From: Sphingobacteriales bacterium 16-39-50
GTDB taxonomy: Bacteria > Bacteroidota > Bacteroidia > Sphingobacteriales > Sphingobacteriaceae
Assembly (NCBI GenBank): GCA_002257025.1
Contig: NCHA01000003.1
Coordinates: forward strand, 124,001-188,000
Direction of reading: 5' to 3'
DNA length: 64,000 nt
Positions 1 through 64,000 of this stretch are shown in pieces. The notes under the pieces are model-generated. The model was not told where the DNA came from and did not search any database. It saw only the letters and a program-made list of their open reading frames with translations. Within the stretch, counting starts at the first letter, position 1. Every line of letters begins with the position of its first letter. Both the position numbers and the translations under genes were made by a program.

Positions 1-111
1 AAGCGGAAGGCTTATTGCTATAGGTTTGAGGTTTTTACAGTGAACTGACCTGTAAGGCCAGTGATTCAAACTTAAATAGCTTATCTTTCAATTTAGTGGA
101 GAATTCAGCCC

Positions 112-2244
112 ATGCAGATATCCAAAAAACAGTATAAAATTATCCGTATTGTATCAATCAGCCTTCTGGGACTGGTATTGATTGGGGGTGCTATTGCATA
201 CACAAAACGAGAGGCATTACTCAACACTGCCATCAAAAAGGCGATCAGCAAGGCTGATAAAGAGTACGATCTGGAACTTAAAATAGAAAGTGCGGGCTTT
301 GTCGGCTTAAGCAGCGTCAGTTTTAAGAATATTACGGTGGTTCCCCGTGGCCGCGATAGCCTTGCCCGGATACTAAACTTCCGCGTAGGTGTTAAGCTAT
401 TCCCTTTAATTTTGGGAGATATCAAACTTTCAGAAATCAAACTCGATCGGGGAATAGTCAATCTGGTAAAAAGGGACTCTGTAAGTAATTTTGATTTTAT
501 TTTTAGAAAAAAGAAATCGGATGAACCGGAGGAAAAGACTGAAATGGATCTTGGCAGGCTCGCAAACAGCCTCATAAACCAATTATTATACAAAATCCCT
601 GACGACATGGATATCAGGGATTTTGAGATTAAATTCAGAGACGATTCGGGCTCGGTCAGTTTATTCACCCGCAGTGCAACTATTGATGATGGTAATGTGA
701 ATTCAACCATTTTAGTGAACAGAAATGAGTCAGTTTGGCACGTGGAAGGAACTGTAGACCCCGGGGACAAACAACTGGATCTGAAACTTTTCGCAGATAA
801 TAAAAAAGTAGAACTTCCCTATCTCGAGAAAAGATTCGGTCTCAAACTGAACTTCGATACTGCAATGACCGAAATGAGAGGAGTTAACCGAAGCGGAAGT
901 CAGCTGGAAGTGAATGGATCCTGGAGGGTTAAAAACCTACTGGTCAACCATTCAAGGATAGCCGGGAATGACATTATTGTTCCTGATGCCTCTCTTGATG
1001 CAGACATGGTGTTTGGGAAGAACTTTGTTGCAATTGACAGCACTTCTACTATCCATCTCAAAAATATTCAGATACATCCCTTCATAAAATATACGCTTAG
1101 CCCATCAAAAATTTATGAGCTGAAACTTCATACCGAAGAGCTTGACGCACAGGAGATAATGAATTCATTTCCTAAGGGTCTCTTTGAATCTTTGGATGGA
1201 ATACAGGTAGCTGGAAAACTGCAATACAATCTCGATTTTTACCTTGATTCTCAAAATCCGGATAGTGTAATTTTTAATTCAAGATTGAGGAATGAGGGAT
1301 TCAAGGTTCTAAAATGGGGTAAAACCAATATCCAAAAGATCAACAGTACCTTCGTCTATACCCCCTATGAGTACGGGAAACCAATGCGGGATATAATTAT
1401 CGGACCTGAGAACCCGAATTTTGTACCGATCGATCAGATCAGTCCCAATTTAAAGAGTGCCCTACTCACGGCAGAAGATCCCTCATTTTATAGTCATAAT
1501 GGCTTTGTAGAGGCATCCATTCGAAGTTCCATTATAACTAATTTTAAAGCAAAGGCATTCAAAAGAGGGGGAAGTACAATTTCGATGCAGCTTGCAAAGA
1601 ATGTTTACCTGAACCGGCAAAAAACCCTGGCCAGAAAGATTGAGGAGATCCTTATTGTCTGGATCATGGAAAGCGGCAAGCTTTCAACCAAACAAAGAAT
1701 GTTTGAAACCTATCTCAACCTGATCGAGTGGGGAAGAAATGTATATGGAATTGGGGAAGCATCCAGGTACTATTTTGATAAGCATCCTTCAGAACTCAGC
1801 CTTGGTGAGGGAATTTTTCTGGCAAGCATTGTTCCAAGACCAAAATCAGGACTTTACAGGTTTGAAGGAGATGGCAGCTTGAGGTCAGGACTTTCATCTT
1901 ATTTCAATTTTATTGGAGGAATAATGGCCAGACGTGGCCTGACTGCAGCGGACAGCACCGGTTATGGCTTCTGGGATGTCAGGTTGAAGGAAAGTCTGAG
2001 ATCAGGAATACCCCTTAATGACTCCCTAATTGTTGATAGTCTTCTGATCGATGATGTGTCAGAGGATAAGGATACATTTCTGCAGGAGATTTTTGGCAGG
2101 AGAAAGCCGGATACGGTTCATGTTAAAGAACTTAATAAGTTAAAAATAACACCCAAAGACACAGGTGTAATAAATATTCCAAGCCGGAAAGAAAGAAGGG
2201 AGCAGCGGAAAAGTGAGCGGGATTCAAAAAATAAAAATCAATAA
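112..2244 (+). CDS. GT51 peptidoglycan transglycosylase domain protein with AsmA-like N-terminal region
   Basis: Predicted envelope glycosyltransferase that polymerises lipid II into glycan strands. One membrane segment (about residues 10-29) anchors the 710-aa protein. Residues about 40-430 look like an AsmA/DUF748-type beta-rich periplasmic region. The GT51 domain follows: E455-D-x-x-F-x-x-H-x-G with the presumed catalytic Glu, R-G-G-S-T near 485-489, and the LNxxEWGRNVYGIGEASRYYF stretch near 540. No transpeptidase domain follows; the C-terminus is a short charged tail ending at about residue 710. It is therefore not a classical bifunctional PBP1. hpt starts 27 nt downstream. The GT51 call is firm; the AsmA-like label and in vivo role are inferred. 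Confidence 0.88.
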   Translation: MQISKKQYKIIRIVSISLLGLVLIGGAIAYTKREALLNTAIKKAISKADKEYDLELKIESAGFVGLSSVSFKNITVVPRGRDSLARILNFRVGVKLFPLILGDIKLSEIKLDRGIVNLVKRDSVSNFDFIFRKKKSDEPEEKTEMDLGRLANSLINQLLYKIPDDMDIRDFEIKFRDDSGSVSLFTRSATIDDGNVNSTILVNRNESVWHVEGTVDPGDKQLDLKLFADNKKVELPYLEKRFGLKLNFDTAMTEMRGVNRSGSQLEVNGSWRVKNLLVNHSRIAGNDIIVPDASLDADMVFGKNFVAIDSTSTIHLKNIQIHPFIKYTLSPSKIYELKLHTEELDAQEIMNSFPKGLFESLDGIQVAGKLQYNLDFYLDSQNPDSVIFNSRLRNEGFKVLKWGKTNIQKINSTFVYTPYEYGKPMRDIIIGPENPNFVPIDQISPNLKSALLTAEDPSFYSHNGFVEASIRSSIITNFKAKAFKRGGSTISMQLAKNVYLNRQKTLARKIEEILIVWIMESGKLSTKQRMFETYLNLIEWGRNVYGIGEASRYYFDKHPSELSLGEGIFLASIVPRPKSGLYRFEGDGSLRSGLSSYFNFIGGIMARRGLTAADSTGYGFWDVRLKESLRSGIPLNDSLIVDSLLIDDVSEDKDTFLQEIFGRRKPDTVHVKELNKLKITPKDTGVINIPSRKERREQRKSERDSKNKNQ

Positions 2245-2271
2245 TAGAACCCTTATATCTAAATTTATACC

Positions 2272-2823
2272 ATGAGGATAGAAATTGATGAGAAGAACTT
2301 TGAACTGATGCTGGAATTGGATCAGATCGAAAAGCGAATCCGTTTATTGGGTATCCAGTTAAATGTAGATTTTGAAAACCGGACACCGGTATTTGTTGGC
2401 GTATTAAATGGGAGCTTCATCTTCCTCGCTGATCTGATGAAAGAGATCAACATTGCCTCCGAGGTAACTTTTGTGAAAGTATCATCCTATAAGGGAGATA
2501 AAAGCAGCGGAAAAATTAAAGAAGAGCTGGGCCTGCAAATGTCATTGAAAGACAGAGATGTGATACTGGTGGAAGATATCGTAGATAGCGGAAAAACCCT
2601 TCGTTATCTGCTGGATATGATGTACAAAGAGAAACCTGCTTCCATCAATGTATGTACCCTGCTAATGAAGCCTAAATCATTAAAAACAAAATTTGATGAG
2701 ATTTGTTATGTAGGCTTTGAAATACCCGATGACTTTGTGGTTGGATTCGGGCTTGATTACAATGGATTGGGAAGAAACCTCAATGATATTTACAGAGCAG
2801 TATCAACGACAGAAATTAAATAA
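2272..2823 (+). CDS. hpt: Hypoxanthine phosphoribosyltransferase
   Basis: Purine salvage enzyme converting hypoxanthine (and probably guanine) plus PRPP to the nucleotide in the cytoplasm. The 183-aa length is usual for the family. The PRPP-binding loop is VILVEDIVDSGKTL near residues 88-101, and the FVGFGLDYNGLGRN stretch near the C-terminus is the base-binding end typical of bacterial HPRTs. The ATG follows a TAAATTTA box by only 4 nt, suggesting a near-leaderless start, although cotranscription from the upstream gene (27 nt gap) is also possible. Confidence 0.92.
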   Translation: MRIEIDEKNFELMLELDQIEKRIRLLGIQLNVDFENRTPVFVGVLNGSFIFLADLMKEINIASEVTFVKVSSYKGDKSSGKIKEELGLQMSLKDRDVILVEDIVDSGKTLRYLLDMMYKEKPASINVCTLLMKPKSLKTKFDEICYVGFEIPDDFVVGFGLDYNGLGRNLNDIYRAVSTTEIK

Positions 2824-2852
2824 GTCACCAAGCCCCTTTAAATCTAAAATCG

Positions 2853-2860
2853 TAATTTCG
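2853..2860 (+). promoter_or_regulatory. Candidate -7 box (TAATTTCG) of the phosphatidylserine decarboxylase gene
   Basis: TAATTTCG resembles the Bacteroidota -7 consensus TAnnTTTG with one mismatch and lies 7 nt before the ATG at 2868. I found no clear -33 TTTG element, so confidence is low. Confidence 0.3.
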
Positions 2861-2867
2861 CAGCGAA

Positions 2868-3545
2868 ATGAGCTATAAAAAAATGACTATTCACAAAGAA
2901 GGCTATACATCCATAGCACTTTGTATTCTATTTATATTCGTCTTAAATGCTGTTATTAATTTTCTCCTTCCCGAAACCTTATGGTTCCGCTGGATAATTT
3001 ACATCCTTTCCTTTGCCTTGTTTATTATTATTCTTCAGTTCTTCAGAAACCCATACATTGAGGTCATAAAGAATGATAATCATGTAATTTGCCCGGCAGA
3101 TGGCAAGGTGGTGGTCATTGAGGAAACGGAAGAATCCGAATATTTAAAAGACAGAAGAATCCAGGTATCTGTATTTATGTCGCCGATAAATGTTCATGTT
3201 AACAGAAATCCAATTTCCGGAATCGTAAAATATTTCAAGTATCATCCCGGAAAATTTCTGGTAGCATGGCATCCTAAATCATCTACAGAAAATGAACGTA
3301 CGACTGTAGTTATTGAAAATAATCAGGGAGTATCCGTTTTGTTCCGCCAAATAGCTGGAGCACTGGCAAGAAGAATTGTATGCTATTCAAAAGAAGGTGA
3401 GCAGGCCGAACAGGGAGAGGAGTTCGGCTTTATAAAATTTGGTTCTAGAGTTGACGTTTTCTTACCTTTGGGAACAGAAATAAAAGTCGGATTGGGAGAA
3501 GTAGTAAAAGGCGGAATCACCGTTCTGGCTCATTTAAAGAAATAA
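2868..3545 (+). CDS. psd: Phosphatidylserine decarboxylase family protein
   Basis: Membrane enzyme making phosphatidylethanolamine from phosphatidylserine. It belongs to the short (225 aa) Psd family common in Bacteroidota. Two hydrophobic segments (about 15-33 and 42-59) precede the catalytic domain. The pro-enzyme self-cleavage site is Gly192-Ser193 in KFGSRVDVFLP, where Ser would become the pyruvoyl group. The SVFMSPINVHVNRNPISG stretch (about 101-118) carries the conserved His of the family. It follows hpt by 44 nt and precedes a small secreted peptide by 16 nt. cdsA, the other phospholipid gene, is at 41.4 kb. Confidence 0.9.
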   Translation: MSYKKMTIHKEGYTSIALCILFIFVLNAVINFLLPETLWFRWIIYILSFALFIIILQFFRNPYIEVIKNDNHVICPADGKVVVIEETEESEYLKDRRIQVSVFMSPINVHVNRNPISGIVKYFKYHPGKFLVAWHPKSSTENERTTVVIENNQGVSVLFRQIAGALARRIVCYSKEGEQAEQGEEFGFIKFGSRVDVFLPLGTEIKVGLGEVVKGGITVLAHLKK

Positions 3546-3561
3546 ATTAACCAATATAAAC

Positions 3562-3759
3562 ATGAAAAAGTTATCAGGATTTTTAGCAATCGCATTCCTT
3601 GCAGGAATATTATCTCTAAGTGCTCAGGACCAGCCAAAACAAGACAAAAAAGCGGCAGGAAAAAAAGAAAGCAAAATGTGTGGTAAGGATTGTAAAATGA
3701 GCTGTTGCAAATCTAAAACATCAGAGAAAGATACCAAAGCACCTGAGAAAAAGAACTAG
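3562..3759 (+). CDS. Small secreted Lys/Cys-rich peptide of unknown function
   Basis: I do not recognise a family. The 65-aa product has a classical signal peptide (residues 1-21, cleavage probably after SLSA), leaving about 44 residues that are very rich in Lys and Asp/Glu. Four cysteines form C40-x3-C44-x3-C48-C49, which could bind a metal or form disulfides in the periplasm. It is 16 nt behind psd and is directly followed by an intrinsic terminator, so it is the last gene of that unit. The real-gene call rests on the clean signal peptide, the position and the terminator. Confidence 0.68.
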   Translation: MKKLSGFLAIAFLAGILSLSAQDQPKQDKKAAGKKESKMCGKDCKMSCCKSKTSEKDTKAPEKKN

Positions 3760-3778
3760 TTTTATTAAAAAAACGGGA

Positions 3779-3808
3779 AACCGGTCTTATTCAGGCCGGT
3801 TTTTTTTA
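3779..3808 (+). terminator. Rho-independent terminator after the psd/Cys-peptide unit
   Basis: Stem AACCGGTC / GGCCGGTT (3779-3786 with 3794-3801, one G-T pair), 7-nt loop, then eight T residues broken by one A. It lies 20 nt after the stop at 3759. Confidence 0.85.
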
Positions 3809-4030
3809 TTCCATTTATTTTATAAAATGAGTTTAGATTCATATCTATGGAGTAATTAAGTTCTGTATCAGTAGAAAAGGTAAGTTCTACATATTTGAAA
3901 GCAAGCCCCCGCTTTGCGCTCATACCCACAGGCCTTAACCACAGGCCGGTATCCGCTACAATCGGGTTTAAGAACATCAGAAACTGCTATTAAAGCCGGA
4001 TATACCCATAATCAGATCACAAAGGATATA

Positions 4031-5191
4031 TTAAACTATTCCGGCTCCACCAGCAGGTTTTTCACCGACATATTCGTGGAAAACAGTTTGCGAAGGAAAT
4101 GCAAAATCAGCTCCATTCTCCGCCACAATTGCCATAATCTTATAGTTTAAATCCTGACGAATACGCATATATTCGTTGTAATCAACTATTTGAATAAAAT
4201 AAAGTACCTGTATGTTCAAAGAAGAATCTCCAAAAGAATCGAAAGTAACGAGGGTATCATCACTGGTTGCAGGATGATCATTTACAACTTTTTGCACCTC
4301 TTCCGAAATCTTCCTCATTACTTCAGCAGAGGTATCGTATCTGAGTCCGATATTGAATTTCATCCGCCGGAGATTCCGAAGACTTAAATTTTCAAGAGGA
4401 CTGTCGACCATTTTCTTATTGGGAATAATGACCAGAGTTTTGTCCAGAGTTCGAATCACCGTGCTTCTGAACCCAACCTTCTCAACTGTGCCTTCAAACT
4501 TATCGATCCTGACCAGATCGCCAACAAGGAAAGGCTTGTCGGCAAAGATGGTAAATGACCCCAGAAGATTCTGAAGGCTATCCTGAGCGGCCAGAGCCAC
4601 CGCAATACCTCCAATACCAAGACCGGCTATAATTGTAGCCACATTGAGGTTGAACACAGATCCCAGTACCACGAAAAAAGCAAAGATGACGGTTACAATC
4701 TTAGAAAGTTCCTTAATAAAAGGGACCATCTGATCATCCGATTTGGATAAGGTTAATGAAGCCTTGTACTTAAATACATGAGCCACAAAATCTATAATTC
4801 TTAACAGAATCCAGAAAGCTGAGATAATAAAAAGCAGTAAAAACAACTTATCAACTACCTGTACGACTTTTAACTCATAAAGATTGGGGACATTATTAAT
4901 GAGACTTGTCCTCCTGAATATTACTTCATTAAGTGGATAATTTAACTGATTGACAGACAGATATATAATAACAAGAATGATGAGAAACTCGACAGGCTTT
5001 AAAAGCATTTCAATAAATACCTTAGGCTCTGTATCAGGCTCAATTCTCTTGAATAACATGAACATCATTCTGTTCAATAATCTTGAGAAAACCCGTTTAA
5101 ATAATAATCCAAAAAGCAGAATAGCAGAAAAATACAGATAGTTTCTAAGGCTGTTTCCAAAAAATATTTGTTCGAGAAACTCGGTATTCAT
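4031..5191 (-). CDS. Small-conductance mechanosensitive channel family protein (MscS)
   Basis: Inner-membrane channel that opens on membrane tension to release osmolytes. The 386-aa protein has about four to five hydrophobic segments in its first half (near residues 18-30, 70-82, 115-130, 165-190). The pore-helix signature AGLGIGGIAVALAAQDSLQNLLGS (in the interval of roughly 188-212) with its Gly/Ala pattern is clear. The MscS beta domain (DKPFLVGDLVRI, then GTVEKVGFRSTVIRT) follows, and then the alpha/beta C-terminal domain. It stands alone between rplS and the psd unit. The 181-bp gap to rplS holds the rplS terminator and a degenerate purine-rich repeat. Confidence 0.93.
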   Translation of the reverse strand: MNTEFLEQIFFGNSLRNYLYFSAILLFGLLFKRVFSRLLNRMMFMLFKRIEPDTEPKVFIEMLLKPVEFLIILVIIYLSVNQLNYPLNEVIFRRTSLINNVPNLYELKVVQVVDKLFLLLFIISAFWILLRIIDFVAHVFKYKASLTLSKSDDQMVPFIKELSKIVTVIFAFFVVLGSVFNLNVATIIAGLGIGGIAVALAAQDSLQNLLGSFTIFADKPFLVGDLVRIDKFEGTVEKVGFRSTVIRTLDKTLVIIPNKKMVDSPLENLSLRNLRRMKFNIGLRYDTSAEVMRKISEEVQKVVNDHPATSDDTLVTFDSFGDSSLNIQVLYFIQIVDYNEYMRIRQDLNYKIMAIVAENGADFAFPSQTVFHEYVGEKPAGGAGIV

Positions 5192-5201
5192 GATATATAA
5201 A

Positions 5202-5240
5202 TTAGCAAATGAGAGAATGAGTAAATGAGCAAATTGATAT
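5202..5240. repeat. Short degenerate purine-rich repeat (AAATGAG units)
   Basis: Four imperfect copies of an AATGAG/AATGAGC word follow one another just upstream of the MscS start. A similar GAGATATGAG-type run lies at 6552-6590 upstream of trmD. Confidence 0.45.
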
Positions 5241-5323
5241 CTCTTTCCATTTAAAAATAATAGAATAAAGCGGGATATAATTAATATTCGCCCTTTTTAT
5301 AGCATTCAAAAAAGCTTACAAAC

Positions 5324-5354
5324 AAAAAAGCCTCCCGGAGATGATCCGGGAGGC
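5324..5354 (-). terminator. Rho-independent terminator after rplS
   Basis: On the minus strand a 9-bp stem GCCTCCCGG / CCGGGAGGC (5330-5338 with 5346-5354) is followed by six T residues (5324-5329). It lies 18 nt past the rplS stop. Confidence 0.88.
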
Positions 5355-5372
5355 AATAAACCTATAAAAAAA

Positions 5373-5720
5373 TTACACTCTTTTAGACTTGATACGAGCA
5401 GCCTTACCGGTAAGTTCACGCAGGTAGAACAATTTCGCTCTGCGAACTTTTCCATGACTGTTTACGTCAATTTTATCGATGTTAGGGGAATTAACAGGGA
5501 AGATACGCTCTACACCCACTCCGTTTGACATTTTACGAACTGTAAAAGTCTCATTCACACCCACACTATTACGCTGGATAACAACACCCTGATAGATCTG
5601 GATACGTTCTTTATTTCCTTCGCGAATTTTATAGTGAACACTAACTGTATCACCAGCTTTGAATGCAGGAACTTGCTTTTTAACTGCTGCCTGCTCTTCA
5701 ACAAATTTTACTAAATCCAT
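5373..5720 (-). CDS. rplS: 50S ribosomal protein L19
   Basis: L19 of the large ribosomal subunit, located at the subunit interface. 115 aa, the usual length. Recognisable blocks are the early [19 protein letters not shown], then [21 protein letters not shown] and [16 protein letters not shown], with a basic C-terminus ([20 protein letters not shown]). It lies 145 nt downstream of trmD on the same strand. The usual partners rpsP and rimM are 13 kb away at 19.0-20.3 kb. Confidence 0.97.
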
Positions 5721-5865
5721 GATTTTAAGCTCTTAAAGTCGATTTTTAGCCCGTAAAAATCGGACTGCAATATTAGGAAAAATTTTTTACTTAAAAAAGT
5801 TTGTTCTGATATTTTTCCATTTTTATTTATCCGGCCACACCTTTCAAAGAGGATAAAAGCACATT

Positions 5866-6540
5866 TTATTCCAGCAAATCAGGGCGGCGCTTTTTAGTGC
5901 GCTCCAGAGCCTGCTCATGCCTCCATTCATTAATAGCTGCCTCATGCCCGCTTAACAGAATATCAGGCACCTTATGCCCCTGCCAATCGGCCGGACGGGT
6001 ATAGACAGGTGCGTCAAGCAACTCTCCCTGAAAAGAATCGGATAAGGCGGATGTTTCGTCGTTCAATACACCCGGCAATAACCTTACAATACTATCGACT
6101 AAAACAGCAGCAGGTAATTCACCTCCCGAAAGAACATAATCCCCGATTGAAATTTCCCTGGTCACAAAAATATCTCTTATCCTCTGGTCGATGCCTTTGT
6201 AATGACCTGCGAGAATAATCACATTTTTATTATCAGAAAGTTCATTGGCCATACTCTGATTGAGTGTCTCACCATCGGGTGTCATAAAAATGATCTCATC
6301 ATATTCACGCTCTGATCTCAGCTTTTCAATGCAGTTTGCAAAGGGCTCGATACTCATCACCATTCCACTGCCACCACCATACTGGTAATCGTCAACAGAC
6401 TTTTGCTTGTTGCTTGAATAATCCCGAAGATTATGTACATGGATTTCGGCAAGTCCCTTCTTTTGAGCCCTCTGTAAAATAGAATGGGCAAAAGGACTTT
6501 GAAGCAGGTCGGGCAATACGGTAATGATATCGAAACGCAT
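5866..6540 (-). CDS. trmD: tRNA (guanine-N1-)-methyltransferase
   Basis: SPOUT-family enzyme that methylates G37 of tRNAs, preventing frameshifting. I start it at 6540 ([15 protein letters not shown]), giving 224 aa. An upstream in-frame ATG at 6618 would add 26 non-conserved residues read from repeat-like intergenic DNA. Visible motifs are the [12 protein letters not shown]-proximal loop, [14 protein letters not shown], and the trefoil-knot loop [20 protein letters not shown] perfect TATCTTTG box sits 4 nt before this ATG, supporting the short start and a near-leaderless mRNA. Confidence 0.95.
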
Positions 6541-6544
6541 GATG

Positions 6545-6552
6545 CAAAGATA
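6545..6552 (-). promoter_or_regulatory. Candidate -7 box (TATCTTTG) of trmD
   Basis: Minus-strand TATCTTTG fits TAnnTTTG exactly and is separated from the trmD ATG by CATC. If used, transcription would begin at or next to the start codon. No -33 TTTG is obvious at the expected distance. Confidence 0.42.
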
Positions 6553-6681
6553 GGAAGGAGATATGAGATATGAGACAGGAGATGTGAGAAGCGGGGTAAA
6601 GCAGATAAAACCCGGCAATCGATAATAATCCTGACCGCATCACTCCAAAAATGAACTCGGCCAGGATTTTAATTTGATCAA

Positions 6682-7995
6682 TTATCCCTTTTTCATCTTA
6701 TTGATCCAGATCAGCGTACCAGTTACCGGCAGACTTGTAGCAATTAAACAGGCCAGAAAATAAATAATCTTGGAGAGCTTCCCATAAACATCACCCACAT
6801 GCAAAGCCTTTATGGAGTTGGAAACTCGTTCATTAAATGGTTTTTCTGAAAAGATCTCTGATTTAATCAATGCTGAAGTATATTGATCGAGATAGATCTT
6901 ATCTGCTGCAACAGGAGCGAAAAATCCAGTTTGGGTTTTATTTACCAATACAGCATCTGCAGAGTCGGCTGGAATACTGATAGTCAGATCACCTTGATAA
7001 TCAAGAACATTATTAGCTGATTTAATATGATCTGTAAGTAACACAGATTTTGTTGCATTCATGGCGGCAATATCTGATTTCGGGGTTTCGGGTTTCGGAG
7101 CACCTTCAGACTGGTAGGTTCCCAGCGACTTCCTCAGACCGGTTCTATACCATTCGAAAGACCATTGCGGACCGGTTATACCCATCAGGAATAAAAAAAT
7201 GCAACTATAAAAACCAAGGCTGTTATGAATATCATGATTTACCCGTTTCCAGTTTGCATTCCATTTTATTTTCAGACCCTGTTTCCAGCTTCTGATTTTT
7301 TGAGGAAACCAGATTATGATACCTGTAATGACTCCCAGGGTAAATAAAATTGTTGCGGTTCCACTAATATAGCTGCCCAGTTTCCGGTTAGGCAATTCCC
7401 CAATAAGTGGTTCTTCTATCCTGTCGAGTAATAACCAGCGATGTAAACTGAACATTATTTGCATAAATTCGGAAACAGCGTTTTTATCAGCACTGCTTCC
7501 CAGTATTTTTCCTGAATAGGGGTTTACCATATACTGAACTCCGCGTGGAGGAGGTCCCGGTTTTTCAACAGCTCCAGCTCCGGCTTTTCCCTTAGCTCTT
7601 TCGGGGACCGAGCCCTTACCTGCTTCTTCAGGTCTGGCAGATCCCTTTTCACCCTTTCTCTCTCCCGGCTTAGATTCTTCCGCTTTCCTGACAGTCAGCA
7701 CATAAGTTCTTTCAGGATCGGCCGGAATCTTAATACTGATTACTTTACCACCCGTTTCACGACCTACAGCCGCGATCAGTTCTTCTGGCGAAAGCCTTTG
7801 GGCATCTGCGGCATGGCTGACCTTGTAAAGTTCAGGGCTGGATAATTCTCTGATCTCCGTATTAAACACATAAATAGTTCCGCTTAGACAAATCAGCAAT
7901 ACAATGATACCACTGGGTAATCCGATCCACAGGTGGACGTCATTCAGGAATTTGCGCAGTTTAGGCCAGTTAGCTTCAGTTTTTCGTTGTTTCAT
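6682..7995 (-). CDS. PepSY-associated TM helix (PiuB-like) membrane protein
   Basis: Inner-membrane protein of the PepSY-TM family, commonly found beside siderophore receptors and thought to act as a reductase or helper in iron release. The 437 aa contain an N-terminal helix (about 23-45) after a cytoplasmic WPKLRKFLNDVHLWIGLPSG start, a PepSY domain, TM segments near 215-235, 265-285 and 405-430, and the conserved HRWLL and NHDIHNSLGFY histidine stretches. A Lys/Glu/Gly/Pro-rich stretch of about 50 residues (roughly 105-153) interrupts the first PepSY region. It starts 34 nt after the TonB-dependent receptor and is almost certainly its operon partner under the same iron control. Confidence 0.87.
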   Translation of the reverse strand: MKQRKTEANWPKLRKFLNDVHLWIGLPSGIIVLLICLSGTIYVFNTEIRELSSPELYKVSHAADAQRLSPEELIAAVGRETGGKVISIKIPADPERTYVLTVRKAEESKPGERKGEKGSARPEEAGKGSVPERAKGKAGAGAVEKPGPPPRGVQYMVNPYSGKILGSSADKNAVSEFMQIMFSLHRWLLLDRIEEPLIGELPNRKLGSYISGTATILFTLGVITGIIIWFPQKIRSWKQGLKIKWNANWKRVNHDIHNSLGFYSCIFLFLMGITGPQWSFEWYRTGLRKSLGTYQSEGAPKPETPKSDIAAMNATKSVLLTDHIKSANNVLDYQGDLTISIPADSADAVLVNKTQTGFFAPVAADKIYLDQYTSALIKSEIFSEKPFNERVSNSIKALHVGDVYGKLSKIIYFLACLIATSLPVTGTLIWINKMKKG

Positions 7996-8029
7996 TGATT
8001 TTTTGGCTATATCCTATCCCCAAAAGGAA

Positions 8030-10435
8030 TTAAAATTTATAAGAAAGTGTAGTTAAGAACTGACGGGGCGGGATCGGATTCACACTGTAATTCTCATGCA
8101 CATAATAATTTAACTCATTGCCAATATTTGATAATTTGGCAAGAAGCGACAGTTTTTTAATTGAATAACCAAGTGAAAGGTCTACGGTTGTAAAACCTGA
8201 CATCGGAATAAGTCGGGTACCTACCTGAGTCTGTCCATAGGTATTATTCCAGCCCGCATTCCGTTCACCGATATAATAGGCTGATGCACCCAGTTTAACA
8301 CCCTTAAGTTTTCCTGAGCTTAAGGTGTAGAACAAGCTACCATTAGCAGTATGTGCCGGATTACTTACCAATCGTTCTCCTTCAATATAGCTGCCCTTTA
8401 ATCCTGATGTTTTAGTATATCTCATGAAATTAAAGCTGTAACCGCTTATGAAATACAATCCCGGGACGATTGTACCACTTATATCAAGTTCTGCACCATC
8501 ACTGGTGGTTTGCCCCGTTAACTCCTTGATATTGGTATTGGTATTAACAGTTACCCCATCCTGCAGGAACTGAGCCTGCTGTGCCAGATTGTTATTGATG
8601 ATCTTGTAGAGTGAAAAATTTGCAGATAACCTGCCATTTAAGAAATCATTTTTTAGTCCGAGTTCAAACTGATCGACAATTGATGGACTCAATGCCTGAT
8701 CAAAGACATCAATCCCCGAATTGACCGTAAAATTATTCGAATAGCTAGCGAAAACTGCCATTTGCTTTAGAGGCTGATAAACGATTCCAAATTTAGGAGA
8801 AAATGCCTGATCCGCTTTAGCAGCAGCTGTACCCTTAGTCTGTACTCCGCTAATCAAATTAAAAATATCAGAGACCTGGGTTTTTTGATAAGACCATCTC
8901 AAGCCTGCCATCACTTTAACCTTTTCCGACAAACTGATCAGATCCTGAGCATAGTAACCAAGACGATATGTTGGAGCTTCTGTTCTCAATGAGTCTTTTG
9001 CAAAAGGCATATCTTCACGGGCATTATATTTATTGGGATCCAGAAGGTTGATCCTATCATAGGCAGTATTCAAATTAAACCTGTGATTGGTATTCAGATA
9101 GCTATCCACATCTGTTCCAACAAGCACCTGATGACTGATTTTGCCTGTTTTGATTTTACCTGTCAGATTTGCCTGGGCAGAATAATAATCTTCAGCAGTT
9201 TGCAAGCGGTTTAATACGCGACTCCAGTCGCCCACTGCATCAGCCTGAATACGTTCTGTTGAATAATAGTCTCTGTTAAATAATTGATAAGATCCAATCA
9301 CATTCAGCTTCCAGTTATCATTCAGTTTATGGTCGATTGTAGCCGAAACATTGGTCTGATCTGCTTTATTAAAAGCCCATGGGGTGTTAAAATAACTTGA
9401 TCTGGAAATACTGGTCGGAATCTGTCCATTAAGAGAACCTACACCGAAATCGGGGGTAAGATTGTATTTCAAATAATCTCCCTGAAGCAAAATATCGGTT
9501 TTCTTGCCGGCCTTAAATAATAATGAAGGGTTGAAATAATATTTATCTGATTTTACATTGTTTCTGAAACTTTCATTATTCTCAAAAGTTCCAATCATTC
9601 TGAATGCAATATTTTTAGAGATAGGGCCATAAATATCACCGATAGGTTTATATGAATTATAACTTCCTGTGCGCATAGACACCTCTCCACCATGCTCAAA
9701 TTTGGGTCGCTTGGTAACCAGGTTCACGATGGCTCCACCGCTAACGTTACCATAAAGCATCGCAGCACTACCTTTTAATACTTCAACCTGCTCAAGGGTG
9801 CTAACCTCAGGGATTGATCCTGAATTATATCTTGAACCGTTCTTAAAATAATTATTACTTCCCAGGCTATAACCCCGGGCAAAGAAATTTTCGGAAGTTG
9901 AACCTCTGCTTGAACCCATGGCTACTCCACTTACATTCTTCATTACATCGCTTAGCTTAGAAGCCTGCTGGTCATTGATTACCTGACTGCTTACTATACT
10001 GCTGCTCTGGGGAAGATCTATCGGATTAATTCCCGCTTTACCAATCGACGGTACCTGCATATTGCTTCGGCTTGCAGTAATAACCACTTCCGCTAAACGT
10101 TCTGCATTCTCACTTAAGGTAAAATTGATCTCTGCAGTTTCTCCGGCGCTAAGGCTTATTGCCTTCTCCTGGGTTTTTAAACCTACAAAAGAGACTTTGA
10201 TGATATATTTTCCGGGCTGAATATTCCGGATCAGGAAGGAACCATCTTCGGCTGTAATAGTACTTTTATTCATATCCTTTAATCCCACATTCACGTATCC
10301 GGCCGCTGATCCATCGACTGTAACAATCTTTCCTCTTAATGCAGATTGATTGTTCTGTGCAGAACTCATTAACGGGCTAAATAAATTTATTAGGGCAAAT
10401 AGGTAGAGTAGGGCGGGTATATTTATAGATTTCAT
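8030..10435 (-). CDS. TonB-dependent siderophore receptor
   Basis: Outer-membrane gated channel importing a ferric siderophore with energy from TonB. The 801 aa begin with a signal peptide (cut near SSAQ), then a carboxypeptidase-regulatory-like domain (about 30-110). A TonB-box-like AEVVITASR, a plug domain (SQVINDQQASKLSDVMKNVSGV onward; LEQVEVLKGSAAMLYGNVSGGAIVNLVTKRP) and a 22-strand-type barrel follow, ending in the aromatic SYKF. The plug style fits the FhuA/FepA siderophore class rather than SusC. A consensus promoter and two Fur-like palindromes lie upstream. The ligand cannot be told from sequence. Confidence 0.93.
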   Translation of the reverse strand: MKSINIPALLYLFALINLFSPLMSSAQNNQSALRGKIVTVDGSAAGYVNVGLKDMNKSTITAEDGSFLIRNIQPGKYIIKVSFVGLKTQEKAISLSAGETAEINFTLSENAERLAEVVITASRSNMQVPSIGKAGINPIDLPQSSSIVSSQVINDQQASKLSDVMKNVSGVAMGSSRGSTSENFFARGYSLGSNNYFKNGSRYNSGSIPEVSTLEQVEVLKGSAAMLYGNVSGGAIVNLVTKRPKFEHGGEVSMRTGSYNSYKPIGDIYGPISKNIAFRMIGTFENNESFRNNVKSDKYYFNPSLLFKAGKKTDILLQGDYLKYNLTPDFGVGSLNGQIPTSISRSSYFNTPWAFNKADQTNVSATIDHKLNDNWKLNVIGSYQLFNRDYYSTERIQADAVGDWSRVLNRLQTAEDYYSAQANLTGKIKTGKISHQVLVGTDVDSYLNTNHRFNLNTAYDRINLLDPNKYNAREDMPFAKDSLRTEAPTYRLGYYAQDLISLSEKVKVMAGLRWSYQKTQVSDIFNLISGVQTKGTAAAKADQAFSPKFGIVYQPLKQMAVFASYSNNFTVNSGIDVFDQALSPSIVDQFELGLKNDFLNGRLSANFSLYKIINNNLAQQAQFLQDGVTVNTNTNIKELTGQTTSDGAELDISGTIVPGLYFISGYSFNFMRYTKTSGLKGSYIEGERLVSNPAHTANGSLFYTLSSGKLKGVKLGASAYYIGERNAGWNNTYGQTQVGTRLIPMSGFTTVDLSLGYSIKKLSLLAKLSNIGNELNYYVHENYSVNPIPPRQFLTTLSYKF

Positions 10436-10448
10436 TTTTTATTCTTAT

Positions 10449-10463
10449 TTAGACTTGTTCTAG
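10449..10463. promoter_or_regulatory. Candidate Fur-type site 1 (imperfect TTAGA-N5-TCTAG)
   Basis: TTAGACTTGTTCTAG shares the TTAGA-N5-TCTA frame with the perfect palindrome at 10508 and lies just downstream of the predicted start of transcription of the siderophore receptor. Confidence 0.4.
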
Positions 10464-10470
10464 ATTGGGA

Positions 10471-10500
10471 CAAATATAAAAACAGAAAATGAATTTCAAA
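10471..10500 (-). promoter_or_regulatory. Bacteroidota-type promoter of the siderophore receptor operon
   Basis: On the minus strand TTTG (10497-10500) and TATATTTG (10471-10478) are separated by 18 nt, close to the TTTG / TAnnTTTG consensus. The start of transcription would fall near 10465, leaving a leader of about 30 nt. Fur-like sites lie on both sides. Confidence 0.6.
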
Positions 10501-10507
10501 GCATTAT

Positions 10508-10522
10508 TTAGAATAATTCTAA
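10508..10522. promoter_or_regulatory. Candidate Fur box (perfect 7-1-7 palindrome)
   Basis: TTAGAAT-A-ATTCTAA is a perfect 7-1-7 inverted repeat, the geometry of Fur boxes, placed just upstream of the -33 element of the siderophore receptor promoter. Iron repression is inferred from geometry and from the downstream genes. Confidence 0.55.
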
Positions 10523-10635
10523 TTAATATTTTAGTATCTGTGGAAAAGAGAAAACGGCTTATAACTATCTTCTTATCAGTATATTATAAATAATGAGCTA
10601 TTCGAAAGTTAAAAAATCATACCTGCAAAGCAGAA

Positions 10636-11829
10636 TCATTGCGGAAAACTAACCTTCCCCATCGAGATGGATGGCACCCCGGGATGTTTACCAAAGTCAG
10701 TTTTACCGCCGGATACTGCTTCATTTGCGAGCAAAGCGAAGAGAACAGCTTCTTTTGCATCAGGCTCGATTCCAAGATCAGAACTGAACTTAAGTTTTTT
10801 ACCAAGCATCTCCTCAATAATACCAGTCAAAAGGGGATTGTGCATCCCTCCTCCGCTGATGTAAATTTCATACGCTCCTTTGCCTTCAACACAAAAAGTA
10901 ATTGCCTTTACTATCGCTTTAGCAGTAAATGTAGCCAGAGTAGCCATAATGTCTTCATTTGAAAGCCCCTGAAGACCCGACCTATGAATAGCATCATTCA
11001 AATAAGACAAACTGAAAAGTTCGGGACCCGTAGTTTTAAGATAAGCTGATCTGAAAAAATCATGATCAAACAGAGCATCCAATAATTGATGATTCACTTT
11101 TCCGGATGATGCAATTGCTGCATCCTGATCGAAATACTTTCCGGGATAGTTTAACTGCACAAACTGGTCCATCAGAGTATTACCCGGACCAACATCCGAA
11201 GAAAAAAACTCTGTTGAATAGGCAGCAGGCAGGAAAGTAAAATTGGAGATGCCGCCGATATTGAGCATGATGCGATTTTCATTAGGATCCGAAAAGAGCA
11301 AATAATCACCATAAACTGATAAAGGCGCTCCTTCACAACCTGCAGCTACATGCTTTTGCCTGAAATCACTAATGGTGATAATACCGGATTTCACCGCGAG
11401 ATGATCTCCGTCCCCAATCTGAAGTGTAGCATTAGAATAAGCATCTGCTTCCCTTTGTTGCATTGGGGCATGATAAATTGTCTGCCCATGACTGGCAATC
11501 AGGTCAATATCCGATGGAGATATATCCCAATCCTTCAAACTTTCCAGAATAAGCTCAGCATAATAGTTACCTATGTATGCGTTTAAAAGAGTAAGCTTTT
11601 CAAGGTCTACGATCCTCTTCGCAAAAACAGATTTAAGATCCTCTTTAAATTCAGGCAAATATGCCTTACTCACAAAATTTATTACCTTAACCCTGGTCTC
11701 TAAACCACTTCCACTAAATTCGCATAAGGCAATATCAAGTCCATCGAATGAGGTTCCGGACATCAGCCCGATAATCTTTCTGACAGGTTTATTGGCAATT
11801 TTATATAAAGCCTCAATATTACTATTCAT
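10636..11829 (-). CDS. anmK: Anhydro-N-acetylmuramic acid kinase
   Basis: Cytoplasmic kinase that opens and phosphorylates 1,6-anhydro-MurNAc during peptidoglycan recycling, giving MurNAc-6-phosphate. 397 aa. Motifs in order: the ATP-binding GLMSGTSFDGLDIALCEF (about 21-38), the ASHGQTIYHAP stretch with the catalytic region, IGDGDHLA, NIGGISNFTFLP, DVGPGNTLMDQF with the sugar-site Asp, and the C-terminal ISGGGMHNPLL. It stands alone on the minus strand with no recycling partner genes nearby. Confidence 0.95.
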   Translation of the reverse strand: MNSNIEALYKIANKPVRKIIGLMSGTSFDGLDIALCEFSGSGLETRVKVINFVSKAYLPEFKEDLKSVFAKRIVDLEKLTLLNAYIGNYYAELILESLKDWDISPSDIDLIASHGQTIYHAPMQQREADAYSNATLQIGDGDHLAVKSGIITISDFRQKHVAAGCEGAPLSVYGDYLLFSDPNENRIMLNIGGISNFTFLPAAYSTEFFSSDVGPGNTLMDQFVQLNYPGKYFDQDAAIASSGKVNHQLLDALFDHDFFRSAYLKTTGPELFSLSYLNDAIHRSGLQGLSNEDIMATLATFTAKAIVKAITFCVEGKGAYEIYISGGGMHNPLLTGIIEEMLGKKLKFSSDLGIEPDAKEAVLFALLANEAVSGGKTDFGKHPGVPSISMGKVSFPQ

Positions 11830-12609
11830 GCAAATGCAATTAAAAAGCCATCAGGTAAACCACTAATGTGTTTCAAAAATAATTGCTTAAATCTAACCAT
11901 TAAAAATATCCTAATGCTAACCTTTTAAAAGAGCTAATGGTAGAATCACTAGGGTCAGGTTAAAATAAAATTTTATATAAAACAGGCCTTTATTTCCTAT
12001 AGAGTATGTTCTTAATGTCCGATAAAAACCAAGTGCTCCCTTTCAGTACAATAGCAACTTTTATATCGCTTTCACTGACTTCAAACCTGCAGTATTTTTA
12101 CCTATAATGAAAGAATTGTTCATAAGCTTTGGCCTAAGCACAAAATCTCCGTTAACGTTTTTTTCCGCCTCAGCTGGTGCGGTAGGCACAGACAAAGCTA
12201 TAGCACTAACTTTAACAGCATCAGGTGCAGCGGCGGCATTTTGTTTCTTTTCTGCTGCAGGAAAAGAAAAGAGAAATATTTTAAGATAATAAATAAGCTC
12301 ATTGTTTCTACAATTTCAATTTTTCATGGAAACGACTAATGGCAGAATAGGCCGGGTTTATCTAACAAACCAATTGTACCTGATCAAAACCCTGTTCATC
12401 TATCGAATAAGCCCATTGGTATAATATTAACATCATTTAACATTTTACCCTGAACATTTATAACAAAAAATATCCATTTTCGGGTATAGGTATTTGCTTA
12501 TCAAGCAGTTAAATTGCGGATCAAATACAAGGGATGATAAGCAAATGAGTACTCCTGAAGAGTTTCATGGGTTTTTAACTGTAAGTTTTTAAATTAATTC
12601 AGATCCAAT
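11830..12609. other. 780-bp intergenic region between anmK and the outer-membrane cluster
   Basis: AT-rich gap between divergent genes. Apart from a small decayed-looking reading frame on the minus strand at 12061-12302, I see no RNA gene, no strong hairpin with a T-tract and no convincing promoter consensus in front of the gene at 12610. Confidence 0.5.
12061..12302 (-). pseudogene. Possible small secreted protein broken by a one-base frameshift
   Basis: From the minus-strand ATG at 12302 the first frame reads MSLFIILKYFSFLFL, a signal-like hydrophobic start. The neighbouring frame is then open to a stop at 12061 and reads an Ala/Lys/Pro-rich segment ending in RPKLMNNSFIIGKNTAG and LKSVKAI. 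A single missing base before about 12275 would join them into a protein of roughly 80 aa. The plus-strand frame over the same DNA looks like its antisense shadow. It could be a pseudogene, a sequencing error or chance; no family is recognised. Confidence 0.3.
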
Positions 12610-15399
12610 ATGAAACTAGTGGTTCTTGCCTCAGTCATACTACTCCTTAGTTCTACGTCTCTTTTCGCCCAAAATAATTATGCGATAAAGGGCAGCGCGT
12701 TGGATACGGCATCGGGCACAGGGCTGCAAAATGCAAGCATCACAGTGCTGAATTCTAAAGATTCTATCCTGGTCAGATTTACGAGGGCCGATGCAAAGGG
12801 AGGTTTTTCATTGAATAATCTGAGAGAAGGAAACTTCATTTTGCTGCTGACCTATCCTGATTTTGCCGATTATGTTGAAACCTTTTCGCTGAGTTCAGAC
12901 AAGCCTTTAAAAGATTTCGGAAAATTAAAAATGATACTGAAAGCAAGACTGCTTGCAGAGGTAATCGTAAAAGGCACAGCAGCCCAAATGACCATAAAAG
13001 GCGATACAACAGAGTTTAATGCCGCTGCCTTTAATATAGAGGCTAATTCAAAAGTTGAAGATCTGCTCAAACAACTGCCCGGCATACAGGTGGATAAAGA
13101 CGGGAAAATAACCGCTCATGGACAGGCGGTAAACAAAGTTCTGGTAGATGGTGAAGAATTTTTTGGGGATGACCCAACCCTGGTTACCAAAAATATACGG
13201 GGTGATATGGTGGATAAAGTGCAACTCTACGACAAGAAAAGTGATCAGGCTGCCTTTACCGGTATTGATGACGGAGAACGGACTAAAACAATCAATATCA
13301 AATTAAAGGAAGATAAAAAGCAGGGTTATTTCGGCAAAGTTGATGCTGGGGCAGGCAATGATAATTTTTACCAGGGGCAGGGGATGTTCAACTACTTTAA
13401 AGGTAAAAAGAAATTCTCAGCCTACGGCACTATCTCGAATACAGCTAAAACGGGTTTAGGATGGGCGGATAATAACAAGTACGGTACATCAAACATTCAG
13501 GTTATGGATGGAGGTATAATGATCTCAGGAGGAGGCGGTAGTGATCTTGACTCATATGATGGAAGATTTAACGGAGAGGGAATACCGCTTACACGAAGTG
13601 GTGGACTCCATTATGATAATAAATGGAAGGATGATAAATATTCCATAAACATGAACTATAAAGCCGGTTCAATAAATGTTACAGGAGATAAGAACACTTT
13701 AAATCAGAACAACTTACCGACGGGCATTATCAATACCAATACTGATCAAACCATTGATAATTTTATGTTCAGACAAAAAGTCGATGGGACATTCCTGGTT
13801 AAACTGGATACCACCTCGGACCTGAAAATAATGGTTGACGGAACATTGAAAAATAGTGAAAGCAATAGCAATTATTTTACTTCAAGTTTAAGAGGCATTG
13901 GTGTTTCGCTTAATGGCAGTAAACGCAGTCTTAGCAATAATGGAGATCAAAAGATCTTTAATGCAAGTGCTTTATGGACCAAAAAACTTAAAAAGAAGGG
14001 CCGGACTTTGTCCCTGACCCTTGGACAGCAATTTGATGAAGATGATGCATCCGGCTTTCTGAATTCCGAGAACAGTTTTTATAATACCCTTGGAATACTT
14101 GACAGTATCCGCTTAATTGACCAGTATAAGACCAACCTGGTCAGAAGTTCGGGCTTTAATTCCAACCTGGCATATACTGAACCTCTTTCCAAGAGCTTTT
14201 CAGTCATTCTCAATTACGGTTTAAATCTTGGCAGCAGCATTGCAGAAAGGGAGTCCTTCAATAAATCAGGAACAGGCAAATATGATATACTGGATTCTGA
14301 GTATAGCAATGACTTTGAACTTGATCAGACCTCTAATCAGGCGGGGGCTGTTTTCAATTACAGGAAAGATAAGAATGTAATTAATTTCGGAACCCGTGTA
14401 AGTGCCGTTGATTTTAAACAAACCGACAAATACACCGGTATTGTTTATAAGAGAGATTTTCTTAATTGGCTACCTCAGGCATCTTTCCGGCATAATTATT
14501 CAAAACAGAAATTTTTTATGATCCGGTACAATGGAAACACAACCCAGCCTAGTCTGAATCAACTCCAACCAATCCGGGTTAATACCGATCCCTTAAATAT
14601 TACCCTAGGCAATCCTGATCTGAAACCCTCTTTCCGGAGCAGTTTTGATCTATATTATAATTCATACAAAGTACTGAGCGACAAATCAATATATTTAAGC
14701 GGAAACTATTCCAACACCCATAATGCCATTGTAAATAATACGGTAACTGATGCAGCGGGAAAGAGTACTTTCCAATCGATTAATCTGGCTGATAAAAATC
14801 CGGTAAATCTTTCTTTCTATGGTGGTTATGATCAGAAAATCCCTGGAACAGAGATCACAGTTGGACTTAATATGAATACCAGCGCCAATACCTATTTCAA
14901 CATGATTAATAGTGTCCTAAATGAAACACGATCTAACAGATTCAGCACACAATTAACTCTTTCAAGGTATAAACCAAAAAAAATTGAGCTTTACTGGTCA
15001 ATTGGCCCGGAATATATAACCAATGAGTCCTCCTTACAAAAGCAGATCAATAATAACGGCTGGGGGGCAAATTCCTGGCTCGAATTCTCACTTTATCTGC
15101 CTAATAAGGTAAAGATTCAATCGAGCGCAAATTATAAATACCAGGAAAAGACCCAGGCCTTTGCTGAAGACTTTAATCGCCTGATCTGGAATACCACCCT
15201 TACCAAAAGCTTCATGAAAGAAGAGAGCCTCAAACTATCGCTAACAGGCAATGACCTATTGAATCAAAATACCGGTTTTAACAGGATGGCAACAAGTAAT
15301 ATGATCAGCCAGAATAGCTTTACGGCGATTAAAAGATATTTTATGCTTTCTCTTTCATACGACCTGAATCATATGGGTGGGGGCCAGCCAAAAAATTAA
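12610..15399 (+). CDS. Outer membrane beta-barrel family protein with carboxypeptidase-regulatory-like domain
   Basis: TonB-receptor-like outer-membrane protein of the OMP_b-brl_3 class, 929 aa. A signal peptide (1-20, SLFAQ) is followed by a carboxypeptidase-regulatory-like beta domain (about 22-105) and an AEVIVKG linker. The plug-like block reads SKVEDLLKQLPGIQVDKDGKITAHG and NKVLVDGEEFFGDDP (about 155-195), followed by a long barrel with many alternating aromatic strands. The family is typically encoded next to GLPGLI proteins, as here: the next gene starts 4 nt after this stop. The substrate is unknown. It may act in import or in outer-membrane assembly or export. Confidence 0.88.
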   Translation: MKLVVLASVILLLSSTSLFAQNNYAIKGSALDTASGTGLQNASITVLNSKDSILVRFTRADAKGGFSLNNLREGNFILLLTYPDFADYVETFSLSSDKPLKDFGKLKMILKARLLAEVIVKGTAAQMTIKGDTTEFNAAAFNIEANSKVEDLLKQLPGIQVDKDGKITAHGQAVNKVLVDGEEFFGDDPTLVTKNIRGDMVDKVQLYDKKSDQAAFTGIDDGERTKTINIKLKEDKKQGYFGKVDAGAGNDNFYQGQGMFNYFKGKKKFSAYGTISNTAKTGLGWADNNKYGTSNIQVMDGGIMISGGGGSDLDSYDGRFNGEGIPLTRSGGLHYDNKWKDDKYSINMNYKAGSINVTGDKNTLNQNNLPTGIINTNTDQTIDNFMFRQKVDGTFLVKLDTTSDLKIMVDGTLKNSESNSNYFTSSLRGIGVSLNGSKRSLSNNGDQKIFNASALWTKKLKKKGRTLSLTLGQQFDEDDASGFLNSENSFYNTLGILDSIRLIDQYKTNLVRSSGFNSNLAYTEPLSKSFSVILNYGLNLGSSIAERESFNKSGTGKYDILDSEYSNDFELDQTSNQAGAVFNYRKDKNVINFGTRVSAVDFKQTDKYTGIVYKRDFLNWLPQASFRHNYSKQKFFMIRYNGNTTQPSLNQLQPIRVNTDPLNITLGNPDLKPSFRSSFDLYYNSYKVLSDKSIYLSGNYSNTHNAIVNNTVTDAAGKSTFQSINLADKNPVNLSFYGGYDQKIPGTEITVGLNMNTSANTYFNMINSVLNETRSNRFSTQLTLSRYKPKKIELYWSIGPEYITNESSLQKQINNNGWGANSWLEFSLYLPNKVKIQSSANYKYQEKTQAFAEDFNRLIWNTTLTKSFMKEESLKLSLTGNDLLNQNTGFNRMATSNMISQNSFTAIKRYFMLSLSYDLNHMGGGQPKN

Positions 15400-15403
15400 G
15401 CTT

Positions 15404-16183
15404 ATGAGACGAATTACACTGCTTTCAGCATTTTTGCTGCTCATTTTATCAATTAAACCCGCCTTTGCCCAGCATGCCCGCTTTGCGACAGAAGGAATTA
15501 TTGAATTTGAAAAAAGCGTGAATATGCATGCCCAGATCAAAAAGTATATCAATAAGGATAATGAAGCCTATTATATCCCGGCATTTGATCAATATAAAAA
15601 GACAAAACCTCAGTTCAGACTGTTAAAAAGCACTTTAACATTCAGCAAAGATAAAACCTTATTTAGCCCGGCTCCTGCAGATGAATCAGACCGCGGCTGG
15701 TTTAGTGATATTCCAGCAACAAGCCAGAACAATATTATTTATACAGACCTTTCGGCTAATACCAGTATTGTACAGAAGACTGTCTTTGAAGAAACCTTCC
15801 TGGTCAGAGACAGTACCCGCAAGATCAACTGGAAGATTACCTCAGAAACACGCGATATTGCCGGCTATTCATGCCGAAGGGCGAATGCCATCATCATGGA
15901 CTCGATCTATGTAGTCGCATTTTATACCGATGAAATTCCTGTATCAGGAGGTCCCGAATCTTTTACGGGCTTACCGGGAATGATACTGGGCGTTGCCTTG
16001 CCTCATGAGAATATGAGCTGGTTTGCGAAACTGGTAACAGATAAATCCCTGCCTTCAGGAACCTTGATAGCACCTAAAAAAGGAAAGGTTACAAACAATA
16101 AAGGTTTGCTGGATACTCTGATGAAGGTTATGAAAAATTGGGGAACTTACGCCCAGCACTCTTTAAAATCCTTCATGATGTAA
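15404..16183 (+). CDS. GLPGLI family protein
   Basis: Secreted or periplasmic protein of a Bacteroidota-specific family of unknown function. I start it at 15404 (MRRITLLSAFLLLILS), 4 nt after the upstream stop. The in-frame start at 15377 would overlap the previous gene and spoil the signal peptide. Features are the signal peptide (about 1-22, PAFAQ), the mid-domain block WKITSETRDIAGYSCRRANA with its conserved Cys, and the eponymous motif as FTGLPGMILGV, here Met for Leu. About 259 aa, normal for the family. It is sandwiched in a tight three-gene operon with the barrel protein and the MG2/plug protein. Confidence 0.87.
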   Translation: MRRITLLSAFLLLILSIKPAFAQHARFATEGIIEFEKSVNMHAQIKKYINKDNEAYYIPAFDQYKKTKPQFRLLKSTLTFSKDKTLFSPAPADESDRGWFSDIPATSQNNIIYTDLSANTSIVQKTVFEETFLVRDSTRKINWKITSETRDIAGYSCRRANAIIMDSIYVVAFYTDEIPVSGGPESFTGLPGMILGVALPHENMSWFAKLVTDKSLPSGTLIAPKKGKVTNNKGLLDTLMKVMKNWGTYAQHSLKSFMM

Positions 16184-16189
16184 ATATTC

Positions 16190-19015
16190 ATGCAAAAAGT
16201 CAATAGCTATAAAGATTATAACTCAAGGCTGAGCAAAAAAGTCGGACTATTGATTATACTCAGCTTGCTTTTTTTTTGCAGACTAAGCCAGGCTCAAAAC
16301 TCGTCTCATACTGAATTAAACAAGCTGGTTGATTCAGTAAAAACCTTTTACGAAAGCCGTGCCATTGAAAAACTCTACCTGCAGCTCAACAAACCCGAAT
16401 ATCTTAGTGGTGATACAATCTGGTTTAAGGCTTATCTTCTTGATGCTATACTACTTAAAAACGCTCAAAAAAGTGGTTTAATGTACATTGAGATCGCTTC
16501 AGACAGCAATAAAGTAGTCAGCCGCATCATGGTTCCACTTTTGAATGGTATTAGCTGGGGCAATATTGCATTGAATGCCAAAGAATTTCCGGAAGGATCC
16601 TATACTTTGAGAGCTTATACAAACTGGATGAGAAATTTTGGAGAAGAGCATGTATACCTCCAGCACTTCAGGGTAAGTTCTGCCACAAACCAAAATTGGC
16701 TTGTTAATTCGAACATGGAGCTTACTAAAGTGAACGGGAAAGACAACATAAATTTATTTATGCAATTCCGGGATTTGAAAGGTACGGCTATGGGTTTACG
16801 CAACATGCAATTCAGATTAACTAATGGAAAAAGAACCTTGTTCAAAGAGGAAAAGGAAAGTTCCCTTTACGGTGAAGTGGAGCTAAGTTTTGAACTTCCC
16901 GAAAAGGTTGATGCAGAGAGCATACGACTTATCGCTGAAAATCAGCGTAAAAATGTGATCAGTACAAAACTTCTTATTTCACTTCCAATCAGGCGTCCCG
17001 AAAATACAGATCTTCAATTTATGCCCGAAGGAGGGCATCTTGTGTCAGGACATTTGGCAAATATTGCATTTAAAGCGATTGCTGAAGACGGGAAGGGAAC
17101 AGCTGTTTCGGGGCTGATACTCGACCAAAATCAAAAAGAACTAACTTCCTTTAGTTCGTCATATAAAGGAATGGGAAAGTTTCGCCTAATGCCCCGACAG
17201 GGAGAATCCTACACGGCAAGAATCAAACTTCCCGATGGTAATACGAAAGACTATTCCTTACCTCTTATAAAAGATAGCGGCACAACATTAAAAGTAATCA
17301 ATCGCAGAGAAAGTGATTCGCTGGAAGTTCAGATTTTATATAGCTCAGATCAGCAACTGAGTGAAGACCATTTCTTTATTACTGCACAGACAAACGGACT
17401 GCCATATTATGGAGCTGCTGTGGTACTGAAACAGGGTTTGAACCACATCATTATTGATAAAAATCATTTCCCTTCCGGCATTTGCCGGATCTCTTTATTA
17501 AATGGCAAACGCAATCCATTAAACGAGCGCCTGGTTTTTATTGATCATCAGGAGGAACTCAGAATAAAACTAATCAGCGATAAAACTTCTTATAAACCAA
17601 GAGACAGTATTTCATTGGCAATACTCGTTCAGGATAAACAAGGCAGGCCCGTTCAAGGTAGCTTTTCACTTTCGGTGACGGATGATAACCATGTAAAACG
17701 TGATAGCATAAACGAAAAGAATATATTGAATACTTTGCTCCTCGATGCGGACCTCAATGGGAATATTGAGGCTCCCGGATATTATTTTCTATCAGACCAG
17801 AAGGATAAAGCATGGGCTGACCTGGATAATCTCCTTCTAACCCAGGGTTGGACAGGCTTTAGCTGGCCTGAGACACTTAACCAGCAAAAACCATTGCTGT
17901 TTCCTGCTGAAAGTGAATTCAGTATCAGTGGTACAGTAACAAATATTTTTAACAAACCTGTTGCAAACAGCGAAGTCCTGCTGCTTTCAAAAAAGCCTTT
18001 TCTGTTTATGGACACCCTCAGCAATAAAGAAGGGAAGTTTATATTCAGGGATTTCCCGCTGGCGGATACTGCGGTTTACATGATCCAATCGAGAAACAAA
18101 AGAGGTAAAAGTTTCAACGTAGGTATTGAAATCGACGAGTTTATACCCCCTGTCTTCACGGCTTCAAATGAACCTTATATACCATGGTATATCAATACTG
18201 ATACGCTTTTAATAAAGAGTACCCGGAATACCATTCATGAACAACACCGCTGGGACGCTCCGGCCGGAGTAAATGTGCTTGAAGAGGTAGTGGTTACCGC
18301 AAAGAAGTTCATCAAAGATTCCAGGAACAGAAATGGCCCGGGGAATGCCGATTACATTCTGGATGAGCAGGATATGCTGAAAGCAAAGAAGAAAACCTTG
18401 TATGAAATGCTGGAAGAACGTTTCCCAGGATTCAGAAGTGGCAAGGGTATGTCTGTTAAAGATTTTAACTCAACAGACACGATGAGATATGTCCTGATGC
18501 AATCTTATGTAAATCTTGTTATTGATGGGGTAAATATCAGCTCCATAGGAGCAACCGAGGAGATTTATATGGATTATCTGACCGCAGAAGATATAACCGG
18601 TATAGAAATACTCAAAAGTCCTAAATATGCATGGGCTTATGATCCAAGAATCGCAAGCAAAATGAGGGGCTGCATGAGATGTCCCCCGCCACCAATATTT
18701 CTTGAAATAACCACCCGTTCAGGTAATGGAGCATTTTTGAAAAAAACACCAGGCGTATATTTATATAAACCTATTCCTTACAGTTTTCCTGCTGAGTTTT
18801 ACCGGCCCAAATATCCGGTGAATAAGATTGAAAGCATTGCCGACCTTCGCTCGGCCATTCACTGGGAACCAAATATCATCACAGATGCTGAAGGTAAAGC
18901 AACGATTTCCTTTTACGCCGCGGATTTACCCGGATATTATTCAATTGTTCTGGAAGGAACAGATATGAATGGGGGAATAGGAATGGGGAGAAAAAAGATA
19001 GAAGTAAGGAAGTGA
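16190..19015 (+). CDS. Large periplasmic MG2-like protein with a C-terminal TonB plug-like domain
   Basis: 941-aa exported protein. A signal peptide (about 20-36, ending SQAQ) is preceded by an unusually long n-region. The YLSGDTIWFKAYLLD block (about 67-81) is the hallmark of alpha-2-macroglobulin MG2-like proteins of Bacteroidota. Several beta-sandwich modules follow, then a carboxypeptidase-regulatory-like module (SISGTVTNIFNKPVANSEVLLL, about 577-600). Next comes a plug-like domain starting at EEVVVTAKK (about 700), with VNLVIDGVNISSIG and ITGIEILKSPKYA. No beta-barrel follows; instead come a CMRCPPPP motif and a last beta module (WEPNIITDAEGKATISFYAADLPG). It follows the GLPGLI gene by 6 nt and converges on rimM with a 3-bp gap. 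Confidence 0.82.
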   Translation: MQKVNSYKDYNSRLSKKVGLLIILSLLFFCRLSQAQNSSHTELNKLVDSVKTFYESRAIEKLYLQLNKPEYLSGDTIWFKAYLLDAILLKNAQKSGLMYIEIASDSNKVVSRIMVPLLNGISWGNIALNAKEFPEGSYTLRAYTNWMRNFGEEHVYLQHFRVSSATNQNWLVNSNMELTKVNGKDNINLFMQFRDLKGTAMGLRNMQFRLTNGKRTLFKEEKESSLYGEVELSFELPEKVDAESIRLIAENQRKNVISTKLLISLPIRRPENTDLQFMPEGGHLVSGHLANIAFKAIAEDGKGTAVSGLILDQNQKELTSFSSSYKGMGKFRLMPRQGESYTARIKLPDGNTKDYSLPLIKDSGTTLKVINRRESDSLEVQILYSSDQQLSEDHFFITAQTNGLPYYGAAVVLKQGLNHIIIDKNHFPSGICRISLLNGKRNPLNERLVFIDHQEELRIKLISDKTSYKPRDSISLAILVQDKQGRPVQGSFSLSVTDDNHVKRDSINEKNILNTLLLDADLNGNIEAPGYYFLSDQKDKAWADLDNLLLTQGWTGFSWPETLNQQKPLLFPAESEFSISGTVTNIFNKPVANSEVLLLSKKPFLFMDTLSNKEGKFIFRDFPLADTAVYMIQSRNKRGKSFNVGIEIDEFIPPVFTASNEPYIPWYINTDTLLIKSTRNTIHEQHRWDAPAGVNVLEEVVVTAKKFIKDSRNRNGPGNADYILDEQDMLKAKKKTLYEMLEERFPGFRSGKGMSVKDFNSTDTMRYVLMQSYVNLVIDGVNISSIGATEEIYMDYLTAEDITGIEILKSPKYAWAYDPRIASKMRGCMRCPPPPIFLEITTRSGNGAFLKKTPGVYLYKPIPYSFPAEFYRPKYPVNKIESIADLRSAIHWEPNIITDAEGKATISFYAADLPGYYSIVLEGTDMNGGIGMGRKKIEVRK

Positions 19016-19018
19016 TAT

Positions 19019-19552
19019 TTATGCGTTCAAATACAGCTCAATCAGCCCCTCAGGTAAGTCTACCTTAAGAATACCATTTTCCTCATCAATCTCGACAATC
19101 AGATCATCATTTAAAGGGAACATGATCTCTTTAAATTTATAAGGAACAACGGCAATGAATTGTTGAGGATACTCATGAATTTCGATGATCTCACCTAATT
19201 CCCCGGCGGTTTCATCATGCACAATAAATCCTTTAAGATCTGTAATCAGAAATTCATCTTCATCTCTTACAGGTTTTAATTTATTGGGCAGATACAGTTT
19301 TTTACGAACAAGGGCTTCTGCCTTTTCGATCGTATCAATATCATCGAAATAAAAATTTCCGGTCTGGTTGTTCTGAAGCTTGAAGGAAGAAATGAAAAAG
19401 GGAACCAGTTTACCGTTAATTTCTGCAAAAACGGAGTCAAGGGGCAGCTCTGTTGGATCATCATACTCAAAATAGATCTGCACTTCACCCTTCAAACCTT
19501 TGGTTTTGGTGATATAGCCGATATAAAAACAGTCTTCGATCTTCATTGCCAT
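19019..19552 (-). CDS. rimM: Ribosome maturation factor RimM
   Basis: Assists assembly of the 30S head, binding S19 near 16S rRNA helices 31 and 33b. The 177 aa comprise the N-terminal RimM barrel (YIGYITKTKGLKGEVQIYF) and the C-terminal PRC-barrel domain (FLITDLKGFIVHD to IVEIDEENGILKVDLPEGL), where the DLPEGLIEL ending is typical. The start could be the first Met or Met3 (MKIEDCF, 19546). rpsP lies 64 nt upstream, with a strong hairpin plus T-tract between them that should reduce read-through into rimM. Confidence 0.95.
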   Translation of the reverse strand: MAMKIEDCFYIGYITKTKGLKGEVQIYFEYDDPTELPLDSVFAEINGKLVPFFISSFKLQNNQTGNFYFDDIDTIEKAEALVRKKLYLPNKLKPVRDEDEFLITDLKGFIVHDETAGELGEIIEIHEYPQQFIAVVPYKFKEIMFPLNDDLIVEIDEENGILKVDLPEGLIELYLNA

Positions 19553-19559
19553 AAAAACA

Positions 19560-19590
19560 ATAACGTCATTGCAAATTGCAATGACGTTAT
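19560..19590 (-). terminator. Terminator-like attenuator hairpin between rpsP and rimM
   Basis: Perfect 13-bp inverted repeat, ATAACGTCATTGC (19560-19572) with GCAATGACGTTAT (19578-19590), loop of 5. On the minus strand it is followed by TGTTTTTATG, whose ATG is the rimM start. It therefore looks like an intrinsic terminator placed between the two genes, probably partial. Confidence 0.7.
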
Positions 19591-19616
19591 ATAAATTTTA
19601 ATTCTAAAAAAGCTGA

Positions 19617-20279
19617 TTATGCTTTTTCTTCAGATTCAGGAGCTTCTTCTGCTGCTTCAGGAGCAGGAGTTTCAGCAACTTCTTCTGCCGCAGGTGCTTC
19701 TTCAGCAACTGGTGCTTCTTCAACTACTTCAGCAACCGGTGCTTCTGCAACTTCTTCAGCTACTGCTTCTACTTCCGGAGTTTCTTCAGAAACCTCTTCT
19801 TCTTCAACTACCTCTGGTGCTGGTGTATTTTTTGCAGCAATTGCAGCGGCAATATCTTCCTTCTTCTTAGCCTCAGCTGCTAATGCTGCTTTCTTAACTT
19901 CATCTTTCGATTTTGTCAGGCTTTCTTTCTTACCCTCGATCTTACCTTCTTTGCTTTGTAACCACTCAGCAAATTTTGCTTCTGCCTGTTCTGCGGTCAA
20001 TGCGCCTTTTTTAACACCACCTTCAAGATGTTTCTTGTACATTACCCCTTTGTAAGAAAGGATTGCACGACAAGTATCCGTTGGCTGAGCTCCTTTGTTA
20101 ACCCAATCCAATGCCTTATCGAAATTGATGTCGATAGTAGCCGGATTTGTGTTTGGATTGTAGGAACCTAATCTTTCGATGAATTTACCATCTCTTGGAG
20201 CACGGGCGTCTGCTACCACTACGTGATAAAAAGGTTTTCCCTTCTTACCGAATCTTTGCAATCTGATTTTAGTTGCCAT
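19617..20279 (-). CDS. rpsP: 30S ribosomal protein S16 with long acidic C-terminal tail
   Basis: S16 of the small subunit. Residues 1-80 are the ordinary S16 fold ([20 protein letters not shown], then [18 protein letters not shown] and [17 protein letters not shown]). Residues about 80-145 are a Lys-rich extension. Residues about 150-220 are a low-complexity tail of Ala, Glu, Val and Pro built from imperfect [11 protein letters not shown]-type units and encoded by repetitive DNA. Total 220 aa against roughly 80-90 in E. coli. A TATCTTTG box at 20332-20339 is the likely promoter, with a leader of about 47 nt. rimM follows behind an attenuator-like hairpin. Confidence 0.95.
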
Positions 20280-20331
20280 TTTTCAATATTTATGTATTCA
20301 ACATATTCCCGGAGTCTATTCTGCGGGGTTG

Positions 20332-20339
20332 CAAAGATA
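20332..20339 (-). promoter_or_regulatory. Candidate -7 box (TATCTTTG) of rpsP
   Basis: Exact match to TAnnTTTG on the minus strand, about 52 nt before the rpsP start. It is divergent from the box at 20373 that serves the deoxyribonucleotidase. No clear -33 element is visible. Confidence 0.45.
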
Positions 20340-20372
20340 TTAAAAAAATAACATTTAAAAAATGGAAATCCC

Positions 20373-20380
20373 TATTTTTG
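20373..20380 (+). promoter_or_regulatory. Candidate -7 box (TATTTTTG) of the deoxyribonucleotidase gene
   Basis: Exact TAnnTTTG match followed by AAGC and the ATG at 20385, so the mRNA would start at or beside the initiation codon. Confidence 0.45.
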
Positions 20381-20384
20381 AAGC

Positions 20385-20918
20385 ATGTCTGAAAGAAAAC
20401 CCCGAATTGCAGTGGATATGGACGAAGTTATAGCCGATCCGCTATCCAAATTTATACGTCTATATAACCGTGATTACGGTGTCCCGCTTGATCTCCAAAT
20501 ACTCCCCGGAAACGAAGTTTATCATCATGTTCCCGAACATGCCAAAATGAAATTGTATGAATACATCAATGAAAAGGGCTTTTTTCGTGATCTTGCCGTG
20601 CTACCCGATAGTATCGAAGTACTGAAACAGCTTCAGGATAAATATGATGTTTTCATAGTTTCGGCCGCGATGGAATTCCCTAATTCCCTGCAGGATAAAT
20701 ATGAATGGCTGGCAGAGCATTTTCCGTTTATAGGTTGGCAAAATATTATTTTCTGCGGACATAAGATCGTTAATGTGGACATCATCATCGACGACCGCAT
20801 CAAGAACTTTAAAGATTTTGATGGCAGAAAATTATTGTTCTCATCCCCCCATAATTTGCTGTTAACCGATTATGAGCGGGTGAATAACTGGAAGGAAGTA
20901 GCCGAAAAATTGCTGTAG
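20385..20918 (+). CDS. 5'(3')-deoxyribonucleotidase (NT5C family)
   Basis: HAD-superfamily phosphatase that removes the phosphate from deoxyribonucleoside monophosphates, regulating dNTP pools. 177 aa. HAD motif I is RIAVDMDEVIADP, with the nucleophile D11 and acid D13. Motif II lies in DVFIVSAAMEFP and motif IV in NVDIIIDDRIKNFKDF. The size and the VDMDEV signature match the NT5C/YfbR-like deoxyribonucleotidase group. Single-gene unit; the next gene is 1 kb downstream. Confidence 0.88.
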   Translation: MSERKPRIAVDMDEVIADPLSKFIRLYNRDYGVPLDLQILPGNEVYHHVPEHAKMKLYEYINEKGFFRDLAVLPDSIEVLKQLQDKYDVFIVSAAMEFPNSLQDKYEWLAEHFPFIGWQNIIFCGHKIVNVDIIIDDRIKNFKDFDGRKLLFSSPHNLLLTDYERVNNWKEVAEKLL

Positions 20919-20980
20919 GAGAGGGTTTGTTAAATACCGCTTGTTGATAAAATTAACCGGGCTTTTTTTATTGTTTTGTT

Positions 20981-21124
20981 TTAAGGGGATTTTAATGATT
21001 TGAAAAGCAGGGTCTGTTGCTCTTCGGCTGTTTCAGTCGCGTGCTTTGCAATAGTTTTGGCAATGAATTTTTGAATAAGATCATATTCATTCTGCCAAAA
21101 GCTTATGCTGCGCCCCCGTTTATT
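20981..21124 (-). pseudogene. C-terminal fragment of an unrecognised gene
   Basis: A 47-codon open stretch on the minus strand ends in TAA at 20981. It reads like real protein, including SFWQNEYDLIQKFIAKTIA and an acidic TAEEQQTLLF stretch. It is preceded in frame by a stop and has no start codon, so it looks like the surviving 3' end of a degraded gene. I do not recognise the family. Confidence 0.3.
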
Positions 21125-21512
21125 TTACTCAGGACAGAAGTACTTTGTAAACGGCAGCGGCACAGCGTAAAAAAAAGATAATCTGCAGGAACGGGAATAC
21201 CGTATCCATGAATAGCAACAGCAGCAGGGCAATCTAAACGGGATCGAAGCGGCAGCCTTTTGCCAGAAATCAAATTTGTTTTATTATCAAATTCTCATGG
21301 CAAAAGCTACAGCGCAGAGCCCGGCTGAAGAAACCAATAATCAATGGCTCTGATTTCCAAAATATTTAAAATAGCATTTTATTATTCTCATCATCAATGT
21401 CCTTTAACAAATTCAAAATTATTCAGCATTTCGGCGCTAAAGCACCGGTATTTGTTCCGTTCTCGTGGCTGAAGTTTTGGGCTGAAGCCCGGACTGAAAA
21501 TCGGATTATTAC

Positions 21513-21578
21513 CCGGAGCTAAAGCACCGGGCTATTCGGCGATACGGCTATACCAATGCTCAGTCTATTTTATTCAAT
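21513..21578 (+). repeat. 66-bp direct repeat, copy 1
   Basis: Begins CCGGAGCTAAAGC and ends with TTTTATTCAAT. It matches 21744-21809 at 62 of 66 positions by direct comparison. Confidence 0.85.
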
Positions 21579-21743
21579 TATGAACTAATACGGTCGCTCA
21601 ATAGGCCCCAGCTTTAGCTGGGGTCAATGATTTTGTACGTTTTCGGGCTTCAGCCCAACATTCAGCAATAGGTAAGGACAAATAAATTGGGCTTCAGCCC
21701 GATTAATAAAACATTAATCCTTTCTAGTTTGTTTTAACCAAAA

Positions 21744-21809
21744 CCGGAGCTAAAGCGCCGGGCTATTCTGCGATAGGGCTATACCAATGCACAGTCTATT
21801 TTATTCAAT
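21744..21809 (+). repeat. 66-bp direct repeat, copy 2
   Basis: Second copy of the repeat at 21513-21578, with four substitutions. The copies are separated by 165 bp holding three of the small palindromes. Confidence 0.85.
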
Positions 21810-21923
21810 GTTTTTATTTCCTATAATCCAATGTTAGCTCACCGATTAATTCAAGAATAGTTTTTCAAAAACGGTATTTTTGTAACATTTGACTCATTTA
21901 TTCATCTAAAAAGAAAAAACATC

Positions 21924-22253
21924 ATGATAGTAGTAACCACAAATGAACTCGAAGGAAAACGCGTTGTAAAATACATTGGTATTGTAACTGGCGAAGCCAT
22001 TATTGGTGCAAACATTGTCAAAGATTTCTTTGCCGGAATCAGGGATATCGTTGGCGGTAGATCCGGATCATATGAAGAGGGACTACGTGAAGCAAAGGAT
22101 ATCGCCTTACGCGAAATGCAGGAACAGGCAGCCCGCTTAGGTGCCAATGCCGTTTTGGGTGTTGACCTTGACTATGAAACCCTGGGAAGTAATGGTAGTA
22201 TGCTGATGGTTAGTTCTTCAGGAACCGCCGTAGTAGTAGAGGATAAAATTTAA
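21924..22253 (+). CDS. YbjQ/UPF0145 family heavy-metal-binding domain protein
   Basis: Small cytoplasmic protein of the YbjQ family (109 aa, usual length); the biochemical role is not established. The conserved pattern [24 protein letters not shown], then the central [19 protein letters not shown] block and the [20 protein letters not shown] block are all present. It is a single-gene unit ending at a strong hairpin that it shares with gmhA on the other strand. Confidence 0.9.
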
Positions 22254-22258
22254 TTGTC

Positions 22259-22306
22259 AACCCTGTCAGCGTTTAAAACGCTGACAGGGTTACGCTGACA
22301 GGGTTG
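22259..22306. repeat. Inverted repeat / bidirectional hairpin plus an extra direct copy that runs into gmhA
   Basis: AACCCTGTCAGCG (22259-22271) pairs with CGCTGACAGGGTT (22279-22291), a perfect 13-bp stem. The right arm is then repeated directly at 22293-22305. The repeat reaches into the gmhA reading frame and supplies its last codons (T-L-S-A). It lies between convergent genes and may stop transcription from both sides, although a long T-tract is missing. Confidence 0.75.
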
Positions 22307-22862
22307 TTTCAATGTAATCAATCAGTGAGTGTATCACTTTAATATGAATTTCCTGCGCCCTGTCGGCATATTCTGAACGGGGAGCCCGGATTTCAACATC
22401 ACATAAACCTGCCATTTTACCACCATCCTTACCTGTCAAACCAATCACTTTCATTCCCTTCTTTCGGGCAGCTTCGATTGCTTTCAAAATATTTTCAGAA
22501 TTTCCACTGGTGCTGATAGCAAAAAGTACATCACCTTCAGAACCAACGGCTTCTACCATCCTCGAAAAAACAAAGGCATAACCATAGTCATTGGCTACAC
22601 ATGACAAGTGGCCTGGATCAGAAATAGCAATGGCAGCATAAGCAGGCCGGTCGTTGCGGTACCTTCCCGAAAGCTCCTCAGCAAAATGTATGGCATCACT
22701 CATCGATCCTCCATTTCCGCATGAAATCACTTTGCCACCACCTTTAATGGCATCTACAATAATTTTCCCGGCTCCTTCAATATTCAGAAAATTCCGGGGG
22801 TCTGAAATAAAGCTGTCCAGAACTTCCCTGGCTTCAATAAAATGATTCCTTATATTTTCCAT
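22290..22862 (-). CDS. gmhA: Phosphoheptose isomerase (SIS domain)
   Basis: Converts sedoheptulose-7-phosphate to D-glycero-D-manno-heptose-7-phosphate for LPS core heptose. 190 aa, usual length. The SIS core shows [20 protein letters not shown] (about 45-64), [14 protein letters not shown], and [21 protein letters not shown] (about 112-132). The [13 protein letters not shown] helix near the C-terminus contains the conserved His. The reading frame overlaps the preceding sugar dehydrogenase by 1 nt (TGATG). No other heptose genes are in view, so the operon link with pfkA and birA is not pathway-based. Confidence 0.93.
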
Positions 22863-24073
22863 CAGGGATTTATCAGTTTATAAACGGCTCCTTTAATATC
22901 TTTCGGACCAACCTCCTGGTTTGTTAGAACATAAAGTTCTGCATTATTATCCTGGACAAAACTCAGAATTTTCAAATCGCCGGATGGTTTAGCTGCAAGA
23001 CTGACCGTTCCACGAATCCAGGATTCGCCCTTCTTTTCAAGATAAAACACCGGACCTGTCCAGTCGGCAAAAATATATTTATCGGTCAGCCTGGTTAGTT
23101 CTTTGCCACGATATACAAATCCACCGGTTATACTAATCCCTTCTTCATGTTCATACTCTGCTATCGGTAAGATCAGTCCTTCAGTCTTACAGTTCTCTTC
23201 GGGATCAAAACAATGACTCGCTTCCATGATCTTCCAGCCATAGTTTCCACCTTTTTCGATAATATTAACCTCCTCGAATTTATTCTGACCTACATCTGCA
23301 ACAAAAAGCTGCCTTGAATTTTTGTCAAATGAAAACCGCCATGGATTACGTAAACCATAGGCCCAGATCTCCGGTTTTGCCCCCTTGCCTACAAAAGGAT
23401 TGTCATTTGGAATGCCATAGCTTTGGTCGGTATTCACATCAATTCTTAGAATTTTACCCAAAAGGGTGTTCAGATTTTGGCCATTGCCTTTTTCACCATG
23501 CCGGTCTCCGGCACCACCACCATCCCCAACTCCAATGTATAAATAACCATCGGGGCCAAACTTCAAATCACCGCCATTGTGATTACTTTCGGGCTGCTGA
23601 ATTGTCAATAATATTCTTTCGCTAGCTGCATCGGCAAGCATTGGATCTGTTGAAACTTTGTATTCAGCAATTACAGACTGATGATCAAACCCTTTTTCAG
23701 TAGAAGGGGCACTGTAATACACATAGAATTTTTTATTGATAGCATAATCAGGATGAAGGGCTATTCCGAGTAAACCCCGTTCATCATAAGCGCCACTTAT
23801 TTTGACAAGCTTGCTCTCCAGATTCAAGAATGGTTTATCAATCAGTTTATTATTCTCAAGTACCCTGATCTGTCCGGTTTGCTCGCATACCAACATTAAA
23901 CCTTCCGGACTAAAAGTCGCGGCAACCGGGGAATGTAATCCTTCAGCTATGTTTTCAAGTTTTAGGGAAATGTCTGCTGCTAAATTCCTTTCGCTATTGC
24001 TCTTTTTTGCCGGTCCGCCACAGGCTGCCAGCAAAACAATCAATGCAGCGAAAATAAAACCTGAATTTTTCAT
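22862..24073 (-). CDS. PQQ-dependent sugar dehydrogenase family lipoprotein (GSDH-type beta-propeller)
   Basis: Exported glucose/sorbosone dehydrogenase-like six-bladed beta-propeller, 403 aa. The N-terminus has a lipobox (VLLAACGG, Cys18), so it is a lipoprotein. Family motifs are the early [10 protein letters not shown] block, [24 protein letters not shown] (near 163-186) with His and Asp of the active-site region, and [20 protein letters not shown]. The PQQ requirement and the substrate are inferred from family. It starts 17 nt after pfkA and overlaps gmhA by one base, so the genes are cotranscribed. Confidence 0.88.
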
Positions 24074-24090
24074 ATCAAACCAGCTTATTT

Positions 24091-25083
24091 TTAAAGTGAG
24101 AGTATTTCAACGATTTTTAAAAGTTCGGGATTCACTTCCGGGTTATGCTTTATAGCATTGCCAAATGGTGTGAAATGTATTTTACCATTTACAATTCCAA
24201 TCATTTCCCTGTTTCTGCCTTCCATCAAAGATTCTACGGCCGCTACACCCAACCTGCTTGCTAATACCCTGTCCATACAAGATGGCGGGCCACCCCGCTG
24301 AATATGACCAAGGATAGAGACTCTGGTATCTGTTCCCGGAAACTTCTCCTTTACAACTTTGGCTATTTCGAATGCACCTCCGGCATCATCTCCCTCCGCT
24401 ACAATGATAATCTTGGAGGATTTATCTTTCCGGCTTGTCTCAAGACGACAAAGTAATGCTTTGATATCTGTTTTTGTCTCGGGAATCAGAATAGCTTCTG
24501 CACCTGTTCCAATTCCGCTTCTAAGAGCGATCAAACCGGAGTCACGGCCCATAACCTCCACAATAAACAAACGATCGTGCGACTCAGCAGTATCACGGAT
24601 CTTATCAACTGCATCAATAACCGTATTAATTGCGGTATCATAACCGATGGTAAAATCTGTTCCGATAAGGTCATTATCTATGGTTCCGGGAAGCCCGATC
24701 ACTGGTACTTTATATTCATCATAAAATATATTGGCACCAGTAAAGGTACCATCGCCCCCAATCGCTACAATAGCATCAACATTATGCTTCTTTAATTGCT
24801 CATAAGCCTTTTTTCGACCCTCTGCAGTCCGAAATTCTTCACTTCTGGCAGTCTTTAGTATTGTCCCGCCACGCTGAATAATATTCGCTACCGATTTACG
24901 CTCCATCAGATGAAAGTCACCACTGATCATCCCATCATAACCCCGGTAAATTCCTGTTACTTTAAGATCATAATATAAGCCGGTACGCACTACAGCACGA
25001 ATTGCGGCATTCATCCCGGGCGAATCACCTCCGGATGTAAAAACTCCAATATTTTTTATGTTCGCTTTATTCATTTCAATCAT
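24091..25083 (-). CDS. pfkA: 6-phosphofructokinase
   Basis: Glycolytic enzyme making fructose-1,6-bisphosphate. 330 aa. Motifs: ATP-site GGDSPGMNAAIRAVVR, GGDGTFTGA (Gly-Gly-Asp with the ATP-type Gly), the catalytic GLPGTIDNDL, IVEVMGRDSGLIAL, and the ILGHIQRGGPPS effector/substrate segment. The ATG overlaps the dsbD stop by 4 nt (ATGA), or Met4 could be used. The residues are those of ATP-dependent rather than PPi-dependent enzymes. Confidence 0.96.
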   Translation of the reverse strand: MIEMNKANIKNIGVFTSGGDSPGMNAAIRAVVRTGLYYDLKVTGIYRGYDGMISGDFHLMERKSVANIIQRGGTILKTARSEEFRTAEGRKKAYEQLKKHNVDAIVAIGGDGTFTGANIFYDEYKVPVIGLPGTIDNDLIGTDFTIGYDTAINTVIDAVDKIRDTAESHDRLFIVEVMGRDSGLIALRSGIGTGAEAILIPETKTDIKALLCRLETSRKDKSSKIIIVAEGDDAGGAFEIAKVVKEKFPGTDTRVSILGHIQRGGPPSCMDRVLASRLGVAAVESLMEGRNREMIGIVNGKIHFTPFGNAIKHNPEVNPELLKIVEILSL

Positions 25084-27119
25084 TTTTGCCCGAAAGCAAT
25101 TTTACCCTTGTCCAGGAAATTAACGTAATTACTAATGTCCAGATTATAAGCCTGTGGTGGAACCAGTACCTTGCCTTCATGATCTGCAATAACATAATAT
25201 GGCTGAGAATTGGTTCCAAACCTGGATGCCTGAAAATCGCTCCACTTTTGTCCAATCGTATTTACTTTCTTACCACTGAAGCCCGAAACATACTTTTCAG
25301 CTTCCGAAAGTTCTGTTTTATCATCAACATATAAAGATATTAAAACATAGTCTTCTCTGAGCCGGCGGAGTACTTCCTTGTCCGGCCATACACTGGCCTC
25401 CATTTTACGACAGTTAGTACAACTCCATCCCGTAAAATCTATCAGGATAGGTTTATTCACAGTTTTCGCATAGGCAAGTCCCTCTTCATAATCATAAAAT
25501 GCATCCAGACCATGCGGCGCATGAAACAGTCCGGAATATTTTTTTCCGGATGCTCCGGCTGCTATCGCCGGACTGCTAGCCCTGTTTGAGTACAGATCAA
25601 ATTCCTGGGTAACCTGTGGCGGAAGCCAGGCACTGATCGCCTTTAGAGGTGCTCCCCATAATCCCGGAACCATGTACAGAGTAAATCCAAGAATCAGCAT
25701 GGAGAAAAACAATCTTGGCAGTGAAAGGAAATTAATCTCATTATCATGCGACAAGCGGATCTTGCCGAGAAGATACAATGCCCACAATCCAAAAACAATG
25801 ATCCAGATAATCAGGAAAATATCCCGGTTTAAAATACCCCAGTGATATGCCAGATCTACATTGGACAGGAACTTAAATGCAAGTGCTATCTCCAGGAAAC
25901 CCAATGAAACCTTAACCGTATTGAGCCAGCCACCTGATTTTGGCATTTCTTTAAGCCAGGATGGAAATATTGCAAAAAGTGTAAAGGGTATAGCTAAAGC
26001 AGATGAAAATCCAAGCATACCAATCGCCGGACCCAAATATGAGCCTTTGGAAACCGCATCAACCAGTAAAGTTCCAATGATTGGCCCGGTGCATGAAAAA
26101 GAAACCAGTGCCAGTGTAAAAGCCATAAAGAAAAGACCTAAAAATCCATTTTGGTTCGATTTTTCATCCATCTTATTCACCAGAGAAGAAGGCAGCGTAA
26201 TCTCAAAAGCTCCCAGAAAAGAGATTCCGAAAATTACAAGGACAACAAAGAATAATAGGTTAAAAGTTGCACTACTTGCTGCTTCATTCAACGCAGAAGC
26301 CCCAAAAATCAATGTAATGAGCAAACCCAGCGCTACATAAATAACAATAATGGATAGACCGTAAATTATTGCACTTTGAATTCCTTTAGCCCTTGAGCCT
26401 GATTTCTTAGTAAAAAAAGATACGGTCAGCGGAATCATCGGATAGATGCATGGCATAAAAAATGCCGCAAGTCCACCGATAAAGCCGGCTATAAATATAG
26501 CCCACAGAGAGCCGCCTGAAGAGTCGGTATCGGACTGGATTGAAGCAGAACTCGAAGACGGCAAGCTTGCAGATGAAGAGTCAGATGAAACAATTGATGA
26601 AGCACTGTCTGCTTCCGGTACCGAAACTGTCATATCGGCTTGTGCAGAACCCGCCTGGATTGCGATTGTGAACTCTACTTCCGCAGGTGGTAAACAACGC
26701 TCATCATTGCAAACCATAAATTCAAGTGTGCCGGTAATATTTGTTTTTGGAACAAGCAGACTGACTTTTTGTTTAAATACGACCTGATCTTTATGCCATG
26801 CGATTTGCATGTTGAAATTCTTGTCAAATGCAGTAACTGCTTTCGGACTTTCAGTAACCTTACCAACCAGCTTATAATCGGAAGATGGCTGGAATTTGAA
26901 GGATGTTGGAATCGGACCACCTTCTTCGATAAACTGGGAATACACGTGCCAGCCTTTCTCAATTTTGGCAGTAATAATCAGATTATATTCCTTATCATTT
27001 AATTTTTCGGAGGAGAAGCTCCATTTAACCGGATCATAAATCTTCGCATTAGGATCAGGGAACTGTGCCTGAGATGAAACAGCCAAAAACAGAAAAATTA
27101 ACCCCAATAGTTTTTTCAT
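25080..27119 (-). CDS. dsbD: Thiol:disulfide interchange protein, DsbD family
   Basis: Transfers electrons from cytoplasmic thioredoxin across the inner membrane to periplasmic thiol proteins. 679 aa in the full three-part layout. A signal peptide (1-18) is followed by the N-terminal DsbD-alpha-like domain with its cysteine pair (MVCNDERCLPP, about 132-142). A Ser-rich linker (about 170-200) leads to eight predicted TM segments with the two membrane cysteines (FFMPCIYPMIP and SFSCTGPIIG). The C-terminal thioredoxin-like domain has the CTNC motif (about 570-573). birA ends 6 nt upstream and pfkA overlaps by 4 nt. Confidence 0.93.
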   Translation of the reverse strand: MKKLLGLIFLFLAVSSQAQFPDPNAKIYDPVKWSFSSEKLNDKEYNLIITAKIEKGWHVYSQFIEEGGPIPTSFKFQPSSDYKLVGKVTESPKAVTAFDKNFNMQIAWHKDQVVFKQKVSLLVPKTNITGTLEFMVCNDERCLPPAEVEFTIAIQAGSAQADMTVSVPEADSASSIVSSDSSSASLPSSSSASIQSDTDSSGGSLWAIFIAGFIGGLAAFFMPCIYPMIPLTVSFFTKKSGSRAKGIQSAIIYGLSIIVIYVALGLLITLIFGASALNEAASSATFNLLFFVVLVIFGISFLGAFEITLPSSLVNKMDEKSNQNGFLGLFFMAFTLALVSFSCTGPIIGTLLVDAVSKGSYLGPAIGMLGFSSALAIPFTLFAIFPSWLKEMPKSGGWLNTVKVSLGFLEIALAFKFLSNVDLAYHWGILNRDIFLIIWIIVFGLWALYLLGKIRLSHDNEINFLSLPRLFFSMLILGFTLYMVPGLWGAPLKAISAWLPPQVTQEFDLYSNRASSPAIAAGASGKKYSGLFHAPHGLDAFYDYEEGLAYAKTVNKPILIDFTGWSCTNCRKMEASVWPDKEVLRRLREDYVLISLYVDDKTELSEAEKYVSGFSGKKVNTIGQKWSDFQASRFGTNSQPYYVIADHEGKVLVPPQAYNLDISNYVNFLDKGKIAFGQK

Positions 27120-27125
27120 ATCCTC

Positions 27126-27893
27126 TTAATTTATAAATTCTATTTCCTTGTTATTAAAATATCGCAATCCCTCGGTTGTTTCAAGAATCAGTTGTCCGAT
27201 AGCAGTAATTCCCCGAATTTTTCCACTCTGAATTTGATTTTCAAACCTAAAAAGGGCCCATTCATCTTTTAAATATAATTGGCTAAGGTACTCATCCCTA
27301 AGCTTATCTGCATTTTCTGCTTTCAACTGTAAATACCTGGCTTCTATTATGCTGCAAATTTCGCCCAATAAATGCACTAAGTTGTAATCCTGATGTAAAG
27401 CTTGCTTCAAAGAAGTTACATTCTTCAAACCGGCAGGAAAATCCTCCTGATTTACATTGAGCCCGATTCCAATTATGGCATGTTTGATGATATTGCCATG
27501 AACAATATTTTCAATCAATATTCCGCCAATTTTTTTATTACCTATATAGCAGTCATTCGGCCACTTTATGATTGCCCCTCCCGCAGTGTACTTATTTAAA
27601 AAATCGTTCATAGCAAGGCTGATGGCCATATTTAAGTCAAATTGCCTGTCAATTGCCAGGAAATTGGGATTAAGAAGAATGCTGAAAGTCAGATTTTTCC
27701 CTGCTTCACTTAGCCATGAATTACCCGACTGACCCCGACCTGCAAGCTGACTTTCTGCCATTATAACAGTACCATCAAATAATGGCGTAGATTTTGACAA
27801 AGCATTCTTAAGAAAGGTATTTGTTGAGTCTACCTCTTTTAAAGTAATTAGATTACGACCGATAAATAGTCCTGAAAAAGTATTATTTTGCAA
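27126..27893 (-). CDS. birA: Biotin--[acetyl-CoA-carboxylase] ligase (no DNA-binding domain)
   Basis: Attaches biotin to the carrier protein of acetyl-CoA carboxylase through biotinyl-AMP. 255 aa; only the catalytic and C-terminal domains are present, so unlike E. coli BirA it cannot repress transcription by itself. Motifs: EVDSTNTFLKN, the biotin/ATP loop AGRGQSGNSWLSEAGKNL (Gly-Arg-Gly), KWPNDCYIGNKKIGGILIEN with the catalytic-site Lys, and GIGLNVNQE. First gene of the minus-strand operon reaching gmhA; divergent from rsfS with a 42-bp gap that must hold both promoters. Confidence 0.94.
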   Translation of the reverse strand: MQNNTFSGLFIGRNLITLKEVDSTNTFLKNALSKSTPLFDGTVIMAESQLAGRGQSGNSWLSEAGKNLTFSILLNPNFLAIDRQFDLNMAISLAMNDFLNKYTAGGAIIKWPNDCYIGNKKIGGILIENIVHGNIIKHAIIGIGLNVNQEDFPAGLKNVTSLKQALHQDYNLVHLLGEICSIIEARYLQLKAENADKLRDEYLSQLYLKDEWALFRFENQIQSGKIRGITAIGQLILETTEGLRYFNNKEIEFIN

Positions 27894-27935
27894 TTACACT
27901 GCGTTATGATGATTCAACAAAACTAATTTTTTTTA

Positions 27936-28310
27936 ATGGTAAAAAATAAAACTGCACAAGAATCCACTTCAATCTCAGAACTCGTTGTTTTTGGAATACA
28001 GGAGAAAAAGGGAAATGAAATAGTCCGTCTGGATCTGAGAAACATCCATAGTTCAGTTGCCGATTATTTTGTTGTTTGTCATGCTGAATCAACAACTCAG
28101 GTAAAAGCAATTGCGCAAAGTGTTGAAGATGAGGTATTTAAAGCACTGAAGCTTGAGCCCTGGAGAAAGGAAGGTTTACAGCAGTCTGACTGGATAATCC
28201 TTGATTATATCGATGTAGTAGTTCATATATTTAAAACAGACAAAAGAGAATTTTACGGAATAGAAGATCTTTGGGGTGATGCAGAAATGAAATCATTTAA
28301 AAGCGCCTGA
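27936..28310 (+). CDS. rsfS: Ribosome silencing factor RsfS
   Basis: Binds L14 on the 50S subunit and blocks joining with 30S under poor nutrition. 124 aa. The family signature is visible: DYFVVCHAESTTQVKAIAQSVEDEV (about 47-71), the EPWRKEGLQQSDWIILDYIDVVVHIF block and REFYGIEDLWGDA at the C-terminal end. It is followed by ftsH after 46 nt. The rsfS-ftsH order is typical of Bacteroidota. Confidence 0.96.
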   Translation: MVKNKTAQESTSISELVVFGIQEKKGNEIVRLDLRNIHSSVADYFVVCHAESTTQVKAIAQSVEDEVFKALKLEPWRKEGLQQSDWIILDYIDVVVHIFKTDKREFYGIEDLWGDAEMKSFKSA

Positions 28311-28356
28311 TATTCAGCATTTTAATTTCGGTTATAGTTATATACAAATACTAAAA

Positions 28357-30453
28357 ATGAAAGATAGTAAAACAGATAAAAAATCTCCCTTAAAAAAGAT
28401 TCCCGGCAAAAAAATTGTACCCAAAGCACCTAAGTTCAATATAATGTGGCTTTACGCTGTCATTATTCTGGGCCTTTTTGTGGTTCAGTATATGTTCAGT
28501 GGTAATAATGCCAAAATAATTAATTACCAAAAATTTGAGAATGAGATGCTCAAACCGGGTGATGTTGAAAAGCTGGTCGCATACAAAAATGGTGACCTTT
28601 ACAACGTCGATGTTTACATCAAAAAGGATCGTTTAGATCAGAAGAAATACGATGATGTCCGCAATAAAAGCAGTTTCAATGCGACTACCAATGGTCCGCA
28701 ATATATTTTCACATCTGCAACCTACGAGAGTTTTGAATCAAAAGTAATTGCCGCTGAGAAGGATCTTCTTCCAAATCAGCGTACACCGATAATTTCAGAA
28801 TCCAGAGAAAGTCCATGGGCTGGTTGGTTCATGTCATTTATTCTGCCTGTACTTCTATTGGTAGGATTCTGGGTATTCATCATGAAAAGAATGGGTGGCG
28901 GTGCCGGTGGTGGTGCCGGTGGGCAAATCTTTAATATCGGTAAATCTAAGGCAACTCTTTTCGATAAAGAATCGCAGGTTACCATTACCTTTAATGATGT
29001 TGCCGGACTTGAAGAAGCCAAACAAGAAGTGATGGAGATCGTTGATTTCTTAAAAAACCCAAAAAAATACACTAATCTGGGAGGTAAAATTCCAAAAGGA
29101 GCCTTGTTGATTGGTGCACCCGGTACTGGTAAAACCCTGATGGCTAAAGCTGTTGCAGGTGAGGCTCAGGTTCCTTTCTTCTCACTTTCAGGATCAGACT
29201 TTGTCGAAATGTTTGTCGGGGTGGGTGCATCTAGGGTACGTGACCTGTTTAAGCAGGCTAAGGAAAAGGCTCCTTGTATTATCTTTATTGACGAGATTGA
29301 TGCGATTGGTCGTGCCCGCGGAAAAAACAATATTGTTGGCGGAAATGATGAACGCGAAAATACTCTGAACCAATTACTGGTTGAAATGGATGGTTTTGGT
29401 ACTGATAGCGGAATTATTATTCTGGCTGCAACCAACAGACCTGACGTTTTGGATACTGCATTATTACGCCCCGGACGTTTTGACCGTCAGATTTCAATTG
29501 ATAAACCAGATCTGGTTGGCCGCGAGCAGATCTTTAAAGTTCACCTTAAACCCCTGAAACTTGCTGAAGGTGTAGACGCCAAGAAATTATCAGCACAAAC
29601 TCCGGGATTTGCAGGAGCAGAAATCGCTAATGTTTGTAATGAAGCTGCACTGATTGCGGCCCGAAGGAATAAAGAAGCTGTAGACATGCAGGACTTTCAG
29701 GATGCTGTAGATCGTGTAATAGGTGGATTGGAGAAAAAGAACAAAATTATCTCTCCTGAAGAGAAACGGATCGTAGCTTATCATGAAGCAGGACACGCTA
29801 TTGCAGGCTGGTTCCTTGAGCACGCAGATCCTTTGGTTAAAGTTTCAATCGTGCCAAGGGGTGTAGCAGCCCTTGGATACGCACAATACCTGCCAAAAGA
29901 GCAATTTTTATACACCACAGAGCAGCTGCTCGACGGAATGTGTATGACTTTAGGAGGTCGCGTCGCAGAGGATATTGTTTTTAATAAAATATCCACAGGC
30001 GCGCAGAACGATCTGGAACGGATTACCAAATTATCTTATGCCATGGTGACAATTTATGGTATGAACAATAAAGTTGGTAATGTTTCATTCAACGATACTC
30101 AGGGTGAGTACCAGTTCAATAAACCATACTCAGAAAAGACCTCTGAAATTATTGATATTGAAGTTCGCAATCAGATTGACCGGGCTTATCAGCGAACCAA
30201 AGAATTATTGACTGAAAAACGTGAGGGTTTAGAGAAACTGGCTGAAAAATTACTCGAAAAAGAAATCCTGTTCCAGTCGGATCTGGAAGAAATTTTGGGT
30301 AAACGTCCCTTTGATAACCGCACTACTTATGATGAGTTTGTAAATGGTACTAAAGCAGAAGGTCAGGTAGAGCAGCCAAAAGAAAGTCCTGAACATGAGG
30401 GTATGGTTGATCACAATATAGATCTCCCTGAAAACAGATCATCACAGGATTAA
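28357..30453 (+). CDS. ftsH: ATP-dependent zinc metalloprotease FtsH
   Basis: Membrane-anchored AAA+ protease degrading membrane and short-lived cytoplasmic proteins as a hexamer. 698 aa: a Lys-rich cytoplasmic start, TM1 (about 28-46), a periplasmic domain, TM2 (about 152-173), and a Gly-rich linker. The AAA domain has Walker A GAPGTGKT (253-260), Walker [11 protein letters not shown] and the second region of homology [21 protein letters not shown]. The M41 peptidase has H476-EAG-H480. The acidic C-terminal tail (after about 665) is not conserved. A perfect 15-bp hairpin follows the stop. Confidence 0.97.
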
Positions 30454-30480
30454 TAATATCAATTCTATAAAATTCCTTTT

Positions 30481-30518
30481 CAAGAGGAATGAAATTTTAG
30501 ATTTCATTCCTCTTGTTT
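30481..30518 (+). terminator. Hairpin after ftsH, probable terminator
   Basis: CAAGAGGAATGAAAT (30481-30495) pairs perfectly with ATTTCATTCCTCTTG (30501-30515), loop TTTAG. Only TTTAAAA follows, so termination may be partial and leave the LUD gene cotranscribed. Confidence 0.6.
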
Positions 30519-30533
30519 AAAAAAGCGTTGTTC

Positions 30534-31169
30534 ATGAACGAGACAACTTCTAAAGAAAAGATGCTTAAGAAGATCCGAAGGGCCCTTCTGGAGAAACGGG
30601 ATAACCCATATCCCAATTTAGAAGAAACAGCTCTTTATGAAGAGTACAACGACCATCTGGATGCTCTTTTTGCTGAGCAGTTGACCGCTGTTTCGGGAAA
30701 CTTTGTGTTCTGCGAAGACGAAATCGAGCTTTTCGAAAACCTGCTGCACCTCGCAGAAGAAAAAAACTGGCGAAAGATCTACTGCTGGGAACCCAAATTA
30801 CAAAAACTGCTAAGTAATTATGAGTTTCCCTTTTATAGCACCGATACTGACTTTTTAAATGCTGATGTAGGAATTACGGAATGTGAGGCACTTATTGCCA
30901 GGAATGGAAGTATTCTGATTTCCAACGGAAATGAGGCAGGAAGAAGGTTAAGTATTTATCCCCATGTTCATATTGTGATTGCCTATACCTCTCAGTTGGT
31001 GTTAGATCTGAAAGATGGTTTTAAACTTTTGAAAGAGAAGTATCCTGAAAATCTGCCCAGTATGATCTCTAATATCACCGGTCCGAGCCGAACTGCTGAC
31101 ATTGAAAAGACCCTTGTATTGGGAGCACACGGGCCAAAAGAACTATATGTGTTTTTGCTGGAGGGCTAA
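30534..31169 (+). CDS. LUD domain protein (LutC/YkgG-like)
   Basis: Single LUD-domain protein of about 211 aa, related to LutC of the LutABC lactate oxidase complex. I start at the ATG 30534; a TTG at 30513 lies inside the terminator hairpin. Visible blocks are ADVGITECEALIARNGSILIS (near 116-136), the SIYPHVHIVIAYTSQLV block, and NITGPSRTADIEKTLVLGAHGP (near 180-201), all LUD hallmarks. No lutA or lutB is nearby, so a role in lactate oxidation is doubtful; the constant neighbour in this phylum is ftsH. Confidence 0.87.
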   Translation: MNETTSKEKMLKKIRRALLEKRDNPYPNLEETALYEEYNDHLDALFAEQLTAVSGNFVFCEDEIELFENLLHLAEEKNWRKIYCWEPKLQKLLSNYEFPFYSTDTDFLNADVGITECEALIARNGSILISNGNEAGRRLSIYPHVHIVIAYTSQLVLDLKDGFKLLKEKYPENLPSMISNITGPSRTADIEKTLVLGAHGPKELYVFLLEG

Positions 31170-31213
31170 AACAGACATTTAAATTCCATTGCCTGATCAG
31201 GCCAATATTAATT

Positions 31214-31576
31214 CTACCCAATATTGCTCGTCAATTGAGCACATATCTCCTGCGATCCGGGTTCAACTATGGAAACAAGTATTCTTTTGGCAATAAATCC
31301 CGGGGAAATAATATCCAAATAATAGCTTCCTGCCTGAAGCGCTTTGATGCATACCCTGCCCGACTGATCAGAAACAGCGGTTATACTTGCTAAATCAATA
31401 CTTATAAATGCCTTATTTAAAGGCTTACCACTATCTGAAGTAACATATAGGTTTAGATCGGATTGAAACCTTTTTGCTGCAACATTGAGGTTGTTAAATG
31501 ATACCTGAACAGAATCGGAACCTTTTGGTAGTTCCTGTTCCATCAGAGTATCGAAATCATGATGAATCTTTTGCAT
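31214..31576 (-). CDS. Hypothetical protein with a carboxypeptidase-regulatory-like module and no signal peptide
   Basis: 120 aa. Residues about 42-112 resemble the transthyretin-like carboxypeptidase-regulatory fold (NLYVTSDSGKPLNKAFISIDL, then TAVSDQSGRVCIKALQAGSYYLDIISPGF). The N-terminus (MQKIHHDFDTLMEQELPKGS) is hydrophilic, with no signal sequence or lipobox. That is odd, since this fold is normally exported. It is an isolated gene convergent with the LUD gene. Function unknown. Confidence 0.6.
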   Translation of the reverse strand: MQKIHHDFDTLMEQELPKGSDSVQVSFNNLNVAAKRFQSDLNLYVTSDSGKPLNKAFISIDLASITAVSDQSGRVCIKALQAGSYYLDIISPGFIAKRILVSIVEPGSQEICAQLTSNIG

Positions 31577-31731
31577 TTTTTTTAATTACATTAATTAAAA
31601 GCAACATTAAATTCCCCATAGGTTTTATAGATATATAAATATACACAATCTATTTTATGTTACACTTCTGTTACATCTTTTTGGTTCTATGAGATTTTAT
31701 TCAGATGAAGGGATACTTTCAGTTAAATGAA

Positions 31732-31757
31732 TACTAAAAATATTAGTATTTTTAGTA
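31732..31757. promoter_or_regulatory. Operator-like inverted repeat over the radical SAM promoter
   Basis: TACTAAAAATA (31732-31742) and TATTTTTAGTA (31747-31757) form a perfect 11-bp inverted repeat with a 4-bp spacer. A second, overlapping palindrome, AATACTAA-N5-TTAGTATT, spans 31730-31750. The right arm overlaps the presumed -7 box TACTTTAG (31756-31763), which ends 4 nt before the GTG start. Confidence 0.5.
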
Positions 31758-31767
31758 CTTTAGCATT

Positions 31768-32838
31768 GTGGCGCATATAAAAAATAAAGAATATTTTAAA
31801 GGAAGGGGTGCTCAGGTAAATACCCATAACCGGTTTCTAAAGACTGAGTATGTAGCTGAACATGAGGAGGGTATAGATGAACTTCTGCTCCAAAACAGCG
31901 CTACTACTTTATTCGAAGAGCATCCCAAAAACATAGTCAGCAAGTCAAAAAGTCCCGACCTTCCCTTTTTACAATCTATTAATCCATATCAGGGATGTGA
32001 GCATGGCTGCCTGTATTGTTATGCACGGAATGCCCATGAATATTACGGGTTTAGTGCCGGCTTAGACTTTGAAAGAAAGATAATTATCAAACGAAACGCT
32101 TCCGAATTATTGGAAACCTTTATGAACAGGAAGGGATATGTACCCTCAACAATCATGCTTTCGGGCAATACAGACTGTTATCAACCCATAGAACGGAAGC
32201 TTAAAATTACCCGCTCCCTTTTGGAGGTATTTTTAAAATATAAGCATCCGGTAGGCATTATCACCAAAAATAATCTCCTTCTGAGAGATCTGGATATTTT
32301 AAAAGAACTTGCTGCCTATGATCTGGTACATATTGCGGTTAGTCTTAATTCACTAAATGAGGATCTCAGGCAAAAACTTGAGCCAAGAACTGTAACATCC
32401 CAAAGCCGGCTATCCATGATCTCGAGCCTTGCCGCCGCCGATATTCCGGTTATGCTTATGTGTGCACCCATCATTCCCGGATTGAATAGTGATGAAATAC
32501 CACAAATCATCAAATCTGCCGCCCAGGCTGGTGCTTCAGGCGCTGCATTTACTATCGTTCGATTAAATGGGTCCATTGCTGAGATCTTTAAAGACTGGAT
32601 CTATAAAACCTATCCCGACAGGGCTGAAAAAGTATTGAATCTGATTACACAATGCCATGATGGAAAATTAAATGATAGTCGCTGGGGTAAAAGAATGAAC
32701 GGAGATGGCAAGGTGGCTGAAAGTATTCAGCGTCTGTTTAAAATCTCTTTAAATAAATACATGGCGGATAGAAGTATGCGACCCTATAATTTCACCCATT
32801 TTAGCCCGGCAAATGGAAAACAACTTAATTTATTTTAG
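31768..32838 (+). CDS. PA0069-family radical SAM protein (SplB-like)
   Basis: Radical SAM protein related to spore photoproduct lyase, 356 aa. The [4Fe-4S] cysteines are C77-x3-C81-x2-C84 (GCEHGCLYCYARN). The TIMLSGNTDCYQPIERKLKITRSLLE and HPVGIITKNNLLLRD blocks are typical of the PA0069 group. The substrate of this group is not established. I accept the GTG start at 31768, since no in-frame ATG precedes the conserved SINPYQGCEHGC region at a sensible position. The promoter is overlaid by an inverted repeat, so it is probably under a dedicated repressor encoded elsewhere. Single-gene unit. Confidence 0.88.
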   Translation: MAHIKNKEYFKGRGAQVNTHNRFLKTEYVAEHEEGIDELLLQNSATTLFEEHPKNIVSKSKSPDLPFLQSINPYQGCEHGCLYCYARNAHEYYGFSAGLDFERKIIIKRNASELLETFMNRKGYVPSTIMLSGNTDCYQPIERKLKITRSLLEVFLKYKHPVGIITKNNLLLRDLDILKELAAYDLVHIAVSLNSLNEDLRQKLEPRTVTSQSRLSMISSLAAADIPVMLMCAPIIPGLNSDEIPQIIKSAAQAGASGAAFTIVRLNGSIAEIFKDWIYKTYPDRAEKVLNLITQCHDGKLNDSRWGKRMNGDGKVAESIQRLFKISLNKYMADRSMRPYNFTHFSPANGKQLNLF

Positions 32839-32865
32839 GCAAATTTTTATTTTAAAAAGAATACG

Positions 32866-32873
32866 TACCTTTA
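32866..32873 (+). promoter_or_regulatory. Candidate -7 box (TACCTTTA) of the KAS III gene
   Basis: One mismatch to TAnnTTTG, 40 nt before the ATG at 32914, and past the end of the radical SAM gene. Confidence 0.3.
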
Positions 32874-32913
32874 ATACAGTAAACCAATATAGTATTCAGT
32901 ATAATTTCTTTTA

Positions 32914-33990
32914 ATGAGCACTAATATCAAGTCTGTTATCATTGGGACCGGTAGTTTCGTACCTTCCAACATCATACCAAACAAAGACTTTTCAGAACAC
33001 CGCTTTTACGAAAAAAGCGGAGAACCCATTTTAAGGGAAAATTCAGAGGTGATCCAAAAATTTCAGGACATCACAGAAATTGAGGAGCGCCGTTATGCAG
33101 ATAAAGAACATATGGCATCCGATCTGGGATATTTTGCAGCTTCAAATGCGATTGAAAGTTCGGGAACAGATCCTGAAACCCTTGATTATATCATCGTCGC
33201 GCATAATTTCGGAGACATTGCTCCCGGCAGCACAAGGGTTGATGTTTTGCCTACCCTGGCATCCAGAATTAAGCATAGACTGGGAATCAAAAATCCCGAT
33301 TGCGTAGCTTATGACCTGCCTTTCGGTTGCCCGGGATGGCTTCAGGGAATGATCCAGGCAGATTATTACATCCGTTCAGGAGATGCAAAACGGGTCCTGG
33401 TGATTGGGACAGAAACACTTTCAAGGGTTACCGACCCGCATGACCGCGACAGCATGATTTATGCAGATGGTGCCGGAGCAACGATATTGGAAGGAAGAGA
33501 AGGTGCTACGGAAGGTATTTTGGCACATAAAACACAAACCCACACATCTGATGAGGCCTATTACCTCTATTCAGGCAAATCGAGTAATCCTGATCTGATA
33601 TCAGATGATCAGTTCATCAAAATGGACGGAAGAAAGATCTATGAATATGCCCTGAAAAATGTTCCATTGGTAATTCAGCAAACCATGGAAAAATCGGGAA
33701 CAGGCATTGATGATGTGAAAAAAGTTCTGGTCCACCAGGCGAATGGTAAAATGGATGAGGCGATTCTTAAAAGACTCTTTAAGCTCTATGGAATCAGGGA
33801 AACTCCGATGGATGTTATGCCTATGACCATTGCTAAATTTGGGAATAGCTCTGTAGCAACAGTACCAACCCTGCTTGATATGATACTAAAAAATAAACTT
33901 GAAGGACATCAGATCAAAAAAGGTGACCGGGTTGTATTTGCATCTGTAGGATCTGGAATGAATATTAACGCAATGGTCTATAATTTTTAA
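32914..33990 (+). CDS. 3-oxoacyl-ACP synthase III family protein
   Basis: Thiolase-fold condensing enzyme of 358 aa. The catalytic triad is in place: Cys139 (DLPFGCPGW), His274 (VLVHQANGKM) and Asn311 (FGNSSVATVPT). DAKRVLVIGTETLSRVTDPHDRD and FASVGSGMNINAMVYNF fit FabH-like enzymes. It is somewhat longer than E. coli FabH (317 aa) and stands alone, without fabD, fabG or acpP neighbours. It may therefore be an accessory KAS III for special acyl chains rather than the main FabH. It ends at a bidirectional terminator. Confidence 0.88.
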   Translation: MSTNIKSVIIGTGSFVPSNIIPNKDFSEHRFYEKSGEPILRENSEVIQKFQDITEIEERRYADKEHMASDLGYFAASNAIESSGTDPETLDYIIVAHNFGDIAPGSTRVDVLPTLASRIKHRLGIKNPDCVAYDLPFGCPGWLQGMIQADYYIRSGDAKRVLVIGTETLSRVTDPHDRDSMIYADGAGATILEGREGATEGILAHKTQTHTSDEAYYLYSGKSSNPDLISDDQFIKMDGRKIYEYALKNVPLVIQQTMEKSGTGIDDVKKVLVHQANGKMDEAILKRLFKLYGIRETPMDVMPMTIAKFGNSSVATVPTLLDMILKNKLEGHQIKKGDRVVFASVGSGMNINAMVYNF

Positions 33991-34054
33991 TCTCCCATTT
34001 TTCGATCAGAGCGAATTATCATAAGAAAAGATCAAAATTTAAGACATAAAAAAA

Positions 34055-34084
34055 GCGAGCAGTATTGACTGTTCGCTTTTTTTT
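34055..34084. terminator. Bidirectional rho-independent terminator
   Basis: Nine-bp stem GCGAGCAGT / ACTGTTCGC (34055-34063 with 34068-34076, one G-T pair), four-base loop, eight T residues on the right and seven A residues on the left. It serves the KAS III gene (plus) and the zinc-ribbon gene (minus). Confidence 0.9.
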
Positions 34085-34097
34085 ATTTTTCAGAAAT

Positions 34098-34844
34098 TTA
34101 AGCTACCGGATTTTCTTCCAGTGCAAAACCTTCATCTACAAGGATACGTCCACAATGCTCGCAAACAATAATGCGCTTACGCTGACGGATATCCAATTGT
34201 CTTTGTGGCGGAATCTGATTAAAACAACCTGAACATGAATCGCGTTGTATGGTTACAACAGCAAGACCGTTCTTAGCATTGCTTCTTAAACGGTTATAAG
34301 CAATCAATAAACGCTCATCAATATGCTTTTCAGCTTCCTGAGCTTTTACCAGAATACTTGCTTCATCTTTTTCAGTTTCAGCAGTAATTGTATCTAATTC
34401 AGCTTTTTTAAGCTCAAGATCTTTTTTGCGCTCAGTAATGTTTGCTAAAGCACTCTCATAAACTTCGGTTTTATTCTGAATTTCAAAAGAATATTCCTTG
34501 ATCTTTTTTTCTGATACCTGAATCTCTAATCCCTGAATTTCAATCTCTTTTGAGATCGCATCATATTCACGATTGTTCTTAACATCGTTAAGCTGAGTTT
34601 CGTATTTTTTAGTGGCTGCTAAAGCTTCTTTGATCAGATTCTTGCGGGTTACGATCGAATCTTCCAATTCATCAAGATCTGCTTTGATTTTCTGTATACG
34701 GGTTTCTAAACCTGCAACCTCGTCTTCGAGGTCTGCAACCTCCATTGGAAGTTCACCTCTTGTCTGACGGATCTTGTCGATCTGCGTGTGCAAAGTCTGA
34801 AGTTCGAATAATGCCTTTAATTTCTCTTCTACTGATTGTTCCAT
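34098..34844 (-). CDS. C4-type zinc ribbon coiled-coil protein
   Basis: 248 aa of the CT398/HP0958-like family. Residues about 10-180 form a long antiparallel coiled coil (heptads rich in Lys, Glu and Leu). A C-terminal zinc ribbon follows, with CSGC near 202-205 and CEHC near 226-229. Homologues are proposed RNA- or protein-binding adaptors; the function here is not established. Its ATG overlaps the stop of the Nif3-like gene (TAATG), and the pair is widespread in Bacteroidota. Confidence 0.88.
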   Translation of the reverse strand: MEQSVEEKLKALFELQTLHTQIDKIRQTRGELPMEVADLEDEVAGLETRIQKIKADLDELEDSIVTRKNLIKEALAATKKYETQLNDVKNNREYDAISKEIEIQGLEIQVSEKKIKEYSFEIQNKTEVYESALANITERKKDLELKKAELDTITAETEKDEASILVKAQEAEKHIDERLLIAYNRLRSNAKNGLAVVTIQRDSCSGCFNQIPPQRQLDIRQRKRIIVCEHCGRILVDEGFALEENPVA

Positions 34845-35947
34845 TAAATCAAATAATTTATGGGGTTTGTGTTCTGTAATGTTAAACGGAGGGCAAAGTT
34901 ACTAAATTTTTCTGTAATTAATTCCAACAATAATTCCTGTGTAAACTGCTCACTCTCAAAATGTCCAACATCCGCAATAATAAGTTTTTCTTCTGCATCA
35001 AAAAACTCATGGTATTTAAAATCCCCGGTGATGAAAATATCAGCTCCTGCCTGCATGGCATGAGGCAATAGAAAGCTTCCCGAACCACCACAAACAGCCA
35101 CTCTGCGGATCTTTTTTGTACGTAATGCCGTATGTCTGATGACCCTGGCACCCAGCCTTTCCTTCACAAAATTTAAAAACTCAAGTTCATCGGTTTCACT
35201 CTCCAGATTTCCAATCATACCCGACCCGACCTGCGGATGGCTATTGTTAAGCGGATAAAGATCATAGGCCACTTCCTCGTATGGATGTGTTTCAGTAAGT
35301 GCCGCAAGAATTTTCTGTTCCAGATATACCGGATAAATAGTCTCTATTCTGATCTCAGATTCATGATGCTGCTTACCGGGCATTCCAACAAATGGACTGG
35401 CACCTTCGGAAGCGTTAAAAGTGCCTGTGCCAGTCGCATTATAACTGCATTCCGAATAATTACCAATCTCGCCCGCCCCGGCCCTGAATATTGCCGCTCT
35501 TACTTCCTCAGCATGGGCTTCCGGACAAAAAGTTACCAGCTTCCTGAGGGAATCCTCCCTGGATCTTAAAATAGCGGGGTTCTTTATTCCAAGTTTATCA
35601 CAAATCTTATTGTTTACCCCAACAGATACATGATCAAGATTGGTATGGATAGCATACAAAGCAATATCATGCTTTATAGCTTTCATAACCACCCTTTCCA
35701 CATAAGTTTTACCATTAAACTTTTTCAGGCCCTTGAAAACAATGGGATGATGTGATATAATCAGATTTAACCCTAGCTCAATCGCTTCATCAAGAACCGA
35801 TTCTGTACAATCTAATGAGATAAGCGCACCGGATATTTCCTTATCAGGATAGCCAACGATCAAACCCGAATTATCATAATCTTCCTGATAAGCAAGCGGG
35901 GCAAGCGTTTCGAGAAAAGATGTAATTTCTCTTAATTTCATAAACAA
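34844..35947 (-). CDS. Nif3-like dinuclear metal centre hexameric protein
   Basis: 367 aa, the long (YqfO-type) form of the NIF3/DUF34 family, sometimes annotated GTP cyclohydrolase I type 2. The Nif3 core is split by a PII/CutA-like insert (about residues 135-235, ending ALTETHPYEEVAYDLYPL). Metal-binding residues are visible in LIISHHPIVFKG (near 62-73), HTNLDHV and, in the C-terminal half, VAVCGGSGSFLL and the VGHFESEQF stretch. Start at Met1 or Met3 (MKLREITSF). Translationally coupled to the zinc-ribbon gene. Exact function unknown. Confidence 0.92.
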   Translation of the reverse strand: MFMKLREITSFLETLAPLAYQEDYDNSGLIVGYPDKEISGALISLDCTESVLDEAIELGLNLIISHHPIVFKGLKKFNGKTYVERVVMKAIKHDIALYAIHTNLDHVSVGVNNKICDKLGIKNPAILRSREDSLRKLVTFCPEAHAEEVRAAIFRAGAGEIGNYSECSYNATGTGTFNASEGASPFVGMPGKQHHESEIRIETIYPVYLEQKILAALTETHPYEEVAYDLYPLNNSHPQVGSGMIGNLESETDELEFLNFVKERLGARVIRHTALRTKKIRRVAVCGGSGSFLLPHAMQAGADIFITGDFKYHEFFDAEEKLIIADVGHFESEQFTQELLLELITEKFSNFALRLTLQNTNPINYLI

Positions 35948-36069
35948 AGATACCCTATAAGTTTTGAGTGTAGAAATAAGGAGAAATGTGCATCACCAAA
36001 ATAATCCATTAGCCAACTGCCGGACCTGAGTTTATTGAACCTAAAATATTATCAGAAAAATTTCAGCAT

Positions 36070-36450
36070 TTATGAAGGGGTCTCAGTACCCTGATCACTC
36101 ATTATTTTTACAAGCTGAGCACTTTCATAAGCTGCTTTCCTGTTAAACTCAAGGGTAATAGACTTATGATTGACGATATCAACAATGGTTCCGATAAAAC
36201 ACAAGCCAAGTGTCAGAAAATAAAGAATTCCCATTCCCATCTGTCCGGTAATAAACCGCTGAATACCCGCAACTCCGAGAAAACCAAGCAGGGTAAATAA
36301 GAGTATTTCCTGGGGATCCTTTCGTCTGTCTGAATAAAACATGACGAAATTTTGAGCCTGACGCGGGTTCATACCAGCAACTACCTGCTTCAGATAAGAA
36401 TACTCCTCAAGGCTCATGCCTTTAAGGTTAATAAGCGGATCGTTTTCCAT
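36070..36450 (-). CDS. TM2 domain membrane protein
   Basis: 126 aa. A soluble N-terminus (about 1-45, with MNPRQAQNFVMFYSDRRKDP) precedes two TM helices forming a TM2 module (ILLFTLLGFLGVAGIQRFITGQMGMGILYFLTLG, about 49-82, then GTIVDIVNH). Function unknown. Its start overlaps the end of the DUF2752 gene by 23 nt, so the two are translationally coupled; this pairing recurs in Bacteroidota. Confidence 0.85.
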   Translation of the reverse strand: MENDPLINLKGMSLEEYSYLKQVVAGMNPRQAQNFVMFYSDRRKDPQEILLFTLLGFLGVAGIQRFITGQMGMGILYFLTLGLCFIGTIVDIVNHKSITLEFNRKAAYESAQLVKIMSDQGTETPS

Positions 36451-36769
36451 GATTAATACGGGTTAGTAATCTTAAATTTAATAGGAATATTTTTAATAAT
36501 TGCAATATCCGGTAAATCAGAATAAGAAAAGCCGGAATTCCAAACCAATGATGTTCAATCGATAAGCGAAATTCTCCATGTAATAAAAATCGGATAGAGC
36601 GGCCCAATCCGCATCCCGGACACCATTCAAAACCCAGATTGTCTAATGGGCATAAACTGGAATGTGCAGATCCGGAAGCCGTAAAGGCCAAAAATAAAAT
36701 AGCACTTATCCAGGCTATTAATTCCAATGGCAGACTCATTATTAACCGAAAAAACTGGTTTCTATTCAT
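36428..36769 (-). CDS. DUF2752 membrane protein
   Basis: 113 aa with two to three hydrophobic segments. The DUF2752 signature is clear: CPLDNLGFEWCPGCGLGRSIRFLLHGEF (about 40-67), with the C-P-G-C-G-x-G-R core, followed by a conserved HHWFGIPAF. Biochemical function unknown. First gene of a two-gene unit with the TM2 protein, divergent from mfd. Confidence 0.87.
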   Translation of the reverse strand: MNRNQFFRLIMSLPLELIAWISAILFLAFTASGSAHSSLCPLDNLGFEWCPGCGLGRSIRFLLHGEFRLSIEHHWFGIPAFLILIYRILQLLKIFLLNLRLLTRINHGKRSAY

Positions 36770-36893
36770 TTAGCTGCTAAAAAATGCCCCGATAATTCTG
36801 CTTTGGTTTAAATAAATATAGCTTAAATTCTATTTTCAACATACGATTTATTCCGTTTTTGCTGCCTTAATCGATTTTTGCTACACCAAAACG

Positions 36894-36901
36894 TATATTT
36901 G
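36894..36901 (+). promoter_or_regulatory. Candidate -7 box (TATATTTG) of mfd
   Basis: Exact TAnnTTTG match, 16 nt before the GTG start of mfd. A five-codon reading frame (36904-36921, MKISV) begins 2 nt after the box and its stop overlaps the GTG. Confidence 0.48.
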
Positions 36902-36917
36902 CGATGAAAATCAGCGT

Positions 36918-39900
36918 GTGAATATTCGGGATATTATAAATCTGTATAAATCGGACCCCCGGATTGCCATTCTGGCAGAAACCCTCAATAAAGGGAAAAA
37001 AGGGCGGGTTCATTTAAGAGGTCTGGTCGGATCAAGTGATTCGGTCCTTGGCTTAGCTTTGTATTTTCTGCTGCACAGGCACATGATCTTTGTCCTTCCC
37101 GAACGCGAAGAAGCAGCATATTTTCTCAGTGATCTTGAGAATCTGCTCGAAAAGGAAGTTCTCTTTTTTCCGTCTTCCTTCAGAAAATCCTTTGAATTTA
37201 CCCTTGTCGACAGCAGTAATGTGCTCCAGCGGGCCGAAGTTTTAAACGAACTCAACCATTCTGCGGAATACGGAAAAATTATCGTTACCTATCCGGAAGC
37301 ATTGGCCGAAAAAGTAATAGATCGCTCAGCTCTCGAAAAAAACACGCTCGAAATTGCCGTTGGAAATAAGCTAAGCATCGATTTTATCAATGAATTTCTT
37401 ATTGAATATGATTTTGAGCGGGTAGATTTTGTTTATGAGCCTGGTCAATTTTCTATAAGGGGAGGAATCGTAGATATCTTTTCTTTCTCACATGATCTTC
37501 CCTACCGGATCGAGTTCTTTGCCGATTATATTGAAAGTATCCGGACCTTTGAAATTGAAGATCAGCTATCGGTTGAACAGGTTAAAAGCATCACAGTGGT
37601 GCCCAATGTCCAATCGAAATTCCTTACCGATCACAATATTTCCCTTCTTGAATACATCGACCAGGATACCATTGTCTGGTTTAAAGATGTAGAGTTTACT
37701 TTCGATGTAGTCAGAAGCGGCTATAAAAAAGCTGTTGAATACTGGAAAGCACTTTCTTCTGAAGATAAGCAGCAAAATCCGCATTGGATCGATCCCAAAT
37801 TTAATTTCACAGATGAAAAAATGCTCGCTGATCAGCTTCGTGATTTTGATATTCTGGAATTTGGTAAACAATTCTATTACCAGGCTGACGAGACAATAAA
37901 TTTCGACATCAAACCCCAGCCCTCATTCAACAAGGATTTCAGCCTGCTGATCCATAATTTTAAAGAAAACGAAAAATCGGGTCTTGAAAATCTCATATTC
38001 ACCGATTCGACCAAACAGATTGAACGTCTGTACAGCATTTTTGAGGATCTGAATGCCGGTGTAAAATTCAGTCCGGTTCACTTATCCCTGAGAGAAGGTT
38101 TTATCGATCATGCCCAAAAACTGGTTTGCTATACCGATCATCAGATCTTTGACCGTTATTATAAATACAAATTAAAGAAAGGCTATATCCGCAATCAGGC
38201 AATTACCCTCAAGGAATTGCGTGAGTTAAAACCCGGAGATTTCATTACTCATATTGATCATGGAATCGGTAAATATGCAGGTCTTGAAAAGGTGGATGTT
38301 AACGGAAGATCACAAGAAATGATCCGCCTGGTTTACGCTGATAATGACCTGCTTTATGTCAATATCAACTCCCTGAACCGCATTTCCAAGTACTCCGGTA
38401 AAGAGGGAACTGTGCCCAAAATGAATAAACTCGGCACAGATACCTGGGAGAAGCTAAAAAAAACAACTAAAAAAAAAGTTAAAGATATTGCCCGCGACCT
38501 GATTAAGCTCTATGCGATCAGAAAGGCACAAACCGGAACGGCATTTTCACCCGACACTTATTTACAAACTGAACTCGAAGCCTCATTTATTTATGAGGAT
38601 ACCCCAGATCAGGTTAAAGCTACCGCTGATGTAAAAAAAGACATGGAATCAGCGCATCCTATGGACAGGCTGGTTTGCGGAGATGTAGGTTTTGGTAAAA
38701 CAGAAATAGCAATCCGGGCTGCATTTAAAGCGGTAACTGATAGCAAACAGGTGGCTATATTAGTACCAACAACCATTCTGGCATTGCAGCATTTTAAAAC
38801 ATTCCAATCCCGCCTGGCAGATTTTCCCTGCACAATTGATTATATAAACCGGTTTAAATCGGCAAAACAAATCAAAGAGTCTCTTCAAAAACTCGCCGAA
38901 GGTAAGATTGATATTATCATTGGCACTCACCGCATCGTGAGTAAGGATGTGAAATTTAAGGATCTGGGACTTTTGATCATTGACGAAGAGCAAAAATTTG
39001 GTGTTAGTGTAAAGGAAAAGTTAAAGCAATTCAGGGCGAATGTGGATACACTAACATTAACTGCCACCCCGATTCCAAGGACCCTGCATTTTTCACTGAT
39101 GGGTGCCCGGGATCTGAGTATTATCAGCACCCCACCCCCCAATCGCCAGCCTGTACTAACAGAACTGCATGTTTTCAATGAAAAACTGATCAAAGAAGCG
39201 GTGGAGTATGAAATAGACCGTGGCGGACAGGTATTCTTTATTCACAACCGGGTGCAGGATTTGATGCAGCTGGGTGGATTAATTAACACCCTCGTTCCGA
39301 AAGCGAGAATTGGTATCGCTCATGGACAGCTGGAAGGGGATGCACTTGAAGATGTGATGCTCAAATTTGTAGGTGGTGATTACGATGTTCTTGTTGCTAC
39401 CACGATCATTGAGGCCGGGCTGGATATTGCGAACGCAAATACCATTCTGATCAATCATGCACATATGTTTGGATTAAGCGATCTGCATCAGATGCGCGGC
39501 CGTGTTGGCCGCTCAAATAAAAAGGCATTCTGCTATTTATTAAGTCCGCCGCTGTCCACCCTTACCAATGAAGCGAGAAAACGCCTGAGTGCAATCGAAG
39601 AGTTCTCTGATCTGGGAAGTGGTTTTAATGTTGCAATGCGCGATCTGGATATCCGCGGAAGCGGAAACCTGCTGGGTGCCGAACAAAGCGGATTCATCGC
39701 AGAAATCGGCTTTGAGATGTATCATAAAATTCTGGATGAAGCCATTCAGGAATTGAAGGATGACGAGTTTAAAAATCTGTTCAGCGATGAGAAACCAAAA
39801 CCATTCATATCATTTACCCATGTGGATACAGATCTGGAGGTAATGATTCCGGATGAATATGTGACAAATATTGCTGAACGATATAATTTATATACCGAGC

Positions 39901-40283
39901 TTTCAAACATAGAAAATGAAATGGCCCTTGATGATTTCAGGCAAAAACTTGCAGATCGTTTTGGACCCGTTCCGCAACAGGTAATTGAACTGATTAATAC
40001 CTGGCGTCTGCAATATCTGGGAAAAATGATTGGCTTTGAAAAAATCACATTCAAAAAAGGGGTGTTAAGAGGCTATTTTATCGCTAACAAACAATCACCT
40101 TATTTTGAAACTGCGCAATTTGGACGAGTCCTCGAATTTTTACAGGCTCACCCCCGCATTAGTAACCTGAAAGAGGTTAAAAATACACTTAGATTAGCAA
40201 TTGAGCATGTTTCTACCCTGGATACAGCTATAGAACTGCTTCAGGAACTGGCTGGAGTAGATGCTGCTAATTCCCTAACATAA
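36918..40283 (+). CDS. mfd: Transcription-repair coupling factor Mfd
   Basis: DNA translocase that removes stalled RNA polymerase and recruits UvrA. 1121 aa. Order: UvrB-like N-terminal module (about 1-340), the RNA polymerase-interacting domain (LKPGDFITHIDHGIGKYAGLE, about 438-458), and the translocase with Walker A GDVGFGKT (588-595), DEEQ box (IIDEEQKFG), TATPIPRT and the motif VI QMRGRVGR. The C-terminal UvrA-masking domain follows. The start is GTG at 36918, since the nearby ATG at 36904 is out of frame and hits a stop after five codons. The 3' end overlaps the convergent tonB by 17 bp. Confidence 0.96.
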   Translation: MNIRDIINLYKSDPRIAILAETLNKGKKGRVHLRGLVGSSDSVLGLALYFLLHRHMIFVLPEREEAAYFLSDLENLLEKEVLFFPSSFRKSFEFTLVDSSNVLQRAEVLNELNHSAEYGKIIVTYPEALAEKVIDRSALEKNTLEIAVGNKLSIDFINEFLIEYDFERVDFVYEPGQFSIRGGIVDIFSFSHDLPYRIEFFADYIESIRTFEIEDQLSVEQVKSITVVPNVQSKFLTDHNISLLEYIDQDTIVWFKDVEFTFDVVRSGYKKAVEYWKALSSEDKQQNPHWIDPKFNFTDEKMLADQLRDFDILEFGKQFYYQADETINFDIKPQPSFNKDFSLLIHNFKENEKSGLENLIFTDSTKQIERLYSIFEDLNAGVKFSPVHLSLREGFIDHAQKLVCYTDHQIFDRYYKYKLKKGYIRNQAITLKELRELKPGDFITHIDHGIGKYAGLEKVDVNGRSQEMIRLVYADNDLLYVNINSLNRISKYSGKEGTVPKMNKLGTDTWEKLKKTTKKKVKDIARDLIKLYAIRKAQTGTAFSPDTYLQTELEASFIYEDTPDQVKATADVKKDMESAHPMDRLVCGDVGFGKTEIAIRAAFKAVTDSKQVAILVPTTILALQHFKTFQSRLADFPCTIDYINRFKSAKQIKESLQKLAEGKIDIIIGTHRIVSKDVKFKDLGLLIIDEEQKFGVSVKEKLKQFRANVDTLTLTATPIPRTLHFSLMGARDLSIISTPPPNRQPVLTELHVFNEKLIKEAVEYEIDRGGQVFFIHNRVQDLMQLGGLINTLVPKARIGIAHGQLEGDALEDVMLKFVGGDYDVLVATTIIEAGLDIANANTILINHAHMFGLSDLHQMRGRVGRSNKKAFCYLLSPPLSTLTNEARKRLSAIEEFSDLGSGFNVAMRDLDIRGSGNLLGAEQSGFIAEIGFEMYHKILDEAIQELKDDEFKNLFSDEKPKPFISFTHVDTDLEVMIPDEYVTNIAERYNLYTELSNIENEMALDDFRQKLADRFGPVPQQVIELINTWRLQYLGKMIGFEKITFKKGVLRGYFIANKQSPYFETAQFGRVLEFLQAHPRISNLKEVKNTLRLAIEHVSTLDTAIELLQELAGVDAANSLT

Positions 40284-41343
40284 AGGTTATTGGCAGAACA
40301 TAGGAAGTTCTTACAGGTTTTCCGTTTGCCATACCCGGTCGCCATGCCGGAGAGGATCTGAGTACACGAATTGCTTCCTCATCACACCCACCACCTATAC
40401 CTCTTACCACCTTAAAATCAGCCAGACTACCGTTCTTTTCTACAATAAAGCCAATATAGACTTTACCCTGAATTTTATTTTGACGGGCCCCCGCGGGATA
40501 ACGTAATCTGGATCCAAGATACCGGCCCAAAGCCGTTTGCCCACCCTGAAATTCTGGTGCGAGTTCAACACTGGCCAGATCATATAGTTTTCCCTCATAT
40601 CGAGCTTCAGTATTAGAGTTCTCAAGTGGCTCCGCTAAGGTTTCTGCAACTTTCTCAGGAACGGTTGATACCTGACCATAGTCAATTTCATTATTGCTTA
40701 TACTGTCGGGATAAGAATTAAGGGGTGTCACAACAAGATTCTTAATTTCAGCCTCCCTGAGCGACATAATTTTTCCTTCCTCATTAACTGCCAATTCAAA
40801 TTTTATATCACCTGATACTTCAGCATTCCGGGAAGGCTGAACATAACTTACTTTTGCCCAGTAGCTTGCAATCAGTTCATTATTATTGCGATCGTAATCA
40901 AGACTGGAAACAATCCAGGTGAGATCGTAGTTCCGAAGATCTGACATTCGTTTTGAATGAACTTCCTTCAGGCGCTTGTAAGTAAGATTGTGGTAGTTAT
41001 AATAGGTTCTGGTAATTGGCGAAAAATAGCTCGGAGGATCAAAATATCCCTTCCTTTGGTCATTATAAAAAGCTTCAATAAACTTAATCAGTGAACTACG
41101 GACCTGCTCATCAGTCATGTTTGAGTTCTCAACCAGAACATCCGAATTATTGTCGTCAATAACAGCCACGACCTCTTCCTTTTTGTTTGAAAAAAAAGAA
41201 CTGGCGTCATCTACATAAAGTGTAAGATAACCCATGACCAATATGATTATACCCAACCCAATGGCCATGTATCTCAATGAGGGATCTTTTATTACTTCAT
41301 TCTCAGACATGGAGTCATGCTGTGTTTTATTCTCTCTTTCCAA
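40267..41343 (-). CDS. Energy transducer TonB family protein
   Basis: Inner-membrane protein that conveys proton-motive force to outer-membrane receptors. 358 aa. One TM segment (about 25-43) is followed by a region of about 120 residues (68-200) that looks like a globular, NTF2-like domain rather than the usual Pro-rich spacer. The C-terminal TonB domain (about 265-358) shows RYPAGARQNKIQGKVYIGFIV, KVVRGIGGGCDEEAIRVL and SSPAWRPGMANGKPVRTSYVLPITF. It could serve the receptors at 8-19 kb. The 3' end overlaps mfd by 17 bp; cdsA ends 86 nt upstream. Confidence 0.88.
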   Translation of the reverse strand: MERENKTQHDSMSENEVIKDPSLRYMAIGLGIIILVMGYLTLYVDDASSFFSNKKEEVVAVIDDNNSDVLVENSNMTDEQVRSSLIKFIEAFYNDQRKGYFDPPSYFSPITRTYYNYHNLTYKRLKEVHSKRMSDLRNYDLTWIVSSLDYDRNNNELIASYWAKVSYVQPSRNAEVSGDIKFELAVNEEGKIMSLREAEIKNLVVTPLNSYPDSISNNEIDYGQVSTVPEKVAETLAEPLENSNTEARYEGKLYDLASVELAPEFQGGQTALGRYLGSRLRYPAGARQNKIQGKVYIGFIVEKNGSLADFKVVRGIGGGCDEEAIRVLRSSPAWRPGMANGKPVRTSYVLPITFMLGN

Positions 41344-41429
41344 TTAATACTATTTATACTATATAATAATAAAAATCGTTCCAATAATTTACCATAACTC
41401 CCGATTAGAGCAAGGCTTTCTAAACAGGA

Positions 41430-42236
41430 TCAGAAAATCTTTACGAAAGTCAAATATACAAATACAAGAGGAGCAGCAAGTAATAATCCATCAAAACGGT
41501 CGAGCAGACCACCGTGGCCAGGTAGAAAGGATCCGGAATCCTTTGTCGACAAGCTTCTTTTCAGCATTGATTCAGAAAGATCACCCAGAGTGCCGGAACT
41601 TACAATAATTACAGAGACAATAAGCCAGTGGACCAACAAAAGCTCGGTGAAATAGATACTTAAAACAAAAGCCGATAGCAGGCTACACAACAGACCTCCT
41701 GCAAAGCCTTCCCAGCTCTTTTTGGGAGAATGTCTTTCAAACAATCTGTTTTTGCCCAAAGTGATGCCAAAAAGATAAGCTCCGGTATCACTTGCCCAAA
41801 GCATGATCAGAAAAGCAAGTGGTAAATGCCAGGAATATTCACCTTCCATAAAACCCAGGGCATAGAAAAAACAAAATGGGATTGCTGCAAATATTACTCC
41901 GAATATGGTATAAGCAATGTTGTGAAAAGGATTCTTCAGATCCCGGTAAAGCTCAGCGATTATTATTATAACAAAAAATGGAACAGAAATGAGAAGTACC
42001 TCTGACGGCGCATCATGCAGAAAATACAAACTGAGTGGTAAATAAATACTGATCACCAGAATCCAGCCCCATAAGCTCTGTGGTTTCAGACCATCAGCAC
42101 GCACCAGTTTATAAAACTCTTCGGTACTGAACAAGCTAAGCAGCAGAAAAAAGACGGTAAAAGCATAAGAACCCAGAAGAAGTGAAGCAAGCATCACTGC
42201 CACAAAGAAAAATGCTGTTATTGCTCTTGTTTTCAT
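41430..42236 (-). CDS. cdsA: Phosphatidate cytidylyltransferase
   Basis: Makes CDP-diacylglycerol from phosphatidic acid and CTP, the branch point of phospholipid synthesis. 268 aa with about seven to eight TM segments. The CDS signature is complete at the C-terminal end: DTGAYLFGITLGKN, HSPKKSWEGFAGG and, close to the end, SGSFLPGHGGLLDRFDG. It begins directly after the DUF2007 stop (adjacent, no gap) and is cotranscribed with it and the CPBP gene. Confidence 0.95.
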   Translation of the reverse strand: MKTRAITAFFFVAVMLASLLLGSYAFTVFFLLLSLFSTEEFYKLVRADGLKPQSLWGWILVISIYLPLSLYFLHDAPSEVLLISVPFFVIIIIAELYRDLKNPFHNIAYTIFGVIFAAIPFCFFYALGFMEGEYSWHLPLAFLIMLWASDTGAYLFGITLGKNRLFERHSPKKSWEGFAGGLLCSLLSAFVLSIYFTELLLVHWLIVSVIIVSSGTLGDLSESMLKRSLSTKDSGSFLPGHGGLLDRFDGLLLAAPLVFVYLTFVKIF

Positions 42237-42440
42237 TTACAACTCGTTTTTTACTATGATTTCAAGGGCTTTCTGAAAATCATCCTCGTTAATGTAAACC
42301 TCAACCTCCCCAATACGGTAGGGGAAACCCTGTTTATTAATTATTATTGCCTCAATCTCGTGATCAATCAAGACCTGCCTTACAAGTTCTGATTTAAAAA
42401 AATCAGCTGATGTATAAATTTTAACCCATCCCACTTCCAT
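42237..42440 (-). CDS. DUF2007-type small protein
   Basis: 67 aa. WVKIYTSADFFKSELVRQVLID and the EVEVYINEDDFQKALEII ending are typical of the DUF2007 (putative signal-transducing) ferredoxin-like fold. The start overlaps the end of the CPBP protease gene by 20 nt, and cdsA follows at once. Function unknown. Confidence 0.85.
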   Translation of the reverse strand: MEVGWVKIYTSADFFKSELVRQVLIDHEIEAIIINKQGFPYRIGEVEVYINEDDFQKALEIIVKNEL

Positions 42441-43362
42441 CCAGACTTTCCCTTTTAATTTCGTTTAATTTTTGTGTATATCTATAAAAATATCTGATCG
42501 ATATAATAAATAATATCAAACTGATGCTGATCTGAACCGGACTTGAGGGTTCAGCTTCAAACATTTTATCAATTGAAAGTCCCTGCTGCTGATACCAGTA
42601 TGCAGTAAAAACCGCCAGAGCATTATTCAGAAAATGTCCAAGAATTGGAAGCCATAGACTACCGCTCCATACCAGAAGATAACCGAACAATGCACCCAGA
42701 AACATTCTTGGAAAAAATCCATAAAACTGGAAATGTATCGAACTAAAAATAATTGCCGTCAGCCAGATAGCAACATGATAATTTCCGAACCAACGGGCGA
42801 AAATCTGCTGAAACCCACCTCTGAAGATCAGCTCCTCCCCAAAAGCAGGGATAATTGCAAGCATGATTAAGTTCACAAGCAGAGCCGGAATAGAATTCAT
42901 CATAATAAGCCGTTTTGTCATCAGCTCCATCTTCAGTTCCTGTTGTAACATCCACGCCTCCACCTCTTTAAGGAAAAAAGGGAGTTTCATTCCCTTGTTC
43001 AGCTGCATGGTATATTCAAGCGCAGGACTTGCAGAAAACATAATCACAACGGTCAGCAAAGCCAGATAGGCCGGAACTGGTATAATTTTAAGGTACCCAA
43101 GCCAATCCTTGTTTTGGAGTTTTGCGTAAATCAAGGCAGGTATGACAAACATTCCTATAGATGAAATAATCTGAACCAGTTTGATTAGATCAAGGTTACT
43201 CATATTCCCGGCAGATAGCTGAAACATAGTTTCAGCACCATAAACTGAGATGCCTATTGCGAAGGCAATACCAGTAAAAACCACCGCCCCGGCAAAAATT
43301 AGCAGGAGCAAAAGGATCAATGAGCTAAAAGGATTACGTTCTACTGACGCGGATTTGAACAT
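42421..43362 (-). CDS. CPBP family intramembrane metalloprotease
   Basis: Abi/CAAX-protease-like membrane protein, 313 aa, with about seven to eight TM segments. Motif 1 is E176-E177-LIF-R181 (GEELIFRGGFQQIFAR) and motif 2 includes H210 (IIFSSIHFQFYGF). A third motif, ILGHFLNNAL, lies near 266. All putative metal ligands are present, so it should be active; the substrate is unknown. It heads a CPBP-DUF2007-cdsA unit. Confidence 0.9.
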   Translation of the reverse strand: MFKSASVERNPFSSLILLLLLIFAGAVVFTGIAFAIGISVYGAETMFQLSAGNMSNLDLIKLVQIISSIGMFVIPALIYAKLQNKDWLGYLKIIPVPAYLALLTVVIMFSASPALEYTMQLNKGMKLPFFLKEVEAWMLQQELKMELMTKRLIMMNSIPALLVNLIMLAIIPAFGEELIFRGGFQQIFARWFGNYHVAIWLTAIIFSSIHFQFYGFFPRMFLGALFGYLLVWSGSLWLPILGHFLNNALAVFTAYWYQQQGLSIDKMFEAEPSSPVQISISLILFIISIRYFYRYTQKLNEIKRESLDGSGMG

Positions 43363-43386
43363 GCTTATATATTATTCGTAATTTTG
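43354..43386 (+). promoter_or_regulatory. Consensus-like promoter of dusB
   Basis: TTTG (43354-43357), 21-nt spacer, TAATTTTG (43379-43386). The ATG is at 43426, so a leader of roughly 35 nt is expected. The -33 element lies inside the first codons of the divergent CPBP gene. Confidence 0.5.
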
Positions 43387-43425
43387 CAGTTTAGAATTGA
43401 GAAATACAAGGTTGAAAGATAGCTA

Positions 43426-44418
43426 ATGTCTGTTAAGATAGGAAATATAGATTTAGGAGAATTCCCGCTTTTGCTGGCACCGATGGAAGATGTTAGCGAT
43501 CCTCCATTCCGTTTCGTTTGTAAGCAAAACGGGGTGGATATGATGTATACTGAATTTATTTCTTCAGAGGGACTGATACGTGATGCCGCAAAAAGCAGGG
43601 CAAAACTCGATATATTTGAATATGAACGCCCTATTGGGATTCAGATTTTCGGGAGTGAGATAGAAAGTATGGCCGAGGCAACCCGGATTGCAACATTGGC
43701 AAACCCCGATCTGATCGATATAAATTATGGATGCCCGGTAAAAAATGTAGCTTGCCGGGGTGCCGGAGCAAGTTTATTGCAGGATATTGACAGAATGGTG
43801 GAGATGACAAAAGCTGTTGTCAATGCTACCAATCTTCCGGTCACTGTTAAAACACGTCTTGGCTGGGATGACAATACCAAAAATGTTTACGAAGTTGCTG
43901 AACGCCTTCAGGATATTGGGATTCAGGCGCTGACCATTCATGGCCGTACTCGTGCCCAAATGTATAAAGGTGAAGCCGATTGGTCACTTATCCGGGAGAT
44001 CAAAAGAAACCCAAGAATCAAAATACCGATCTTTGGTAACGGGGATGTCAACTCAATTGAAAAAGCTGCCAATTGGCGGATGGAATATGAAGTTGATGGT
44101 ATCATGATCGGCAGGGCAGCTATTGGTTATCCCTGGATCTTCAGGGAAATAAAACACTTTTTTAAGACAGGAGAGCATTTACCTGAACCAACGATTACTG
44201 AAAGAGTAGAGGTTTGTAAAACCCATCTTGATAAATCAATTGCCTGGAAAGGACCCAAAGTGGGTGTTTTTGAAATGAGAAGGCATTATTCTAATTATTT
44301 TAAGGGTATCCCTGATTTTAAGGAATATCGAATGAAACTGGTTTCACTGGAAAATATTGACCATATTCATGGGGTTTTGGAAGAAATCAATGAACGATTC
44401 CAAACAGAAATGGCTTGA
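43426..44418 (+). CDS. dusB: tRNA dihydrouridine synthase (DusB-like)
   Basis: FMN enzyme reducing uridines in the tRNA D-loop. 330 aa. Motifs: LLAPMEDVSDPPFRFVCKQ (about 16-34), the catalytic loop INYGCPVKNV with Cys103, TVKTRLGWDD, the QALTIHGRTRAQMYKGEADW block, and the FMN phosphate site GNGDVNS. The helical C-terminal domain is present. apaG follows after 45 nt. Confidence 0.95.
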   Translation: MSVKIGNIDLGEFPLLLAPMEDVSDPPFRFVCKQNGVDMMYTEFISSEGLIRDAAKSRAKLDIFEYERPIGIQIFGSEIESMAEATRIATLANPDLIDINYGCPVKNVACRGAGASLLQDIDRMVEMTKAVVNATNLPVTVKTRLGWDDNTKNVYEVAERLQDIGIQALTIHGRTRAQMYKGEADWSLIREIKRNPRIKIPIFGNGDVNSIEKAANWRMEYEVDGIMIGRAAIGYPWIFREIKHFFKTGEHLPEPTITERVEVCKTHLDKSIAWKGPKVGVFEMRRHYSNYFKGIPDFKEYRMKLVSLENIDHIHGVLEEINERFQTEMA

Positions 44419-44463
44419 TTATAAGGTTTATTTTTATATTGCCTTCTATTAAAATTAATAATT

Positions 44464-44850
44464 ATGGTAACCAAGATTACTGATGGGGTTAAAATATCGG
44501 TAGAAACCATTTACCAACCCGAATATTCCAATCCTGCAAATGAACATTTTATGTTTGCTTACCGGGTAAATATTGAAAATATGACAGAAAATAGTGTTCA
44601 ACTGCTGAACCGCCACTGGCATATTTTTGATTCAAACGGCACCAAAAGAGAGGTGGAAGGAGAGGGTGTGGTTGGCTTGCAGCCGATAATTGAACCTGGA
44701 GACAATCATGAATACGTATCAGGTTGTAATTTAAAGACCGATATGGGCAGCATGAAAGGATCTTATGAAATGAAAAGAATTGTTGACGGACGAAAATTCC
44801 GGGTCAACATTCCTGAATTTTATCTGATTGCTCCTTATAAAATGAATTAA
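44464..44850 (+). CDS. apaG: ApaG domain protein
   Basis: 128 aa, single ApaG/FN3-like beta-sandwich. Family blocks are FAYRVNIENMTENSVQLLNRHWHIFDSNG (about 27-55) and EVEGEGVVGLQPIIEPGDNHEY, the GxGxxGxxP-type pattern of ApaG. The historical link to Co2+/Mg2+ efflux is indirect; the biochemical role is unknown. Ends at a strong bidirectional terminator. Confidence 0.94.
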   Translation: MVTKITDGVKISVETIYQPEYSNPANEHFMFAYRVNIENMTENSVQLLNRHWHIFDSNGTKREVEGEGVVGLQPIIEPGDNHEYVSGCNLKTDMGSMKGSYEMKRIVDGRKFRVNIPEFYLIAPYKMN

Positions 44851-44867
44851 TCTGAAACGAAATCTAA

Positions 44868-44905
44868 AAAAAAGCCCCTTTATGAAATCATAAAGGGGCT
44901 TTTCT
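44868..44905. terminator. Bidirectional rho-independent terminator
   Basis: AAAGCCCCTTTATGA (44871-44885) pairs perfectly with TCATAAAGGGGCTTT (44888-44902), flanked by A and T runs. It serves apaG on the plus strand and the metallopeptidase gene on the minus strand. Confidence 0.88.
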
Positions 44906-44920
44906 GTTTGAAATAAATTA

Positions 44921-45607
44921 CTATTCCCTTCTTCCCATTAACATACTGGCATAATAAACCAATGTTGCTAATGAGCCTAATGCAGCTACCACATAGGTCA
45001 TTGCTGCCCACCAAAGAGCATCTTTTGCCTGATCATTCTCAAGGCTGGTTTGCATAATACCACGATTACTTTGCAGCCAGGCTAAGGCTCTGTTGCTTGC
45101 ATCAAATTCAACCGGAAGGGTAATGAAAGCAAACAAGGTTACTACCGCAAGAGCTACCACACCAATAGCCAGAACGGTGATGTCTCCTGAAAAGATAAGA
45201 AGCATCACGCCAATCATCAATGCCCACTGCGTAATCTTTGATGCAACATTAACTGCCGGAACAACAGAAGACCTGAATTTTAACCAGCTGTATGCCTTTG
45301 CATGCTGCACAGCATGGCCACATTCGTGTGCGGCAACTGCTGCTGCTGCGACACTTCGTCCATGATATACTTCCGGACTCAGGTTTACAGTTCGGTCTGC
45401 CGGATTATAGTGATCTGATAACTGACCCTCAGCAGAAATAATCTGAACATCATATATTCCGTTATCCTTTAACATTTTATCAGCTATGTCTTTTCCGCTC
45501 ATCGCTGAACCAAGAGGCATTTCGGAGTACTGTTTAAATTTGCTTTTAAAACGCCATTGGACAGCAAAACTAACTACCGCAATGACAATCATTAAAATTA
45601 ATCCCAT
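44921..45607 (-). CDS. Membrane zinc metallopeptidase (YugP-like)
   Basis: 228 aa. One N-terminal TM segment is followed by the zinc-binding H94-E95-CG-H98 (AAHECGHAVQH) and three further TM segments (about 123-160, 195-222). The RTVNLSPEVYHGRSVAAAAVAAHECGH block is characteristic of the YugP/DUF zinc metallopeptidase family. Substrate unknown. Single-gene unit. Confidence 0.9.
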   Translation of the reverse strand: MGLILMIVIAVVSFAVQWRFKSKFKQYSEMPLGSAMSGKDIADKMLKDNGIYDVQIISAEGQLSDHYNPADRTVNLSPEVYHGRSVAAAAVAAHECGHAVQHAKAYSWLKFRSSVVPAVNVASKITQWALMIGVMLLIFSGDITVLAIGVVALAVVTLFAFITLPVEFDASNRALAWLQSNRGIMQTSLENDQAKDALWWAAMTYVVAALGSLATLVYYASMLMGRRE

Positions 45608-45683
45608 AGTTTGTATTTTCCTTAAACTTATTCAATAACCATTCCGAATAAAAATAATCACAAATAATTTACCTTTAGATTAT

Positions 45684-46820
45684 ATGTCCAATCTTTTTTC
45701 TTACTGGGAACAGAAATCATTCTTAACCGGCTTTGATGTGATCATCGTTGGCAGTGGAATTGTTGGTTTAAGTGCAGCCCTGTATCTAAAATTGAAGCAG
45801 CCCTCTCTAAAGATTGGAATCCTGGAATCGGGTTTTCTGCCTTCTGGTGCAAGCACAAAAAATGCGGGTTTTGCATGCTTTGGAAGCATTTCTGAGCTGG
45901 TAAATGAGCTGGAATCAAAGCCAGAAACTGAGGTTCTGGAAATGATTGACATGCGCTGGAGAGGTCTGGAAAAACTTAGAAAAAATCTTGGGGATCCCGC
46001 TATTTGTTTTGAACAAAATGGAGGTTATGAAGTATTTAAAGATAGCGAAGCTGATCTGGCAAATTACTGCATCGATAGGATATCCTGGTTTAATACATTC
46101 CTCAAACCAGTCATTAGAAAACATGACATTTATGCAGTTTCCTCTGATAAAATTGCAGAATTTGGTATGCATGGTATCTGCAATATCATAAAAAATAAAT
46201 ACGAAGGACAAATAGATACGGGCAAAATGATGATCGCCTTGCTTTCAAGGGTTCAGGGAATGGGAGTAGCTGTTTTTAATAATTGTAGGGTTCAAAAGAT
46301 TGAGAAGGATCCTGGGAATAAAAATGTATTTACTAATCAGGGTATATTTAATGCGAAAACCGTTATTCTCGCTACCAATGCCTTTATCAAAGATCTGATA
46401 CCTGAGCTCGATGTAATTCCGGGAAGAGGGCAGATACTGATCACAGAGCCAATAAAGCAGCTGAAAATAAAAGGTACCTTTCATTACAACAAGGGTTATA
46501 CCTATTTCAGAAATATTGATGATAGAATATTGTTGGGTGGTGGACGAGACCTGGATTTTAAAGGAGAAGAAACCACGGAAGCCGGAGTCACGCCAATTAT
46601 TCAGGAAGAACTAGAAAAACTATTGTATAAGACCATAGTCCCGGGACAAAAACCAAAAATTGAATACCGTTGGAGTGGGGTAATGGGTTTTGGTAAGGAT
46701 TTAAAGCCTATAGTAAAGGAAATTTCGCCAGGATTGCTTTGCGCCGTCCGTTGTAATGGAATGGGCGTCGCAATGGGAAGCCTTTTAGGTCAGCAGGTCG
46801 CAGATCTTGTTAATATTTGA
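45684..46820 (+). CDS. FAD-dependent oxidoreductase (DAO family)
   Basis: 378 aa, D-amino-acid-oxidase-type fold. The dinucleotide-binding motif is DVIIVGSGIVGLSAALYLK (19-37), followed by the STKNAGFACFG isoalloxazine-contact region. The C-terminal segment IEYRWSGVMGFGKDLKPIVKE and CNGMGVAMGSLLGQQVADL closes the FAD domain. The substrate is unknown; glycine/sarcosine oxidase-like enzymes share this layout. A TACCTTTA box lies 6 nt before the ATG. rmuC follows after 37 nt. Confidence 0.86.
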   Translation: MSNLFSYWEQKSFLTGFDVIIVGSGIVGLSAALYLKLKQPSLKIGILESGFLPSGASTKNAGFACFGSISELVNELESKPETEVLEMIDMRWRGLEKLRKNLGDPAICFEQNGGYEVFKDSEADLANYCIDRISWFNTFLKPVIRKHDIYAVSSDKIAEFGMHGICNIIKNKYEGQIDTGKMMIALLSRVQGMGVAVFNNCRVQKIEKDPGNKNVFTNQGIFNAKTVILATNAFIKDLIPELDVIPGRGQILITEPIKQLKIKGTFHYNKGYTYFRNIDDRILLGGGRDLDFKGEETTEAGVTPIIQEELEKLLYKTIVPGQKPKIEYRWSGVMGFGKDLKPIVKEISPGLLCAVRCNGMGVAMGSLLGQQVADLVNI

Positions 46821-46844
46821 CCCGGTTTCTCTTTTGTACATTTG
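46816..46844 (+). promoter_or_regulatory. Candidate rmuC promoter
   Basis: TTTG (46816-46819), 17-nt spacer, TACATTTG (46837-46844), 13 nt before the rmuC ATG. The -33 element overlaps the stop of the preceding gene. Confidence 0.45.
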
Positions 46845-46857
46845 ATAAATTAAAGAA

Positions 46858-48195
46858 ATGGAAATCTATATTCTGCCTGCAGCGGCCATAATTATTGCTG
46901 TTCTGTTCATTCTCTTACGTGCAAAACCTAAATCCGGTATTGCTGTTCCGGAGGACTTCGACCATCTCAAATCTGAGAATGAACAATTAAAAATCAGTCT
47001 GGCAAAGGCAGAGGAGCGGGCTGAAAATCTGAGAACAGAACAGGAATATTTAAAAAAAGAGCTAAATACAGAGCGTGAAAAACTATCTGAAGCCCTGCGT
47101 TCCCTGGAAAGTTCACGAGCTTATTTACAGGCTCAACAGGAAAAAATAGATGAGCAAAAGTCGGAGATCAAAAACAATCAGGAAAAATTCAACAAGGATT
47201 TTGAGCTGATAGCTTCCCGTATTCTGGAAGAAAAAAGCGTAAAATTCACTGAACATAGTCGCGCAAACCTTGATTTGATCATTAAACCTCTCCGTGAGAA
47301 TCTTAAAACCTTCGAAGACAAAGTAGACAAGGTTTATAAAGCTGAGTCGGATGAACGAAATATCCTACGTGGACATATCAATCAGCTCATCGAACAATCT
47401 AACCTGATGAATCAGGAAACGAAAAATCTTACCAGGGCTCTTAAAGGAGATAGTAAAAAGCAGGGTAACTGGGGTGAACTAATTCTGGAAAGGGTTTTGG
47501 AGCGGTCGGGTCTTGTGAAAGATCAGGAATACCGCATCCAGGCTTCTCACCAATCTTCGGATGGCGGTCGCTTCCAGCCCGATGTGGTAATCGATTTGCC
47601 AGATGATAAACACCTCATCATTGATGCAAAGGTTTCACTTACAGCTTATGAGCGGCTCGTAAACTGTGAAAGCGATGAAGACCGTAACCTGTTCACTAAA
47701 CAGCATATCGCCTCCATTCGGAATCATATTATTGAGCTTTCATCCAAAAATTATAGTGAGCTGTATAAAATCAATTCTCCTGATTTTGTGATGCTTTTTA
47801 TTCCGATTGAGTCCAGTTTTAGTATTGCGGTACAACATGATGCTGAGCTGTTTAATTTTGCCTGGGAGAAGCATGTGGTCATTGTAAGTCCGTCAACACT
47901 GCTTGCCACATTGCGTACGATTGCAAGTATGTGGAAGCAGGAACGGCAAAACCGAAACGTTATGGAGATTGCCCGCCTGAGCGGTGAAATGTATGATAAA
48001 TTTATTGGCTTTATGTCCGACATGGAAGGCATTGGTAAAAACATCAAACAAAGTCAGGATGCTTATGACAAAGCCATCAATAAATTATCCAGTGGTCGGG
48101 GTAATCTGAGTACTACGGCTGAGAAAATTAAAAAACTGGGCGCCAGAACAGGCAAGCAGCTTGATCAGAAATTTATCAGTGAAGATGACGATTAA
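46858..48195 (+). CDS. rmuC: DNA recombination protein RmuC
   Basis: 445 aa. A single N-terminal TM anchor (about 4-21) is followed by a long coiled coil (about 35-130). The RmuC nuclease-like domain (about 150-400) shows KGDSKKQGNWGELILERVLERSGL, the FQPDVVIDLPDDKHLIIDAKV metal-binding PD-(D/E)XK-like stretch and FIPIESSFSIA. The family limits inversions at short inverted repeats. It overlaps the convergent DUF6370 gene by 4 nt. Confidence 0.94.
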   Translation: MEIYILPAAAIIIAVLFILLRAKPKSGIAVPEDFDHLKSENEQLKISLAKAEERAENLRTEQEYLKKELNTEREKLSEALRSLESSRAYLQAQQEKIDEQKSEIKNNQEKFNKDFELIASRILEEKSVKFTEHSRANLDLIIKPLRENLKTFEDKVDKVYKAESDERNILRGHINQLIEQSNLMNQETKNLTRALKGDSKKQGNWGELILERVLERSGLVKDQEYRIQASHQSSDGGRFQPDVVIDLPDDKHLIIDAKVSLTAYERLVNCESDEDRNLFTKQHIASIRNHIIELSSKNYSELYKINSPDFVMLFIPIESSFSIAVQHDAELFNFAWEKHVVIVSPSTLLATLRTIASMWKQERQNRNVMEIARLSGEMYDKFIGFMSDMEGIGKNIKQSQDAYDKAINKLSSGRGNLSTTAEKIKKLGARTGKQLDQKFISEDDD

Positions 48196-48533
48196 TTGGT
48201 TTTAGGCGTTTCGGGTAAGAGCTTAAAATAAGTAGCCAAAAATCGATTGTTAACAATACTTCCCTTTATCTCGGCTTTTCTGATTTTTTCGCAAAAACCG
48301 TCCTTCGCGTGGGCGTCACCGTGGTCATCAATCTTAGTTCCATCTACAAAATAAGATTTCCCATTAATCCGAACGGCAAGGTCGCATCCTTTTCCTGCCA
48401 TTTTAAACTGGCATTGTCCGCAGGAGGCTTCTGCTATCTGCACCTTGTTTGCATTTGCAAACTTAGGTTTGGGCTGGGCATTCACAATACTGAATGTACA
48501 GCAGATGAAGAGTATAAAAAGGCTGTTTTTCAT
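48192..48533 (-). CDS. DUF6370-type secreted protein
   Basis: 113 aa with a signal peptide (1-19, IVNAQ). The core EASCGQCQFKMAGKGCDLAVRINGKSYFVDG (about 36-66) with the C-x2-C-x8-C pattern, followed by HGDAHAKDGFC, is that of the Bacteroidota DUF6370 family. The Cys/His content suggests metal binding or disulfides; no function is known. It lies 22 nt after the fucosidase gene and ends 4 nt inside rmuC. Confidence 0.82.
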   Translation of the reverse strand: MKNSLFILFICCTFSIVNAQPKPKFANANKVQIAEASCGQCQFKMAGKGCDLAVRINGKSYFVDGTKIDDHGDAHAKDGFCEKIRKAEIKGSIVNNRFLATYFKLLPETPKTN

Positions 48534-48555
48534 TTATTTGGATTCGGTTTTTCGA

Positions 48556-50028
48556 TTAATAAATTTCTGCATTTGAGATCAATGGGCAGGCTTTAGAATC
48601 ATTGATATTTATCCTGATTCTGGAAGTCATGACAGGATCTATCCTCAATATTCTTTTATATCCTATTGTCGATGCTGCTGCAACTTTTTGCCATGCACCA
48701 TCTTTCCAAATATCTACAGTAAAGTCTTTAACCCTTTGCCCGAGCTTAATATATTCCTGCAATACAATATATTTAACTGGGGCTGTTTTACCCAGATCAA
48801 TTTCAAAACTTCCGGTCTTCAAATCATCATCGGTAGTCCAGTAAGTATCCTTTTTCCCATCAGTGATCATTTTACCAGCATAAATGGCAGCATCTGAACG
48901 AATGGAACTGGTCTTTACCCTCGCTTTTTTAGCGATATTAAGAGCAAACTCGGTATCCAGTATTTTTTTATATCCCTTCAGGGATTCAATATCCTTTTCA
49001 TGGAAAAGTCCGCGCTGATCAGGCGGAATGTTGAGTAAAAGTGTTGATCCACGTCCAACAGAACTAAGATAGATCTCAAATAACTGCTCTGCTGACTTTA
49101 CTTTCACATCTTCATTGGCATGATAAAACCATCCCGGACGGATAGATACATCCACCTCTGCCGGTACCCATTTATCCCCATCTGCTGAACCTGAATTTAA
49201 AATGTCAGATATTCCGGGTTTACCGGCGTGCAAGGTATCTGTTGATATGGTATTCCAGTTAGTTTCGCCCGCGATGCCGCGTTCATTACCCACCCATCTT
49301 ACACCAGGTCCGGCATCACTGAAAAAGATCACATTTGGCTGAATTTTACGGACAATATCAAGTGTTTTTGGCCAATCGTAATAGCTCACTGCATTTATTT
49401 TTCGGATTTCGCGTGAACCTCCATAATAACCGTCACCACCATTGGCGCCATCAAACCACATTTCGAAAACCGGGCCGTAATTGCTGAACAATTCACTAAG
49501 CTGATTGCGGTAATAATCAAGGTAGGCCGGCTTTCCATATTCGGGATGATTTCTATCCCATGGAGAGAGGTAAACCCCAAACTTTAACCCGTATTTTTTT
49601 GCTGCCTCAGCTGTTTCTTTTACAAGATCACTTTTGCCATTCTTATAGGGACTGTTTTTTATCGAATGTTCTGTGTATTTACTAGGCCAGAGACAAAAGC
49701 CATCATGATGCTTTGTAGTCAGAATCAGGGTTTTAAAACCGGTTTCTTTCAGGATTTTGGCCCATTGCCGGGTATCAAGAGCTGTTGGATTAAATATCGA
49801 TTCCTTCTCATCGCCGTAACCCCATTCCAAACCGGTAAAAGTATTGGTTGTAAAATGCACAAAGGCATTGGTCTCCATCTCATGCCATTGCATCTGTTCC
49901 TCAGTAGGTAAAGGAAAAACAGGGGCGGGCGCCTCAACTTTTTTTTGCTGAGCATTTACTGCACTTGAAAAAGTTAGAAGAAATAAAGTGAGTTTAATTG
50001 TTCTTAGAATCATTTTTGCAATATTCAA
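48556..50028 (-). CDS. Alpha-L-fucosidase (GH29)
   Basis: Secreted glycoside hydrolase releasing alpha-L-fucose. 490 aa: a signal peptide (about 1-26, cleaved near VNAQ), then the GH29 TIM barrel with FVHFTTNTFTGLEWGYG and LTTKHHDGFCLW. The presumed nucleophile is Asp193 in EMWFDGANG, and GVYLSPWDRNHPEYG lies before it. A C-terminal F5/8-type carbohydrate-binding-like domain (about 375-490; RSDAAIYAGKMITDGKKDTYW) follows. There is no SusCD pair or sulfatase nearby, so it is not part of a visible polysaccharide utilisation locus. Start at Met1 or Met6. Confidence 0.93.
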   Translation of the reverse strand: MNIAKMILRTIKLTLFLLTFSSAVNAQQKKVEAPAPVFPLPTEEQMQWHEMETNAFVHFTTNTFTGLEWGYGDEKESIFNPTALDTRQWAKILKETGFKTLILTTKHHDGFCLWPSKYTEHSIKNSPYKNGKSDLVKETAEAAKKYGLKFGVYLSPWDRNHPEYGKPAYLDYYRNQLSELFSNYGPVFEMWFDGANGGDGYYGGSREIRKINAVSYYDWPKTLDIVRKIQPNVIFFSDAGPGVRWVGNERGIAGETNWNTISTDTLHAGKPGISDILNSGSADGDKWVPAEVDVSIRPGWFYHANEDVKVKSAEQLFEIYLSSVGRGSTLLLNIPPDQRGLFHEKDIESLKGYKKILDTEFALNIAKKARVKTSSIRSDAAIYAGKMITDGKKDTYWTTDDDLKTGSFEIDLGKTAPVKYIVLQEYIKLGQRVKDFTVDIWKDGAWQKVAAASTIGYKRILRIDPVMTSRIRININDSKACPLISNAEIY

Positions 50029-50063
50029 AAAATATAAATATTCTCAGCTTTACGCCCTCGAAA

Positions 50064-51113
50064 TCATTCCTGGTTTCCTTTTAAAGAATTCCATCCCTGT
50101 GCCTTGATGGGATGCACCTTCTCAGATTTAGAAATCAGGTTGCAGCCTGCTGAAGCTTCTGTCATGTGTCCGATAATTGAGATATCCGGATTATTCCTGA
50201 TCTTTTCGAAATCCGACTGTTTGATCGTAAACAGCAATTCGTAATCTTCTCCTCCATTTAAAGCACACACGGTTGGGTCGATTCCAAAATCACGGGCTGT
50301 ATCGTAGGTCATTGGGTCAATCGGGATCTTTTCTTCATACAAATTACAACCCTTATCAGATTGTTTGCAGATGTGCAGGATCTCAGAAGCAAGGCCATCC
50401 GAAATATCGATCATAGCTGTTGGCTTGATCTTCATCAGTTTCAAAGCTTCCACTATATCTTTTCGTGCTTCTGGCTTTAGCTGCCGTTCAACAATATAAT
50501 CCTTTCCTTCCAGATCGGGTTGTATATTGGGATTTTCAAGAAAAATACCCTTTTCGCGCTCCAATAACTGCAGACCGATATAAGCACCACCCAGATCCCC
50601 TGAAACACATAAAAGATCACCTTCATTTGCACCGTTTCTGTAGCAAATATCCTTTTCATCGGCATAGCCAATGCTTGTTACACTAATCACAAGGCCCTGT
50701 TTTGATGAAGTGGTATCGCCTCCGGCAAGATCAACTCCAAATTTTTCACATGCAATACTTATTCCCTGATACAATTCTTCGACTGCTTCAAGCGGAAATT
50801 TGCTCGATAAGCCGATAGAAACCGTAACCTGGGTAGCAGTTCCATTCATCGCATAAATGTCGCTTAGGTTAACCTGAATTGCCTTATATCCTAAATGCTT
50901 TAATGGAGTATAAGATAGATCGAAGTGAATTCCTTCAAGCAAAAGGTCTGTGGATATTAGGGTTCTTTTTCCCTCAAAACTAAGTACGGCAGCATCATCT
51001 CCGATAGCCTTTATGGTACTTTTATTTTTTATTTCAAAATTCTTTGTCAAATGATCAATGAGGCCAAATTCTCCCAATTGTTCAATCTCTGTGCGTCCTT
51101 TATTTTCAAACAT
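50064..51113 (-). CDS. thiL: Thiamine-monophosphate kinase
   Basis: Phosphorylates ThMP to thiamine diphosphate, the last step of the pathway. 349 aa. PurM-like fold with IGDDAAVL (near 37-44), STDLLLEGIHFDL, the AIQVNLSDIYAMNGTA Mg2+-binding region, LAGGDTTSS, MIDISDGLASE (near 236) and NGGEDYELLFT (near 284). No TPP riboswitch is visible upstream and no other thi genes are near. It lies 56 nt after the L,D-transpeptidase gene. Confidence 0.95.
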   Translation of the reverse strand: MFENKGRTEIEQLGEFGLIDHLTKNFEIKNKSTIKAIGDDAAVLSFEGKRTLISTDLLLEGIHFDLSYTPLKHLGYKAIQVNLSDIYAMNGTATQVTVSIGLSSKFPLEAVEELYQGISIACEKFGVDLAGGDTTSSKQGLVISVTSIGYADEKDICYRNGANEGDLLCVSGDLGGAYIGLQLLEREKGIFLENPNIQPDLEGKDYIVERQLKPEARKDIVEALKLMKIKPTAMIDISDGLASEILHICKQSDKGCNLYEEKIPIDPMTYDTARDFGIDPTVCALNGGEDYELLFTIKQSDFEKIRNNPDISIIGHMTEASAGCNLISKSEKVHPIKAQGWNSLKGNQE

Positions 51114-51169
51114 ATTTTGCTTTTAAAAATACAAAGGTGCTAATTTTTTAAGGAAGCGCAGTTTAAGGC

Positions 51170-51889
51170 TTATGGTAATTTATACATACCTTTTAACTTA
51201 CTGTACTCAGATAGGGGGACCTGAACCAGGATTGGGTTCTTCCTTTTGTCAAGAAAATCAATCAGTTTTAAAATATCAGACTCCTTCATTGCAGTACAAC
51301 CGGCCGTTGGCTTATTGCTTCCACTCCAGATATGCATAAAAATACAAGAGCCCATATTGGGGATTGCGGGCTTCACATTATAATCCACAAAAATTCCAAA
51401 TTTATAAACATCACTTTTCATACGCATAGTTTCTGCCGAATTCCAGTCTTTTTTGACCGTATCTGACTTAACTATCTGGTTATAATATGCTGATTTTGAA
51501 TCGTCTACACAAAAAGTTCGATCATCAACCTTCAAAGAGTTCATTTCAGAACGAATATCTTCATAGCCAAACAAGCCGCTCAGCTGAAATATCCCTGCTG
51601 GTGAGTTTCCATCACCCTCCTTTTTTAATTTTCCCCTGTTAAGTTCTGTTTTGTGCAAACCTTTTCCCCAGGCCATACCACTTCTACCTGTAACTATTGG
51701 GATTTCTCTAAAAACGGGCATCCATCGATTTCCCTTAAATTCATAAACAGACATCTTACCCTCGATCTTATTCCAGGAATCTGTAGTTACGACGATCAGT
51801 TGCCCGGTATTAAATCTGGTATTCAGATCTATAAGCTGTTCGTTGAAAGAAGTTAAAATGAAAAGGTATAATGAAACAATAAAATTCAT
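51170..51889 (-). CDS. L,D-transpeptidase / YkuD-domain protein
   Basis: 239 aa with an N-terminal hydrophobic segment (about 1-14) that is probably a signal peptide. The YkuD catalytic motif is H186-x10-AGC198 (FMHIWSG then TAGCTAM), with Cys198 as nucleophile. The front half (LIVVTTDSWNKIEGKMSVYE) resembles the L,D-transpeptidase-like group often labelled YkuD-related, which may cross-link peptidoglycan or attach proteins to it. Six nt after the symporter gene. Confidence 0.87.
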   Translation of the reverse strand: MNFIVSLYLFILTSFNEQLIDLNTRFNTGQLIVVTTDSWNKIEGKMSVYEFKGNRWMPVFREIPIVTGRSGMAWGKGLHKTELNRGKLKKEGDGNSPAGIFQLSGLFGYEDIRSEMNSLKVDDRTFCVDDSKSAYYNQIVKSDTVKKDWNSAETMRMKSDVYKFGIFVDYNVKPAIPNMGSCIFMHIWSGSNKPTAGCTAMKESDILKLIDFLDKRKNPILVQVPLSEYSKLKGMYKLP

Positions 51890-51895
51890 GGCGGT

Positions 51896-53131
51896 TTAAA
51901 TAGCAGTTTTAAGCCAGTTTTTGCCTTCTGTAAACCTAGTAACCAGCATGGCCGAAACGGTATCGCCTGTTGCATTTAAAACGGTAGCCATAGGATCAAC
52001 GAGGGTACCTATAATCATCACTACCGGTAACATTTCTACAGGAAAACCATAAACGGTCATTACCAGAATTTCTCCGATATAACCACCATTTGGAATTCCA
52101 CCTTCTACCATACTTACAATGATAGTTATACCCAGTGCCATCAGAATGGTGCCCGGATCCATAAAATCCTTGCCCATTATCGCAAAGACAGCAGCAATTT
52201 TAATTATCGAAGAAACACTTGAGCCATCTTTATGAAGCGGTGCTCCAAGAGGAATAACCAAGTTACTAATATGCTCAGGTATTTTCATCGCCCGGGCAGC
52301 TGCAAGATTAGCAGGTATTGTTGCTACACTGCTGCAGGTACTTACCGCTGTAAATGTTGGAACGATATTATTCCTCCAGAAAATTTTGACTCCCGGAATT
52401 CCGCCTGCTATGAAAGCATAAAGAGTAAAGAATACAATGAAATAAAAGGTGCAAAAACCATAATATATGGCCATAGAATGACCGTATGTTCCAAATAGCT
52501 GAGGACCAAATACACCAACCTGGTATGCAAAATAAGCCCCTAATCCGATCGGAGCAAGTTTCATAATCATGATCAGGAATTGCTTCATAACCTCATCTCC
52601 TGCTATCAGAAATTTCTTAAAAGGCTCGGCCACTTGGCCCGACCTTAAGGTTGCAAATCCAATAAAGAGTGAAAATATAATGAATGCCAGCATACTCTTT
52701 CGGGATAACAATTCCGAAAATTCATTTACTGTTAATAAACTGGTTGCCTGCTCACCAAAACTCGCTGAATGTACCTCTTCTACAACGTTTGCTGCAGTTT
52801 CGATATTCTGAGGCAGTGGAAATATCCAGACTGTAAAAATTGTTAGTATTGCAGAAATAAGAACTGTTCCTAAAAAGACAAATATCATAACCAGCATAAC
52901 CTTACCCATTTTTTTTGAACGGTCAATATTGGCTATTGAAGATGCTATCGCGAAAAAAATAAGGGGTATTACTGCTGTAAAAAGGAGATTTAAAAATATA
53001 TCCCCAATGGGTTTTATAACTTCAACCTGTTTGCCTAAAAACAGACCTAAAAAGGTTCCAATCGTTATACCAAGAAGTAGCCTGATAATACTGGCATAGT
53101 TCTTTAAAAAACCGGATGTACCTTCATTCAT
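51896..53131 (-). CDS. SDF-family sodium:solute symporter (DAACS) with altered substrate-site residues
   Basis: Inner-membrane secondary transporter of the glutamate/aspartate symporter family, 411 aa. TM segments and the HP1 Ser-rich tip (TAVSTCSSVATIP, about 260-272) are as expected. The TM7 motif, NMDGT in GltPh, is HKDGS here (PLGAPLHKDGSSVSSI). The TM8 line reads DPMATVLNATGDTVSAM: aligned to GltPh, the Asp, Asn and last Asp are kept but the substrate-binding Arg397 position is Ala. A neutral or non-amino-acid substrate is therefore likelier than aspartate. It starts 1 nt after nadA. Confidence 0.88.
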   Translation of the reverse strand: MNEGTSGFLKNYASIIRLLLGITIGTFLGLFLGKQVEVIKPIGDIFLNLLFTAVIPLIFFAIASSIANIDRSKKMGKVMLVMIFVFLGTVLISAILTIFTVWIFPLPQNIETAANVVEEVHSASFGEQATSLLTVNEFSELLSRKSMLAFIIFSLFIGFATLRSGQVAEPFKKFLIAGDEVMKQFLIMIMKLAPIGLGAYFAYQVGVFGPQLFGTYGHSMAIYYGFCTFYFIVFFTLYAFIAGGIPGVKIFWRNNIVPTFTAVSTCSSVATIPANLAAARAMKIPEHISNLVIPLGAPLHKDGSSVSSIIKIAAVFAIMGKDFMDPGTILMALGITIIVSMVEGGIPNGGYIGEILVMTVYGFPVEMLPVVMIIGTLVDPMATVLNATGDTVSAMLVTRFTEGKNWLKTAI

Positions 53132-53132
53132 T

Positions 53133-54125
53133 TTATAAACCTAGTTTGGCAGAAATTTCCAGCATACGTTCAATTGGTAACTGAGCTCTTTTTATAATAT
53201 CTGCAGGGACAGTAACCTCAGGCAGATCATTCTTAATACACAAATACAGCTTCTCGAGTGTATTTCTTTTCATATGCGGACAATCATTGCATGCACATGA
53301 ATTATCAGGAGGAGCCGGAATAAATATCTTGTCAGGATTAGCTTTTTCCATCTGATGAATAATACCACTTTCAGTAGCCACAATAAATTCCTTAGCAGGA
53401 TTATTTATAGTGTACTTCAACAAACCGGTAGTAGATCCTATATAATCAGCCATCTTTAAAATAGCATCTTCACATTCAGGATGTGCAATAAATTTAGCTT
53501 CCGGATGTCTGTTTTTTAATTTCAAAATACGCTGTTGTGAAAAAATTTCATGGACCATACATGCACCATTCCATAAAACTAAATCCCTTCCGGTTTTCTT
53601 TGCTACCCAGGCTCCTAAATTTTTATCGGGTCCAAAGATAATTTTCTGATCTTTTGGTAAGCTTTCCACAATTTGTACTGCATTTGAGGAAGTACAAACT
53701 ATATCGCTCATCGCTTTTAGCTCAGCAGTACAATTTACATAGGTAATTACTAAATGATCAGGGTATTTTTCTTTAAACTTTGCAAATAATTTTGGCGGAC
53801 AACTATCTGATAATGAACATCCTGCTTTTAAATCAGGCAATAATACTTTTTTTGACGGAGATAATATTTTTGCGGTTTCTGCCATAAAATGAACACCGGC
53901 AAATACAATTACATCTGCATCAGTTTTAGCTGCCTGCTGTGATAAACCGAGACTATCTCCAATAAAATCTGCAATATCCTGTATATCAGGCTCCTGATAA
54001 TAATGTGCTAAAATAACTGCATTTTTTTCCTTTTTCAATCTGCATATTTCAGCAAAAAGATCGAGAGTTGGATCTATTGGCTCATCAATAAAACCTTTAA
54101 TATTTAATTCTTCTAAGGTATTCAT
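53133..54125 (-). CDS. nadA: Quinolinate synthase A
   Basis: [4Fe-4S] enzyme condensing iminoaspartate with dihydroxyacetone phosphate to quinolinate in de novo NAD synthesis. 330 aa. Cluster-ligand regions: [10 protein letters not shown] (C103), WNGACMVHE, and [11 protein letters not shown] near 275-285. [22 protein letters not shown] (40-61) is the substrate site. It is divergent from nadB across the 409-bp gap. Leads a minus-strand string of six genes. Confidence 0.96.
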
Positions 54126-54534
54126 TTATCAACTATTCAATAATTATAATTTATATTATAGATAAGAATCTTATTGTTTATTAGTGTGTTGGTATTGTGA
54201 ATAATAAACTTAATATTCTTTCGCATTAATTGTTTTTAATTAATTATCCACAAATTCTAAACATTATTTTTATTATAAATAACTGATTACTAAGCTTTTT
54301 AATTATCCAATTATTTTTATAAAATTTTATTTGTTTAGTTTTTCTTCCTTATAAAAGGTGGAATACTCTTAATTTTTTGCTTATAACTAAATCAAAAATA
54401 AGGTAAATTCGGCTTATTAGAAGTATTTATGAGTCTGTTTGTAAATTAATCAACCAGTATTAGTACTAAATTAACATCTTTGAGGAGCTTGTTAACATGT
54501 TTATTCATATTCAATATTCTATAATTTTTCATCC
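54126..54534. other. AT-rich nadA-nadB intergenic region, candidate replication origin
   Basis: 409 bp, markedly more AT-rich than the rest of the window. It contains a perfect DnaA box TTATCCACA (54244-54252), a TTATNCACA-type box on the minus strand (TGTGAATAA, 54196-54204) and a one-mismatch box TTATTCATA (54501-54509). A further perfect box in reverse orientation (TGTGGATAA, 54687-54695) lies in the start of nadB. parS-type sites are 6 kb away. It must also hold the nadA and nadB promoters, which I could not pin down. Confidence 0.45.
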
Positions 54535-56124
54535 ATGAAAAATGTTGATTTTTTAGTGATAGGATCCGGGATTGCAGGATTAAGTTTTGCTTTGAAAGCT
54601 GCCAAATATGGTAAGGTTCTGATAGTTACAAAAGCTAATGAGGATGAATCCAATACTAAATATGCGCAGGGTGGTGTTGCTGTTGTTGTGGATAAAGAGG
54701 AAGATTCATTTGAAAAGCATATTGATGACACACTAATTGCCGGCGATGGATTGTGTGATAGGAAAATAGTTGAGATTGTTGTTAAAGAGGGGCCTGCACG
54801 TATTGATGAAATTATTCGATATGGTACCCATTTTGACAAAACCAATAAGGGAATATTTGACCTTGCTAAAGAAGGTGGCCATTCTGAAAGCAGGGTTTTG
54901 CATTATAAGGATATAACCGGTTTTGAAATTGAAAGGGCTCTGCTAAAACAAATTCACAGTGACCCTAATATTGAGATTTTAACTCATTATTTCGCAGTTG
55001 AATTAATAACTCAACATCATATTGGCGAGTTAGTAGGTAGAAGATCAGACAATATTGAGTGCTATGGGATCTATGCGCTTGATACCTCAACTAATAAAGT
55101 TGAAAAATTTTTATCAAAGGTGACTTTAATGGCTTCCGGTGGTGCTGGTCATATTTATGCTACAACCACAAATCCAGTTATTGCAACTGGCGATGGAATT
55201 GCTATGGCTTATCGGGCTAAGGCAAAAGTAAGAAATATGGAATTTATTCAATTTCATCCTACAGCTTTATATAATCCTGGAGAATATCCGTCTTTCTTAA
55301 TATCTGAGGCTGTTCGTGGTTTCGGAGGTGTGCTTAAAACGAAAAATGGTGAGGAGTTTATGCAGAATTATGATGAGCGTGGTTCATTAGCTCCACGTGA
55401 TATTGTAGCCAGAGCTATTGATGCTGAAATGAAAAAATCAGGTGATGATTTTGTTTATCTCGACATCAGGCATCGTGAGAAGGCTGATATTCTATCACAT
55501 TTCCCTAATATTTACGCCAAATGTTTGAGTATTGGTCTGGATATGACACGGGATCTGATTCCTGTTACTCCTGCAGCTCATTATATGTGTGGCGGTATAC
55601 TAGTTGACGAGGATGGTAAGTCTTCAATTCACAGGCTTTATGCCTGCGGTGAGTGTACCTCAACTGGTCTGCATGGAGCAAACAGATTGGCGTCCAATTC
55701 TTTGCTCGAGGCCCCTGTTTTTGCTCACAGGATTTATGAAGATGCGATCAAGGTTTTTAAGAATTATGAAATTCCTGATAATATACCTGAATGGGATGAA
55801 ACTGATACTAAACTTTCAAATGAAGACATTCTGGTAACCCACAATCTTCGGGAAACCCAAAAGGTTATGAGTGATTATGTTGGTATTGTCAGATCTGATT
55901 TCAGATTGGAAAGAGCGATGCGACGTTTAGGATTATTGTATGAAGAAACCGAAAGTTTTTACAAGAAGACAACATTGTCTGTAAAACTATGTGAGCTTCG
56001 AAATGTTATTCAGAATGCTTACATCGTTATAAAATCAGCAATGTTAAGAAAAGAGAGCAGGGGGCTTCATTATACAACTGACTATAAGCCCCATGCACTT
56101 GAGCCACATGATACCGTTTTTTAA
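54535..56124 (+). CDS. nadB: L-aspartate oxidase
   Basis: Flavoenzyme oxidising L-aspartate to iminoaspartate for NadA. 529 aa. The FAD motif is DFLVIGSGIAGLSFALKAA (4-22), then KYAQGGVAVV. The active-site segments are SEAVRGFGGVLKTKNGEEF (near 257-275) and LAPRDIVARAID with the catalytic Arg. AAHYMCGGILVDEDGKSS and the LHGANRLASNSLLEA FAD contact follow. The C-terminal helical domain is complete. Codon third positions look more T-rich than in the genes to the left. The carbonic anhydrase follows after 11 nt. Confidence 0.96.
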   Translation: MKNVDFLVIGSGIAGLSFALKAAKYGKVLIVTKANEDESNTKYAQGGVAVVVDKEEDSFEKHIDDTLIAGDGLCDRKIVEIVVKEGPARIDEIIRYGTHFDKTNKGIFDLAKEGGHSESRVLHYKDITGFEIERALLKQIHSDPNIEILTHYFAVELITQHHIGELVGRRSDNIECYGIYALDTSTNKVEKFLSKVTLMASGGAGHIYATTTNPVIATGDGIAMAYRAKAKVRNMEFIQFHPTALYNPGEYPSFLISEAVRGFGGVLKTKNGEEFMQNYDERGSLAPRDIVARAIDAEMKKSGDDFVYLDIRHREKADILSHFPNIYAKCLSIGLDMTRDLIPVTPAAHYMCGGILVDEDGKSSIHRLYACGECTSTGLHGANRLASNSLLEAPVFAHRIYEDAIKVFKNYEIPDNIPEWDETDTKLSNEDILVTHNLRETQKVMSDYVGIVRSDFRLERAMRRLGLLYEETESFYKKTTLSVKLCELRNVIQNAYIVIKSAMLRKESRGLHYTTDYKPHALEPHDTVF

Positions 56125-56135
56125 TATATTTTTTT

Positions 56136-56657
56136 ATGGCGCTTATTCTACCGGTTAAGAATGTCTTTCCTGAAATTGGGACTAATTGTTTCCTTGCAGA
56201 GAACAGTACCATAGTTGGTGATGTTGTTATAGGTAATAATTGCTCCGTTTGGTTTAATGCTGTAATTAGAGGGGATGTTAATTATATCAGGATTGGCGAT
56301 AATACCAATATCCAGGATGGTGCTGTAATACATTGTACCTACCAGAAAGCAGCTACTGAAATTGGTAACAATGTATCAATAGGCCATAACGCACTCGTTC
56401 ATGGTTGTACATTGTATGATCATGTACTTATAGGAATGGGTGCCATAGTAATGGATCATGCGATCGTTAATGAGTATTGTATAATTGCTGCCGGAGCTAT
56501 CGTTCTTGAGAATACTGTTTGCGAAGCAGGGTTTTTATATGCAGGCATACCCGCCAGAAAGATTAAAGCTCTGACAGATCAGCAAATGGAAATGCTTAAT
56601 AAGCTTCCCGAAAACTATAAATTATATTCTACCTGGTTTATTAAGGATCAGGAATAA
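56136..56657 (+). CDS. Gamma carbonic anhydrase family protein
   Basis: 173 aa left-handed beta-helix of hexapeptide repeats, YrdA/PaaY/CaiE-like. The zinc histidines fit GAVIHCTYQ, then GNNVSIGHNALVHGCTLYDHVLIGMG (about 79-107). AVIRGDVNYIRIGDNTNIQDG is the typical entry block. Carbonic anhydrase activity in this subgroup is variable. Likely cotranscribed with nadB (11-nt gap). Its end overlaps the convergent lipoprotein gene by 17 bp. Confidence 0.92.
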   Translation: MALILPVKNVFPEIGTNCFLAENSTIVGDVVIGNNCSVWFNAVIRGDVNYIRIGDNTNIQDGAVIHCTYQKAATEIGNNVSIGHNALVHGCTLYDHVLIGMGAIVMDHAIVNEYCIIAAGAIVLENTVCEAGFLYAGIPARKIKALTDQQMEMLNKLPENYKLYSTWFIKDQE

Positions 56658-58266
56658 CTACATTTTCCTCCAGGTCCCAGTTGGGTCTAAGGGAGATTGT
56701 TTTGTCAAAGTTCCAGGTTTTTTCAGGTTGTCTTCCTTCCTTAACATTTCCGGTATCCCATTCTCCGTTGTCATTGTCATCATAAATGACACGGATTAAA
56801 TATTTTGCAGTAGGGTATCTTATATAGTTGAGCAGGGTGTTCTTTTTGATCGAATTTTGTTTTAGGATTTCTTTCCGTTCATTTAGCCATTGCACCAGAT
56901 AGGTTTTTGTTGTGTCGGGAACACTTACGTTTATGGATATGCTACCATAATTGTCGTCAATATCCAACTCAAATTTCTTTGAATAGACCTTTGATTTAGT
57001 CCCTAAAACATCCGTAAAGGCATTCTCCGCCAGTTTTAAAATGTATTGTTTTTTCAGTTTCCAGGGATATTTTAAGCTATAGGTTCTGAGTGATTTAGGG
57101 TCTTTGACTATCTGATAACCTTTTGCAGGTATTGAGTCTTCGAGAAGAGTTATTTGTGATTCCTGATAGGATTGAATAGGGGATGATAGTTTCAATATTA
57201 ATTCTGAACCTGGTCTTATTTTGCTACCAGATAGGTTATCGGATGCAACAAGGGATTTGATATAAGTATCTCTTTTATTTCTTCTGAGTGTAACTGTGTC
57301 GAGCGCTTTTCCCGCTGAGTTAACCACAACATCTATTGAATCAAAATTTAGTTCAGGTATCCATATTGTTGCCGAGTCCCTCGTCAAGCTAAACTCAACT
57401 GTTTTGTTTTGATCGATGCTCGCAGGTTCAATTATGTTTATTGTAGGATTAATTATGGGTCTGTTGAACGTTAAACTTATTCGTCCATCTCCTTCAATAC
57501 TACGATCTTTTACAATTAAAACATTGGGATATTCTTTGAATACCTGCAAGACAATTCCACTGGTATCTTTTGTTAGCTTAATGGGGTTTTGAAGAAATCC
57601 GATCTCTTCGTTCTGGCCGTTGTATATTCTATCGCCACCCTGTTCCAGTAATGCATATAATTTATAGGTATCTTCTCTTAGGTTGGAAAGTTTGAATGTG
57701 CCTGCTGTGTCGGTTATATTGAATACACTAGCTTTCTTTTTTCCGAATAGGGAATCCTGACTTACAGGTAAAATGAATACAGTAACATCTTTCTGTTTTT
57801 CCTTTGTTAGTGAGTTAATTACTTTTCCAGATATCGAAAGTGAATCAATTTCATTACCAGTTGAAAACACGTATGAGTAATTTTTAAGAATGTTACTTTC
57901 ATTTACATCAGCTATAGCCTTACCAAAATTTATGGAGTAAGTTGTGTTTGCCTCAAGTTCCTGTTTAAACTCGATTTCCAGATTTTCCTTCTTTACTTTA
58001 AAGACGGGAGGAATATCCATCGCTGGTGAGATACTTATTTCAGTATACTCATTGCTAAGTTTTACAAATTCATTGAATTCGATTTCAATTTTTTTTGCTG
58101 TAAAGTTTTTTGTGAAATTTTTTGGCACCTCGTTCACTATTCCCGGTGGTATACTATCCTTTGGTCCACCGGTTGGCGATTGCATACTCGCACAGCCCGA
58201 TATATAGGTCGTCAGCCAAAACAGAACGATTGCTGCAAGAAAAAACACACTCTTTTTATTATTCAC
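56641..58266 (-). CDS. Ig-like domain lipoprotein (SbsA/Big_5 type)
   Basis: 541 aa. N-terminal TM-like signal with a lipobox (YISGCAS, Cys25), so it is probably a lipoprotein. The segment SPTGGPKDSIPPGIVNEVPKN opening an Ig-like (Big_5) domain (about 30-130) is a recurrent Bacteroidota arrangement. A carboxypeptidase-regulatory-like module follows (KDVTVFILPV to FKLSNLREDTYKLYALLEQ, about 150-220), then further beta domains, ending with VIYDDNDNGEWDTGNVKEGRQPE, which looks calcium-binding-like. Likely a surface or periplasmic structural protein; function unknown. Confidence 0.83.
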   Translation of the reverse strand: MNNKKSVFFLAAIVLFWLTTYISGCASMQSPTGGPKDSIPPGIVNEVPKNFTKNFTAKKIEIEFNEFVKLSNEYTEISISPAMDIPPVFKVKKENLEIEFKQELEANTTYSINFGKAIADVNESNILKNYSYVFSTGNEIDSLSISGKVINSLTKEKQKDVTVFILPVSQDSLFGKKKASVFNITDTAGTFKLSNLREDTYKLYALLEQGGDRIYNGQNEEIGFLQNPIKLTKDTSGIVLQVFKEYPNVLIVKDRSIEGDGRISLTFNRPIINPTINIIEPASIDQNKTVEFSLTRDSATIWIPELNFDSIDVVVNSAGKALDTVTLRRNKRDTYIKSLVASDNLSGSKIRPGSELILKLSSPIQSYQESQITLLEDSIPAKGYQIVKDPKSLRTYSLKYPWKLKKQYILKLAENAFTDVLGTKSKVYSKKFELDIDDNYGSISINVSVPDTTKTYLVQWLNERKEILKQNSIKKNTLLNYIRYPTAKYLIRVIYDDNDNGEWDTGNVKEGRQPEKTWNFDKTISLRPNWDLEENVVIPDP

Positions 58267-58402
58267 AATTTATAAGCCTTATAGACGATTTTCTATGTTT
58301 TTGGATTACTAATATTAACTGGGTCGAGAAAGTTGCGTATATCTTATTATTTAAGGCCAGAGATATTTGCTATTAATAATCTGATAATGAGATAGTTAGC
58401 AA

Positions 58403-60265
58403 TTATCTGGCCATATGAACCATTAAAACGGAGATATCTGATGGTGAAACTCCCGAAATACGTGAAGCCTGCCCGAGGGTTCTTGGTTTTATTTTCATCA
58501 GTTTTTCCCTTGCTTCTTTTGACAATGAAACAAGGTCAAGATAATTAAATTCAGGATTGATAGTCTGATCTTCCATTCGTTTCATTTTATCTACTATCTC
58601 GAGTTCCTTTTCAAAGTAGCTTTCATATTTCACTTTTATTTCTGCCTGTTCAACGGTTTCCCTGTCATATTTATTTAGTAATTCACTGAACACTAAATCT
58701 GCTTTTTTAAGATCTTTAAATCCTATTTGAGGCCTGGTTATGAGCTGAAACATTTTTACATTTTGCGATATACCCGGTGTACCCTGTTCTTCAAGAATAG
58801 CATTTACCGCCTCGGGTCCAATTGAAGTAGTTTTCAAGTAGCTGACCAGATGATCAGCATTTTCTATTTTCTTATTTACCTTATCAAATCGTTCATCCGA
58901 AATTAATCCTAATTTGTGACCTATTGGACTTAGTCTGATATCTGCATTGTCCTGTCTTAATAGTAGTCTATGCTCGGCTCTTGAGGTAAACATACGATAA
59001 GGTTCTTCAGTTCCTTTTGTTACCAGGTCATCTATTAATACACCGATATACGATTCAGCTCTTTTTAGAATTAGTTCTTCCTTGTTATTTATTTTGAGGT
59101 GTGCATTAATTCCAGCCATAAAACCCTGACAGGCGGCCTCTTCATATCCTGTAGTTCCATTTATTTGTCCGGCAAAATAGAGGTTACCTATATTTTTTGT
59201 CTCAAGAGTAAGTCCAAGTTGTGTAGGCGGAAAGAAGTCATATTCAATTGCATAGCCCGGTCTGAACATTTTTGCTTTTTCGAAACCAGGAATTTTAGTT
59301 AATGCCCTATATTGCACGTCCTCTGGTAGGGAAGTTGAAAAACCGTTTACATAGATCTCCACAGTATTCCATCCCTCTGGTTCTACAAAGATTTGGTGCC
59401 TGTCGCGTTCAGCAAAGCGGTTGATTTTGTCTTCTATCGATGGACAATAGCGTGGACCTAATCCTTTGATGCGGCCTGTAAACATTGGAGACTTTTCAAA
59501 GCCTTCTTTAAGTGTTTCATGTACTTCCGAGTTTGTATAGGTTATCCAGCAGCATTTTTGCTCTTTTGGTAGAACCACATCGGTATAGGAGAATCTTCCA
59601 CGTTCCGGATCTCCCCATTGTTCTTCCATCTTTGAATAGTCCAGCGAACGTCCGTCTACCCTGGGAGGAGTTCCGGTCTTCATTCTGCCTGCTTCGAATC
59701 CTAACTCAACCAGCTGTTCTGTTATTCCTGTTGCTGATTTCTCTCCTGTTCTACCACCCCCAAATTTCTTTTCACCTATATGGATTATCCCATTCAGGAA
59801 TGTTCCATTTGTCAAAACAACTGCTTCTGATCTTATTTTTAGACCAAGCGATGTCCTTACTCCACATGCTTTATTGTTCTCTATAAGTAGAGAAGTCGCT
59901 GTATCCTGCCAAAAATCAACATTTGGAGTACGCTCTAATGCTAATCTCCATTCTTCGGCGAAGCGTTTTCTGTCGTTTTGAGCTCTCGGGCTCCACATAG
60001 CAGGTCCTTTCGAACTATTTAACATGCGGAATTGTAATGTAGTTTTATCCGTAATTATTCCTGAATATCCACCCATTGCATCAATTTCACGAACAATTTG
60101 TCCTTTGGCAACACCACCCATAGCTGGATTACAACTCATTTGAGCTATTGTTTCCATATTCATGGTAATCAATAGAACCCTTGATCCCAAATTGGCTGCT
60201 GCGGCTGCGGCTTCGCAACCTGCATGCCCTGCACCTACTACTATTATATCGTATTTATCAAACAT
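58403..60265 (-). CDS. mnmG: tRNA uridine-5-carboxymethylaminomethyl(34) synthesis enzyme MnmG
   Basis: With MnmE installs the cmnm5 group on U34 of tRNAs. 620 aa. FAD motif [19 protein letters not shown] (6-24), [24 protein letters not shown] (43-66), [22 protein letters not shown], and the C-terminal helical domain ending [37 protein letters not shown]. Known in many bacteria as gidA, close to the replication origin. Two parS-like palindromes lie in the 80 bp in front of its start. Confidence 0.97.
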
Positions 60266-60274
60266 TTTTTATGA

Positions 60275-60290
60275 TGTTCCACGTGGAACT
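60275..60290. promoter_or_regulatory. parS: parS-like palindrome 1 (variant)
   Basis: GTTCCACGTGGAAC (60276-60289) is a perfect 14-bp palindrome with the CACGTG core of parS, 10 nt before the mnmG start codon. It differs from the classic TGTTNCACGTGAAACA in one half-site. Confidence 0.65.
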
Positions 60291-60315
60291 ATAGAGTTTG
60301 TAAAAATAATCATTA

Positions 60316-60573
60316 CTATTTAATAATTGTTTCACGTGAAACATACTTAAAAAGAGAGATGAGAGCCGCAATCGCCCAAACAGCATTAAGAAAAACAAAT
60401 GGGTAAAATTGTACCAAATAGGAAGAATAACCACACAATGCTGCCCCGGTTAAATTCAAGGTGCTGTACCATTTGCTATCCGTCGGCATCTTTTTCTTTA
60501 AATTGAGATAAAATGCGATGAGCAATAAGCTTACTCCTGCGGATGCCAAAAAATCTGATGTGCTCATATTCAT
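60316..60573 (-). CDS. CBU_0592-like small membrane protein
   Basis: 85 aa with three hydrophobic segments (about 8-25, 38-55, 58-76), matching the small CBU_0592/YgjV-like membrane family; function unknown. Start at Met1 or Met3. Its last codons (V-S-R-E-T) are the parS palindrome at 60328-60343, so the C-terminus KYVSRETIIK is partly dictated by that site. It sits 3 nt after the ABC-F gene and 50 nt before mnmG on the same strand. Confidence 0.8.
   Translation of the reverse strand: MNMSTSDFLASAGVSLLLIAFYLNLKKKMPTDSKWYSTLNLTGAALCGYSSYLVQFYPFVFLNAVWAIAALISLFKYVSRETIIK
60328..60343. promoter_or_regulatory. parS: parS site 2 (perfect consensus), inside a coding sequence
   Basis: TGTTTCACGTGAAACA is a perfect 16-bp palindrome identical to the canonical ParB-binding parS. 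It lies in the last codons of the small membrane protein gene, 38 bp from site 1. Confidence 0.85.
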
Positions 60574-60576
60574 TTT

Positions 60577-62430
60577 TTATTCCGATAATTCCAGCCAGCG
60601 AAACGTTTGCTCATCGATCTTGTCTTTAATATCCTTTATTTTGGTCGCGATATCGGTTAGTTTATTGTGATCCGTAATTCCTGAATTTAATTCTAAAGTG
60701 AGAACTTCTACTTGTTCCTCTAATTCTTTTATACTTATTTCAAGTTCGGAACGCTCTTTCTCTTCCTTGAAACTTAGTTTTCTTTTCGTAGTCTCGGATT
60801 TGGGGGCTATTGCTGTAGCTTTATTTTCAGGTTTTGCCGGCTTTTTTGGCTCTTCTTGTTCAAGCCTATAATCGGTATAATTACCGGTGTAGATCTGAAC
60901 ATTACCATCACCCTCAAAAATAAATAGCTGATCTGTTAAGCGATCGATTAAATACCGGTCGTGTGATACCAGCATTAAAATGCCCGGGAAATTAAGCAGG
61001 AAATCTTCCAGTACATTCAATGTATCAATATCTAAATCATTTGTTGGCTCATCCAGTATCAGGTAATTAGGGTTCTTCATCAAAACCCGCATAAGCTGAA
61101 GTCGTTTCTTTTCACCACCGCTTAACTTATTTACCATACCATATTGCTTTGCCGGTGGAAATAGAAAGTGCGTTAGAACCTGGCTTGCGGTCAGATTTTT
61201 CCCATCAGCCATCGTTATATATTCAGCAATATTCTTGACCACGTCTATCACACGCTCATCATCTTTAAATTCAAGTCCGCCCTGTCTGTAATAGCCAAAA
61301 ACAGTTGTTTCACCCACATTAACCTTACCACTATCTGGTTTGAGGACTCCTGTAATAATATTTAGCAGTGTAGATTTACCAGTTCCATTCTTACCTGCTA
61401 CTCCAATTCTGTCGCCTTTTTTAAAGGTATAGCTGAAATCATTGATTACCGGTTTACCATTAAATGATTTACCCACATGCTCAAGTTCCAGGATCTTATT
61501 TCCTTGCCTCGAAACATTAACACTTAGTTCAAGAGATGATTTGACATTTCTGCCCTTCGTTTTTTCTTCAAGGTCATAAAAGGAGTCGATCCTTGACTTT
61601 GATTTGGTTGTTCTGGCCTTTGGCTGACGACGCATCCATTCCAGTTCTTTTTTTAGCAGATTCGTGTTTTTACTGAATGTAGCATCTTCAGCAGCATTTT
61701 GTTCAGCTTTCTTCTCCAGATAATAGCTGTAATTTCCATTGAAGTTTTGAATTTTACCCCTGTCAAGTTCGATAATCCGGGTAGAAACATTATCCAGAAA
61801 GTACCTGTCGTGAGTAACCAGCAGTATTGTTTTCTGGCCACTTGTCATATAGCTTTCCAGCCATTCTATTGTTTCAATATCAAGGTGGTTGGTTGGTTCA
61901 TCCAGAATATAAACATCTGGGTCGTCGATGAGAAGTTTGGCAAGTGCCAGACGCTTTCTTTGTCCTCCCGAAAGAGTAGCAATTTTTTGTTCCAGATGTT
62001 GTATTCCCATCCTGCCCAGAATTGTTTTTATTTCATATTCATACTCCCAGGCATTTGCATTACTTAATTCATCCATCAGTCTGTTCAGTACCTTTTCATC
62101 GTGAACTTCCTGATTTACAGCCTCTTCGTATTGACGAATTAATTGCTGACGTTCATTTCCAATAGAATATATAAAGTCGCTGATTGTTTCCTGATTGCTA
62201 AACTGAGGGTCTTGTTCGAGGTAACCAATCCTCAGATCCCGCTCGGTTACAACCTTACCAAGGCTTGCCTGTAAAATACCCGAAAGTATTCTAAGTAATG
62301 TTGATTTGCCTGTTCCATTAATGCCAACGAGTGCTACCCGATCGCCTTTATTCAGACCGAAATAGAGGTCCTTAAATAACCAGTTATCGTTAAATGAATG
62401 TCCTAATTGTTCTGTAGATAAAATGCTCAC
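60577..62430 (-). CDS. ABC-F family ATPase (Uup-like)
   Basis: Cytoplasmic twin-ATPase acting on ribosomes, 617 aa, no TM segments. Domain 1: Walker A GINGTGKST (36-44), signature LSGGQRKRLALAKLL, Walker B VYILDEPTNHLD. Domain 2: Walker A GKNGTGKST, LSGGEKKRLQLMRVL, LILDEPTNDLD. The interdomain linker (about 240-300, FSKNTNLLKKELEWMRRQPKAR) and the C-terminal coiled coil (about 555-617) fit the Uup/YdiF group. It is translationally coupled with the upstream oxidoreductase gene (4-nt overlap). Confidence 0.93.
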   Translation of the reverse strand: MSILSTEQLGHSFNDNWLFKDLYFGLNKGDRVALVGINGTGKSTLLRILSGILQASLGKVVTERDLRIGYLEQDPQFSNQETISDFIYSIGNERQQLIRQYEEAVNQEVHDEKVLNRLMDELSNANAWEYEYEIKTILGRMGIQHLEQKIATLSGGQRKRLALAKLLIDDPDVYILDEPTNHLDIETIEWLESYMTSGQKTILLVTHDRYFLDNVSTRIIELDRGKIQNFNGNYSYYLEKKAEQNAAEDATFSKNTNLLKKELEWMRRQPKARTTKSKSRIDSFYDLEEKTKGRNVKSSLELSVNVSRQGNKILELEHVGKSFNGKPVINDFSYTFKKGDRIGVAGKNGTGKSTLLNIITGVLKPDSGKVNVGETTVFGYYRQGGLEFKDDERVIDVVKNIAEYITMADGKNLTASQVLTHFLFPPAKQYGMVNKLSGGEKKRLQLMRVLMKNPNYLILDEPTNDLDIDTLNVLEDFLLNFPGILMLVSHDRYLIDRLTDQLFIFEGDGNVQIYTGNYTDYRLEQEEPKKPAKPENKATAIAPKSETTKRKLSFKEEKERSELEISIKELEEQVEVLTLELNSGITDHNKLTDIATKIKDIKDKIDEQTFRWLELSE

Positions 62431-63083
62431 GCTAGTTCTTGTATTTGTATGGAAGGATATATAAAAGTTCCTTTAAGTTCTTTTAATGATTGATTAAGCA
62501 TTGCCCGAGCAACGGTTTCTGCCCTGATGCTGCGGAATTTTTTTAAGGGACCTGTAAGAAGCGGATCGATTAGCTTAAAAGCAGAGATCGCGAACTTTTC
62601 TAACAGACGTGACTCTTTACGTTTTCCGGTTAATAGTGAAGGCTGATAAATATGTAATGATGGAATGGATAGTTTTTTTAGTTCATTTTCCAGTTCCCCC
62701 TTTAGTTTTAGATAGGAGTTAGAGGCTGATGCATCAGCCCCAAATGATGATACCAAATGAAATTGTGAAACCCCATTCCTTATTCCAATCTCTGCGAGCC
62801 CTAAGGGATATTCAAAATCTATTTTTCTATATTGACCCGAATCGGGAGTCGCAGCCTTTGTAGTCCCCAGACAGCTGAACATAATATCACCCTTGATTTC
62901 AGCAGAAAAGTGCTCTAATTCATCAAAATTAACGATCAATTCATGAACTTTAGAAATAGAAATATTCAGTGGCTTTCTAAGCACCAGTAATATCCTGGAT
63001 ATTTCAGCGGATTCGATTAGTGTATAGAGTAAGTGACTGCCAATAAGTCCGCTTGCCCCAACTAAAATGACTTGATATGGCAT
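62427..63083 (-). CDS. NAD(P)-binding Rossmann protein (YbjT/HTATIP2-like)
   Basis: 218 aa short atypical dehydrogenase. The nucleotide-binding motif is ILVGASGLIGSHLLYTLIES (6-24 region), followed by FSCLGTTKAA and FHLVSSFGADASASNSYLKLKGELE, with the Ser and the YxxxK-like SYLKLK. LHIYQPSLLTGKRKESR is typical of the HTATIP2-like group. Substrate unknown. A TACCTTTG box lies 20 nt upstream; the ABC-F gene overlaps the end by 4 nt. Confidence 0.87.
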   Translation of the reverse strand: MPYQVILVGASGLIGSHLLYTLIESAEISRILLVLRKPLNISISKVHELIVNFDELEHFSAEIKGDIMFSCLGTTKAATPDSGQYRKIDFEYPLGLAEIGIRNGVSQFHLVSSFGADASASNSYLKLKGELENELKKLSIPSLHIYQPSLLTGKRKESRLLEKFAISAFKLIDPLLTGPLKKFRSIRAETVARAMLNQSLKELKGTFIYPSIQIQELA

Positions 63084-63103
63084 TAATTTGTCTTATTAAT
63101 CCG

Positions 63104-63111
63104 CAAAGGTA
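63104..63111 (-). promoter_or_regulatory. Candidate -7 box (TACCTTTG) of the oxidoreductase/ABC-F unit
   Basis: Exact TAnnTTTG match on the minus strand, 20 nt before the ATG at 63083. No clear -33 element. Confidence 0.42.
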
Positions 63112-63170
63112 CGCATTACTAAGTTTGGAATTAATATTGTATGTTTAAACATGTAATTTAAATCAAAAAC

Positions 63171-63881
63171 ATGAAAAAGATTATTCATCGTGCAGCAGAT
63201 CGTGGAATTCAGGATCATGGCTGGTTGAAAGCAGCTCATTCATTTAGTTTTGCCCAATATCATGATCCTTCAAAGGTTCATTTTGGCTTGTTAAGAGTAT
63301 TGAACGATGATATTATTGCACCCGGAATGGGCTTTGGGACCCATGGTCACGATAATATGGAAATCGTAACCATTCCTTTAAAGGGAGTGCTGGCCCACAA
63401 AGATAGTCTGGGCTCAGAGGGTAATATCAGTTACGGTGAAATACAGGTCATGTCGGCAGGAAGTGGAATCCGTCATTCGGAATTTAATGGTTCTTCTACT
63501 GAGGAAGCGGGTTTGCTCCAAATCTGGGTATTTCCAAAGGAGCGTAATATTCAACCCCGTTACGACCAGATGAGGTATGATCTTGAGAAAGCAAACAATT
63601 CATTTCTGACACTGGTTTCACCAAAGGAGGGAGAGAATGTCATGTGGATCAATCAGGATGCATTCTTTAGTCTGGGAACTTTTGATAGCGGTAAAACGGC
63701 TTATTATAATATACAGCACCCCGGAAACGGTGCCTATGTATTTGTGATTGACGGTCAGGCAGAATTAGAAGGCGAACTTTTAAAAACACGCGATGCGATG
63801 GGTATTTACGACACCGGAACATTAGAATTTAATTTCAGCGAAAATTCCAGGGTATTGATCATCGAAGTTCCGATGCAATAA
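63171..63881 (+). CDS. Pirin family protein
   Basis: Bicupin of 236 aa. The N-terminal pirin block DHGWLKAAHSFSFAQYHDP (about 16-34) and the metal-site GFGTHGHDNMEIVTIPLKG (about 55-73) with the two close His and the Glu, then GSGIRHSEFN, are intact. Members include quercetinase-like enzymes; the role here is unknown. Plus-strand single-gene unit convergent with ybeY. Confidence 0.93.
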   Translation: MKKIIHRAADRGIQDHGWLKAAHSFSFAQYHDPSKVHFGLLRVLNDDIIAPGMGFGTHGHDNMEIVTIPLKGVLAHKDSLGSEGNISYGEIQVMSAGSGIRHSEFNGSSTEEAGLLQIWVFPKERNIQPRYDQMRYDLEKANNSFLTLVSPKEGENVMWINQDAFFSLGTFDSGKTAYYNIQHPGNGAYVFVIDGQAELEGELLKTRDAMGIYDTGTLEFNFSENSRVLIIEVPMQ

Positions 63882-63883
63882 AC

Positions 63884-64000
63884 TCAAAAGGCTCTCTTTG
63901 ACAGATAGAGATCTTCTTTTTCTGTCATGAGGGCTTTTGCAGACTTACCTTTATCCGGATATCCGAGTAGGTGGAGTGTTCCATGAATCATCACTCTATG
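63884..64000 (-). CDS. ybeY: Endoribonuclease YbeY, 3' end only
   Basis: The last 38 codons and the stop (63884-63886) are read on the minus strand; the gene continues beyond the window. They show HRVMIHGTLHLLGYPDKGK, the C-terminal part of the YbeY zinc-binding motif (HGxLHLxGY), followed by MTEKEDLYLS and the end at Phe. YbeY acts in 16S rRNA 3'-end maturation and quality control. The third zinc His of the E. coli motif (GYDH) is not in the same place here, as in other Bacteroidota. Confidence 0.85.
   Translation of the reverse strand, partial: HRVMIHGTLHLLGYPDKGKSAKALMTEKEDLYLSKRAF

Follow-up and report, generated by a model that had tools for sequence, protein, structure and literature searches.

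The divergent nadA-nadB gap as the probable chromosomal replication origin of a Sphingobacteriaceae bacterium

The window analysed here is a 64-kb stretch of DNA on the contig labelled C13 of a 74-contig draft genome. It carries the divergent genes nadA and nadB, separated by an AT-rich gap and followed by mnmG and parS. The NadB product is 83% identical to that of Mucilaginibacter rivuli and about 80% identical to those of Pedobacter, and these named relatives place the organism in or near the Sphingobacteriaceae. The elements that frame the locus are as follows.

53133-54125, minus strand: nadA (quinolinate synthase), the left flank, with orthologues in relatives
54126-54534, no strand assigned: candidate oriC region, the divergent nadA-nadB intergenic gap, 409 bp, 80% AT
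54134-54183, no strand assigned: predicted DNA unwinding element (DUE), from a nearest-neighbour stability scan
54535-56124, plus strand: nadB (L-aspartate oxidase), the right flank
58403-60265, minus strand: mnmG (gidA), adjoining parS; about 4 kb from the gap, with parS just beyond
60275-60290, no strand assigned: degenerate second parS-like copy, 3 mismatches
60328-60343, no strand assigned: perfect parS, TGTTTCACGTGAAACA, the only site in the genome with at most one mismatch

The first-pass annotation described this gap as the most AT-rich sizeable one in the window, and the composition agrees: positions 54126-54534 rank highest in AT content among all 409-bp stretches, and no other stretch of that length reaches 75% AT. 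The lowest-stability 50-bp segment of the entire window also lies here, at 54134-54183, with a value of -47.2 kcal/mol in the nearest-neighbour scan against a window mean of -64.6. It is located on the nadA side of the gap, where it abuts a pair of tandem DnaA boxes and overlaps a TAATAAAC tract. An easily melted, AT-rich element beside DnaA boxes, one of the features by which origins are recognised, is thus present between nadA and nadB. The boxes, box-like sites and associated elements in and near the gap are listed below.

54126-54134, plus strand: DnaA-box-like site TTATCAACT adjoining the start of nadA, proposed from sequence; relatives carry, for example, TTATCTACA there
54169-54183, minus strand: TAATAAACAATAAGA, a tract conserved in alignments that begins 12 nt after core box 1; putative DnaA-trios, assigned after PMC8287927
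54178-54204, minus strand: the whole core, TTATTCACA-ATACCAACA-CAC-TAATAA, present as a single copy in the genome
54187-54195, minus strand: core box 2, ATACCAACA
54196-54204, minus strand: core box 1, TTATTCACA
54244-54252, plus strand: perfect DnaA box TTATCCACA; relatives mostly have a relaxed box at this place
54255-54263, plus strand: DnaA-box-like TTCTAAACA; some relatives have TTATCAACA, TTATCCACA or TTATTAACA
54468-54476, plus strand: conserved AAATTAACA, followed by TCTTTG; either a box-like site or a piece of the nadB promoter
54489-54497, plus strand: box-like TTGTTAACA; some relatives have TTATTAACA, TTATCCACA or TTATTCACA
54687-54695, minus strand: perfect TTATCCACA inside nadB, 152 bp from the nadB start, moderately conserved

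Two perfect TTATCCACA boxes, one in the gap and one within nadB, had been reported as the only ones in the window, together with a minus-strand box in the gap. All three were recovered, at 54244 (plus), 54687 (minus) and 54196-54204 (minus, TTATTCACA), and the 64-kb window holds no third perfect copy. The nadB-internal match is partly explained by conserved VVVDK codons, and its membership of the origin is uncertain. Across the genome there are 47 perfect boxes and just two pairs separated by less than 500 bp, one being 54244/54687 and the other C71:138675/138898. The latter was rejected as an origin; skew is uniform there, and the pair brackets an ordinary gene. A close pair of perfect boxes is thus rare, but the argument first made from the boxes also had weaknesses. 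One-mismatch boxes showed no clear enrichment in the window (26 against 19.7 expected, with 8 of 100 shuffles as high). Similarly, the sliding-window count of canonical boxes that had been suggested as a check singled out the gap in the genome under study (C13) and in G035, and nearly did so in G030, but failed to do so in G015 and G018.

A stronger signal was obtained with relaxed boxes. In 30 nadA-nadB gaps from the family, 120 matches to TTNTNMACA were found against 20.9 (s.d. 4.8) in dinucleotide shuffles; this pattern, like the core pattern used below, was drawn from the alignment after it had been seen. The canonical pattern TTATNCACA occurred 20 times in the same gaps and its reversed form twice, and no other cluster of three TTATNCACA sites within 500 bp was present among the own-genome matches listed. 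A clustering of DnaA boxes above chance, as expected of an origin, is therefore found in the nadA-nadB gaps. The perfect box itself is poorly conserved, appearing in just 10 of the 30 gaps, and we take the true signal to be the conserved relaxed boxes together with the tandem core, rather than perfect boxes. Near nadB, few parts of the gap are as well conserved between genera as AAATTAACATCTTTG (54468-54482), which may serve as a promoter element for nadB, as a site for DnaA, or as the two at once.

The core lies on the minus strand. In alignments it consists of two tandem boxes, a short spacer of 3 bases and TAATAAAC/TAATAA, continuing as AACAATAAGA. The second position was identified as a DnaA box because Sphingobacterium-type relatives have TTATCCACA or TTTTCCACA there. 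A pattern search matched the core in 62 of 121 family genomes, exactly once in each and never twice, and the reversed control pattern gave no matches in family genomes. About 40 of the 62 core-bearing genomes had played no role in pattern design. In every one of the 62 the core is upstream of nadB, and in 60 it is at a distance of 321-365 bp. Outside the family the pattern was found in 1 of 285 class genomes, as counted from the match table; this sole match is at G212:C4:199611-199637 (L251). About half of the 121 family genomes lack the exact pattern. When some of these were inspected, a recognisable variant was seen in the same gap in G035, G013 and G033, and none was seen in the gap of G026. 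Occurrence once per genome at a position conserved among relatives is a further property by which origins are known, and it was observed for the core.

The gene arrangement around the core is equally persistent. nadA and nadB are divergent in the family relatives that have both genes in reach, and the same layout is present at named Pedobacter, Mucilaginibacter, Sphingobacterium and Parapedobacter loci. Gap length is mostly 398-412 bp in the genus of the window and several other genera, about 447-517 bp in others, and longer in a few. Box-like sites occur at constant places in the alignment, and their letters vary mainly at positions where DnaA boxes vary; one aligned site reads TTATCCACA, TTATTAACA, TTATCAACA or TTACTAACA in different relatives. 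In a ranking of orthologous gaps by excess identity, the nad gap took fourth place. Its letters alone are thus not exceptionally conserved, and what sets it apart is its size, the retention of its length, and its core. A comparison among relatives that keep divergent nadA and nadB had been proposed as a way to refute the assignment. What those relatives retain is the placement of the boxes, the tandem-box/TAATAAAC core and, often, the length of the gap, with variation in the exact letters of the boxes.

A pair of parS sites had been noted 6 kb from the gap. The site at 60328-60343 is perfect, but its partner at 60275-60290 is a degenerate copy. Nearly all matching family genomes have a single parS with at most one mismatch, two being present in G023, and wherever parS and nadB were both placed in a family genome, the two shared a contig, with parS 4-14 kb downstream. 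Proximity to parS, another hallmark of origins, is accordingly a feature of this locus. In most class relatives that were fetched around parS (L231-L244), the site is directly beside mnmG. At the parS loci fetched from other families mnmG is likewise beside parS in most cases and nadA-nadB is elsewhere; for this reason mnmG-parS appears to be the more ancient neighbourhood of the origin, and the nadA-nadB flank appears to be a feature of the family. Two other families have nadA within 10 kb of mnmG-parS and nadB elsewhere (L235, nadA at 17635-18597; L237, nadA at 6356-7318), a layout that hints at how nadA became a neighbour of the origin.

Since raw GC skew in the window mostly follows gene direction, strand composition was measured as keto skew at 4-fold degenerate sites with gene strand as a covariate. 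The plus-strand skew rises across the gap in five of five genomes, which is the direction of an origin and not of a terminus. Values of t at the gap were 6.0 (C13), 5.0 (G015), 4.1 (G018), 5.4 (G030) and 3.6 (G035), compared with permutation 95% limits of 3.0-3.4. Pooling of the five genomes over 300 kb gave a change-point peak at offset 0 with z=10.0. A skew minimum elsewhere had been named as a refuting result; what the local analysis revealed was an origin-direction switch at or near the gap in five genomes. As far as this check and the one among relatives reached, both left the assignment standing. The best change points of single genomes are scattered, at -11 kb in C13, +19 kb in G035, +32 kb in G018 and +77 kb in G015.

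These data bear on two other accounts of the gap. It might be a long bidirectional promoter or regulatory region serving nadA and nadB only, with sites for an NAD-responsive repressor, for example, and with box matches that are either the sites of that regulator or chance occurrences in AT-rich DNA. The sharing of one gap by divergent genes of a single pathway would fit such an account, as would the conserved AAATTAACATCTTTG near nadB if it is a promoter element. We nevertheless regard it as very unlikely, since it leaves unexplained the strand-composition switch centred on the gap in five genomes, the linkage to parS, the occurrence of the core just once in each genome that matches it, and the presence of the least stable DNA of the window beside tandem DnaA boxes. 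Less likely still is that the gap holds a cluster that titrates DnaA or has a regulatory role, in the manner of datA or DARS, with the true origin some tens of kilobases away. Single-genome change points that fall 10-80 kb off in some cases are compatible with that idea, but pooling puts the change point at the gap, an unwinding-type element adjoins the tandem boxes, and the own-genome matches listed include no second three-TTATNCACA cluster within 500 bp.

The classical gene context of an origin, with dnaA or dnaN adjoining, is absent at this locus. No dnaA had been seen next to the gap in the window, and the gene was located on a separate contig, C58; in most relatives with complete genomes or long contigs it is about 0.4-1.5 Mb from nadB. 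One genus, g17 (G035, G103, G120), differs from most others examined in having dnaA close to the nad gap. Even with that genus in its favour, an origin at dnaA, as in many bacteria, is the least credible of these alternatives, given the distance of dnaA from nadB in the other complete or long-contig genomes and a skew switch that stays with nadA-nadB (skew at the dnaA locus having been read from 40 kb of C58 only).

Taken together, the features of the nadA-nadB gap make it, with high confidence, the chromosomal oriC of this Sphingobacteriaceae bacterium. It had been put forward as a candidate, and the case is now stronger than first stated, drawing on the conserved core, the local skew switch, the linkage to parS and the DUE. 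Boxes, single-copy core, low-stability AT-rich element, skew switch and parS neighbourhood come directly from the sequence and its comparison among relatives; DnaA binding, the role of the trios, the side of unwinding and helicase loading form a proposed working model. DnaA would fill several of the relaxed TTNTNMACA boxes in the gap. On the minus strand, DnaA bound to the two abutting boxes at 54187-54204 would polymerise over the TAATAAACAATAAGA tract, read as DnaA-trios, and as it spreads the strands would part at 54134-54183, on the nadA side. The helicase would be loaded at this opened segment, two forks would depart, one towards nadA and the other towards nadB, and the newly copied origin would be segregated via the parS site beside mnmG, 6 kb away.

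On this assignment the locus appears to be a DnaA-type origin of the ordinary sort, unusual in the genes that surround it. Escherichia coli oriC similarly combines DnaA boxes with an AT-rich unwinding region, and gidA/mnmG is its near neighbour. Here, in contrast, about 4 kb separate mnmG from the gap, parS comes directly after it, and the direct flanks are nadA and nadB. The core also matches the basal unwinding system (BUS) of Bacillus subtilis-type oriC (PMC8287927, PMC6669920), with two tandem DnaA boxes, a short spacer, a triplet tract and an easily melted neighbour. The published BUS description calls for three or more trios no further than 16 bp from a box, places the spacer peak at 10-13 nt, and gives tandem boxes as the most frequent arrangement (PMC8287927). 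In the nad gap the distance from box to tract is 12 nt, inside that peak (PMC8287927), and the run AAT-AAA-CAA-TAA-GAA, read by eye after the tandem boxes in aligned cores, supplies the number of middle-A trios called for within 16 bp of the boxes. The nad gap departs from the B. subtilis type in that its boxes are relaxed (TTNTNMACA), TAATAAACAATAAGA is a degenerate trio run and not a repeated TAG, and dnaA is not adjacent. In gut bacteria including Bacteroides caecimuris, the parts of PMC10197239 that we consulted describe origins that were located from skew and clusters of parS and did not always coincide with dnaA. The proposed origin resembles these in its skew and parS signals and in lying away from dnaA; the bacteria are different, and a nadA-nadB location does not appear in those parts of the study. 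We found no paper in the searched literature that names a nadA-nadB origin location, which DoriC may already list, and none that maps an origin in the Sphingobacteriaceae. The gap has the testable features of a DnaA-type oriC and departs from it only in dnaA gene context.

It is conceivable, though we consider it improbable, that the origin and the nad genes are functionally tied across the Sphingobacteriaceae, with transcription of the divergent nadA/nadB pair affecting DnaA binding in the gap between them and vice versa, so that NAD synthesis is coupled to initiation. Independently of such a tie, a core present in one copy and at a constant place between two genes would offer a marker for the true zero point of chromosomes in this family. 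Several complete records begin at dnaA, which puts their start as much as about 1.5 Mb away from the proposed origin; in G092, whose record starts there, the core is at 1.47 Mb. The gap is also small enough to be a convenient candidate for testing origin function in laboratory strains of Pedobacter or Sphingobacterium, and for asking how widely Bacteroidota use a mechanism of boxes plus trios.
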